Source of the DNA: a virus | Virus record (IMG/VR): IMGVR_UViG_3300046520_000140 | Span: 1-34,033 of that record | Direction: 5' to 3' (one strand) | Length of the DNA: 34,033 nt | In this document: positions 1-34,033 of the stretch, piece after piece | Numbering within the stretch: the stretch's first letter is position 1 | How the letters are laid out: every line of letters begins with the position of its first letter | Position numbers and translations under genes: made by a program | The notes under the pieces: model-generated | Database searches by the model: none | What the model was told of the DNA's origin: nothing | What the model saw: only the letters and a program-made list of their open reading frames with translations

Positions 1-674
1 GCTTCGCAGAGTTCGGTCATGCGGGTTTTCACCGGCGCGCCGTTCCAGAAACCGGTGCGGTATTTCACGTCAACGCCGTAGGCGCTGGTGTCTTGCGAAA
101 TGACCAGCAACTCTTTAACGCCGGATTTGACCAGACGCTGAGCTTCGTCCAACACATCACCGACCGGACGGCTGACCAGTTTGCCGCGCATCGACGGGAT
201 GATGCAGAAGGAGCAGCTGTGGTTGCAGCCTTCGGAAATCTTCAGGTAGGCGTAGTGGCGCGGGGTCAGCTTGATGCCTTGCGGCGGCACCAGGTCGATC
301 AGCGGGTTGTGATCCTGACGCGGCGGCACCACTTCGTGCACAGCGTTGACCACTTGCTCGTATTGCTGCGGACCGGTCACGGCCAGCACGCTCGGGTGCA
401 CGTTGCGGATGTTGCCTTCTTCCACGCCCATGCAACCGGTGACGATCACCTTGCCGTTTTCCTTGATCGCTTCGCCGATCACTTCCAGCGACTCAGCCTT
501 GGCCGAATCGATGAAACCGCAGGTGTTGACGACTACAACGTCGGCGTCCTGATAGGTGGACACCACGTCATAGCCTTCCATGCGCAGCTGGGTCAGGATG
601 CGCTCGGAGTCGACCAGTGCTTTCGGGCACCCTAACGATATCATTCCTACACGCGGGGCTTTTACTGTCATCAT
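1..674 (-). CDS. rimO: Ribosomal protein S12 methylthiotransferase RimO, 5' part, N-terminus supplied by prophage
   Basis: Partial gene running off the left edge. RimO is a radical-SAM enzyme that methylthiolates an aspartate of ribosomal protein S12. The minus strand reads a UPF0004 domain with cluster-binding cysteines (SLGCPKA, VVNTCGF, VTGCMG), then the radical-SAM motif CNHSCSFC. The first residues are [15 protein letters not shown], not the host form (MSTTPAPANPKVGF...), which now lies alone at 33735-33794. The switch is at the TGC codon of SLGCP, where the prophage joins. The phage part also brings a Shine-Dalgarno-like GAGGAT just upstream (minus strand). ATG at 674 or 671 are both possible. 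The gene is therefore a host-phage hybrid that should still be functional, but it must be transcribed from a promoter inside the integrase end of the prophage. Confidence 0.95.
612..650. other. attL (core GGGCA at 625-629)
   Basis: Host rimO codons (reading leftward CCC GAA AGC ACT GGT) meet phage DNA at the core. The phage arm CCCTAACGATATC follows the CA dinucleotide at 628-629. Joining the phage arms of attL and attR gives TTAGGGCACCCTAA, two perfect 6-bp inverted arms around CA, as expected for an attP cut by a serine integrase at a 2-bp centre. The exact crossover within GGGCA cannot be fixed from sequence alone. Confidence 0.85.
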
Positions 675-704
675 AGGATGATCCTCATCAGGGTCTTTTT
701 TCTA

Positions 705-2324
705 ATGGCTAAAAACGGTGCGCGAGTATACAGCTATTTGCGCTTCTCAGACCCTCGACAGTCCACCGGTGGTAGCGCCGATCGTCAGTTGCAGTACGCC
801 CAGAAGTGGGCTGCTGAAAAAGGCCTGGTGCTCGACGATTCGCTATCCATGCGTGACGAAGGTCTATCCGCATATCACCAACGCCACATTACCCAGGGAG
901 CCCTCGGGGTTTTCCTGGTGGCGATCGAGGAAGGGCGAATCGCGTCCGGCTCAGTCCTGGTCGTGGAAGGACTGGATCGTTTGAGCCGTGCTGAGCCGAT
1001 CCAGGCTCAAGCCCAACTTGCGCAAATTATCAATGCCGGCATAACCGTTGTGACCGCCAGTGACGGCCGGGAGTACAACCGCGCCGGGTTGAAGGCCCAG
1101 CCGATGGACCTTGTTTACTCGCTCCTGGTCATGATCCGCGCTCACGAAGAGTCGGATACTAAGAGCAAGCGAGTGAAGGCCTCGATCCGGCGACTATGCG
1201 AGGCTTGGCAGGCTGGCACCTATCGGGGGCAGATCCGCAACGGCAAAGATCCTCAGTGGCTCAAGTGGACTGGTACCGAATGGGAGTTTATTCCTGAGCG
1301 AGTTGCTACCGTACGTCGAGCTCTGCAACTGTATCTGGAGGGGATGGGGGCAGCTCGCGCAGTTCGTATCTTGCACGACGAGGGGCTGAGTTACAGCGAC
1401 CTTGGAATTACCACTCTGCAGATCTACCGGATGATCAAGCTCAAGGCACTGCGAGGAGCCAAGAGCCTGACAGTTGAGGGTGAGGAGTTTGTCCTTGAGG
1501 ATTACTACCCACGGCTATTGTCGGAAACGGAATGGGCCGAGTTGCAGCACATGGGTGGCCAAAGATTACGGCGCAGGATGAAAGGCGAGATTCCAGGGAT
1601 TATCACTGGCATCGGCCTGACGTTCTGCGGCTATTGCGGTACCGCCGTTATTGGACAGAACTATATGAGCCGCGCCCGTGCTGACGGCACGCTCGCAGAC
1701 GGCCATCGCCGCTTGCATTGTGTGTCATACAGCCGAAACGACGGCTGCGGCTCCGGTGGTTCGTGCAGCGTGGTCCCGATTGAGAAAGCATTGCTGAACT
1801 TCTGCTCTGACCGCCTCAACCTGCAGCGATTGATGCAGCTTGGTGACGATGGTCAAGGCCTTCGCCATCAACTGGTGGGTGCGCGGGCTGCGGTACAAAA
1901 AATTTCGGACCAACTCGAAAAAGTCACCGCAGCTCTGCTTGCAGATGATGACGGCCCCGCGCCGGTTTCTTTCGTGCGTAAAGCTCGCGAGCTGGAGGCG
2001 CAGCAGCTTGATGCAGAAAGGAATGTGGCGAGCATTGAATACGAACTAGCGGTAGCGGCTGGTTCTGGCAAGCCAGCGCAGCATGAGCAATGGACAGAAC
2101 TGGCTGCCCTCGTCGCTGTGGGTGACTACGCAGCCAGGGAAAAGGTGCGCCAGTTGGTCATGGATACCTTCCAGCGGATCGTGGTTTATATGCGAGGGAT
2201 GGGCGACGAGGATCGCAAGAGCAAGTTTATTGATGTGCAGCTGCTTTCCCGTACCGGTCAGCACAGGCTCTTGCAGATCAGCCGGAAGACGGGTGAGTGG
2301 GTCGCCAGCGAAGACTGGGACTGA
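705..2324 (+). CDS. int: Large serine recombinase (phage integrase)
   Basis: Site-specific recombinase that joins attP and attB through a phosphoserine link. The 539-residue protein starts with a resolvase-type domain; YLRFS gives catalytic Ser15, followed by DRQ and by VLVVEGLDRLSR and the ESDTKSKRVKASI helix. A recombinase domain follows, then a zinc ribbon near residues 305-350 (CGYCG ... HC ... GCG), a coiled-coil stretch around 395-455 and a C-terminal tail. I chose ATG 705; an in-frame ATG at 678 has no room for a ribosome site. The start lies about 30 bp from the rimO start on the other strand. P2 and HP1 use tyrosine integrases, so this module is foreign to the virion genes. Confidence 0.93.
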   Translation: MAKNGARVYSYLRFSDPRQSTGGSADRQLQYAQKWAAEKGLVLDDSLSMRDEGLSAYHQRHITQGALGVFLVAIEEGRIASGSVLVVEGLDRLSRAEPIQAQAQLAQIINAGITVVTASDGREYNRAGLKAQPMDLVYSLLVMIRAHEESDTKSKRVKASIRRLCEAWQAGTYRGQIRNGKDPQWLKWTGTEWEFIPERVATVRRALQLYLEGMGAARAVRILHDEGLSYSDLGITTLQIYRMIKLKALRGAKSLTVEGEEFVLEDYYPRLLSETEWAELQHMGGQRLRRRMKGEIPGIITGIGLTFCGYCGTAVIGQNYMSRARADGTLADGHRRLHCVSYSRNDGCGSGGSCSVVPIEKALLNFCSDRLNLQRLMQLGDDGQGLRHQLVGARAAVQKISDQLEKVTAALLADDDGPAPVSFVRKARELEAQQLDAERNVASIEYELAVAAGSGKPAQHEQWTELAALVAVGDYAAREKVRQLVMDTFQRIVVYMRGMGDEDRKSKFIDVQLLSRTGQHRLLQISRKTGEWVASEDWD

Positions 2325-2354
2325 TGTTGTGGGCTGGCGAGGAGCTATCATATA

Positions 2355-2370
2355 CTGGTTATACGTACAG
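2355..2370. promoter_or_regulatory. LexA (SOS) box
   Basis: CTGGTTATACGTACAG fits the gamma-proteobacterial LexA pattern CTG-N10-CAG with an AT-rich alternating centre. It lies 20 bp before the start of the small gene at 2390 and after the integrase stop, so it most likely controls that gene. Confidence 0.75.
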
Positions 2371-2389
2371 TACAGGCAAGGAGCGTTTA

Positions 2390-2647
2390 ATGTCCCACAG
2401 CGTCCATCCCGGTGATCTTGAGCTATCGCATACCCCATTCGAACAGCTTTCCCGCCGCATTCATCGGCAGGTCAATAGCTCGGCCGCGCAGACGCGAAGA
2501 CGGACAATCATTGCGAAACTAGCAAGTGAAAAGCTTGATGACTGGGAGTGCTTGCTTGACCAACTGGACGTTGAGGACTGCGTGCGGGTTACACGTTTGG
2601 AATGTGGGGCTGTTGGTCTGACGTGGACGAATCAGCATTTGGGTTGA
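2390..2647 (+). CDS. Small DUF1654-like protein, SOS-controlled
   Basis: An 85-residue basic, soluble protein. The start is ATG 2390, preceded by AAGGAG; a longer upstream frame overlaps the integrase and is not needed. The middle (SRRIHRQVNSSAAQ ... WECLLDQLDVEDCVRV) resembles DUF1654, a small family common in Pseudomonas; this is recognition from memory, not a search. A LexA box lies directly upstream, so it should be expressed after DNA damage together with prophage induction. Its job is unknown; an accessory DNA-repair role or a directionality factor for the serine integrase are possibilities by position only. Confidence 0.7.
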   Translation: MSHSVHPGDLELSHTPFEQLSRRIHRQVNSSAAQTRRRTIIAKLASEKLDDWECLLDQLDVEDCVRVTRLECGAVGLTWTNQHLG

Positions 2648-2657
2648 ACGAAAACGC

Positions 2658-2710
2658 ATACCTCAGTTTTATATACCTGAGGTATTGATTTAAAAAGATA
2701 CCTGCGGTTA
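2658..2710. promoter_or_regulatory. Left operator cluster and early promoter
   Basis: Three copies of the phage operator: ATACCTCAGTTTT (2658-2670, imperfect), ATACCTGAGGTAT (2673-2685, perfect dyad) and ATACCTGCGGTTA (2698-2710). A possible promoter has TTGATT (2685-2690), an 18-bp spacer and TAATCT (2709-2714), with its -10 overlapping the last operator. The cro-side promoter has the same arrangement. CI and Cro are therefore expected to repress the 2772-3840 operon as well. Confidence 0.75.
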
Positions 2711-2771
2711 ATCTATGTCCGTCAATTCAGGAACCCAAAGTGGTGGCCTGATTTCAACGGAGGTCAACCGC

Positions 2772-3311
2772 ATGATTCGCCCTACCTTTAGCCTTTCATT
2801 TGAAGCCAGAGCGCAGCTGGCAGAGCACGTCAAACAGAACGGCGTGTTCCCCCTTCCTCTCGTCTGCAACTACGCACCGAGTTTTCTCCTAGCCAATTTG
2901 ACGATAGAGCAATGTGGTTCCGACGTTGCTGTGCAGGTCCGGTTGGGTGAGACGGTAAACACGTTTACCCTCGGCCTTCAGGGCGATACGGCTCATAGGG
3001 TCGAGCAGTTCGTAGAAGAGCTGGCCAACGTGCATTACGAACGTATGGCCCAGCCTATCCTCGATCGGGATCTGGAGTTCTTGTTGCGCAATGCTGCAAC
3101 AAGCCGCCGTGGACTCTATCTGTTGCCGCAGTCGGGAATGCATGACCTGAGGTTGCTACTGACAGCAGCCGCTGAGAATCCAGAACAGACGTATTTCAGA
3201 TTTTTATTGGGTGGTGCCGGTATTTCGGCTCCGGCGCTGATGCCGGCAGATCCTGATAAAGCCTACGACCTGCTCTCCAATTTCGTCCGCGAAATCAAGG
3301 AGTGGCAATGA
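2772..3311 (+). CDS. Hypothetical early phage protein
   Basis: First gene of a repressor-controlled operon. ATG 2772 is preferred because GGAGG stands 7-10 bases before it; an in-frame ATG at 2715 lies against the operator and lacks a ribosome site. The 179-residue product (MIRPTFSLSFEARAQL...) has no signal peptide or membrane segment and no motif I recognise. It has moderate GC and an acidic C-terminus (NFVREIKEWQ). Its stop overlaps the next start. Position opposite cI and behind operators suggests an early lytic function (recombination, anti-repression or excision), but nothing in the sequence proves it. Confidence 0.7.
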   Translation: MIRPTFSLSFEARAQLAEHVKQNGVFPLPLVCNYAPSFLLANLTIEQCGSDVAVQVRLGETVNTFTLGLQGDTAHRVEQFVEELANVHYERMAQPILDRDLEFLLRNAATSRRGLYLLPQSGMHDLRLLLTAAAENPEQTYFRFLLGGAGISAPALMPADPDKAYDLLSNFVREIKEWQ

Positions 3312-3544
3312 CCAACTCTCAGCTCCTATTGATATTGGCCGGCTTTTCAGAGCAAGACAGGCAGATCCTTTCGCATAGCGTGTCGGGTTGGAGAAGCGCG
3401 AACTTGGGTATCGATTCTGCTATCCAATCCGAGAATTGGCCGGCTATCGACAGCGCCCAGATCGATCGGGCATCGCACGCAAATACCATCGCGTTGATCG
3501 TAAACAAGTACACGGACCAAACTGAACAAGGAACACGGCCATGA
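3308..3544 (+). CDS. Small hypothetical phage protein
   Basis: A 78-residue protein starting at ATG 3308 behind AAGGAGT and overlapping the previous stop (ATGA). An in-frame GTG two codons earlier is less likely. It looks soluble, with no recognised domain. It is coupled on both sides: its own stop overlaps the next ATG at 3541. Because large serine integrases need a small phage-coded directionality factor and none is recognisable, this and its neighbours are candidates by size and place only. Confidence 0.65.
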   Translation: MTNSQLLLILAGFSEQDRQILSHSVSGWRSANLGIDSAIQSENWPAIDSAQIDRASHANTIALIVNKYTDQTEQGTRP

Positions 3545-3840
3545 TCGGTATCCCGGAGACAGGAACCTTGGAAAATGGCCGTATCGCTGCCAACGTCACC
3601 AGCGGTTACAAGTTCACCACAGCGGATGGCCGGCCTGCGCGCCTGGCGATCATCGATGACCAGGGCAACGTGGTTGAATCTGGCGAAGCGGTGGCGCGTG
3701 AGGCGTGGAACGTGTGCATCGCGGTGATCAAGAACTTCAAGATCGGGCAGGGCCATATCGTGGTCCATAGCGCACCACCAGGTCTAGCCATACAGAATAC
3801 ACCTGAGCCGCGTAAACGTGCCCAGCAGGTGCCATCATGA
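3541..3840 (+). CDS. Small hypothetical phage protein
   Basis: A 99-residue protein, last of the 2772-3840 operon, starting in an ATGA overlap with the gene before. The sequence (GRIAANVTSGYKFTTADGRP, then AIIDDQGNVVESGEAVAREAW) looks like a small beta-rich soluble domain; I do not recognise the family. It ends 38 bp from the convergent end of the CI-linked gene at 3879, with no obvious terminator between them, so antisense overlap of the two transcripts is likely. Confidence 0.6.
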   Translation: MIGIPETGTLENGRIAANVTSGYKFTTADGRPARLAIIDDQGNVVESGEAVAREAWNVCIAVIKNFKIGQGHIVVHSAPPGLAIQNTPEPRKRAQQVPS

Positions 3841-3878
3841 AAACATTGATTCAGAAGCCGCGCAGCATCGGGGCTACT

Positions 3879-4430
3879 TCACTCGTAGCGGCGAATAAGC
3901 CGATGTTGAAGCTGCATCACTTCCTTTTCTACCTTCCGGTAATCCCGCAGGACACGGGGTGGAAGGGCGAGTTCTCCATGTTGATCGGCCAAGTCGCCCT
4001 TGTTGAGTATCTCGAAGCGCCTTGTTGCGAGGTGCAGAAAGCGAATTACGTCCAGATCATCCACCAGCGGGCGACGGATGTTATCGACCTGTCTGCCGCG
4101 ATATTCTCGGCGAGGGTCGGGCAGAAAGAGGATGGTCTCGAATTGGTAGCGACGAGGAGTCAGGTCAATGAGGTTCCCTTGTGGATCTTGCCAGACAGTG
4201 TGGAACTCGGCCTCGATGTACAGACCGGAAGTCTCCCAGATCGCCCAGCCTATCAGCTGTTTTCCACCCTCAGCGACGACTTGCTCTGGAACGATGCTGA
4301 AACATTCGTTCTGTGGCTTGCCAACCAGCGGTTTATACGGGATGACAATGGGGACCTGATCTTGAGCTACGTACCGGCAGAAATCCTCCACATAAGCTAA
4401 TGCTGGATTACCTGGTTGCGTTATGAACAT
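3879..4430 (-). CDS. Conserved hypothetical protein co-transcribed with CI (lysogenic gene)
   Basis: A 183-residue soluble protein with a good ribosome site (AAGGA, 7 bases before ATG 4430) in the 23-bp gap after the cI stop, so it should be expressed with the repressor in the lysogen. The core reads NECFSIVPEQVV, GGKQLIGWAIWE, IEAEFHTVWQD, GNLIDLTP, a pattern I associate with uncharacterised proteins; the Cys and the EFH residues could bind metal or act in catalysis, which is inference. A 187-codon frame lies antisense in the same triplet phase and base composition does not separate them; the conserved-looking motif and ribosome site favour the minus strand. Genes placed like rexAB of lambda often act in exclusion or host fitness. 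Confidence 0.72.
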   Translation of the reverse strand: MFITQPGNPALAYVEDFCRYVAQDQVPIVIPYKPLVGKPQNECFSIVPEQVVAEGGKQLIGWAIWETSGLYIEAEFHTVWQDPQGNLIDLTPRRYQFETILFLPDPRREYRGRQVDNIRRPLVDDLDVIRFLHLATRRFEILNKGDLADQHGELALPPRVLRDYRKVEKEVMQLQHRLIRRYE

Positions 4431-4453
4431 GATTTTTCCTTGGTTGGCACTGG

Positions 4454-5173
4454 CTACATTCCGGTGATTTTGGCGTCGATCGCCCGGCCGATGATTTCCC
4501 AGTTGCCGTCCAGTACAACCGGTTGATAGCTGGGATTGAGCGGCACCAGGTAACCGACACCCGCATCCATCGTGTACTGCTTGAATGTCGTCTCTCCACT
4601 GACAGTGTTTCGAGCAACATAAAATTTCCCGCTGATGACATCAAAGCCCTCAGGACGGATCAGGATGGGTGTGCCTTCTGGAAAAGTAGGGTGGCTGTCA
4701 GAGGTCATCGATTTGCCCTTGACCCTCAACCAATAGCCCTTTGGACCAGCATTTTCCGTAGAGCTAAGCCACTCGTCAGAGATGCCCGACGGGTAACTGG
4801 CTAACGACTCGATCCCTTGGCCAGCGTCTACCCAAGTTATTAGCGGATATTCCCTGCCGTCTCTATATGGCTGCAGCATTGGGCTGACATTGGCATGCCC
4901 AGTGGTTGCCGCAAGCCCCGAAATTTCCGCAGCGAGACGCGGGCTGAACTTTTCAACTGGCTCGCCCAAAAGCTTTGCCAAGGCGGACGCAAACTTGATG
5001 TTCAGTGCGTTGATGCCGTTCAGGTAGTGAGCCACTGCAGCAGGACTCACGCCGATTTCATCGGCAATCTTTCGCTTGTTTAAGTTGAGTTCTTTTTTCT
5101 TCGAGAGGTAGAGCTCGTTGGCAGCTTTGCACTCATCGAAAAGCTCGGGGGGAAGGGGTGGCTTCTTATTCAT
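4454..5173 (-). CDS. cI: Lambda CI-like repressor, RecA-cleavable
   Basis: Maintains lysogeny by binding the operators next to it. The 239-residue protein matches lambda CI along its length. An N-terminal helix-turn-helix (KRKIADEIGVSPAAVAHYL, then GINALN as in lambda) is followed by a LexA/S24 peptidase domain. Cleavage site Ala117-Gly118, Ser155 (GKSM) and Lys198 (TTFKQ) keep the same spacings as lambda A111/S149/K192, so SOS-induced self-cleavage should work. The start at 5173 has no clear ribosome site; lambda cI from PRM is leaderless, so this may be too. It is divergent from cro and followed closely by the gene at 4430. Confidence 0.95.
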   Translation of the reverse strand: MNKKPPLPPELFDECKAANELYLSKKKELNLNKRKIADEIGVSPAAVAHYLNGINALNIKFASALAKLLGEPVEKFSPRLAAEISGLAATTGHANVSPMLQPYRDGREYPLITWVDAGQGIESLASYPSGISDEWLSSTENAGPKGYWLRVKGKSMTSDSHPTFPEGTPILIRPEGFDVISGKFYVARNTVSGETTFKQYTMDAGVGYLVPLNPSYQPVVLDGNWEIIGRAIDAKITGM

Positions 5174-5185
5174 GGGGGCAATGAT

Positions 5186-5326
5186 AAACCGGAGGTAAAT
5201 TAAAATAATTTACCTGCGGCATCGTTAGTGACCGTTCGTAAAATACCCGAGGTTTCTTATTACGGAGTCCATAAAAATACCCAAGGTATCTTTTCTGTTG
5301 TGGTCGACGATACCTCAGGTTAATAT
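5186..5326. promoter_or_regulatory. Right operator region between cI and cro
   Basis: Five operator copies of the form ATACC-N3-GGTAT: 5186-5198 (AAACC GGA GGTAA), 5210-5222 (TTACC TGC GGCAT), 5243-5255 (ATACC CGA GGTTT), 5277-5289 (ATACC CAA GGTAT) and 5310-5322 (ATACC TCA GGTTA). The first two are joined by a perfect dyad (arms GGTAAATTA and TAATTTACC, 5194-5214). A cro promoter fits TTGTGG (5298-5303), 17 bp, TAATAT (5321-5326), its -10 overlapping the last operator. The repeat family is direct observation; CI/Cro binding is inferred from position. Confidence 0.85.
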
Positions 5327-5354
5327 TGTGGCGTCTACCCAGAGATGCCCTGTT

Positions 5355-5612
5355 ATGAATCAAATCTCATTGTCTGAATTAGCCGCCAAAATTGGTCAGG
5401 CAGCGGTTGCGGAAGCCTTCGGGGTCACTCCCGCTGCCGTACATAAGGCAATCAGGTTGGGTCGGAAAATCATCGTGTCTGTGCACGCTGATGGCTCCTA
5501 CACAGCTGAAGAACTGCGCCCATTTCCATCAAACAAAGTCCTTCCTACGCCCCAGTTAGGGGGCGGGGCCGCTGGTGGTGATTCGCAGGTTATTGGGCAG
5601 AAGCTCGTATGA
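5355..5612 (+). CDS. cro: Lambda Cro-like repressor
   Basis: An 85-residue DNA-binding protein expected to compete with CI at the operators and start the lytic programme. Residues 1-61 follow lambda Cro: IGQAAVAEAFGVTPAAVHKAI is the helix-turn-helix, then GRKIIVSVHADGSYTAEEL and RPFPSNK, nearly as in lambda (GRKIFLTINADGS ... KPFPSNK). A Gly/Gln-rich tail of about 24 residues is extra. ATG 5355 was chosen because the homology begins there; an upstream in-frame ATG at 5298 lies inside the operators. The stop overlaps the next start. Confidence 0.9.
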   Translation: MNQISLSELAAKIGQAAVAEAFGVTPAAVHKAIRLGRKIIVSVHADGSYTAEELRPFPSNKVLPTPQLGGGAAGGDSQVIGQKLV

Positions 5613-6241
5613 ACACGTCCAATCCAGGACAGACGTCCACGTCTCGTGACCAGGTGTTGGTGGCGCATGCCGTTGAGATGATCGCGCGCACCGGTTTCAG
5701 CCAGGACGACTTTGCCCAGGCATTAAGCAGCAGCCTGCATCGCATCGTTCCAGACAAGGCCGTAAGCAAGGACGTGCCCGATTTCGACGAGTTGGCCAAG
5801 GGCAACGACGCGCCGGCGTTTCTGAGAGCATCAGGCGCTTGGTTACGTCGCGTTGGCCGCTGGCTCAATGGTGAGGTAGATCTGCCGTGCTGGCTGGAAG
5901 AGGCGTGGGTAGAAGCTCTCGAAGGCGACTTCAAAGACGATTGCATCAACGAGCTTGCCAGTCGTCACGGTCTGACTGGCGCGCGCGAGCTGGAAGGTGA
6001 CGGCAATCCGCTGTGTGCGTTCGGCCTACTCGTGGCCAGGCTGGGCGATACAGTTGCCCTGGGCAGCGAGATCCTTGCAGACGGTCATATCGATCTCCAG
6101 GACATCGACAAACTGCCTAGCTTCGTCGATCGGCTCCGGTCAGTCGAAGCGCGGTGCTGCGAACTTCGCTCACGTGCCGAAGACGTGCTGCTCGAGCAGC
6201 ACCAGAAACCTATCCTGCAACAGGTGAATACCCGCCTGTGA
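5609..6241 (+). CDS. Hypothetical phage protein coupled to cro
   Basis: A 210-residue acidic soluble protein starting in an ATGA overlap with cro and ending in a GTGA overlap with the replication gene, so it is part of the early rightward operon. The first part (HAVEMIARTGFSQDDFAQALSSSL) could form a helical DNA-binding domain, and the middle contains WLNGEVDLPCWLEEAWVEAL, which I recall from uncharacterised Pseudomonas phage proteins in the same place. Lambda has cII here and enterobacterial prophages YdaS/YdaT; no clear match to either is visible. A regulatory or replication-accessory role is inferred from position. Confidence 0.65.
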   Translation: MNTSNPGQTSTSRDQVLVAHAVEMIARTGFSQDDFAQALSSSLHRIVPDKAVSKDVPDFDELAKGNDAPAFLRASGAWLRRVGRWLNGEVDLPCWLEEAWVEALEGDFKDDCINELASRHGLTGARELEGDGNPLCAFGLLVARLGDTVALGSEILADGHIDLQDIDKLPSFVDRLRSVEARCCELRSRAEDVLLEQHQKPILQQVNTRL

Positions 6242-7143
6242 CTCCGCCGGATAAGGACATCAAATCGCGAACGAGCGACCGCAAGGCCGGCCCCAGAAAA
6301 GGCCTGCCTACTGCTGTGCATCGCGACAAGAAAGATCCCCACGCGGCTCTGCGAGCGCCTGCTCGCGCACCCCGGTATTCCGCTCCCCGCCGGTTGACTG
6401 GCCAGCAGCTCAAAAACCCCCTTCTGCGGATGGCGTTCAAGCGCCTGAGCCAAATCGGCGATCTGCGCGGCACGTACCTACGCGATCTGGACACCATCCA
6501 CGGTGGCCGCCGTACACGCTCGGAGAAATTCGATGCGCTGGCCAAGGTTTCAGAGCAGATGCTGTTGCGCCTGGATCTGGCCACGGGCGTTATGGGATGG
6601 CTCGACGTTGAGCGGGGGCAGTTTTTCCTCAACACCCAGTGCGGTGTCGCAGAGGATAGCGGCGTCTCTGCTGCGTCCTTCAATCGCCTGCTGCACAGCA
6701 TGGAGCTGGCCGACTATGTTTACCGGCGCGTCGAGAAAATTCGATTGGATGAAAAGGACGAAGCTGGACTTAACCTGGTGCGAACTCGTGTCCTGGTGCG
6801 ATTCACTGAAAAGTTCTTTGCTGACCTCGGTGTGCGGTACCTCTGGCATCGGGCGAAAAAGGCCGCACTGAAGAAGCGTGAAAAAGAGCTGCGTGACATC
6901 AGCGGGCTTCGCCTAGCGCGTCAGGAGAAGGCGTCCCTGGAAGCCTTACGGCGCGAGAAGTCACGTACCAACTGGGAACGTAGTGAGGCACGCAAGGTGG
7001 CTCACAGCCAGGGTGAAATGCCAGAGCAGGTCAACTCACCCGGTCGTGTTTGGGCTTCCCAGGCGCCCGACAGTAGGCCTGGTGGCGTGGACGAATCCCT
7101 GGCGCGCCTGATGCGCAGCATCCAGGTCAAGAAAGACACCTAG
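6238..7143 (+). CDS. repA: RepA-like replication initiator
   Basis: A 301-residue, strongly basic protein that I read as related to plasmid RepA (IncFII-type) initiators: KNPLLRMAFKRLSQIGDLRGTY, then RSEKFDALAKVSEQMLLRLDLATGVMGWL, a winged-helix-like part, and VRTRVLVRFTEKFFADLGV, which resembles the RepA segment before its C-terminal basic helix. The start is GTG 6238, overlapping the previous stop (GTGA); an upstream in-frame ATG at 6154 would overlap 88 bp. The C-terminus is a highly charged helix (KKREKELRD...). P2 uses a rolling-circle endonuclease gpA instead, so replication here may be theta-type. Family call from memory. Confidence 0.65.
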   Translation: MTPPDKDIKSRTSDRKAGPRKGLPTAVHRDKKDPHAALRAPARAPRYSAPRRLTGQQLKNPLLRMAFKRLSQIGDLRGTYLRDLDTIHGGRRTRSEKFDALAKVSEQMLLRLDLATGVMGWLDVERGQFFLNTQCGVAEDSGVSAASFNRLLHSMELADYVYRRVEKIRLDEKDEAGLNLVRTRVLVRFTEKFFADLGVRYLWHRAKKAALKKREKELRDISGLRLARQEKASLEALRREKSRTNWERSEARKVAHSQGEMPEQVNSPGRVWASQAPDSRPGGVDESLARLMRSIQVKKDT

Positions 7144-7848
7144 CCCCCCGAAGCGATCGCATCCCCTGCGAGGCCAGGCTACGTCTGGCAGTCGAGAAAA
7201 CACCCCTATCTCAGCACTCAACCTTCCGCCGTGCATCGCCATGGCGGCAATCAGCCATGTGTACGTCTTCTTTACAGCGCGATTTCGCCGCGCCGCCGGC
7301 GCGCAAACGGGGCAACCAGAAAGCCTTTGAATTAAATGGAATTTTATACCCCCTTCAGCACCCCCGTTGGGTATAAAAAGAGGCTTTCGAGGTGTCCACA
7401 GGGTCGGTGTGTTGGGTACAAGATGATGCCTTCGCCCAAGGGCTCAGTTCGCTGCGCTCAGCTTTTTATGAGGATCGCGGGCTACGCGCCCGCCCAGCGG
7501 CAGGGCAGTGCCCTGCACCCGGTGCTGGATACCCGGCACCCAGTGCCGTGGATCCAGCAGGCGTCAAAAGTAGTAATCGGGCGCGCCGAGGTGCAATCGA
7601 AATTTGCGAGCGGCGGTCGCGGGCACGATCGGGCGGCGCGGCTAAGATTTTTGGGGCGAAATTGTCAGACCACCGGCCGCTGCGCGGGTTCCGCCGCGCC
7701 AGAGTTGTGGGTATCAGCTGAGATGGTGCAGGCGGCTTATATGCCTGCGCTGCAGGCATTCCGGCGTGGGTGTTGAGAGATGTGCAGTGGGGCCACGAGA
7801 GCGGGGAGGCTGGGTCGCGTCGGGGAGGTTGCGAACAGGGTACTTGGA
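7144..7848. other. Intergenic region, likely origin and/or cos, rich in dyads
   Basis: About 700 bp between repA and ogr without a convincing gene. It holds several perfect dyads: CGCGCCG-C-CGGCGCG (7289-7303); TTTTATACCC with GGGTATAAAA 17 bases apart (7342-7378); GCAGGGCA-G-TGCCCTGC (7500-7516); ATGCCTGC-GCT-GCAGGCAT (7741-7759). P2-type phages have cos between the replication genes and portal, and RepA-type initiators usually act near their gene, so both sites may be here. No iteron array or exact DnaA box was seen. A 441-nt open frame (7336-7776) exists but looks like a GC-driven chance frame. Confidence 0.5.
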
Positions 7849-8109
7849 TCAGCCTGGTTGCGAGGAGCCGACCTGCAGGAACAGTTCTTGCTGCTGATCC
7901 GCCGGCAAGCTTCTGATTCTCTCTAGAAGGAGTGTGTCGAGGTGTTGAGCTGGAAGTCTCAAGGAATGCTTGAATGTAAGTTCGGATACCCAAGTGTGCC
8001 CGCACTTCGCGTCCAGGCACTGGCAGTAGAGCTTCACATAGCCACGAGTAATTTCCTCCCGTGAACTGATACGTCCTTTGTAGTCGCAGGCAGTGCAGTA
8101 GATTCGCAT
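7849..8109 (-). CDS. ogr: Ogr/Delta-like late transcription activator
   Basis: An 86-residue zinc-finger protein of the P2 Ogr / P4 Delta family, which recruits RNA polymerase to phage late promoters. The N-terminus has the family pattern: CTACDYKG (Cys5, Cys8), a YxCQC segment and CLDAKCGHTW, giving the C-X2-C ... C-X4-C zinc site. It is followed by a C-terminal Gln-rich helix longer than in P2. Start ATG 8109 is preceded by GGGAGGG. It lies downstream of the portal on the same strand. Overlapping dyads lie just upstream of it. Confidence 0.88.
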   Translation of the reverse strand: MRIYCTACDYKGRISSREEITRGYVKLYCQCLDAKCGHTWVSELTFKHSLRLPAQHLDTLLLERIRSLPADQQQELFLQVGSSQPG

Positions 8110-8147
8110 GGTTCCCTCCCCAGGGTTTCAGAGCCATCATTATGCCG

Positions 8148-8182
8148 TCACCTATGGTGATAATCACCTAATACTGTGTATT
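8148..8182. promoter_or_regulatory. Overlapping dyads upstream of ogr
   Basis: Alternating half-sites TCACC-TAT-GGTGA-TAA-TCACC (8148-8168) form two overlapping perfect palindromes with 3-bp centres. Next to them is AATAC-TGT-GTATT (8170-8182), another perfect dyad, touching the portal stop. They lie 39-73 bp upstream of the ogr start and could be the site of a regulator or an RNA hairpin separating portal from ogr. No known operator was recognised. Confidence 0.5.
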
Positions 8183-9204
8183 TAGTCAGTGGTTTTTGCT
8201 TCGTCATCTGGAGTCCTCCAGCTAATTCTCCTGTCTTCTCGCAGACTGTCATTGACTTGGTTGAACAGCTGGCAGATGGGCCGAATCTCGTTACTGGTGT
8301 ACACGCGATCGATCTTTTCGATGTCGCCAAAGCCAGCGCTGTTTTCCGGGATGATGCCGGCCAACGCAGGGTTCATGCGCCACGCGGCGATCACATCGTT
8401 TCGGGTGATGTTCTTGACCTTCTCCAGCTCGTCCTTGGCCTGAAAGTCTCCCACTGGGATGATCTGGATGGCCTTCTCGGCGCCGCCGGGGATGTTCACA
8501 AACATCGATCGGAAGTTGCCCACACCCTTGCTCGCGCTGATCTGATCGCGCAGGGACTCTTCGTCCTCCTCGGTCAGGTTCGGATCGTTGGTGTAGAAGA
8601 TGTAACCCGCGTGCGCGCCGTTGCTGTAGTAGCGGCGGCGGAAGAGGGTAGCGGCCTCGTTGAGCAACAGCGCCTGCATGCCGCCCAGGTAGTCGGGCAC
8701 GCCGTAGATGTTCTGTTCCACGTCGTAGTTCATGACGTGCTCGACTTCATCCTCTTCGAACTCCACTTTCTTGCCATCCGGCAGCAGCATCACAAACCCG
8801 CCACCAACCCTGACCCGCATGTTGATAGTTGGCAGGTGTTCCATTTGCAGCACCTGGCCGAAAGCATTGCGATTGCGCAGCAAGTACGCCTCGCCGAAAA
8901 CCATGAAATCCAACCCGGCTCTGCTCATGGTCTGGACTGAACAGCCATCTGAGGGAATGAACTCACGCAGCAGCAGGTTGCGCTTGAACCCCGGAATGGC
9001 GCCGTGGTGAGCGTTGGCGCGCAGCAGTTTGGCCAGGCCTTGGCGTGACACCGGCGGCGTGTAGGTCTGGCCGTCGTGGGTGGCGAACACGCCCAGGTAA
9101 TGCCCGATGTTCTCGGTCAAAACCTGTTCCGGTGCACCGAATGAAAACGCCCGCATCGGACCTGGTACTGGTTTTTGCGGCTGGTTTTTTGCTGGTTTGC
9201 CCAT
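8182..9204 (-). CDS. Q: Portal protein (P2 gpQ-like)
   Basis: A 340-residue portal subunit forming the dodecameric DNA gate at the capsid vertex and binding terminase. It has the P2 gpQ/PBSX-type look: RAFSFGAPEQVL near residue 18, FMVFGEAYLLRNRNAFG, NIYGVPDYLGGMQALLLNEAATLFRRRYYSNGAHAGYIFY, and MNPALAGIIPENSAGFGDIEK near the end. Length equals the usual about 340. On the minus strand with terminase and ogr, opposite to the capsid genes, exactly as P2 has PQ against ONML. The ribosome site is poor (GGACCAAGCACCC before ATG), so translational coupling to terminase is likely. Confidence 0.95.
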   Translation of the reverse strand: MGKPAKNQPQKPVPGPMRAFSFGAPEQVLTENIGHYLGVFATHDGQTYTPPVSRQGLAKLLRANAHHGAIPGFKRNLLLREFIPSDGCSVQTMSRAGLDFMVFGEAYLLRNRNAFGQVLQMEHLPTINMRVRVGGGFVMLLPDGKKVEFEEDEVEHVMNYDVEQNIYGVPDYLGGMQALLLNEAATLFRRRYYSNGAHAGYIFYTNDPNLTEEDEESLRDQISASKGVGNFRSMFVNIPGGAEKAIQIIPVGDFQAKDELEKVKNITRNDVIAAWRMNPALAGIIPENSAGFGDIEKIDRVYTSNEIRPICQLFNQVNDSLREDRRISWRTPDDEAKTTD

Positions 9205-11026
9205 GGGTGCTTGGTCCGCTGAGTGTGTAGCGGCTACGCCGCTGTTTGTTGGTGTTTAGAGGTTCGTGGGCTAGGGCGTGCATGATTGCCCAGGCGATAT
9301 CGGCATGACCGGAGGCGTCGGTGCGCGACGCGCTGTACGTGACCTGGCCACCGCCGGTGGTGCCACGCTTGATCGTCAGGAAGGCCTGCGCGATGTCATT
9401 CCAGCCGGCGTCCCACTCGATCCTGCTGCCCTGAATCGTGTCCTGCGCTTTGAGCACCAAGGTGTTTTTGGTTTCGAGGCTGTAGTGGATCGAGGTCGCA
9501 CGCGGGTAGAAATCGCGCACCAGGTCGAACACGCCGTAACCGATGCCGGTGGTATCGATGCCGATGTGCTGCACGTTGAAGCGCTCTGTGAGTTTCTTGA
9601 CCTGCTCGGCCTGGTACTTGAACGACTGCCCACGCCAGCTGTGTTTCTCCAGGATCCGGAACTTGCCGCCGTCCTCGAGCGGCGGGGCGATGACCACACA
9701 ACTGGCATCGTCGCGGGTGCGGCTCGGGTCGTAGCCGATCCACACGGGGCTGTTGCCGAACGGGCGCGGGTCGTCAGGGTCGTAGTCGGTCCACAACGAC
9801 AGGTCGGAGTAGCAGCGTTCAAGGTCGACCAGGGAAAAGGCGCTCTGCGTGCTGTCGATAAACTTGCACATGAACAACTGCTGAAACTTGTCCTCGTCGT
9901 ACTCCAGCTGCAGCTGCTCGAGGTCGAACAGATCGCAGCCGCCGGCAATGGCGTCGAGGATGGTGATGACCTTGCGCCATTGCCCGTCCGGACAAAGTGA
10001 GCCAGCCGCTGCTTGGGCTTCGCTAGGCCATGGATCTTTGGCGTTTTTGCGTTTGCTGTTGCGGAATTTCTCGCCAGTCCAGAACGGGTACGCCTGATGC
10101 GACACGGCGCTGGGCGTTGAAAAGTAGGTTTTGCGCCACTTCTTGTGGGTGGCCATGGCACTGGCGACGGTGTTCAGTTTCTCGAAGTCGCGGATCCAGA
10201 AGTACTCGTCGACGTAGACGTGGCCATGGTGCCCCTGGGCGGTGCTGCTGTTGGTGCTGAGAAAGCGCAGCTCGGCCCATGGCTTGCCGTCTTTGCTCAG
10301 CACGATCGGGTTGCCGGTCAGCTCGAGGCCGAACCATTCCTGTGCGAACGATACGATGTAGCTGCGGAAAATCTCGGACTGGGCACGGCTGGCCGAGAGG
10401 AAAATCTGGTTGTCACCGGTGAGCACGGCATCCATGAACGCTTCGCCGGCGAAGTAGTAGGTCAGGCCTACCTGTCGGCTTTTGAGGATGTTGCGGATCC
10501 GGGCCGTCAGCGGGTTCTGTTTGGCGGCGAACAGCTCCTTTTGGTAGCCGTACATTTTGCTGATGAACTTGTCGAGAAAGTCGACTTCCGTCAGCTCACC
10601 CACTTCGTTTTTGGATTTTTTCTCGCGCTTCTTTCCGCTCTTGTCGCCGCGATCACTTCGTTCTCGACGTTCGCTACGTTGATTGTCCCGGCGCTGTCCG
10701 TCCTCCGGCGGCAGCTCTCCGATCGGCGACGAAGCTGGTTTGGTCGATTGCTTGATCAGCCGCTCACGGACGGTGGTCAATCGGTCGAGCTCGTCCAGCT
10801 CGGCCTTCGTCAGCGACGTGGCTTTGTCCAGGAGGAGGGTGATTCTCCGGCCGACGGCGGTCAGCGGTTCTTCATCCGACAGCATGTCGTCCCACTCGCC
10901 CTGGCGGATCCAGTAGTAAACGATCCGGATGTTGGGCAGGGACAATTGGGCCTGAATTTCACGCGGCTTGCAGCGGCGTAAATAGAGGCGTTTGGCGGCT
11001 TCTTTAAGTTCGGGGGCGTATGGCAT
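8963..11026 (-). CDS. P: Terminase large subunit, ATPase (P2 gpP-like), extended at the 3' end
   Basis: Motor and nuclease that packages DNA into proheads. The N-terminus has a small helix-turn-helix (AAKRLYLRRCKPREIQAQL), then a long charged linker, an ATPase region (ILKSRQVGLTYYFAGEAF as Walker A-like part; GHVYVDEYFWI as Walker B) and a nuclease domain with GYDPSRTRDDASCVV and HIGIDTTGIGYGVFD. P2 gpP has about 590 residues; this frame has 687. The last 80 or so residues (after about 607) overlap the portal gene in another frame and are Arg/Pro/His-rich, so they are probably run-on translation after loss of the usual stop near the portal start. Confidence 0.93.
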   Translation of the reverse strand: MPYAPELKEAAKRLYLRRCKPREIQAQLSLPNIRIVYYWIRQGEWDDMLSDEEPLTAVGRRITLLLDKATSLTKAELDELDRLTTVRERLIKQSTKPASSPIGELPPEDGQRRDNQRSERRERSDRGDKSGKKREKKSKNEVGELTEVDFLDKFISKMYGYQKELFAAKQNPLTARIRNILKSRQVGLTYYFAGEAFMDAVLTGDNQIFLSASRAQSEIFRSYIVSFAQEWFGLELTGNPIVLSKDGKPWAELRFLSTNSSTAQGHHGHVYVDEYFWIRDFEKLNTVASAMATHKKWRKTYFSTPSAVSHQAYPFWTGEKFRNSKRKNAKDPWPSEAQAAAGSLCPDGQWRKVITILDAIAGGCDLFDLEQLQLEYDEDKFQQLFMCKFIDSTQSAFSLVDLERCYSDLSLWTDYDPDDPRPFGNSPVWIGYDPSRTRDDASCVVIAPPLEDGGKFRILEKHSWRGQSFKYQAEQVKKLTERFNVQHIGIDTTGIGYGVFDLVRDFYPRATSIHYSLETKNTLVLKAQDTIQGSRIEWDAGWNDIAQAFLTIKRGTTGGGQVTYSASRTDASGHADIAWAIMHALAHEPLNTNKQRRSRYTLSGPSTHGQTSKKPAAKTSTRSDAGVFIRCTGTGFDREHRALPGRVRHPRRPDLHAAGVTPRPGQTAARQRSPRRHSGVQAQPAAA

Positions 11027-11188
11027 GGCCGCAGTCTATGCGGCGAAAACAGCGAAAACGCGGGGTTAAATTCCGAGTTTCACCTAGATCGCGGATATAG
11101 GAGAAACGCGCAATTGAACCGTTTGTTAGAGGGCGTTCTGGTCCATATCTTGGCGGCTCAAATCACCGATTGAGCGCAGTCATCACTC

Positions 11189-12091
11189 ATGCCCCGTTCC
11201 CTTGTTTCGTTCTGGAAACGTGTCGCCACCAGCGGCCCGACCGTAGATGGCCGCGAGATCCTTCCCCAGGAACTGCGCGATATCGCTGAGACCTACAAAG
11301 CCGCCACTTACACGGCGGTGATCTGGTGCGAGCACGAACGTTGGTACGGCTCCCACGGCACTGTTTATGCGGTGCGCCTGGTGGAAGAGGGCGACGACCT
11401 GGTTCCAGGTCAGATCGCTCTCGAAGCGCAGTTGAAGCCCAACGACAAGCTGCTTTGGCTTAACGACCAGGGCGAAAAGCTGTTCACCAGCATCGAGATC
11501 ACTCCCAACTTCGCAAACACCGGCAAAGCCTATCTGACCGGCCTTGCGGTGACTGACGAGCCCGCCAGCCTGGGCACCCAAGAACTCTACTTCTCGAAGA
11601 AGACCAGCAAGGCCGCTTATTTCGCTGCCTCCCTTGAGCTTGGCCCGCTACGCGATGACCAGCCACAAAGCGAATTGACCAAGCTACTGGGCATGTTCAC
11701 CGGGCTGTTCAAGCGCTTCGGTATCGAAGAAACCCCCGCATCCCCGCAAACCCCTACCGAGAGCACAACCCCAATGGATGAAGCTACAGCCAAGGCGCTG
11801 AAAGCACTGCTGGAGCAATTATTGCTCGTTGCTGCAGGCATTCAGACCGTGATCGAGCCCGTCACTGAAGAAGTCATGGATCCGATCGTTGACGAAGTCG
11901 ACGATGTTCAAACCGCTGTTTCCGACATCGTCGAGCAAGCCGCTGCCGATCGTGAGTTCGCTCGTAACGGCAACACCGATAAACGTTTGGCCAACATCGA
12001 GAAGATGCTGAACAAGGCGTTCAACACCGTTAAAACTCGACAAGTTCCACGCACTACCGGCCCAGCTGGCACCAAAACGCGGGTGCTGTGA
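11189..12091 (+). CDS. O: Capsid scaffolding protein/protease (P2 gpO-like)
   Basis: A 300-residue protein that scaffolds the procapsid and, in P2, matures itself and the capsid protein as a serine protease. The N-terminal half holds the family pattern (SFWKRVATSGPTVDGREI, VIWCEHERW, GDDLVPGQIALEAQ, FANTGKAYLTGLAVTDEPASLGT with the active-site region near the last block). The C-terminal half is acidic and helical, fitting scaffold function. Divergent from terminase across 162 bp that must hold both late promoters; no clear Ogr site is visible there. It is followed by capsid after one base. Confidence 0.92.
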   Translation: MPRSLVSFWKRVATSGPTVDGREILPQELRDIAETYKAATYTAVIWCEHERWYGSHGTVYAVRLVEEGDDLVPGQIALEAQLKPNDKLLWLNDQGEKLFTSIEITPNFANTGKAYLTGLAVTDEPASLGTQELYFSKKTSKAAYFAASLELGPLRDDQPQSELTKLLGMFTGLFKRFGIEETPASPQTPTESTTPMDEATAKALKALLEQLLLVAAGIQTVIEPVTEEVMDPIVDEVDDVQTAVSDIVEQAAADREFARNGNTDKRLANIEKMLNKAFNTVKTRQVPRTTGPAGTKTRVL

Positions 12092-12092
12092 T

Positions 12093-13109
12093 ATGAGCCA
12101 ACAATCTCTGTCCAATCGTGCTTTAAAACAGTACGCCGCCCTGCGTGAAGCGATCGGCGAAACCTACAGCGTCGACGTCACCCGACAGTTCAACGTCGAG
12201 CCGAGCATCGCTCAAGAACTGAACGACAAGATCACCGAACGTGCCGATTTCCTCGAGCGCATCAACGTCGTGCCGGTGACCGAAATCAAGGGGCAGAAGG
12301 TCATGTTCGGCGTGAACGGTCCGGTGACCAGTCGCACCAACACCAAAACCACCGACCGCGAAGCCAAGGACGTTTCCGACCTCAACGGTTTGGGCTACGA
12401 GCTCTACGCGACTGAGTCCGATGTTGGCCTGCCGTTCGCCAAGATTGACAGCTGGGCGAAATTCCCAGACTTCGCCGACCGCTACTCGGCGGCGGTGCAG
12501 AAGCAAATTGCCCTGGACCGCATCATGATCGGCTGGCACGGCGTTACCGCCGCGATCCAGACCGATCTCGCCACCCACCCGATGTTGCAAGACGTCAACA
12601 AAGGCTGGCTGCAACTGGCGCGTGAGCAGATTCCTGAGCAGGTACTGCACGAAGGCGAAGCCGACGGGAAAATCACCCTCGGCGCCGGCGGCGATTACGA
12701 AAACCTCGACGCCCTGGTGCACGACACCAAGCAGATGATCAGCTCGGTGTTCCGTGATGGCGGTGACCTGGTGGCGATCGTCGGCAGCGACCTGTTGGCA
12801 GCCGACAAGGCCAAGCTTTATTCCAGCCAGGCGGGCAAGCCAACTGAGAAAGAGCGCATCGAAAGCGCCCAGGTTATTGCGACCTATGGCGGCCTGCCGA
12901 CCTTCACCGTGCCGCACTTCCCGGTTAACGCTGTGGTCGTCACCAGCTGGGACAACCTGTCGATCTACTTCCAGGACAGCAGCTGGCGTCGTCACCTGCT
13001 CGAGAATCCGAAGCGCTCCCGCGTCGAGGATTACAACGGCCGGAACGAAGGCTATGTGATCGAGCAGCTGGAAAAATTCGCGGCTGCTGAAAACGTGGAG
13101 TTGATCTGA
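12093..13109 (+). CDS. N: Major capsid protein (P2 gpN-like)
   Basis: A 338-residue HK97-fold shell protein. It begins LSNRALKQYAALREAIGETY, with the expected N-terminal segment removed by gpO, then FNVEPSIAQELNDKITERADFLERINVVPV, KVMFGVNGPVTSRT, and a C-terminal YNGRNEGYVIEQLEKFAAAENV, all as in P2-like capsids. Length matches the family (about 355 in P2). It starts one base after the scaffold stop and overlaps the small terminase start by one base. Confidence 0.95.
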   Translation: MSQQSLSNRALKQYAALREAIGETYSVDVTRQFNVEPSIAQELNDKITERADFLERINVVPVTEIKGQKVMFGVNGPVTSRTNTKTTDREAKDVSDLNGLGYELYATESDVGLPFAKIDSWAKFPDFADRYSAAVQKQIALDRIMIGWHGVTAAIQTDLATHPMLQDVNKGWLQLAREQIPEQVLHEGEADGKITLGAGGDYENLDALVHDTKQMISSVFRDGGDLVAIVGSDLLAADKAKLYSSQAGKPTEKERIESAQVIATYGGLPTFTVPHFPVNAVVVTSWDNLSIYFQDSSWRRHLLENPKRSRVEDYNGRNEGYVIEQLEKFAAAENVELI

Positions 13110-13825
13110 TGAGCCTGGCACTGGCGCATAAGCGCCGCGTTCAAGCCGAAGGCCCTGCAGCTGCTGCTCGCGCCGGTGCCGAAGCGGTGGTGTATTCGTC
13201 CGCCACCGCGCTGTCCAGCCCAGCCAACGCGAAGAAACACCTGAAGCTGATGGAAGACGCATTGGCACTGGATCTGGAGCGCGTCAGCGCTATCAACAGC
13301 CGCGAACTGCGTCAGCAGCTCAAGCGTGACGAGCTGCTGCCCAAGTACCTGGACTACGTGCAGCGCTACCGCGATTCCGGATTGAGCTTCCCGAACTCGG
13401 TGGTGATGCAGGTTCTGGTTTGGCTGTTCGACACGGTGCAATTCGAAGCGGGTCTGGATCTGGCGAACTTCGCCATGGAACAAGGCCAACTGATGCCTGA
13501 GCGCTTCCGACGCGACGTGCCGACGTTTGTGGCTGATGCGGTGTTCGAGTGGGCCGAGGCCGAGCAGAAGGCGGGGCGCAGTCCAGAGCCGTATGTGAGC
13601 GACTTGCTACCGCGTGTCGACGGCGAATGGCAGCTCACTGAGCAGATCCCGGCCAAGTACCACAAGTTGCTTGGGATTCGCGCTCTGGCCGCCCGTGAGT
13701 GGACGAAAGCCATCAGCCACTTTGAACGCGCCACTGAGCTGTACGAGGCAATTGGCGTAGGCACACGCCTGGATGGCGCTCGCAAAGCGCTCGCAAAAGA
13801 ACTGGCTACCCAAGCCGCCCAATAA
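13109..13825 (+). CDS. M: Terminase small subunit (P2 gpM-like)
   Basis: A 238-residue endonuclease/DNA-recognition subunit working with gpP at cos. Recognisable parts: SLALAHKRRVQAE, then DALALDLERVSAINSRELRQQLKRDELLPKYLDYVQRYRDSG, the FPNSVVMQVLVWLFDT segment, and VPTFVADAVFEWAEAEQKAGRSPEPY. The C-terminal half is helical with a TPR-like look. It overlaps the capsid stop (TGATG), showing coupling. A 100-bp gap follows before the head completion gene, containing nothing I can name. Confidence 0.92.
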   Translation: MSLALAHKRRVQAEGPAAAARAGAEAVVYSSATALSSPANAKKHLKLMEDALALDLERVSAINSRELRQQLKRDELLPKYLDYVQRYRDSGLSFPNSVVMQVLVWLFDTVQFEAGLDLANFAMEQGQLMPERFRRDVPTFVADAVFEWAEAEQKAGRSPEPYVSDLLPRVDGEWQLTEQIPAKYHKLLGIRALAAREWTKAISHFERATELYEAIGVGTRLDGARKALAKELATQAAQ

Positions 13826-13925
13826 CCCGACTACCCCCCCCGGCGAGAAACTGTGGATGTGAGCCAACCATTTATGGCCCTGACCCACTGAAACAGTCTT
13901 CCCGCCCCTATTCGAGCGCCCAGCA

Positions 13926-14387
13926 ATGAGCTTTTCCGGGAAACCCACCACCTTTGTGGACCAGACGATCGAGAACGACGGCTTTTGGCCGGACCTCTCT
14001 TTGGTCGAGTTCCAGAAGGGTTACCGCCTGCCGGCGGAGTACCTGGTAGACATGCTGGCCGCTGATTTGACCACGGCGATGATCGAGGTCAACCGCGATT
14101 TGGCCAAACGCAAACTCGCGTGGCAAGCCGTAGGCATCACCACCGTGGAATCTGCTGACCCTATGGTCCTGCCCGAGCGCACATTTCACGCAGCGACGTA
14201 CAAGCGCGCCGTTTATTGCCGCGCCAAGGCCAGCTTGTTGACCCAGTTCGCCACCGTAACCCGTCGTGAAAGCGCGGAAAACACCGGTAAAGAACAGCCC
14301 GAACGTGGAGAAACGTTCCTGGAGTTCAGCCAGCAGGCCGTCCGCTCGCTGCAGGGCCGTGGCCGCATTACGGCGGTACTCCTGTGA
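13926..14387 (+). CDS. L: Head completion/stabilisation protein (P2 gpL-like)
   Basis: A 153-residue connector protein that stabilises the filled head. Family signs: WPDLSLVEFQKGYRLPAEYLVDMLAADLTTAMIEVNRDL, then HAATYKRAVYCRAKASLLTQFATVTRRESAEN and a C-terminal SQQAVRSLQGRGRITAVLL. Gene order capsid, small terminase, L is that of P2 and HP1. The stop overlaps the start of the next gene by four bases. Confidence 0.92.
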   Translation: MSFSGKPTTFVDQTIENDGFWPDLSLVEFQKGYRLPAEYLVDMLAADLTTAMIEVNRDLAKRKLAWQAVGITTVESADPMVLPERTFHAATYKRAVYCRAKASLLTQFATVTRRESAENTGKEQPERGETFLEFSQQAVRSLQGRGRITAVLL

Positions 14388-14827
14388 TCAAGCTTCGCGC
14401 CTTGACCGCCTACCTTATCGAGCGCCGTCTGGTGGAGCCTGAACAGCTCGACAGCTGGACCGACCAGGTCAGCCTCGAACTGATCTGGAAGCCCGACGTC
14501 GACGGCATGCGCATGGGCGATATGAACTACGGCGCGACGATCGTGCTTGAGCGCTTTGCCGACAACCCGGCTCGCCTGATGGCGCTGGTCGGTAGCTGGC
14601 TGGAGACGAACGACGATGACCGTGATGGTCTGCCGGCGTCGGTGTTCGACGTGACGATGCTCGACAACGATCTGGCCGACGTCGACATCAAGCTGCAGTT
14701 CAGCGAACCGCAATACCTTGCCGAAGCTGACGACGGCGAGATTGAAGCCTTTGGCAAGCGCTACGCCTTCAAGCCATTCGATCTGTGGGTTGCGGAAAAA
14801 GGCGAGGTGGCTAGCCGTGGCGCGTAG
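14384..14827 (+). CDS. R: Tail completion protein (P2 gpR-like)
   Basis: A 147-residue protein expected at the head-tail joint. It begins MIKLRALTAYLIERRLVEPEQLDSWTDQVSLELIW, like P2 gpR (LR..L...L), with NYGATIVLERFADNPARLMALVGSWLETND and DVTMLDNDLADVDIKLQFSEPQYL. The start GTG 14384 overlaps the gpL stop (GTGA). The stop overlaps the following gpS start region. Confidence 0.88.
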   Translation: MIKLRALTAYLIERRLVEPEQLDSWTDQVSLELIWKPDVDGMRMGDMNYGATIVLERFADNPARLMALVGSWLETNDDDRDGLPASVFDVTMLDNDLADVDIKLQFSEPQYLAEADDGEIEAFGKRYAFKPFDLWVAEKGEVASRGA

Positions 14828-15497
14828 CACGTTTGAGCGCGATATCCGCGGGATGTTAGACGTGGAGAAACAGCTCGCCTTAATGGAACTCTCGCCCAAG
14901 TTACGCCGGCGTTTGCTCAATAACGTCAGCAAGCGCGTGCGCAGCAAAAGCCGCCAGCGGATCCGCGATCAGCAGAACCTGGACGGCTCGCCATTCGAGG
15001 TTCGCAAAGGGTCGTCGAAGGGCAAAAAGAAGATGGAGTCCGGCCTGGGCAAGCTGCTCGAGGTCACCCGGTTGGACGCGGACGAGGCCGAGCTGGGCTG
15101 GCGCAACGCGCTGACCAGGTGGGTTGCCTCCCAGCAACACAACGGCGTGTCCGAGCGCCGTACCGCCGCGCAGATGCGCCAATGGAACAAGGTTCCCGAA
15201 GGCTTGGCAGCAACCGAAAAGCAGGCAAAGCGCCTGCGTCGACTGGGTTTCAAAACCCGCCAAGCTGGCAAGAAATCCCTGTCACGCCCGTCTGTGGCGT
15301 GGATTCAACAGCATGTGAACTACGCCAGGGCGGGTCTGCTGATCCGTCTCCTGGACGATGAGAAATCCGAGTCATCTGGTGCGCAAAGCTGGGAGATCAC
15401 CCTGCCAAAACGTCAGTTCCTCGGCCCCGGCACGGAATCAGAAACCAGCGAGCTGGTGAACCTGGTGCTGCAACAAATCCTACATTCACCCCGCTAA
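14817..15497 (+). CDS. S: Tail completion/virion morphogenesis protein (P2 gpS-like)
   Basis: A 226-residue basic protein of the phage virion morphogenesis family. I chose GTG 14817 (MARSTFERDIRGML...), behind GAGGTGG and overlapping the gpR stop; a longer upstream frame reads through gpR. Signs: LMELSPKLRRRLLNNVSKRVRSKSRQRIRDQQNLDGSPFEVRK (the family's residues about 25-70) and a C-terminal WEITLPKRQFLGPG. It is longer than P2 gpS (about 150), as in HP1-like members. It ends 11 bp before the sheath gene. Confidence 0.86.
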   Translation: MARSTFERDIRGMLDVEKQLALMELSPKLRRRLLNNVSKRVRSKSRQRIRDQQNLDGSPFEVRKGSSKGKKKMESGLGKLLEVTRLDADEAELGWRNALTRWVASQQHNGVSERRTAAQMRQWNKVPEGLAATEKQAKRLRRLGFKTRQAGKKSLSRPSVAWIQQHVNYARAGLLIRLLDDEKSESSGAQSWEITLPKRQFLGPGTESETSELVNLVLQQILHSPR

Positions 15498-15508
15498 CGA
15501 GGCACTGC

Positions 15509-16618
15509 ATGGCACTCGGTAAAGTCAGCGTCAACAATCTCAATCTCAGTCAGGGCGCTGTCACTGAGGTGGAGCGTTATTTCCTTTTCATCGGCGCCGG
15601 CCCTAAAAGTCAGGGCCAGGTGATCGCACTCAACACCGACAGCGATCTGGACGTGATGCTGGGCATTCCAGCCAGCGACCTGAAAACTCAGGTGACCGCT
15701 GCGCGTTTGAACGGCGGCGATCGCTGGGCATGCCTGGCAATTCCTCTGGTCGCGGAAAAGACCTGGCAGGACGCGCTGACCACCGCACTGGAGCAAAACT
15801 ACTCCTTCGAAGCGATCGTGATCTGCGCGCCGGTGTCGAGCGGCGATGAGCTGGGCGACATGCATGAAGCTGCGATCGGACTGAGCAACACCTACGGTCG
15901 TCGCGCTTTCGTGATGGCGTCGTCTGCCGGCATTCAAGCAGGCATGAGCTGGTCGCAATATCTCGCTGCCCAGAAGGCAATCACCGAAGGCCTGGCCGCG
16001 CCGCGCGTTCTCTGCGTTCCACAGTTGCACGGCAATGACCTGGGCGTGTTGGCCGGCCGCTTGGCCACTGCCGAAGTCAGCATTGCCGACAGTCCGATGC
16101 GCGTGGCCACCGGTGCCGTGCTGGGTCTCGGCCCTGTGCCGGTGGACGCCGAGGGTGTGCCGTTGACCTCGGCCGTGCGGGCCGAACTGGACAAGTCGCG
16201 CTTCTCGGTCACTCAGACCTACGCGGACTACGAAGGCGTGTACTGGGGCGACGGCAACATGCTCGACACCCCTGGTAGCGATTTTCGGGTGATCGAGTAC
16301 CTGCGCATTGTCGACAAGGCCGCACGCCGTGTTCGTCCGCTGTTGATCCGTCGTGTGGGTGATCGGCGCCTGAACAGCAGCGCCAACAGCATGGCCAGCA
16401 ACAAAACCTTTCTGATGACTCCGCTGCGTGCGATGGCCAAGTCCACGACCTTCGCTGGCCAGGTGTTCCCCGGCGAAATCGAAACGCCGGCAGACGACGC
16501 CATTGTCCTGAATTGGACGAGCAAAACTGCGATCGAGGTGTACATCAGCGTTCGCCCCCTCAACTGCCCGAAAGACCTGACCGCGAACATTGCGCTCGAT
16601 CTTTCCATCACGGAGTAA
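15509..16618 (+). CDS. Contractile tail sheath protein, DUF2586 type
   Basis: A 369-residue sheath subunit of the HP1-like DUF2586 type, not the P2 FI type. It begins GKVSVNNLNLSQGAVTEVERYFLFIGAG and has ALEQNYSFEAIVICAPVSSGDEL, DYEGVYWGDGNMLDTPGSDFRVIEYLRIVDKAARRVRPLLIRRVGDRRLNSSANSMASNK, ending in a beta-rich VYISVRPLNCPKDLTANIALDLSI. Together with the DUF2597 tube directly after it, it indicates a myovirus tail of the HP1/K139 branch. It begins 11 bp after gpS. Confidence 0.9.
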   Translation: MALGKVSVNNLNLSQGAVTEVERYFLFIGAGPKSQGQVIALNTDSDLDVMLGIPASDLKTQVTAARLNGGDRWACLAIPLVAEKTWQDALTTALEQNYSFEAIVICAPVSSGDELGDMHEAAIGLSNTYGRRAFVMASSAGIQAGMSWSQYLAAQKAITEGLAAPRVLCVPQLHGNDLGVLAGRLATAEVSIADSPMRVATGAVLGLGPVPVDAEGVPLTSAVRAELDKSRFSVTQTYADYEGVYWGDGNMLDTPGSDFRVIEYLRIVDKAARRVRPLLIRRVGDRRLNSSANSMASNKTFLMTPLRAMAKSTTFAGQVFPGEIETPADDAIVLNWTSKTAIEVYISVRPLNCPKDLTANIALDLSITE

Positions 16619-16624
16619 CCCTGC

Positions 16625-17077
16625 ATGACCGCAAAAATTGGCGGCAAGAACTTCGATATCAGCGTGGGCGATCTGACCATTCACGTCGAAGCCTGCACCC
16701 TGGACATCACCGACAACACGGCCGTGGCGCAGACACGCGGAGTACCTAATGGCCACGTCGACGGCGACGTGGCGGCCGCAGGCGAAATGGAGCTGGACAC
16801 CACTAACTTCAACCTGTTGATCGAGGCGGCGAAGACTGCCGGCAGTTTCCGCAAGCTGCCGCTGTTCGACTCGGTGTTCTTCGCCAAGGCCGGCGAGGAG
16901 GAGCTGCGCATCGAAGCCTTTGGCTGCAAGTTGCGCATCTCCAGCCTGCTCAGCATCGATCCAAAGGGCGCCGCCAAGAACACCCACAAGATCCCGTATG
17001 ACGTCACCAGCCCGGACTTCGTGAAAATCAACGGCGTGCCATACCTCGACTCGACCGAAATTGAAGGGCTGAGCTGA
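16625..17077 (+). CDS. Tail tube protein, DUF2597 type
   Basis: A 150-residue protein forming the inner tail tube. Family marks: KIGGKNFDISVGDLTIHVEACTLDITDNTAVAQTRGVPNGHVDGDVAAAGEMELDT and ending TSPDFVKINGVPYLDSTEIEGL. It follows the sheath by six bases and overlaps the zinc-finger gene's first base. Low doubt on family; the tube role is known for HP1-type homologues from position and fold. Confidence 0.88.
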   Translation: MTAKIGGKNFDISVGDLTIHVEACTLDITDNTAVAQTRGVPNGHVDGDVAAAGEMELDTTNFNLLIEAAKTAGSFRKLPLFDSVFFAKAGEEELRIEAFGCKLRISSLLSIDPKGAAKNTHKIPYDVTSPDFVKINGVPYLDSTEIEGLS

Positions 17078-17289
17078 TGGTGGACTGGTTCGATCGCGCT
17101 CAGGCGCTTGAGCAGCTGCAGCGGGACAAGGCCATCGAGGCCCAGCTCGCCTGCAAGCGTCCGTCCGGACCGAGCCGGACTCACTGCGTGGACTGTGATC
17201 AGCCGATCCCGGAGAAGCGCCAGGCGCAGGGCGGCATCACTCGCTGCGTGCCTTGCCAATCTTCCGTCGAGAAAGGACTGCGCCGATGA
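17077..17289 (+). CDS. TraR/DksA-type zinc-finger protein
   Basis: A 70-residue protein with C37-X2-C40 ... C57-X2-C60 (HCVDCDQPIPEKRQ, then GGITRCVPC), the C4 zinc finger of the TraR/DksA family. An N-terminal acidic helix (FDRAQALEQLQRDKAIEAQL) fits TraR, which enters the RNA polymerase secondary channel and mimics DksA plus ppGpp. Small copies are common in the late operons of P2/HP1 and Mu-like phages. It is coupled to the tube gene upstream and to the holin by an ATGA overlap. Confidence 0.88.
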   Translation: MVDWFDRAQALEQLQRDKAIEAQLACKRPSGPSRTHCVDCDQPIPEKRQAQGGITRCVPCQSSVEKGLRR

Positions 17290-17582
17290 ACGCTCGGACC
17301 ACTCCGAAAGCTAATTTGGAAAGCCGTTTCGCGGTGCTCGAACACCGCATCAGTGACCTAGAGGACCGGCACGCGAACGTACCGACGCGTGTCACTCGAC
17401 TGGAAGGCGAGTTCGAACACATGGCCGTCCAGCTCTCGGATCTGAACGATGGCCAGCGCGAGCTGACCGCCACCGTTTCCGACATCGGTACCAAGGTCAC
17501 GCGGATGCTCGCGGTCCTGACAGTCCTGGGCGTCGTTGCGCAAATGGTCGGCCCGGCCTTGCTGCGGATCCTGTTCCCATGA
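17286..17582 (+). CDS. Putative holin
   Basis: A 98-residue protein with a long coiled-coil-like N-terminal part (LESRFAVLEHRISDLEDRHANVPTRVTRLEGEF) and one C-terminal membrane segment (about residues 75-96, MLAVLTVLGVVAQMVGPALL). This resembles XhlA-type or HP1-type holin/antiholin proteins. The start is ATG 17286 (overlap with the previous stop); an in-frame ATG at 17253 would lie in the zinc-finger gene. Position directly before the lysozyme supports a role in membrane permeabilisation; a pure antiholin or pinholin role cannot be excluded. Confidence 0.72.
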   Translation: MNARTTPKANLESRFAVLEHRISDLEDRHANVPTRVTRLEGEFEHMAVQLSDLNDGQRELTATVSDIGTKVTRMLAVLTVLGVVAQMVGPALLRILFP

Positions 17583-18106
17583 GCCTGCGCAACAAGATTG
17601 CCGCCGGCACCCTGGTGCTGGTCAGCGCGCCCTTTATCGCATTCCTCGGCAAGTGGGAGGGCACTGGCCAGAACACGGTGTATGCCGACGCCCTCGCTCG
17701 GGGTCTGCCCACCGTCTGCCTGGGCATCACCAAGCACTCCAGCCCTTATCCGGTGATCGTGGGTGACTACTGGTCGCCGGCGCGTTGCGCCGAGGTGGAG
17801 CAACTGGTGATCAAGAAGGGCCAATTGGCGTTGGCCGATTGCCTGACCAATCAGGCGATCGGGCAGAACACGTTCGACGCCTTGAGCAGCCATAGCCACA
17901 ACGTTGGTGTGCCGGCGACGTGCGCGAGCCGCGCTGTCGGGCTGATCAACGCGGGCGATATCGCTGCCGGCTGCAAGGCGTTGGCTTGGGCGCCGGATGG
18001 CCGAACGCCGGTCTGGTCCTACGTCACCGACGCCCAGGGCAAAAAGCGATTCGTCCCCGGGTTGCACGCCAGGCGCATCGACGAAGCGAGGATTTGCATC
18101 AAATGA
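17579..18106 (+). CDS. Endolysin, GH24 lysozyme with SAR-like N-terminus
   Basis: A 175-residue muramidase that cuts peptidoglycan at lysis. The N-terminus (NKIAAGTLVLVSAPFIAFL) is a weakly hydrophobic Gly/Ala/Ser segment without a cleavage site, typical of a signal-arrest-release domain, so export may be Sec-dependent and holin-independent. Catalytic candidates are Glu27 (KWEG) and Asp37 (VYAD), followed by LPTVCLGITK, equivalent to the TVCYGHT block of P21-type lysozymes. Both neighbours overlap by four bases (ATGA). Confidence 0.9.
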   Translation: MSLRNKIAAGTLVLVSAPFIAFLGKWEGTGQNTVYADALARGLPTVCLGITKHSSPYPVIVGDYWSPARCAEVEQLVIKKGQLALADCLTNQAIGQNTFDALSSHSHNVGVPATCASRAVGLINAGDIAAGCKALAWAPDGRTPVWSYVTDAQGKKRFVPGLHARRIDEARICIK

Positions 18107-18609
18107 CCATCGCACCGATGCGTCTGGCCGGCTTGCTGCTGCTCGCCAGCCTGCTGACCTACGTTCTGTTCGATTACGTGGCCGATCAGCGTGACGACGC
18201 CCGAATCGAACGCGATGACGCCGTGCGCGAGCTGGGTACTGTCAGCACCGAACGCGACGGCCTGCTCGAAGCGGCGCGCATCAGCGGCGAAATGCTCGCT
18301 GCTCGCGATGCCAACGATTTGAAACACACCCAGGAGCTGAAAAATGCGCTCGACCTCAACAAGGCTTTGCAGCGGGATGTTGCTCTTGGCGCTCGCCGGT
18401 TGCTCGTCAAAGCCACCTGTCCAGCCGCCCCAGTCGCCGCCCATTCCGGCGCCGGCGGCGTGGCTGATGCTGGATCCGCCGAACTCGCAAGAGACGCTCG
18501 ATCGGATTATTTCACCCTCCGAGACCAACTCGCCTTAACCCGGCGAATGGTGCTCGGCCTGCAGGACTACATCCGCACGGTTGTGCAACGCACGCCGGCG
18601 AAACCTTGA
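18103..18609 (+). CDS. Rz: Inner-membrane spanin (Rz-like)
   Basis: A 168-residue type II membrane protein: a single N-terminal membrane segment (about 7-26, RLAGLLLLASLLTYVLFDYV) and a long periplasmic coiled-coil (RDDARIERDDAVRELGTVSTERDGL ...). Rz proteins span the periplasm and fuse inner and outer membranes with an Rz1 partner at the end of lysis. The start is ATG 18103, overlapping the lysozyme stop; the frame runs open upstream but reads an Arg-rich shadow. The outer-membrane partner is nested inside it in another frame. Confidence 0.87.
   Translation: MTIAPMRLAGLLLLASLLTYVLFDYVADQRDDARIERDDAVRELGTVSTERDGLLEAARISGEMLAARDANDLKHTQELKNALDLNKALQRDVALGARRLLVKATCPAAPVAAHSGAGGVADAGSAELARDARSDYFTLRDQLALTRRMVLGLQDYIRTVVQRTPAKP
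18344..18538 (+). CDS. Rz1: Outer-membrane spanin lipoprotein (Rz1-like), nested in Rz
   Basis: A 64-residue proline-rich lipoprotein lying wholly inside Rz in a different frame. MRSTSTRLCSGMLLLALAGC is a lipoprotein signal with lipobox LAGC (Cys20), followed by SSKPPVQPPQSPPIPAPAA. This nested architecture is that of lambda Rz/Rz1. It begins downstream of the Rz membrane segment and ends 71 bp before the Rz stop. Confidence 0.88.
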   Translation: MRSTSTRLCSGMLLLALAGCSSKPPVQPPQSPPIPAPAAWLMLDPPNSQETLDRIISPSETNSP

Positions 18610-18643
18610 CCATTTCCTTCAACAAACCTCAACGGATAGACCC

Positions 18644-18934
18644 ATGACCAACGTAAATCGCGACATCACCCTGGAAATCAGCGGCACCGACTTCGTGTTC
18701 ACCCTGACGCCTCAGGACGTGACCAAGTACTTCAACGCCACCACTCAAGCGAACAAGGTTTCCCCGGCAACCAACCTGCTGATGGGCACCATCAAGCCCG
18801 ATCAGAAAGCCGATCTGAAACCGTTCCTGGCCAACCCGGTGACGGTGATGGAACTGGCAGGCGCGCTGCTTGAGGAGTACTCGCCGGATCTGGGCATCGT
18901 CGTAAAAAAGTCCTCGAGCACGCTGACGGCTTAA
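18644..18934 (+). CDS. Tail assembly chaperone, short form
   Basis: A 96-residue protein (TNVNRDITLEISGTDFVFTLTPQDVTKYFNATTQANKVSPATNLLM ... VTVMELAGALLEEYSPDLG), the upstream product of the G/GT-type chaperone pair that assists the tape measure. The start is ATG 18644; an open frame upstream is not needed. The slippery heptamer near its end allows a -1 shift into the second frame. Confidence 0.82.
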   Translation: MTNVNRDITLEISGTDFVFTLTPQDVTKYFNATTQANKVSPATNLLMGTIKPDQKADLKPFLANPVTVMELAGALLEEYSPDLGIVVKKSSSTLTA

Positions 18935-19098
18935 AAGAGGACGGGCTGGGCCAGTTGCTGGCCCTGACCAATCGCTGGCTGCCTGGTGCCGAACCGACCA
19001 TCGAGAACATGGGGGTGGCCAAGTGGCTGGAGGACGAACACTGGAGACGGATGGAGATTGCCGTGGCAAACGGCATCGCCTTCGCGCTGAACGGATAA
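18644..19098 (+). CDS. Tail assembly chaperone, -1 frameshift fusion
   Basis: At 18904-18910 the frame reads GTA AAA AAG, i.e. the classic slippery heptamer A AAA AAG. After a -1 shift, translation continues GTC CTC GAG CAC (VLEHADGLKEDGLGQLLALTNRWLPG...) to TAA at 19096-19098, giving 151 residues. The second part has no good start of its own and reads as a coherent helical domain (VAKWLEDEHWRRMEIAVANGIAFAL). Such fusions between tube and tape measure genes are universal in long-tailed phages (lambda G/GT, P2 E/E'). It ends six bases before the tape measure gene. Confidence 0.88.
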
Positions 19099-19104
19099 AA
19101 CCCC

Positions 19105-21105
19105 ATGGCTGACCGCAGTGCCCGCTTGGCCTTCATCCTGAGCCTGACCGACAAGGTCAGCGCGCCCCTGGGCAAGGTCAAAACCAGCTTTTCCGACCTG
19201 GCCGAGAAGGGCGAAGCCAACATCAAGCAAATGGCGCTCGGTTTGGGCGGGATGGTCGGCGCCGCCAAGGGCATCAGCGAGTCGCTGCAGCCAGCGCTAG
19301 AAATGAATCGCGCTCTGGGTGAAGTTCGCTCGCTCGGTGTCGCCGAGGACGCGCTGACGTCGCTGAATCAGAAAGCCCTGGAGTTCTCCGTGAACTACGG
19401 GGCCAATGCCCGCGACTTCGCCGCTTCGGCCTACAGCATTTCAGGCGCGATCAAGGGCTTGGCCGGCGACCAACTGGCCACGTTCACCAACACCAGCAAC
19501 CTGCTGGCCAAGGCCACGAAGTCCGACGCCGAGACCATGGGCGCCTACGTCGGCACCATGTACAACCTGTTCAAGACATCGGCCGACGCCATGGGCAAAA
19601 GCCAGTGGGTCGAAAAGCTGGGCGGGCAGACGGCATTGGCCGCGCAGCTGTTCCGCACGGACGGCGCACAGCTCAAGGATGCGTTCAAGGAAGTCGGGCA
19701 GATCGCCAACACCGCCGGCGTCGACATCGCCGAGCAGTTCGCGGTGATCGGCACGCTGAGCAGCACCATGGAGGGCGGCGACGCCGGCGGCTTGTACAAG
19801 TCGTTCTTCGAAAACATCGGCGCCGCGTCTGAAAAGCTCAAGATGAAATTCACGGATCAGAACGATCAGCTGATGCCCATGGCGGACATCTTGGCCAAGC
19901 TCGAGGGCAAGTTCGGCGATCTGACCAGCGCGGCTGCCGGCACCAAACTGACGGAAGCATTCGGCGGCGAGGGCGCCCGTGTAATCAACGCTCTGGCCAA
20001 GGACACCGATCGATTCAAGAACGGTTTGGATCAGTTGGGCAAAGTCCGAGGGCTGGAGAACGCCGAAAAGATGGCCAAGGCCATGGTCGATCCGTGGCAA
20101 CAGTTTGGTGCTGCCGTGGAGGCGTTGCGCACGTCTTTCGGACAGGCGCTGATTCCGATGCTGACCCCGCTGATGGACAAACTGGTGGGCATTGCTGGCA
20201 CGCTGACCCGCTGGACGCAGATCTTTCCCAACATCACGCGGGTGATCGGCATCACCGTGCTGGTAATCCTTGGCCTGGTCGCCGCGATGTCGGCCGTCAC
20301 GCTGGTGGTCGGTATCAGCAAGATGGCTTGGCTGGGCGCGCTCACGGTCTGGAAACTGCTCAACTGGCAGGGGTACAAGTCCATCGCTATGTTCCTGTTC
20401 CACACCGTCATGGTCGCCGCCTTCGTGGTTGGCCTAGTCGCCCTCTACACCTGGATGGGCGTCGTCAGGGCCGGGATGCTGCTGTGGCAAGGAGCGATCT
20501 GGCTGGTCAACATCGCCATGTCGGCCAACCCGGTGATGCTGATTGTCCTGGGCATCATGGCCCTGGGCGCGGTGATCATCGCTGCGATCGTCTACTGGGA
20601 TGAATGGACCGCCGCGCTGATGAACACCGCCGCGTTTCAGTGGATCTCCGCCCAATTGCAGGCGCTGTCTGACTGGTTCGGCTCGATCGGCGGATGGTCC
20701 GGCATGGCGTCCGCTGCCTGGGACGGCATCGTGTCGATTTTCCGCAGTGCCATCAACGGACTGATCGAGATGATCAACAAGATCCCCGGCGTTGAGATCG
20801 ATGCCAGCTTTGGCGATCTGCCCAAGGCGCCAGATCTGCCAGGCATGGCACCGCCCCTGGTCACCACACCTTCACTGGCCGAACAGGCCGAACAAGCACG
20901 CCAGCGCATGAACGCCGGCACCGCCGGCGGACTGTCGCCTATGCGTCCGAACGCCGTGCCGCCGGGCGGGCTGCTGACCAGCATCCAGAACAACAGCAAC
21001 AGCCAGAACAAGGGCAACACCGTGGAAAACGTGAACATTCACACCAGCAAGCCAATGACGCCGCTGGAGCTGGAAAACATGGTCTCGATGGCGGTGGGGG
21101 GATGA
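19105..21105 (+). CDS. Tail tape measure protein
   Basis: A 666-residue TP901-type tape measure that sets tail length and is ejected first. The N-terminal half is helical (LSLTDKVSAPLGKVKTSF ... FSVNYGANARDFAASAYSISGAIKGLAGDQLATFTNTSNLLAKAT, typical of the family). A strongly hydrophobic region (about 370-500: ITVLVILGLVAAMSAVTLVVG, FLFHTVMVAAFVVGLVALYTW, MLIVLGIMALGAVIIAAIVYW) follows, then a Pro/Gly/Asn-rich end. It is short for a myovirus, in line with HP1-like phages. Coupled to the next gene by ATGA. Confidence 0.93.
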   Translation: MADRSARLAFILSLTDKVSAPLGKVKTSFSDLAEKGEANIKQMALGLGGMVGAAKGISESLQPALEMNRALGEVRSLGVAEDALTSLNQKALEFSVNYGANARDFAASAYSISGAIKGLAGDQLATFTNTSNLLAKATKSDAETMGAYVGTMYNLFKTSADAMGKSQWVEKLGGQTALAAQLFRTDGAQLKDAFKEVGQIANTAGVDIAEQFAVIGTLSSTMEGGDAGGLYKSFFENIGAASEKLKMKFTDQNDQLMPMADILAKLEGKFGDLTSAAAGTKLTEAFGGEGARVINALAKDTDRFKNGLDQLGKVRGLENAEKMAKAMVDPWQQFGAAVEALRTSFGQALIPMLTPLMDKLVGIAGTLTRWTQIFPNITRVIGITVLVILGLVAAMSAVTLVVGISKMAWLGALTVWKLLNWQGYKSIAMFLFHTVMVAAFVVGLVALYTWMGVVRAGMLLWQGAIWLVNIAMSANPVMLIVLGIMALGAVIIAAIVYWDEWTAALMNTAAFQWISAQLQALSDWFGSIGGWSGMASAAWDGIVSIFRSAINGLIEMINKIPGVEIDASFGDLPKAPDLPGMAPPLVTTPSLAEQAEQARQRMNAGTAGGLSPMRPNAVPPGGLLTSIQNNSNSQNKGNTVENVNIHTSKPMTPLELENMVSMAVGG

Positions 21106-21419
21106 GCGAATACATCGACCTACTGATTATCGACAACGACCTGGCACTGGATCTGTCGCAGCAGCCCAACCTGGTCGACGACCGTGCCTGCATCGCGCAG
21201 GACATCGCACACATGATCCGCGACAGCGGGCTGCTGGTCACTCTGGTGGCCGAGCGCGATCGGCTGCGCCAGCGTGACTGCATTCAGCAGATGGAATTGT
21301 TGGTCGAGAACGACGAGCGACTGGTACCGGGTACGGCGCAGATCTCCCAGCTGCAGCCAGGTCAGTACCTGGTCACGGCCACCACCCTGAAATTCGGAAG
21401 CATCGAGGTGAACCTTTGA
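21102..21419 (+). CDS. DUF2590-type baseplate/tail protein
   Basis: A 105-residue protein (YIDLLIIDNDLALDLSQQPNLVDDRACIAQDIAHMIRDSGLLVTLVAERD ... PGTAQISQLQPGQYLVTATT). The DUF2590 family occurs between tape measure and baseplate J in HP1-like phages. The fold resembles the gp25/W-type baseplate wedge start (IDND ... QDIAHMIRDSG), and it may replace P2 gpW; that is inference. It overlaps both neighbours by four bases. Confidence 0.8.
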   Translation: MSEYIDLLIIDNDLALDLSQQPNLVDDRACIAQDIAHMIRDSGLLVTLVAERDRLRQRDCIQQMELLVENDERLVPGTAQISQLQPGQYLVTATTLKFGSIEVNL

Positions 21420-22591
21420 GCGACGTGGACTTCAAGCAGGCACTCTCCGACGCCGGCATTCCGACCACCGAGGCGGCTCTGCGCCAAGCCTGGGAAAAAG
21501 AGGTGTTGGCCCAAGGCAGCAAGCTCAGTAACACCAGCGCCTACTCGCCATTCTGGCGGGTGATCACCGCCCTGGTCACCAAACCGGTCATGTGGATTCT
21601 GACGTTCCTGGTCGAGACGGTGCTGCCGAACTTTTTCGTCAAGACAGCGACCGGCGCCTGGCTGGAAATGCTGGCCTGGGCGGTGAACGTTGAACGCAAA
21701 GGAGCCAGCAAGGCTTCGGGCTTTTTGCTGTTCACGCGCACGGCCGCCGGCGGCGCGCTGGTCGTGCCGACCGGGACCATCGTCCAGTCGGCCGCCATCA
21801 ATGGCCATGTGTACCAGTTGATCACCACCGCCGCCGGCGTTTTCACCGACGGGCTGATGCAGCTGGAGATCCCTGTCGAAGCGATCGAGAGCGGATCCGG
21901 ATTTAACCTGGCGCCGGGTTACTACGCGATCTTGCCGGTTCCGGTACCGGGCATTGCCCAGGTGATCAACAAGGACGGTTGGTTGACCGTGCCGGGGGCA
22001 GATCCGGAACCCTACGACGAGCTGCGCCTGCGCGTGCGTAACCAGTTCTCGGCGGTCAACCAGTGGCACACGGACGCGGTTTACCGGGCGATGATTTCGG
22101 CCTTTCCCGGCGTGCGCCCTGACGGCGTGTACTTCGAACACGGCGCCCCGCGTGGCCCCGGCAGCGCCAATGCGTTTGTGCTGTTCGATGCCGACGTGCC
22201 GGCGGCGGCTTACCTGGAGCTGATCAACTCGCATATCCGCGACCAGGGCAATCACGGCCACGGCGACGACATGCTGGTGATGGCCATGCCCGAAACACTG
22301 CACGACCTGAGCGTGACGATCTGGCCCCGCGCAACGGTGGCCACCGACAAACGCCAAGCGCTGCTCGAAGAAATCGAGCTGTTTATTCGCGCCGCTTTTC
22401 GCGAGAGCACCACCACCGACTATCAGCCGACGCTGACCTTTCCGCAGTCGCGGTTTTCCTTCAGCCGCCTGGGCGAAGAACTGCACCTGCGGTTTCCCGA
22501 TATCGAGTCGCTGGACTTCGACAACGTCGACATTCTGTCCGAGCTGAACATTCCCCGGATCCAGAGCTTGCAGGCGGTGTTCGGTGATTAA
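21416..22591 (+). CDS. J: Baseplate J-like protein
   Basis: A 391-residue wedge component of the contractile baseplate. It shows KTATGAWLEMLAWAVNVERKGASKASGFLLFTR, the beta-rich VPTGTIVQSAAINGHVYQLI segment, and PGADPEPYDELRLRVRNQFSAVNQWHTDAVYRAMISAFPGV, all typical of the baseplate J family, with a C-terminal DIESLDFDNVDILSELNIPRI. Start GTG/TTG region 21416 overlaps the previous stop; the stop lies 8 bp inside the next gene. Confidence 0.92.
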   Translation: MSDVDFKQALSDAGIPTTEAALRQAWEKEVLAQGSKLSNTSAYSPFWRVITALVTKPVMWILTFLVETVLPNFFVKTATGAWLEMLAWAVNVERKGASKASGFLLFTRTAAGGALVVPTGTIVQSAAINGHVYQLITTAAGVFTDGLMQLEIPVEAIESGSGFNLAPGYYAILPVPVPGIAQVINKDGWLTVPGADPEPYDELRLRVRNQFSAVNQWHTDAVYRAMISAFPGVRPDGVYFEHGAPRGPGSANAFVLFDADVPAAAYLELINSHIRDQGNHGHGDDMLVMAMPETLHDLSVTIWPRATVATDKRQALLEEIELFIRAAFRESTTTDYQPTLTFPQSRFSFSRLGEELHLRFPDIESLDFDNVDILSELNIPRIQSLQAVFGD

Positions 22592-23108
22592 GCTCGAACT
22601 GAAATTTTGGCTCGCCGGCACCGAGCTGACCAAGCTCAAGCAGGCCGCTCAATCGTGGTGGGAAACGGTCGAGGAGTGGTTGCGCTGGCCGCTGCTGCAG
22701 ATGGACGCCGAAACCTGCCACCTGGTCATGCTCGATCTGCTGGCCTGGCAGCGCGATATCACCCGCTTCAAGGACGAGCCGGAAAGCCTTTACCGGCTGC
22801 GCGTGAAGTTCGCCTTTATCAACGCGGTCGACGCCGGCAGCACTGCCGGGATGAAACGCATCCTGCAGCGCCTGGGCGTGGGTTACGTCGAGATCGAGGA
22901 GCGCATGCCCGATCGGGACTGGGACGTGGTTTTGTTGCGTTTCACCGACTCCCAACTGGCGAAGAACCCCGAGCTGCTGCGTGTGCTGATTCAACAGTAC
23001 GGCCGCACGTGCCGCCGCTACGATTTTGTAACCCTGACGCCGGTGACCCTTGGGGTTGCGCTGGTCGACTTCAACGACGATCAGCAAACGCTGGTCGCCA
23101 CTCTTTAG
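22584..23108 (+). CDS. I: Tail protein I-like
   Basis: A 174-residue baseplate protein linking wedge and fibres. The pattern WWETVEEWLRWPLLQMDAETCHLVMLDLLAWQRDITRFKDEPESLYRLRVKFAFINAVDAGSTAGMKRILQRLGVGYVEIEERMPDRDWDVVLLR is that of the P2 gpI/HP1 group. It overlaps baseplate J by eight bases and ends ten bases before the fibre gene. Confidence 0.85.
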   Translation: MIKLELKFWLAGTELTKLKQAAQSWWETVEEWLRWPLLQMDAETCHLVMLDLLAWQRDITRFKDEPESLYRLRVKFAFINAVDAGSTAGMKRILQRLGVGYVEIEERMPDRDWDVVLLRFTDSQLAKNPELLRVLIQQYGRTCRRYDFVTLTPVTLGVALVDFNDDQQTLVATL

Positions 23109-23118
23109 GAGCCCACGA

Positions 23119-24612
23119 ATGGGAGCCAGCATTACCCTCGCAGGCGAAAGCCTGATTGCGCAGAAGCACGTCGCCAAACAGGGCCTGGACGTGGTGCGTT
23201 TCATTTTTGCCAACGTTCCTGGACTCGATGCCAACGGTCCGGTCGATCGCGCGGCAGCGAAGCCTGCCGCCGCGCAGATCGTGCACGTCTACAACATCCC
23301 GGCAGAAAACGCCGGGTTCGTGAATCCTAACCAGGTCGTTTACAGCTCGCAGATCGGCTCTGACATCGGCGACTGGGATTTCAACTGGATCGGTCTCGAA
23401 ACGGCCGAGGGTGTGTTGTTTGCCGTCGCCTACGTTCCGCTGCAGATCAAGCGGCGCAATATTCCGCCGCTGCAGGTCGGCAACAACCTGACGCGCAACT
23501 TTCTGGTCGCGTTCGACGGTGCCCAGGAACTGACGGGCATCAGCATTGATGCCAGCACCTGGCAGCATGACTTTACGGTGCGCCTTGCCGGCATCGATGA
23601 GCGCGAACGCCTGAGCAATCGCGACATCTACGGCCGCGCTTGTTTTTTTGGCAATTCGCTGCAACTGGAGAAGGTCGGCAGCGCTTATCAGCTCAAGCCT
23701 GGAATGGCCTACATCGAGGGCATTCGCGTCGTACGCGGCACCGCTCTGGCCGTTGTGCCGGCAGCATTTCCCACCACTGCCTGGCTCGACGTTGCGCTGC
23801 AGCGAGAACTGAGCGACGTGGTCGCCAGTTGGAACGTGGTGTTCAGCGCCAATCGTCCGGACTACCGCGACAGCGCGGGCGTGCAGCATTACTGCGTGGC
23901 GATCGCCGATCTGGCGTCGGCCAACGCATTCACCGACCGCCGATCCGTGGAAGCGATCGATGGCGCCCTGGTCGCGCACTTCGCTGCTCGCAACGGTGAC
24001 TACGAAAATCTGCGCGCTCGCGCAACGACCAAAGACGACGTCGACCTGGGCAACCTGCCAAACGCCAAAAGCGACGATCCGGCCAGCAACAGCAGCGAGA
24101 TCCTTGCGACCACCAAGGCGTTGCAAAGTCTGAAGGCTGAGATGGTCAGCGCCGAAACGGGGCAGGTGGCGACCTTCGCGATGATCACGCCGCCCACCGG
24201 CTGGCTTAAGTGCAACGGCGCCGCCGTATCCCGCACGGCCTACAGCGCGTTGTTTGCGCGGATCGGCACCACCTTCGGCGCCGGTGATGGTGTGGCGACA
24301 TTCAACCTGCCGGATCTGCGCGGTGAGTTCCTGCGTGGCTGGGACGATACCCGGGGCATCGACACCAACCGGGGGTTTGCGTCGTTCCAAGACTCGCTTT
24401 TCGCAAAGCACTCCCACACCACGCTCGCCAAGGCGAATGGGAGTGCTGTTCCTGGCAACACATCGTCCCAGGGCGGCAACGTGATCGGGCAGAACCTGGC
24501 GGTGGCCAGTTCGGTCGGTGAAGCGGTGAATTTGCACACCATCACCGCCAACGCGGGTGGCACGGAAACCCGTCCCCGCAACGTCGCCTTGCTTTTCTGC
24601 ATTCGCTATTGA
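23119..24612 (+). CDS. H: Tail fibre protein
   Basis: A 497-residue fibre for host recognition. The start is ATG 23119 behind TAGGAG; the longer upstream frame overlaps gene I. An N-terminal P2 H-like fibre domain (ITLAGESLIAQKHVAKQGLDVVRFIFANVPGLD ... LTRNFLVAFDGAQELTGISIDASTWQHDFTVRL) is joined to a C-terminal tail-collar domain (TPPTGWLKCNGAAVSRTAYSALFARIGTTFGAGDGVATFNLPDLRGEFLRGW, about 380-430). The last part (PRNVALLFCIRY) is the usual end. The chaperone-like assembly gene follows eight bases later. Confidence 0.92.
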   Translation: MGASITLAGESLIAQKHVAKQGLDVVRFIFANVPGLDANGPVDRAAAKPAAAQIVHVYNIPAENAGFVNPNQVVYSSQIGSDIGDWDFNWIGLETAEGVLFAVAYVPLQIKRRNIPPLQVGNNLTRNFLVAFDGAQELTGISIDASTWQHDFTVRLAGIDERERLSNRDIYGRACFFGNSLQLEKVGSAYQLKPGMAYIEGIRVVRGTALAVVPAAFPTTAWLDVALQRELSDVVASWNVVFSANRPDYRDSAGVQHYCVAIADLASANAFTDRRSVEAIDGALVAHFAARNGDYENLRARATTKDDVDLGNLPNAKSDDPASNSSEILATTKALQSLKAEMVSAETGQVATFAMITPPTGWLKCNGAAVSRTAYSALFARIGTTFGAGDGVATFNLPDLRGEFLRGWDDTRGIDTNRGFASFQDSLFAKHSHTTLAKANGSAVPGNTSSQGGNVIGQNLAVASSVGEAVNLHTITANAGGTETRPRNVALLFCIRY

Positions 24613-24620
24613 GGCTGGCC

Positions 24621-25328
24621 ATGACCACGAAAACTTACTACCAAACCGATCGCCTCGGCTTCTACGTTGGGCCGGTCGAAGTCGATCCGAGCCCATTGGA
24701 AAAAGACGTTTGGCTAATCCCCGCCGGCTGCGTGGCCAAAGCCCCGCCGGCCATCCCTGCAGGCAAAGCGGCGTTCTGGACCGGTGCGCAATGGACGTTG
24801 ACCGACAACCTCGAAAACATGACGGCCTACAACACCAAAACCCGCGAGCCTCGGGTTCTCAGCCGGTTTGACGCACTGCCGGCCGGCTACACGTTGTTGG
24901 TGCCAGGTGCGCACCAGATCTGGCGGGGAGGGCAGTGGGTCGATGATATTCCGACCGTCCTGGTGACGCGTCATGCGGCCAAAACTTTGGAAGTGAATCA
25001 GGCCTGCGAAATGCAGATCCTTAGCGGTTTCACATCCAAGGCGCTGGGGGCACCGCATGCCTATCAGTCTGCGCTCTACGATCAGATCAACCTGGTCAGC
25101 GCGATCGGGCCTGCTGACGTCGTCTATCCCTGCCGCGACGGCGAAGGGCTCAAGGCCTATCGGACGCACACCCCGAAACAACTGCGTCAGGTGCTGGACG
25201 ATTTCACGACGCTTAAGCTGCAGCAGCTGCAGAAGGCACACTCACTCAAGCAACGATTGGATCAGGCCCTGTCTGCCGATGATATCGATGCGATCGAGGC
25301 GGTTACCTGGTCGGAGCTGCAGCCGTGA
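24621..25328 (+). CDS. Tail fibre assembly protein
   Basis: A 235-residue chaperone for fibre folding or trimerisation. The N-terminal part resembles DUF4376/fibre-assembly proteins (YYQTDRLGFYVGPVEVDPSPLEKDVWLIPAGCVAKAPPAIPAGKAAFWTGAQW); the C-terminal part (FTSKALGAPHAYQSALYDQINLVSA, then LRQVLDDFTTLKLQQLQKAHSLKQRL) is the DUF4376 helical block. The start is ATG 24621 behind GAGG. It is coupled to the next gene by GTGA overlap. Confidence 0.85.
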   Translation: MTTKTYYQTDRLGFYVGPVEVDPSPLEKDVWLIPAGCVAKAPPAIPAGKAAFWTGAQWTLTDNLENMTAYNTKTREPRVLSRFDALPAGYTLLVPGAHQIWRGGQWVDDIPTVLVTRHAAKTLEVNQACEMQILSGFTSKALGAPHAYQSALYDQINLVSAIGPADVVYPCRDGEGLKAYRTHTPKQLRQVLDDFTTLKLQQLQKAHSLKQRLDQALSADDIDAIEAVTWSELQP

Positions 25329-26248
25329 CTTGGGCACCGGTGACGATGCGCTGGCCGGCGCAGTCCACTCAGTGGATGGACGAACTGACAGCCGCCAAGG
25401 ATCTGGCCGGCGGGGAGCTGGCCAGCACCGCGCAACGCTTGGCCGGACTGACGGGACTCGCCACCACCAACCCGGGGCCGGTCGGTGCCGCAGCCGAAAG
25501 CGTAATCGCGGCCGGTCGATCCGCTTTGGCCGGTCAACTGGGTGAAGTGCCGGCCTGCATCACCGTGACACCGTTTCAGTCCGGCATAGGGCAGGGCACC
25601 GGCAACCAGCGTTTCCTTTCGGCGCCGAACCTGCTGCAGGTGATGGCTGACAAGCTCACGGACAACGCCGACCAGGCACGGCCGACGACAGCACAATACG
25701 CGTTGTCGATCCTGTTCCTGTCGACCAACTTCGGCCAGTTGGCCAGCACCTTGAAACGGTTCAATGCCTTGCTGCCTGTTCCGGACCTAGTGCGCGCTGA
25801 ACGGCGGGCACAACACCTCTCCACGCTCGAGGCGGAAAAGTGGGTGATGCCGAGCGTCGGCCCGTTGCCGCGCTGGCAAAGTCTGCCGCTGGAGCGTTGC
25901 ACCGTGCTGAAGGCAACCAAGCAAGCCATGTCCGGTCAGTTGGCCGCACTCGAAAGTTACGCGGCCGACAGCTCGCCGCTGGCCGATCTGGCGGCACTGG
26001 CCACGCGCAAGGCGGCGCAGCAGCAGGGACGCGATCAGCAACTGAACGACCTCAAGGCGCTGCTCGCCGGCGGTGACGAAGACGTCACCATGCGCGCGCG
26101 GTTGCTCGGCCCCGGCACCCCGGACGAACTGCGCAAGCAGCTGCTGCGCGATGATGCCCCAGGGCATGAGTGGGTGCTGTCGTCCGGTGTGATGCTGGTC
26201 GGATCGCTGTCCGGACTGAGCTTTGTTCGCGAACTGGTGGGCCTATGA
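25325..26248 (+). CDS. HP1-like tail/baseplate protein
   Basis: A 307-residue protein starting with GTG 25325 in overlap with the fibre-assembly stop. Ala/Leu-rich and mostly helical (LASTAQRLAGLTGLA, GQLAALESYAADSSPLADLAALATRKAAQQQGRDQQL). It has a conserved-looking GIGQGTGNQRFLSAPNLLQVMADKL. HP1-like phages carry similar unnamed structural genes after the fibre. The C-terminal FVRELVGL and position between fibre and hub genes suggest a baseplate component; exact role unknown. Confidence 0.75.
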   Translation: MTWAPVTMRWPAQSTQWMDELTAAKDLAGGELASTAQRLAGLTGLATTNPGPVGAAAESVIAAGRSALAGQLGEVPACITVTPFQSGIGQGTGNQRFLSAPNLLQVMADKLTDNADQARPTTAQYALSILFLSTNFGQLASTLKRFNALLPVPDLVRAERRAQHLSTLEAEKWVMPSVGPLPRWQSLPLERCTVLKATKQAMSGQLAALESYAADSSPLADLAALATRKAAQQQGRDQQLNDLKALLAGGDEDVTMRARLLGPGTPDELRKQLLRDDAPGHEWVLSSGVMLVGSLSGLSFVRELVGL

Positions 26249-26796
26249 CGCTGCTGCTCGATGGCCAGCAAGTGCTGGGCAAAAGAATGAAGGTCACTGC
26301 CAACCTGCGGATCGAGAGCGACGATCTGTCGGGCCAAACCAGCAGCAGCGAGAAGGCGCACAGCGGCTTCAAACCCAAGACGCTGACCGTGGCCATGCAG
26401 ATTGCCTTTGTCGACCAGGCACAGCTCAAAACGCTGATGCGCCTGGCCGAAGGCACCGCCGGCGGCGGGCAACTAAAGACCTATCGAATCGTCAACGACA
26501 CGGCCGCAGCGTTTGGTATTCGCCAGGTGCAATTCACCGAAGGTGTGAGCGCTCGGGAGGACGACACGCTCGCGGCCTGGTCCGTCCAGTTCACCTTGAC
26601 CGAGAAACAGTCGAATCCGGAGAAGGTCGAGCAGCGCCGTGCGGCCAATGGCGTCACCAAACAATCGGCACCGGGCAGCGGTGTGGCCGGCGCCGATGCT
26701 GGAGCGGGCGGTGATGGTTCCGGTAGCGGCGCTGCGCTCACTGGTTTTGAAGCCACGTTGAAGAAGCTGGATAACTACCTGGGCGGTGTCCCGTGA
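26245..26796 (+). CDS. Baseplate complex protein
   Basis: A 183-residue protein starting at ATG 26245 (overlap ATGA); an in-frame ATG at 26170 would lie in the previous gene. A beta-rich first part (MTLLLDGQQVLGKRMKVTANLRIESDDLSGQTSSSEKAHSGFKPKTLTVAMQI ... RIVNDTAAAFGIRQVQFTEGVSAREDDTLAAWSVQFTLTEK) looks tube-like, and a Gly/Ala/Ser-rich linker leads to a short helix (FEATLKKLDNYLGGV). In this family it probably joins the tail tube to the hub; inference. Confidence 0.75.
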   Translation: MTLLLDGQQVLGKRMKVTANLRIESDDLSGQTSSSEKAHSGFKPKTLTVAMQIAFVDQAQLKTLMRLAEGTAGGGQLKTYRIVNDTAAAFGIRQVQFTEGVSAREDDTLAAWSVQFTLTEKQSNPEKVEQRRAANGVTKQSAPGSGVAGADAGAGGDGSGSGAALTGFEATLKKLDNYLGGVP

Positions 26797-27503
26797 GTAT
26801 GAAACTGCACAAGGTGCTGACGATCGGCGGCGTGGTCTATTCGGTCGTCAAAGACGACATCCGCCTGGAGCTGGCCGGCCCCGGCCGCGCCACGTTCACC
26901 GTCCAAGCCGCTGCGACGTTGAAGGGGCTGGTGACACTGGATGTCGGCTACAACGAGAGCATGCTGCAGCGCCACTTTATCGGCTACGTGGAAACGTCGA
27001 CCGCCGTGAACAGTACCGAGCAGGTGCTGTTCTGCAGGGAAGTCGCCGCAATCCTCGCCCAGCCGCTGCCGATGAACCTGCGTCATGTTCACCTGCAGGC
27101 CGTGCTCGAGGAGATCAGCAATAAGACCGGGCTGCGCTTTCGTGTGCCCGATCGGCCTTATGCCCAGGTGAAGGTCCCGTACTTCTACAGCTTGGCCACC
27201 GGTTATCAGGCGATGCAGAGCATGGCCAGCGTGTTCGGCATCGCTGACTTCGTCTGGCAGCAGCAGGGTGACGGAGAGGTGTTTGTGGGCAGTTGGGCTG
27301 ACAGCTTCTTCGGCGCTCGATCGCCGCTGCAACTGCCGGCCGAGCTGTTCGACGGTTACCAGGGCAATCAAAGCGCGATGATCGCGGCCCTACCAGGTCT
27401 GCGCCCAGGCGCATCAATCAACCAAGGCGAGCGGATCACCAGTGTGACCCTCACCGGCAATCAGATGGCTATCCGATGGAAGACGCAATCCAGCGCGCAG
27501 TAG
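26793..27503 (+). CDS. Baseplate hub protein
   Basis: A 236-residue protein starting with GTG 26793 (GTGA overlap) or ATG 26799. It has the look of a small gpD/gp27-type hub: beta-rich start (VLTIGGVVYSVVKDDIRLELAGPGRATFTV), HFIGYVETSTAVNSTEQVLFCREVAAILAQPLPMNLRHVHLQAVLEEISNKTGLRFRVPDRPYAQVKVPYFYSLATGYQAMQSMASVFGIADFVWQQ. It overlaps the spike gene by 28 bp. In contractile tails the hub carries the spike; role inferred from order and fold. Confidence 0.75.
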   Translation: MSMKLHKVLTIGGVVYSVVKDDIRLELAGPGRATFTVQAAATLKGLVTLDVGYNESMLQRHFIGYVETSTAVNSTEQVLFCREVAAILAQPLPMNLRHVHLQAVLEEISNKTGLRFRVPDRPYAQVKVPYFYSLATGYQAMQSMASVFGIADFVWQQQGDGEVFVGSWADSFFGARSPLQLPAELFDGYQGNQSAMIAALPGLRPGASINQGERITSVTLTGNQMAIRWKTQSSAQ

Positions 27504-28453
27504 CGCGCCAATTCCCAGAGTTGACCGGTGGTTATCACCTGCCACGTTTTGGCCGTGTGGTGGCGGTTCCGGACGCGCCGGCAGCGCCGGGGCTGTGCGA
27601 TGAATTTCGGCCGCGCTTTGGCGTCGACGTCGAGGTGCTACTGCCAGACGGCGAGCCAGATCCGGCATTGCCGATCCTGACCAGCTTGCCGCTGCCGGCG
27701 CCGATGGGCGGGCAAGAGGCGGGCATGTTCGGCTTTCCTGAGGAGGGCACCACCGTCGTGGTCAGCTTCGCCTACGGCATGCCGACCAAGCCCTTTATCA
27801 CGCAGATCCTGCCGCATGGCCTGAGCCTGCCAAGGGTGCCGAAGGGTGATCAGGTGTGGCAGCACAGCGAAGCTTGCCAGCAGCGCGTCGACGCTGCCGG
27901 CAACTGGCTGCGTCAGACCGATGGAAAGATCCAGGACAAGGCGATCGAGCGGGAGGTTGAAGCCCTGGACAACACCGAGGCCTTCCAGAATCACACCAGG
28001 ACAGTGGACGACCATTCGACCGAGTCGGTGGGTGGCATCAAGAAGATCGAAGCGCTGGGCGCGCTCAAGCTGTTGTCAGGAGGATCCGCGAGCCTGGCGG
28101 CTGTCGATGATCTGCATCAGGCGACCGGTCGGGATTTGAACTTGGTCATTGGGCAGAAGCACAACGCGACGGTGGGTGGCGATATGGATGAACGTATCCA
28201 AGGAATGCGCAAAAGTGTGGCTTCAGTTTGTCAGCGCCTGCAGTCTCCTAAAACCTGGTTGGGGTCCGAAGGGGTTAATGTGCTGCAGGTGCTGTGTGAA
28301 CTGCTCGATCTGGTGGAAGGTATGAATAGACAACTTGCAACTCATACTCATGTTCCTGGGCCTACACCAGCCCCATTGGATGTAGGTGTCTTTACTAATA
28401 ATGCGGTTGTTTCAAAAGCGCTGCTAGAAAAATTATCATTAATTACAGGTTGA
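27476..28453 (+). CDS. V: Baseplate spike protein, gpV-like, with 3' composition break
   Basis: A 325-residue membrane-piercing spike. An OB-like domain (RFGRVVAVPD ... CDEFRPRFGVDVEVLLPDGEPDPALPILTSLPLPAPMGGQEAGMFGFPEEGTTVVVSFAYGMPTKPFI) precedes a repetitive beta part (HTRTVDDHSTESVGGIKKIEALGALKLLSGGSASLAA). Near the end stands HTH (His290 and His292); P2 gpV binds iron through an HxH motif at the spike tip. From about 28200 onward the codons become AT-rich (ACT, CAT, TTA), so the last 80 or so residues were probably exchanged. The stop lies two bases from the end of the convergent membrane-protein gene. Confidence 0.85.
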   Translation: MEDAIQRAVARQFPELTGGYHLPRFGRVVAVPDAPAAPGLCDEFRPRFGVDVEVLLPDGEPDPALPILTSLPLPAPMGGQEAGMFGFPEEGTTVVVSFAYGMPTKPFITQILPHGLSLPRVPKGDQVWQHSEACQQRVDAAGNWLRQTDGKIQDKAIEREVEALDNTEAFQNHTRTVDDHSTESVGGIKKIEALGALKLLSGGSASLAAVDDLHQATGRDLNLVIGQKHNATVGGDMDERIQGMRKSVASVCQRLQSPKTWLGSEGVNVLQVLCELLDLVEGMNRQLATHTHVPGPTPAPLDVGVFTNNAVVSKALLEKLSLITG

Positions 28454-28455
28454 TT

Positions 28456-29469
28456 TCAAATATCATTATCGTTGGTGAATTTAAAGTGGGCGCAATAGTT
28501 TTTTGCGTTAGTTAGTTTTCTGAGCTCGTCCAGGTCCTGCTGACTGTATTTCATTCTGGAATTTGTTGTATAGAAAACCATGACAATAATGGTGAAGGCT
28601 GTAGTGATTATTCCTAGTAATACTCCTTTAAAGGAAATAATGTGTTGTAAAAGCGTTTCAATAGAAAAGCTGATTTCCGGGGCGCTAATAGCAGGCATGA
28701 AACTGAGTGGGTAAATTACTCCAATGAAGAAAATAAATAGCACCAACGTTAATGCTGCAGAAATCTGACGGGGCGATTCCGGATTTCCATCTGTTGACTT
28801 CAGCAGGTCGGCGACCAATCTCGAATGATGTTTCGCTTCCAGATAACTCTTTTCTAAATTTTCTCTCTCCCTTTTGACGGCTTCCCAGTTTGTTTTGTAT
28901 ATAGGCTCGTAGGAAGAAAGAATCGGTTGTGGTTTTGGGTTTATGAAGTCGTTGTAGTTCCGCACACCTATCAAGAGGTCTGCACTCCCTAGATGCTTGA
29001 CAAGTGGGTTATTTTTAATGAGTGATTCCGCTTCGTTAGCTGCTTCCTCGGCTTCTCTTGAGGCTAGATTCGACTCAAATAACTTCATTGCGATGTGCAT
29101 CAGTTCTTTTTTTATGTCTTCTTTTTCAGAGTACTGAGAAAAAGAATTGTTGTTGATGAATTCTTCCATAATCTCATCGGTTATAACTTCAATTGATTCG
29201 TTGGCAGGAAATCTCCCGTCTAAATAGTCAGCAAATTTTCTATATTCAGGGTCGTTGTAGTGCTTGTTATGCCAGTCAATGTCACAGCTGTTGGCATCAT
29301 CCGATATCTTCTTTGCTTGAATTAAATATTGTTTGAGTTGAGTGGATTTTTCTGAGAACGCTGTTTGATTGGAAAAAATCTTTGTGATGATAAATGCGCC
29401 GAAAATACCAACGATCGCCGCGGCGGATTGCGATAACGAGCTAAAAAACCAATTCCAATCTGCGTTCAT
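28456..29469 (-). CDS. AT-rich membrane protein of unknown function (cargo gene)
   Basis: A 337-residue protein with one N-terminal membrane segment (FFSSLSQSAAAIVGIFGAFIITKIF, about 9-33), a long charged cytoplasmic middle with coiled coil (REAEEAANEAESLIK, TNWEAVKRERENLEKSYLEAKHH) and two C-terminal segments (ALTLVLFIFFIGVIYPLSFM; GVLLGIITTAFTIIVMVFY). Ribosome site GAAGGG before ATG 29469. One 60-base line inside it (29101-29160) has only 17 G+C, against about 60% in the tail genes, so it is a recent import. It faces against the late operon and follows umuC on the same strand with a 94-bp gap. I know similar proteins only as uncharacterised; an exclusion or anti-phage membrane effector is plausible inference. 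Confidence 0.82.
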   Translation of the reverse strand: MNADWNWFFSSLSQSAAAIVGIFGAFIITKIFSNQTAFSEKSTQLKQYLIQAKKISDDANSCDIDWHNKHYNDPEYRKFADYLDGRFPANESIEVITDEIMEEFINNNSFSQYSEKEDIKKELMHIAMKLFESNLASREAEEAANEAESLIKNNPLVKHLGSADLLIGVRNYNDFINPKPQPILSSYEPIYKTNWEAVKRERENLEKSYLEAKHHSRLVADLLKSTDGNPESPRQISAALTLVLFIFFIGVIYPLSFMPAISAPEISFSIETLLQHIISFKGVLLGIITTAFTIIVMVFYTTNSRMKYSQQDLDELRKLTNAKNYCAHFKFTNDNDI

Positions 29470-29563
29470 CGTTGAATCCCTTCGCGTAGGATGTGTGTGA
29501 TGGTTAAAAATGCAACTTATATGCTGCTGCGCAATGATGCAATGGTTACGTGATAGCGTGCTT

Positions 29564-30844
29564 TTAATTGCTTCTTACGACCCATAACTGATCAATCTTA
29601 GTCGTAAAGCTTTGACTCATCATCTCTCGCCGCATACCCCAATCGGGCGTTGCTGGCACTCCTCCAGTGCGAAGTGTTCCGCTGCCCCAGCGCTGATTGA
29701 TCTCATCCAGCACACTCATAACCTTTTCGGCTGCTTGCGGTTGCGACTGGGCGAATAGGTCATCAGTAAATTCTCCGGGCTGCCGCAGATCCATCAACAG
29801 TACTTCGGCCTTGCTGTATTTGAAGCCTGGCCGGAAAAGCCGGTTGACTGCCTCGGTCGCGGCTTTTGTCAGCAGTCTTACATCGTTGGTCGGATAAGGC
29901 AGTTCCACTAACGCGCCATTGGCGTACTTGGCTTCCTCCGGACTGAACATGCCGGTGCGGATGCTGACGCGCAGTTTCTTGCACAGCGAGTTCTGCGCCC
30001 GCAGCTTTTCCGACGCGCGCTGCACGTAAGTGGCGACCGCTTCTTTGATCGGCTCGATGGACGTCAGGCGTTTGCCGAACATGCGACTGCTGCAGATCTC
30101 CTGCTTCGCAGCTTCGGCCTCGGTGAGTTCCAGGCACGATGTTCCAGTGAGCTCGCGCGCGGTCTTCTCGATCACCACGCTGAATTTCTGCCGAAGCGTC
30201 CACGGATCCGCTTTTGCCAAATCCATCGCTGATCTGATTTCCATGGTTTCGAGATGCGCTTTCATGCGACGGCCGACGCCCCACACCTCGCCCACGTCAG
30301 TGTTTCGCAGCACCCAATCGCGCTTGGCCGGATCGCAGATATCGACGACCCCGCCCGTTTCCGCCTGCAAGCGTTTCGCTGTGTGGTTGGCGAGTTTGGC
30401 GAGGGTCTTGGTGGGAGCGATACCGACACCAACCGGGATGCCCGTTCCTTTGTAGACGGCGGCGCGGATCGTTCGGCCAAATGCGGTAAGGTCACCGGGA
30501 ATGCCGGTCAGGTCGGCGAACGCCTCGTCGATGCTGTACACCTCGACGGTGGGTACCATGGATTCGATGATGCTCATGACCCGTTCGCTCATGTCGCCGT
30601 ACAGTGCGTAGTTGCTGCTGAACACCTGCACGCCGTGCTTGCGCAGCACGTCTTTGATCTGGAAATACGGCGCGCCCATTTTCACGAATGGCTTGGCGTC
30701 GTAGCTGCGCGCGATGACGCAACCGTCGTTGTTGCTCAGGACGACGATCGGCGTCTTGGCCAGGTCCGGCCGGAACACGCGCTCGCAGCTGGCGTAGAAG
30801 CTGTTGCAGTCAATCAGGGCAAAGACTGGTTCACGACTTGGCAT
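29564..30844 (-). CDS. umuC: DNA polymerase V catalytic subunit UmuC
   Basis: A 426-residue Y-family translesion polymerase. Catalytic acidic residues are Asp12 (ALIDCNSFYASCERVFRPDL) and Asp106-Glu107 (YSIDEAF). GVGIAPTKTLAKLANHTAKR and VWGVGRRMKAHLE follow in the palm/thumb, then a little-finger domain and the UmuC-type C-terminus. Length equals E. coli UmuC (422). It overlaps umuD by 14 bp and should be induced by SOS from the LexA box at 31287. A mutagenic polymerase on a prophage can raise survival and mutation of the host under UV. Confidence 0.96.
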   Translation of the reverse strand: MPSREPVFALIDCNSFYASCERVFRPDLAKTPIVVLSNNDGCVIARSYDAKPFVKMGAPYFQIKDVLRKHGVQVFSSNYALYGDMSERVMSIIESMVPTVEVYSIDEAFADLTGIPGDLTAFGRTIRAAVYKGTGIPVGVGIAPTKTLAKLANHTAKRLQAETGGVVDICDPAKRDWVLRNTDVGEVWGVGRRMKAHLETMEIRSAMDLAKADPWTLRQKFSVVIEKTARELTGTSCLELTEAEAAKQEICSSRMFGKRLTSIEPIKEAVATYVQRASEKLRAQNSLCKKLRVSIRTGMFSPEEAKYANGALVELPYPTNDVRLLTKAATEAVNRLFRPGFKYSKAEVLLMDLRQPGEFTDDLFAQSQPQAAEKVMSVLDEINQRWGSGTLRTGGVPATPDWGMRREMMSQSFTTKIDQLWVVRSN

Positions 30845-31262
30845 GATCGCGCACGCTGTATGTCACCACACCCCAGATCAGCAGCTCGTCACCCTCCATC
30901 ACATAGCGCGGCGGGTACTTGGTATTCGCGGACATCAGAATGATGGTGTTATCGCGAATGTGCAGGCGCTTGCAAATCGGTTCGGCGTTGAGACCAGCGA
31001 TGACGATATCGCCGTGCTCGGCGGTCAGGCTGCGATTGACCACCACCATGTCTCCGCAAAAGATGCCGGCACCTTCCATGCTGTCGCCCTCGATCTTTGC
31101 CAGGTAAACGTGCGGCGCGCGGATCTCGAACAGCTCGTCCAGGGAAATGTGCTTTTCGATGTGATCAGCCGCAGGCGACGGAAACCCGGCAGGAATTCGA
31201 AAGGAATAAAGCGGGAGCTTTGCGCCTCCCTCCGACAGCGGGCCAACGATAGTGACACTCAT
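30831..31262 (-). CDS. umuD: UmuD-like polymerase V subunit, RecA-activated
   Basis: A 143-residue S24-type auto-protease. Cleavage site Ala25-Gly26 (IPAGFPSPAADHIEKHISL), Ser61 (GDSM) and Lys98 (ICKRL) match E. coli UmuD (C24-G25, S60, K97). The truncated form binds UmuC to give active polymerase V. I chose ATG 31262; an ATG 12 codons upstream lies on the LexA box and would lengthen the N-terminus without homology. The promoter region is shared with the divergent SRAP gene. Confidence 0.94.
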   Translation of the reverse strand: MSVTIVGPLSEGGAKLPLYSFRIPAGFPSPAADHIEKHISLDELFEIRAPHVYLAKIEGDSMEGAGIFCGDMVVVNRSLTAEHGDIVIAGLNAEPICKRLHIRDNTIILMSANTKYPPRYVMEGDELLIWGVVTYSVRDHAKS

Positions 31263-31286
31263 GATGCGAACCTGGTGAGAGATTGA

Positions 31287-31302
31287 CTGTATACCCATAC
31301 AG
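31287..31302. promoter_or_regulatory. LexA (SOS) box between umuD and SRAP gene
   Basis: CTGTATACCCATACAG is a near-perfect LexA operator (CTG-TATA-N4... -CAG). It stands 25 bp before umuD on the minus strand and 61 bp before the SRAP gene on the plus strand, so one box can repress both. A -10/-35 pair could not be fixed with confidence for either direction. Confidence 0.9.
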
Positions 31303-31362
31303 TAAACTCGGAGGTCCGCGCGTGGTCAATGCTGTATGTAGGACATTTCGACGGGTGACACC

Positions 31363-32061
31363 ATGTGCGGACGTTATTCGATATACGAGTCGATGGATCA
31401 CTATCTCAGAGAGCTGGCTCCCCAGCAGTTGGTTATCAACGGATACGACCTGTGGGCCATCAATCGCTACAACGTTGCGCCCTCCACGCGCGTGGAAATC
31501 ATCCGGCCGGTTGATGGTGGCCTGAGCATCGACAAGGTGCGCTGGGGATGGTCGCCGTTCTGGGCGAAGGGCAAGCGGCCCGACCCGATCAACGCGCGGG
31601 TGGAAACGGTCACCACCGGGAAATTCTTCAAACAACTGTGGCCGAATGGTCGAGCGATTGCGCCGGCCAATGGCTGGTTTGAGTGGGTAAAGGATCCGGA
31701 TGATCCGAAGAAAAAACAGCCGTACTTCATCCGCTTGAAAAGCCAGGCGCCTATGTTCTTCGGCACGCTCGCGCAGGTGACGCCTGGGCTTGAGCCGAAC
31801 GATCAGGATGGGTATGTGATCATCACCGCAGCGAGCGATCAGGGAATGGTGGACATCCATGATCGCCGGCCATTGGTGTTGGATCCCTCGCTGGCCCGGG
31901 AATGGCTGGAGCCGGATCTGGATCCGCAGCGGGCTGAGGAAATCGCCAAGACCATGTGCCGGCCCACTGAGGACTTTGAATGGTTCAAGGTGGATCGGGC
32001 GGTAGGCAACGTACGCAATCAGGGGCCGCAGATGATCATCCCGCTTGACCAAGTGGAATAA
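31363..32061 (+). CDS. yedK: SOS response-associated peptidase (SRAP, YedK/HMCES-like)
   Basis: A 232-residue protein that caps abasic sites in single-stranded DNA by a covalent link to its second residue. All key residues are present: Cys2 (MCGRY), Asn77 and Glu81 (NARVE), Glu107 (WFEW) and His166 (DIHDRRP), equal to YedK C2/N75/E105/H160. Cys2 supports the chosen ATG. It is divergent from umuDC over one LexA box, so the prophage couples translesion synthesis to abasic-site protection. A likely terminator follows at 32131. Confidence 0.95.
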   Translation: MCGRYSIYESMDHYLRELAPQQLVINGYDLWAINRYNVAPSTRVEIIRPVDGGLSIDKVRWGWSPFWAKGKRPDPINARVETVTTGKFFKQLWPNGRAIAPANGWFEWVKDPDDPKKKQPYFIRLKSQAPMFFGTLAQVTPGLEPNDQDGYVIITAASDQGMVDIHDRRPLVLDPSLAREWLEPDLDPQRAEEIAKTMCRPTEDFEWFKVDRAVGNVRNQGPQMIIPLDQVE

Positions 32062-32130
32062 CGCGCAAGCCGAAGAAAGTTGGCGCTGCAATAAAAAAAC
32101 GAAAGAAAAAGCACTTATCCCCCTCCCGCC

Positions 32131-32153
32131 GACGGGCTTTGCGTCCGTTTTTT
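32131..32153 (+). terminator. Rho-independent terminator after the SRAP gene
   Basis: GACGGGC-TTTGC-GTCCGTT forms a 7-bp stem (two G-T pairs) with a 5-base loop, followed by a run of T. It lies 70 bp after the SRAP stop. Confidence 0.6.
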
Positions 32154-32551
32154 GTGCAAATCCAGATGTAGTGCAAACGAACCTGTAGCCCAAGCGGGCC
32201 GTGGGGCTCTGCAGACGATTGGCTATTTCACAAAATGCAAAATTTTGCAGGGAAATGCAGTGCAGTTGCACAGCGACGCAAACGGCGCGCACGGAAGGAA
32301 TAAAGTTGGGGTGCCCGGTTTCATTGGGCGAAAACTTTTAAAACGCGGGTTTTAGTGAGTTTTCGAATTTGTAACTGCTCGCTTCAATTACAGTATTGGA
32401 CCCTGTATTAGGAGGCATTCAAACCGATGCACGCCATAGGAGCTGGGCCTTTCAAGCCATCCGCCTAATTGCACTACTTGTCCAAAAGACATTGCACACA
32501 TCATTTTTGACTTATCGTAGTGCTCCCGCCAAGCAGAACGGCTGTTGCCCT
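32154..32551. other. Intergenic region before the DUF4238 gene
   Basis: About 400 bp without a convincing gene. It contains the perfect palindrome TGCAAAATTTTGCA (32236-32249) followed by repeated TGCAG/GCAGTTGCA fragments up to 32270, which could be an operator. An open frame from 32396 joins the DUF4238 gene in frame, but its first 52 codons look unlike protein, so this stretch is probably the leader of that gene. Confidence 0.45.
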
Positions 32552-33592
32552 ATGGACAAGTTCGAGAAGCTCGCATCCAAACCGCACCTCAACGGCCCGG
32601 TACAGCAGCATTACGTCCCGAAATTTTATTTGAAGGGATTTACCTCAGATCAGGTGCTTTCCGTTTTCGATCGGGTCAAGGGAGAGATCAGGAACCGACA
32701 GTCCCCGAGCGCTATAGCCACTATCCGTCACCTCTATACCTTTGAGGACAACCAAGATCGCAAGCGGTTTGATCTGGAGGCGTTTTTCGGTCTCGTAGAA
32801 GATAGTGCTGCTCCAATCTTGATTTCTCTCGCGCAGGGAGCCCGCTTAAGTCGGAAAGATCGCGAGTCTTTTGCACTCTTTCTTGGTCTCGCCGCTGTTC
32901 GAACACCTGCTGCCATTGCAGATGCGAGAGCTTCATACGCTGGAATGGTAAAGGTGCAGACAGGGCATTTGTTCAGCGATGAAAAAAGGGTCTTAGAAAT
33001 CCTCAAAAAAACGAATAGTTCTGCGGTTGATGAGACGTTACTGCGAGATCAAGCCCGGGAAGTCGCAGAGATGGTTCGAAGCGATTCGTATGACGTCGAA
33101 GTTGATCAGCAGTTTGCACTTCACCGTTCATTAGGCGTCTGGTATATCGTCGCTGAAGAGCTGTTCAAGCGAGACTGGAGAATCTTGCACGTCCCTGGCG
33201 ATGAACACAGTTTCCTGACGTCAGACTCACCCATTGTGGTGCAGTCTATGTCCTCATCACTTCGACATGAGCCGATTGGTTACGGCTCGCCGCACGCACA
33301 GATTCTATTCCCCCTCACCTCGAAGTGCGCGCTTGTCGCAAGTGGGTCGTTGGGACGAACAGGCCGAAGCGTTATTACGGCTGAGGATTTGCATCGGTTC
33401 AATCTAACGATCGCCCAGGATTGTCATAGATACGTCATGGGCAGTGACGCGGATCTGGTGAATAGAATTACTACGGAATTAAACCTCGCCGAAACAAAGT
33501 GGGAGCCTAAATCGAGCGTCGAGATCGGGTATCTGATCGAGGCGGACGGCAAACGATCTGCTCGAGGCATTCTGAAGCGTAAGGGGTCTTGA
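32552..33592 (+). CDS. DUF4238 family protein (cargo gene at attR)
   Basis: A 346-residue soluble protein. The N-terminus PVQQHYVPKFYLKGFTSD is the signature of DUF4238, followed by RHLYTFEDNQDRKRFDLEAFFGLVEDSAAPIL, FLTSDSPIV and a beta-rich ILFPLTSKCALVASG. ATG 32552 is chosen because the family motif starts about 20 residues later; an in-frame ATG at 32396 would add 52 poorly protein-like residues. No good ribosome site is seen. The function of the family is not known to me; the last-gene-before-attR position and independent leader fit a cargo gene, possibly for defence. GC is lower than in the tail genes. Confidence 0.82.
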   Translation: MDKFEKLASKPHLNGPVQQHYVPKFYLKGFTSDQVLSVFDRVKGEIRNRQSPSAIATIRHLYTFEDNQDRKRFDLEAFFGLVEDSAAPILISLAQGARLSRKDRESFALFLGLAAVRTPAAIADARASYAGMVKVQTGHLFSDEKRVLEILKKTNSSAVDETLLRDQAREVAEMVRSDSYDVEVDQQFALHRSLGVWYIVAEELFKRDWRILHVPGDEHSFLTSDSPIVVQSMSSSLRHEPIGYGSPHAQILFPLTSKCALVASGSLGRTGRSVITAEDLHRFNLTIAQDCHRYVMGSDADLVNRITTELNLAETKWEPKSSVEIGYLIEADGKRSARGILKRKGS

Positions 33593-33721
33593 TTGGAATC
33601 CCGTCGCGCAAACGTCGAACAGGGCGGGAAAATGGCAGTGTTAAAAATGATGTTTCGGGTGGGGGGGAGGAGTTGAGGTCATCAACCTAGGGCCCGAGAA
33701 CGCCAGACGGAATTTGTATAT
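33593..33721. other. Right-end phage intergenic sequence
   Basis: About 130 bp between the DUF4238 stop and attR. No gene is seen. In the circular phage this sequence would stand directly upstream of the integrase, so it may carry part of the integrase promoter; TTGACC (33724-33729) just before attR would be a good -35 element. Confidence 0.4.
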
Positions 33722-33794
33722 TTTGACCGTCATTAGGGCAACCCAGAGATACAAAGCCAACCTTTGGATTGGCCGGCGCAGGAGTGGTGGACAT
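33687..33794 (-). pseudogene. rimO: Orphan native 5' end of rimO fused to phage DNA
   Basis: The minus strand reads from ATG 33794 the native RimO start (MSTTPAPANPKVGFV, then SLGCP), with ribosome site GAGGTT six bases before ATG. At the att core it runs into phage sequence (NDGQNIQIPSGVLGP) and stops at 33687-33689. The 35-codon frame is the detached start of the interrupted gene, still under the native rimO promoter. Its product would be a short dead-end peptide. Confidence 0.9.
33722..33760. other. attR (core GGGCA at 33736-33740)
   Basis: The phage arm TTTTGACCGTCATTA joins the core GGGCA and then host sequence ACCCAGAGATACAAAGCC, which on the minus strand is the native rimO start region (KVGFVSLG). 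Host arms from attL and attR rebuild an attB reading CTTTCGGGCAACCCAGAG inside rimO. Only five bases are shared by attB and attP, typical for large serine integrases and unlike the long identity blocks of tyrosine integrases. Confidence 0.85.
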
Positions 33795-34033
33795 GTCTAA
33801 CCTCGGTATTTTGTGACATCGCTTTCTTGGTGCGAAAGCCGACGGACGGGCGCTTAGGGCGCGCCTCTGATCAAAAAGTGCGCAATTCTAGCGGCGGGCA
33901 ACGCACTTGACCAGCTTTATGCAGGGAAATACGACGAGTGCTGCGCTATGCTTCGCGCCGTTGAGCTTTACCAATTTTTTACAGTCAACAAAACGTCTGT
34001 AACAACAGGTAAAACAGCGCATGCTGCACCACA
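33795..34033. other. Host DNA upstream of rimO
   Basis: Remaining host flank, holding the native rimO promoter region on the minus strand. No complete gene or RNA is recognised before the window ends. Confidence 0.6.

Follow-up and report, generated by a model that had tools for sequence, protein, structure and literature searches.

A predicted lambda-type CI/Cro switch with an inward-facing PL in a P2-like Pseudomonas prophage

The window, by which we mean the whole 34,033-nucleotide stretch of viral DNA analysed here, contains eight 13-bp sites that follow the pattern ATACC-N3-GGTAT. They are best explained as operators, five at OR and three at OL, of a CI/Cro switch of the lambda type that belongs to a P2-like Pseudomonas prophage and works as we propose below, a reading to which we give a probability of roughly 0.87. 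The operator family is well supported, its recognition system is of the ordinary lambda type, and its wiring is both unusual and conserved. The operator core is already known from phage mEpX2; the unusual part is the layout, in which PL points inward and converges on cI, both in the window and in 19 related loci, on a P2-like virion backbone. The switch would work like that of lambda yet does not fit the lambda arrangement, because its PL points the other way. Our literature search found no paper describing a layout with an inward PL. Other serine-integrase phages were considered as carriers of the layout and set aside, as LPPA36 shares only the integrase at the DNA level.

Eight sites in two clusters

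A scan of the window placed the sites at starts 2658, 2673 and 2698 in one cluster and at 5186, 5210, 5243, 5277 and 5310 in the other, with no mismatch to ATACC-N3-GGTAT in two of them, one mismatch in one and two mismatches in five. Allowing up to two mismatches, the scan found 17 matches in the window where chance would give 4.5, and clustering is limited to the eight. As many as five sites fall within 140 bp, versus never more than two in first-order Markov copies of the window (400 runs), and composition-matched controls of 258 bp gave a mean of 0.22 and a maximum of 4 matches (20,000 runs) versus the 8 observed. A symmetric matrix built from the eight ranks them first to eighth, with scores of 13.8-21.7; the best match outside them, at position 514, scores 12.6, and both this match and the one at 24347 are isolated. 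Since such a matrix is partly circular, being built from the sites that it ranks, leave-one-out scoring served as a control: seven sites still outscore every outside match, whereas 5210, the weakest with a leave-one-out score of 11.2, does not, and the case for 5210 is mainly its conservation in relatives. The original prediction had described an eight-copy 13-bp family in two clusters of three and five; every copy lies where it was reported, and the motif scan proposed as a check returned the eight as the top matrix matches, other matches in the window being isolated and not equally good.

An early module with a PL that faces cI

Two scans for relatives of the window CI yielded 42 loci, 19 of them usable for full comparison. 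Some are near copies (L002 of the window, L009 of L040, L006 of L007), so there are fewer independent cases than loci counted. The order integrase, DUF1654, OL, PL genes towards cI, cI and OR is kept in 19/19 of these loci and is therefore the same in 20 loci once the window is included. The distance from OL to OR is 2.5 kb in the window and about 1.7 to 4.7 kb in the relatives, varying because some loci carry extra genes (families F14 and F20) between OL and cI. Family F14 is a protein of ~330 aa that appears to have membrane helices at its N-terminus; its gene is an insertion within the PL operon in L004 (8951-9946), L036, L006, L009 and others. The family is absent from the window and has no Pfam or PHROG match.

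In the window, the module opens with a large serine integrase (678-2324, + strand; Pfam Resolvase and Recombinase, PHROG 95 integrase), found at the same place in the relatives, followed by a LexA-type SOS box, TACTG-N10-CAGTA (2353-2372, +), a DUF1654 gene (2390-2647, +; Pfam E 3e-15, and alignment), the OL cluster and four PL genes on the + strand. The first of these spans 2772-3311, and the remaining ORFs (3308-3544, 3541-3840 and 3837-4400; together 3308-4400, +) have overlapping stops and starts. Convergent with them lies cI (4454-5173, -), which encodes a repressor with a helix-turn-helix and an S24 self-cleaving domain (Pfam HTH_3 and Peptidase_S24; structural match 3bdn), and then come the OR cluster, cro (5355-5612, +; Pfam Cro E 3e-22, and similarity to lambda Cro) and a gene for a CII-like activator (5609-6241, +; PHROG 4834, E 3e-32). 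The virion genes match the Peduoviridae phage UFJF_PfPro of P. fluorescens, at 77% identity across half of the searched stretch; because the early region of that phage, which has an annotated integrase, is quite different, the early module of the window is a separate cassette.

The LexA box, which has 10/10 specified bases in the window, recurs at the same place in 19/20 loci with at most one mismatch and a variable middle. This perfect and conserved box directly upstream of DUF1654 suggests that DUF1654 is probably an SOS gene. Phage 186 carries a LexA-controlled antirepressor, tum, which makes an antirepressor one idea for DUF1654; alternatively, DUF1654 could act as the directionality factor of the serine integrase. 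AlphaFold models of fair confidence for DUF1654 and the first PL gene gave no convincing PDB match, Pfam and PHROGs place both only in families of unknown function, and a tblastn search of 50,697 phage records returned no match to the first PL gene. In the literature that our search covered, a single paper mentions DUF1654. Elsewhere in the window, an SOS cassette (29564-32061) comprises umuC-like (29564-30844, -), umuD-like (30831-31298, -) and SRAP peptidase (31363-32061, +) genes, with a LexA-like box at 31285-31304 between the umuD-like/umuC-like pair and the peptidase gene; beyond it, near the right end, lies a gene for a DUF4238 protein (32396-33592).

The predicted PL promoter (2685-2714, +) consists of a -35 TTGATT (2685-2690), an 18-bp spacer and a -10 TAATCT (2709-2714), with transcription predicted to start at about 2721. 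Relative to that start, OL1 (ATACCTGCGGTTA, 2698-2710) is centred at -17 and OL2 (ATACCTGAGGTAT, 2673-2685) at -42, and OL3 (ATACCTCAGTTTT, 2658-2670) is identified by the scan, the matrix and the relatives. An ATG at 2715 lies upstream of the predicted transcription start and was rejected as the start of the first PL gene, which therefore begins at ATG 2772, downstream of a GGAGG ribosome site; in the alignment this start and its GGAG motif are conserved. The promoter is conserved in all clades (defined below), with a -35 of TTGATT or TTGATA, a -10 of TAATCT, TAATTT or TAACTT, an overlapping operator and a ribosome site behind it. The gap between the last PL gene and the end of cI is 53 bp. 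A simple scan detected no terminator in this gap, nor in the corresponding intervals of L008, L010 and L036.

At OR, the PR promoter (5298-5326, +), identified from its sequence, combines a poor -35 TTGTGG (5298-5303), a 17-bp spacer and a -10 TAATAT (5321-5326); O1 (5310-5322) is centred at -17 and O2 (5277-5289) at about -50 from the PR start, which is predicted near 5333. Each of the two rightward -10 boxes starts within an operator whose sequence ends in GGTTA, as had been noticed in the original prediction, and a generic promoter scan of the window picked up neither PR nor PL. On the opposite strand, the predicted PRM (5173-5186, -) has a -10 TATCAT at -13 to -8 from the cI ATG, which becomes TATAAT at the same place in the sister clades B and C. 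This box lies directly upstream of cI in all clades, ending about 6-8 bases before the ATG, so we predict a leaderless cI mRNA like that of lambda. From the PRM start, predicted near 5173, the OR2-like O4 (5210-5222) is centred at -43 and the OR3-like O5 (5186-5198) at -19, matching the lambda positions from which OR2 activates and OR3 represses PRM. The O4-O5 step of 24 bp is also like lambda, and the other steps, including those flanking O3 (5243-5255; identified by the scan and in relatives), are 33 or 34 bp. Both this PRM geometry and the LexA box are additions of the present analysis.

The PL operon might instead be driven chiefly by read-through from the LexA-controlled promoter upstream of DUF1654, with PL weak and OL serving mainly as a loop anchor for cI regulation. 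The box and DUF1654 do lie directly upstream on the same strand in 19/20 loci, and a scan of the window found no terminator between DUF1654 and the PL operon, but the retention across clades of an operator-overlapped PL promoter with its ribosome site argues against this arrangement, to which we give little probability.

Operator recognition and its covariation in relatives

Among solved structures, the best match of the window CI is lambda CI (3bdn; aligned over residues 2-233, E 2e-37), with the helix-turn-helix, the N-terminal arm and the S24 domain all present and the AG cleavage site, the SMT serine and the FK lysine retained; the best match of Cro is lambda Cro (2ecs; residues 3 to 62, E 5e-14). 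The position of the lambda activating residue E34 is R in the window CI, which makes activation of PRM uncertain. In the lambda complex, CI Gln44 and Cro Gln27 read base pair 2 of the half-site, CI Ser45 and Cro Ser28 read base pair 4, and Asn55 together with the arm reads the CC at positions 6 and 7. Both window proteins have Pro-Ala where lambda has Gln-Ser, and Asn55 is retained. The lambda half-site TATCACCGC and the window half-site ATACC have ACC in common at equal distance from the centre, and in the window a T replaces the lambda C at position 4, with no more than 0.25 bit of information at position 2 (-7).

Phage mEpX2 of E. coli carries a CI and a Cro annotated as HK620-like. Its OR and OL operators, of the form AATAC(C/T)-N3-(G)GTATT, contain the ATACC-N3-GGTAT core as a 15-bp form, and its CI is 39% identical to the window CI over its length. 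In mEpX2, however, nearly all half-sites have an outer A at -7, a position not conserved in the window, the recognition-helix positions hold Gln (CI Q44, Cro Q27) rather than the Pro of the window proteins, and the genes past OL run away from cI. From the Pro-Ala substitution, the poorly informative position 2 and the retention in mEpX2 of both the Gln and the outer A, we infer that the 13-bp operator resembles a lambda operator minus its outermost contact.

The related loci fall into three clades. Clade A (the window, L002, L003, L004, L036 and L037, plus L006, L007 and L038 with fewer sites) has the CI helix SPAAVAHYL, the Cro helix TPAAVHKAI and sites ATACC-N3-GGTAT; in L002, L003/L004, L036 and L037 these stand at the window positions, with five OR sites and two or three OL sites, and L006, L007 and L038 retain fewer good OR sites. 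Clade B (L009-L015, L039 and L040) has the CI helix TPVSVNQYL or TPASVNQYL, the Cro helix KPASIAKAL where the gene is readable, and sites TAGCC-N3-GGCTA at corresponding places, with at most four in OR and at most three in OL; no clade A site occurs in the clade B OR regions at up to one mismatch. Clade C (L005, L008, L016 and L041) combines the CI helix TPASVN(N/H)YL with the clade B Cro helix. The clade C operators, in the cI-cro and OL regions, show mixed TAGCC and ATGCC half-sites, as if between two specificities. Across clades the CC/GG core is nearly constant and the bases adjoining it vary with the recognition helix. Hall, LeFevre and Cordes reportedly described in 2005 correlations between the Cro helix and OR half-sites, the general principle being that operators vary jointly with the helices that recognise them.

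Because the recognition helices of CI and Cro and the bases of the sites change together across clades, this covariation ties the operators to both proteins by comparison of sequences and is the strongest evidence that both would read them. It also bears on the improbable alternative, to which we give even less weight than to read-through, that the sites are used by Cro only or by CI only and the other regulator uses different sites: both helices change with the operator, and both proteins have Pro-Ala at the same two positions. That the sites are chance or unrelated repeats, such as those of a host regulator, has a negligible probability: isolated sites at up to two mismatches do occur elsewhere in the window somewhat above the chance rate, but clustering, position, conservation and covariation in relatives led us to reject it. 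The interpretation in the original prediction of a CI/Cro operator family read by lambda-like proteins, controlling two operons that run in the same direction, is thus supported in the window, and the shared direction is kept in the 19 related loci; its suggestion that the operator is new does not hold, given the mEpX2 operators and the ACC core that the lambda half-site shares in the same register.

Proposed operation and relation to known switches

In the lysogen, CI dimers would be bound at OL and OR. CI at O1 and OL1 would cover the -10 boxes and thereby block PR and PL, with OL2 covering the edge of the PL -35; CI at O4 would probably activate PRM, yielding the leaderless cI mRNA, and O5, inside PRM, would be a site for Cro or for excess CI. 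Judging from the layout, a CI loop may also join OL and OR. Two SOS inputs are predicted, RecA-driven cleavage of CI and departure of LexA from the DUF1654 box. Upon induction, PR would express Cro and the CII-like protein, and transcription from PL would proceed through its operon in the direction of the cI 3' end and may enter cI as antisense.

This organization resembles lambda in its homologous CI and Cro, in divergent cI and cro genes with several operators between them overlapping PR and PRM, in a second operator cluster, OL, at PL beyond cI, in PRM operators near -42 and -19, in a leaderless cI mRNA (predicted for the window) and in an ACC-N3-GGT core in the same register. It differs in the outer bases of the half-site (ATACC versus TCACC in lambda) and the missing outer contact of the 17-bp lambda operator, in having five OR sites, mostly at 33-bp steps, versus three at about 24, and in a PL directed towards cI, whereas that of lambda points away and drives the int/xis-side genes; the window integrase is a serine recombinase encoded upstream of OL, outside the PL operon. 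With P2 and 186 the window shares its P2-like virion genes, nearest to UFJF_PfPro. Phage 186 has an SOS-inducible CI, as we infer for this phage. It also has a CII (PMC7708051), and the window phage has its CII-like gene. In P2-like phages the lytic and lysogenic promoters stand face to face, 40-60 bp apart, with Cox or Apl sites between them (PMC7498355), whereas the window cI and cro diverge on either side of palindromic lambda-type operators.

We tentatively suggest, while regarding it as rather unlikely, that its inward orientation makes PL a built-in lock for the lytic state: as CI falls, PL transcripts would cross the cI 3' end and reduce CI further by antisense or collision, with DUF1654, as an antirepressor or directionality factor, providing the second SOS input. 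The phage would have the switch proteins and operators of lambda in a different wiring, in which PL is directed at the repressor gene and a LexA box adjoins OL. The clades amount to a natural experiment in which the specificity of CI and Cro shifts jointly, with sites at corresponding positions and about two recognised bases changed per half-site. If PL truly opposes cI, the lytic choice would be reinforced by a positive feedback that PL does not provide in lambda.

What the first reader, a model, noticed from the sequence alone, without database searches (positions are those of the whole stretch)
3879..4430. Uncharacterised lysogenic gene co-transcribed with cI
It has a strong ribosome site 23 bp after cI and a coherent motif set (GWAIWE, IEAEFHTVW, NLIDLTP) with a Cys and a His that could be functional. 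In lambda-like phages this slot holds lysogen-expressed genes such as rexAB or other exclusion factors. It also overlaps antisense a 187-codon open frame in the same phase.
Basis: partly seen in the sequence, partly recalled or inferred. Interest (0 to 1): 0.6.

Follow-up and report, generated by a model that had tools for sequence, protein, structure and literature searches.

The report
Prophage cargo gene beside the repressor
A dormant Pseudomonas virus carries, right behind its repressor gene, a real but uncharacterised gene from a widespread protein family, in a spot where related viruses swap cargo genes that often defend the host; what it does is still unproven.

Summary
The minus-strand gene at 3879-4430 is real. 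It is a 183-aa member of a family with no Pfam or NCBIfam model (PHROG 37148, E 5e-33, unknown function). I collected 123 members from prophages, bacteria and one archaeal MAG. Codon-position divergence shows that the minus strand is the coding one; the 187-codon antisense frame is a chance by-product. The gene starts 23 nt after cI, and a simple scan finds no terminator between them. The slot behind cI is variable cargo: of 34 cI-homologue loci only 2 carry this gene, and others hold BRCT, DUF3800 or unknown genes, or appear empty. It lies between cI and integrase in a P2-related phage, the position Rousset et al. 2022 report as an anti-phage hotspot in Vibrionaceae. In another phage it follows a PADLOC defence candidate (PDC-M25A/B); elsewhere it sits beside CBASS, TIR and reverse-transcriptase genes. 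AlphaFold (pLDDT 94) puts near-invariant Cys43 at a helix start, with His77 and Asp89 on the following strands, an order like papain or transglutaminase. No solved structure or profile match confirms that fold. Best reading: lysogen-expressed cargo, probably a compact cysteine-hydrolase-like exclusion or defence factor. Cargo status is well supported; defence and catalysis are inferred.

The parts
3879..4430 (-). The gene: 183 aa, PHROG 37148 family. Core with Cys43, Glu73, Glu75, His77, Asp89, then a C-terminal helical tail in place of the SEC-C zinc motif of many relatives
4431..4453 (-). 23-nt gap after cI, with AAGGA ribosome-binding sequence
   Evidence: no terminator-like site in 2550-5700
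4454..5173 (-). cI repressor, HTH_3 plus Peptidase_S24 (SOS-cleavable type)
5186..5322 (.). cI/cro intergenic region with five imperfect ATACCTSAGGTAT-like sites (putative operators)
678..2324 (+). Serine integrase, the other border of the cI-int cargo interval
3837..4400 (+). 187-codon antisense frame; judged a chance open frame, not a gene

Best explanation
The gene is accessory cargo of a P2-related Pseudomonas prophage, carried in the variable interval between cI and integrase and read from the cI transcript, so it is made in the lysogen. It encodes a small, apparently soluble protein whose conserved Cys43, His77 and Asp89 (with Glu73) most likely form a thiol-hydrolase-type active site on a papain/transglutaminase-like helix-plus-sheet core. 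Its likely role is to protect the lysogen against other phages by cutting or modifying a protein or peptide target during infection. Shown: a real conserved gene, same strand and 23 nt from cI, a variable slot, conservation of the residues. Inferred: transcription with cI, the fold class, catalysis, the target and the anti-phage role.
For: Minus-strand coding: differences from homologue L014 by sense codon position are 64/42/91, L013 59/32/92, L018 63/41/77, L017 76/47/126. Same-strand repressor-like ORF within 0.5 kb upstream in 12 of 43 viral loci, some of them near-duplicates, and 1.6-2.0 kb upstream in two more. Slot turnover: of 34 cI-homologue loci, the gene is in 2, while two cI genes 85% identical to this one are followed by a BRCT protein. 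The cI-int interval is a published anti-phage hotspot in Vibrionaceae P2-related phages (PMC9122126, section 12 read). In L014 the gene directly follows PDC-M25A (2e-140) and PDC-M25B (4.6e-81). Relatives lie beside a CBASS cyclase-TRIP13-NucC cluster (L112), a TIR protein PDC-S35 (L101) and RT_II-A (L086). Active site: Cys43 in 118 of 123 members (4 Ser, 1 gap), Asp89 in 118 of 123 (3 Glu, 1 Cys, 1 gap), although neither was in the search pattern. The model starts a helix exactly at Cys43, with His77 in strand 71-81 and Asp89 in strand 87-89 (pLDDT 93.6). A P. aeruginosa plasmid relative has lost Cys, Glu73, Glu75, His and Asp together (L007), as expected if they act as a unit. Foldseek links the model to a Vibrio phage phi50-12 protein (E 1.4e-3, prob 1.00) and to Erwinia phage S6 gp040 (prob 0.77). 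In that family the invariant residues include C38, H68, G76, D80 and T82, and hhalign sets C on C, H on H, D on D.
Against: No significant Foldseek hit in PDB for the whole model or the core. VIA-align ranks glyoxalases (Z 3.0-3.8) above the two staphopains (Z 2.4 and 2.2). hhalign gives no support for Transglut_core or NLPC_P60, while glyoxalase scores slightly higher than both. The score against the gp040 family is itself weak: probability 1.8%, and 1 of 40 column shuffles reaches it. Four members have Ser for Cys43. His77 conservation is partly forced by the search pattern. Defence neighbours were picked by eye without an enrichment control. The family is not in PADLOC apart from hits I attribute to SEC-C. 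Some relatives sit beside ordinary genes.
Confidence: 0.45

Rival explanations
1. Partner of the lysogeny switch: the protein modulates the repressor or the SOS response instead of excluding other phages.
For: Recurrent adjacency to repressors. Members also follow Y-family DNA polymerase genes in L004 and L035, and L004 has an HTH gene upstream (by eye).
Against: Close cI relatives do without it (2 of 34 loci carry it). It also occurs on plasmids and chromosomes without a detected repressor (3 of 80 genomic loci have one within 1.5 kb upstream).
Confidence: 0.15
2. Metal-binding or ribosome-associated protein: Glu73, Glu75, His77 and Asp89 bind a metal, and relatives are aimed by their SEC-C zinc motif; the Cys is structural.
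For: 16 of 47 members scanned hit Pfam SEC-C, and 56 of 123 carry a tail motif of that type. Cys to Ser and Asp to Glu occur naturally. The best, though weak, structural matches are glyoxalases, which are metal enzymes.
Against: Glu75 is Met or Gln in distant members that keep Cys, His and Asp (L266, L008). Cys sits at a helix start, which suggests more than a structural role. The window protein lacks SEC-C.
Confidence: 0.25
3. Generic host-fitness moron unrelated to phage exclusion.
For: Broad distribution in bacteria outside prophages. Neighbours such as copper resistance or AMP nucleosidase in some relatives.
Against: Location in a cI-int interval of the kind reported as an anti-phage hotspot, and several defence-gene neighbours.
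Confidence: 0.25
4. The plus-strand 187-codon frame is the true gene, and the minus frame its shadow.
For: Its ATG overlaps the stop of the preceding plus-strand ORF as ATGA, continuing a chain of such overlaps.
Against: Divergence is lowest at sense codon position 2 and highest at position 3; antisense amino-acid identity is lower in all 7 pairs compared (43 v 94 of 181 codons in L017); no Pfam, PHROG or NCBIfam hit.
Confidence: 0.02

Closest known systems
cI-integrase anti-phage hotspot of Vibrionaceae P2-related (K139-like) prophages, Rousset et al. 2022 (PMC9122126; passages and section 12 read)
   Same: P2-related phage; variable cargo between cI repressor and integrase; neighbours in related loci with defence domains
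   Different: Pseudomonas phage with a serine integrase; this gene family is not named in the passages read; no activity tested
Repressor-linked lysogen genes such as lambda rexAB (recalled, no call)
   Same: Same strand and immediately after the repressor, expected in the lysogen transcript
   Different: No sequence relation was tested; single gene; function unknown here
PHROG 37148
   Same: Match at E 5e-33 over residues 17-174
   Different: PHROG gives no function
Small phage family of Erwinia phage S6 gp040 / Vibrio phage phi50-12 VOWphi5012_053
   Same: Predicted-fold match and the same Cys, His, Gly, Asp, Thr order
   Different: About 135 aa, from phages where I saw no lysogeny link; profile score weak; function unknown
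Transglutaminase-like / papain-like cysteine hydrolases
   Same: Cys at helix start, then His and Asp on successive strands
   Different: No PDB or profile match of any weight

Membership tests
PHROG 37148 / the family collected here | Profile match over most of the protein | tested here: met
   E 5e-33, residues 17-174 of 183; 123 members gathered
PHROG 37148 / the family collected here | Near-invariant Cys43, His77, Asp89 | tested here: met
   Window has all three; 118, 123 and 118 of 123 members; His lies in the search pattern
SEC-C domain proteins | C-terminal CxC...C[HC] zinc motif | tested here: not met
   Window protein has no Pfam SEC-C hit; 16 of 47 relatives scanned do
Transglutaminase-like / papain-like fold | Cys-His-Asp in order, Cys at helix N-terminus | tested here: met
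   AlphaFold secondary structure
Transglutaminase-like / papain-like fold | Fold match to solved members | tested here: inconclusive
   Two staphopains at Z 2.4 (65 aligned, rmsd 2.8) and 2.2 (68 aligned, rmsd 3.5), below glyoxalases
Transglutaminase-like / papain-like fold | Profile relation to Transglut_core or NLPC_P60 | tested here: not met
   hhalign scores within the range of shuffled controls: 13 and 8 of 40 shuffles reach them
Transglutaminase-like / papain-like fold | Active-site geometry and catalysis | not testable with these tools
   No coordinates returned; needs structure and assay
Cargo of a cI-int anti-phage hotspot | Variable content between conserved cI and integrase | tested here: met
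   Interval about 1.4 to 5.3 kb, different occupants
Cargo of a cI-int anti-phage hotspot | Demonstrated anti-phage activity | not testable with these tools
   Needs plating assays
Known PADLOC defence system | Own PADLOC model match | tested here: not met
   0 families for the window protein; relatives hit mainly E2-type models, which I attribute to SEC-C

The most novel reading that the evidence does not exclude
An undescribed class of compact Cys-His-Asp hydrolases, spread over bacteria, an archaeal MAG, temperate phages and (as the gp040-like branch) lytic coliphages, that arms lysogens and defence islands by proteolysis or deamidation of phage or host proteins, with the lytic-phage branch using the same chemistry for the opposite side.
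Probability: 0.2. Interest if true: 0.75.

Novelty: new member of a known kind. Interest (0 to 1): 0.42.

Why it matters
It turns an anonymous prophage ORF into a testable candidate: a widespread family without a Pfam or NCBIfam model, with three residues to mutate, in a cI-int interval of the kind reported as an anti-phage hotspot in Vibrionaceae. If active, it would extend that hotspot to Pseudomonas P2-related phages and give a new exclusion mechanism.

Tried and rejected
Fold searches: Foldseek against PDB with the whole model and the core alone gave nothing at E 0.001. VIA-align on the whole model was filled by matches to the C-terminal helices; on the core, the best were glyoxalases at Z 3.8 or less. 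Sequence searches of this family against PDB chains found no convincing relative, nor did the gp040 family.

Profile tests: hhalign of the core with Transglut_core (30 sequences), NLPC_P60 (19) and Glyoxalase (30) alignments gave probabilities of 0.3, 0.3 and 2.3%; 13, 8 and 0 of 40 column shuffles scored as high, so glyoxalase is the one that beats its shuffles, with 29 aligned columns. A first run took some rows from the wrong strand; one search replaces it.

Antisense gene: tested and rejected. Window against L012 is uninformative alone (2 synonymous, 0 non-synonymous differences in the gene), so more distant pairs carry the argument.

Defence enrichment: not claimed. Of 192 same-strand neighbour ORFs (156 after removing near-duplicates) I gave 107, chosen by eye, to Pfam and PADLOC, without a control set. 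One search then named ten hand-picked proteins; two of them (L120, L093) had no hit. One search scanned ten further slot or neighbour proteins and found only weak PADLOC matches.

Dropped rows: six members (L047, L049, L051 truncated; L117, L131, L133) were left out of the 83-row count, but all 123 were counted. Two N-terminally short members (L084, L090) were left out of A4. A3 holds the window and 30 of 43 viral loci; A5 holds the window and 46 of 123 members.

Literature: searches for SEC-C with defense and transglutaminase-like, SEC-C motif with phage defense, transglutaminase-like with phage defense and prophage, and PHROG 37148 or GWAIWE (hits in the listing looked unrelated) found no description of this family.

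Full report
What is there. The window is a 34-kb virus record, a P2-type Pseudomonas phage by its capsid and terminase relatives. On the minus strand, cI (4454-5173; HTH_3 plus Peptidase_S24) is followed after 23 nt by a 183-codon gene at 4430-3879 with AAGGA before its ATG. A simple scan of 2550-5700 finds no terminator-like site, consistent with co-transcription, which was not measured.

Is it a gene. Yes. PHROG 37148 matches at E 5e-33; Pfam and NCBIfam have nothing. Pattern-plus-tblastn scans gave 43 viral loci and 80 kept of 96 genomic loci, from Pseudomonadota, Bacteroidetes, Chloroflexi, Acidobacteria and others by their record titles, including one Nanoarchaeota MAG; 54 plasmid records also match. 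Divergence follows the sense codon: positions 1/2/3 differ 64/42/91 times against L014 and 76/47/126 against L017.

The antisense frame. It is real as an open frame, but of no weight. It needs the absence of TTA, CTA and TCA codons in the sense gene, which simulation gives in 12 to 36% of trials, and only 28 of 123 members keep it over 90% of the gene. Antisense amino-acid identity is below sense identity in all 7 pairs compared.

The slot. A cI-like ORF lies within 0.5 kb upstream on the same strand in 12 of 43 viral loci, and further upstream in L014 and L033; L029, L030 and L051 have one downstream. Only 3 of 80 genomic loci have one within 1.5 kb upstream, and those are Pseudomonas. A separate scan for cI relatives gave 34 loci. 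The gene follows cI in 2 of them, L218 and L225, which are the contigs of L012 and L013. L219 and L220, with cI 85% identical, have a 212-aa BRCT protein instead (L219 scanned, E 3.5e-5); L240 has DUF3800 (E 5.2e-17); L222 and L223 seem to have nothing, by inspection; L231 has no sequence left. Among 13 loci found by a gene beyond cro, 4 carry it (L252, L255, L260, L263). The cI-int distance in these relatives runs from about 1.4 kb to 5.3 kb; the longest, L016, contains IstB-like transposition genes. This is the behaviour of a cargo hotspot. Rousset et al. (PMC9122126; section 12 and passages read) report such an anti-phage hotspot between cI and integrase of a P2-related phage in Vibrionaceae. 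In P. aeruginosa phage Fc02 (PMC9936078, passages read) an accessory gene without assigned function lies downstream of the repressor in the lysogen transcript, and overlapping genes upstream of the repressor, one with exclusion activity, lie in the same transcribed region.

Company kept. In L014 the order is HTH repressor (118 aa), PDC-M25A ATPase, PDC-M25B, then this gene after 28 nt. In L112 it follows a CBASS cyclase, a TRIP13-like ATPase and a NucC-type nuclease; in L101 a TIR protein; in L086 an RT_II-A. These were hand-picked from neighbours and no control was run. Other members have ordinary neighbours, such as copper resistance genes or AMP nucleosidase. The family has no PADLOC model of its own.

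Structure and residues. AlphaFold2 with 31 sequences gives pLDDT 93.6, and the core with 81 gives 95.6. Helix 43-54 starts at Cys43; strands 57-67, 71-81 (His77) and 87-89 (Asp89) follow. Over 123 members Cys43 is kept in 118, Asp89 in 118, and Glu73, Ala74, Glu75, His77 and Trp80 in all 123, the last group partly because the search pattern contains them. Members found by tblastn alone (L008, L266) keep Cys43, His77 and Asp89 although Glu75 changes. The P. aeruginosa plasmid relative L007 has lost Cys, Glu73, Glu75, His and Asp together. L013, L015, L016 and L055 have Ser for Cys.

What fold. No solved structure matches at E 0.001, and VIA-align is uninformative. BFVD gives the best lead: a GIY-YIG-annotated phage protein (E 6.9e-7), the phi50-12 protein (1.4e-3) and Erwinia phage S6 gp040 (7.2e-2, prob 0.77). 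The last two belong to one tblastn family of 50 records in phages of enterobacteria and Vibrio. I aligned 10 of these; invariant residues include C38, H39, N41, H68, G76, D80 and T82. hhalign sets their C, H, G, D and T on those of this family, but with probability 1.8%, and 1 of 40 shuffles scores as high. I read this as a shared Cys-His-Asp core of papain/transglutaminase-like order, as inference; Transglut_core and NLPC_P60 profiles give no support.

Mechanism and verdict. Most likely the protein is made with cI in the lysogen and acts as a thiol-dependent hydrolase or similar enzyme that interferes with incoming phages. My confidence is about 0.95 for the gene and strand, 0.85 for cargo in a cI-int hotspot, 0.5 for a defence or exclusion role, and 0.45 for Cys-His-Asp catalysis. 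The interest is moderate: the setting is of a known kind, the family undescribed as far as the searches listed under Tried and rejected show.

Noticed in passing
window 3-674 (-) and about 33690-33803 (-): The left end encodes RimO from a phage-side start (PDB RimO 4jc0, E 2.7e-35). The right end carries a second rimO-like start ending at SLGCP. The serine-integrase prophage seems to sit in rimO and supply a new 5' end for it.
   Followed up: partly
window 2658-2710: A perfect ATACCTGAGGTAT palindrome and two imperfect copies lie in front of the plus-strand gene at 2715, like the sites between cI and cro (5186-5322); cI may also control this second operon.
   Followed up: partly
window 2715-3840 (+): Three uncharacterised ORFs (198, 79, 99 aa) are chained by ATGA stop-start overlaps and converge on the cI operon; the start of the antisense frame continues the chain.
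   Followed up: partly
L004 3472-4944 and 4956-5540; L035 5359-6654 and 6953-7582: Members of the family follow Y-family DNA polymerase genes in two loci, a possible SOS link.
   Followed up: partly
L265 12439-12849 and relatives L267-L276: A small uncharacterised CHxN...H...G...D.T family in 50 phage records of enterobacteria and Vibrio, including BASEL phages Bas77-79 and Bas81.
   Followed up: partly
L007 4956-5522: P. aeruginosa plasmid relative with SEC-C annotation that lost the putative active-site residues together: a likely pseudo-enzyme.
   Followed up: partly
L016 8964-10792: IS21-type IstA/IstB-like genes inserted in the cI-int interval (IstB: IS5376 ATP-binding protein, E 5.7e-59; IstA by eye).
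   Followed up: partly
L074-L081, L087, L094: In ten Xanthomonadaceae-type loci a coiled-coil DNA-binding gene (blastp cluster; KfrA_N appears once in the Pfam tally) lies 42-111 nt upstream of the family member.
   Followed up: no
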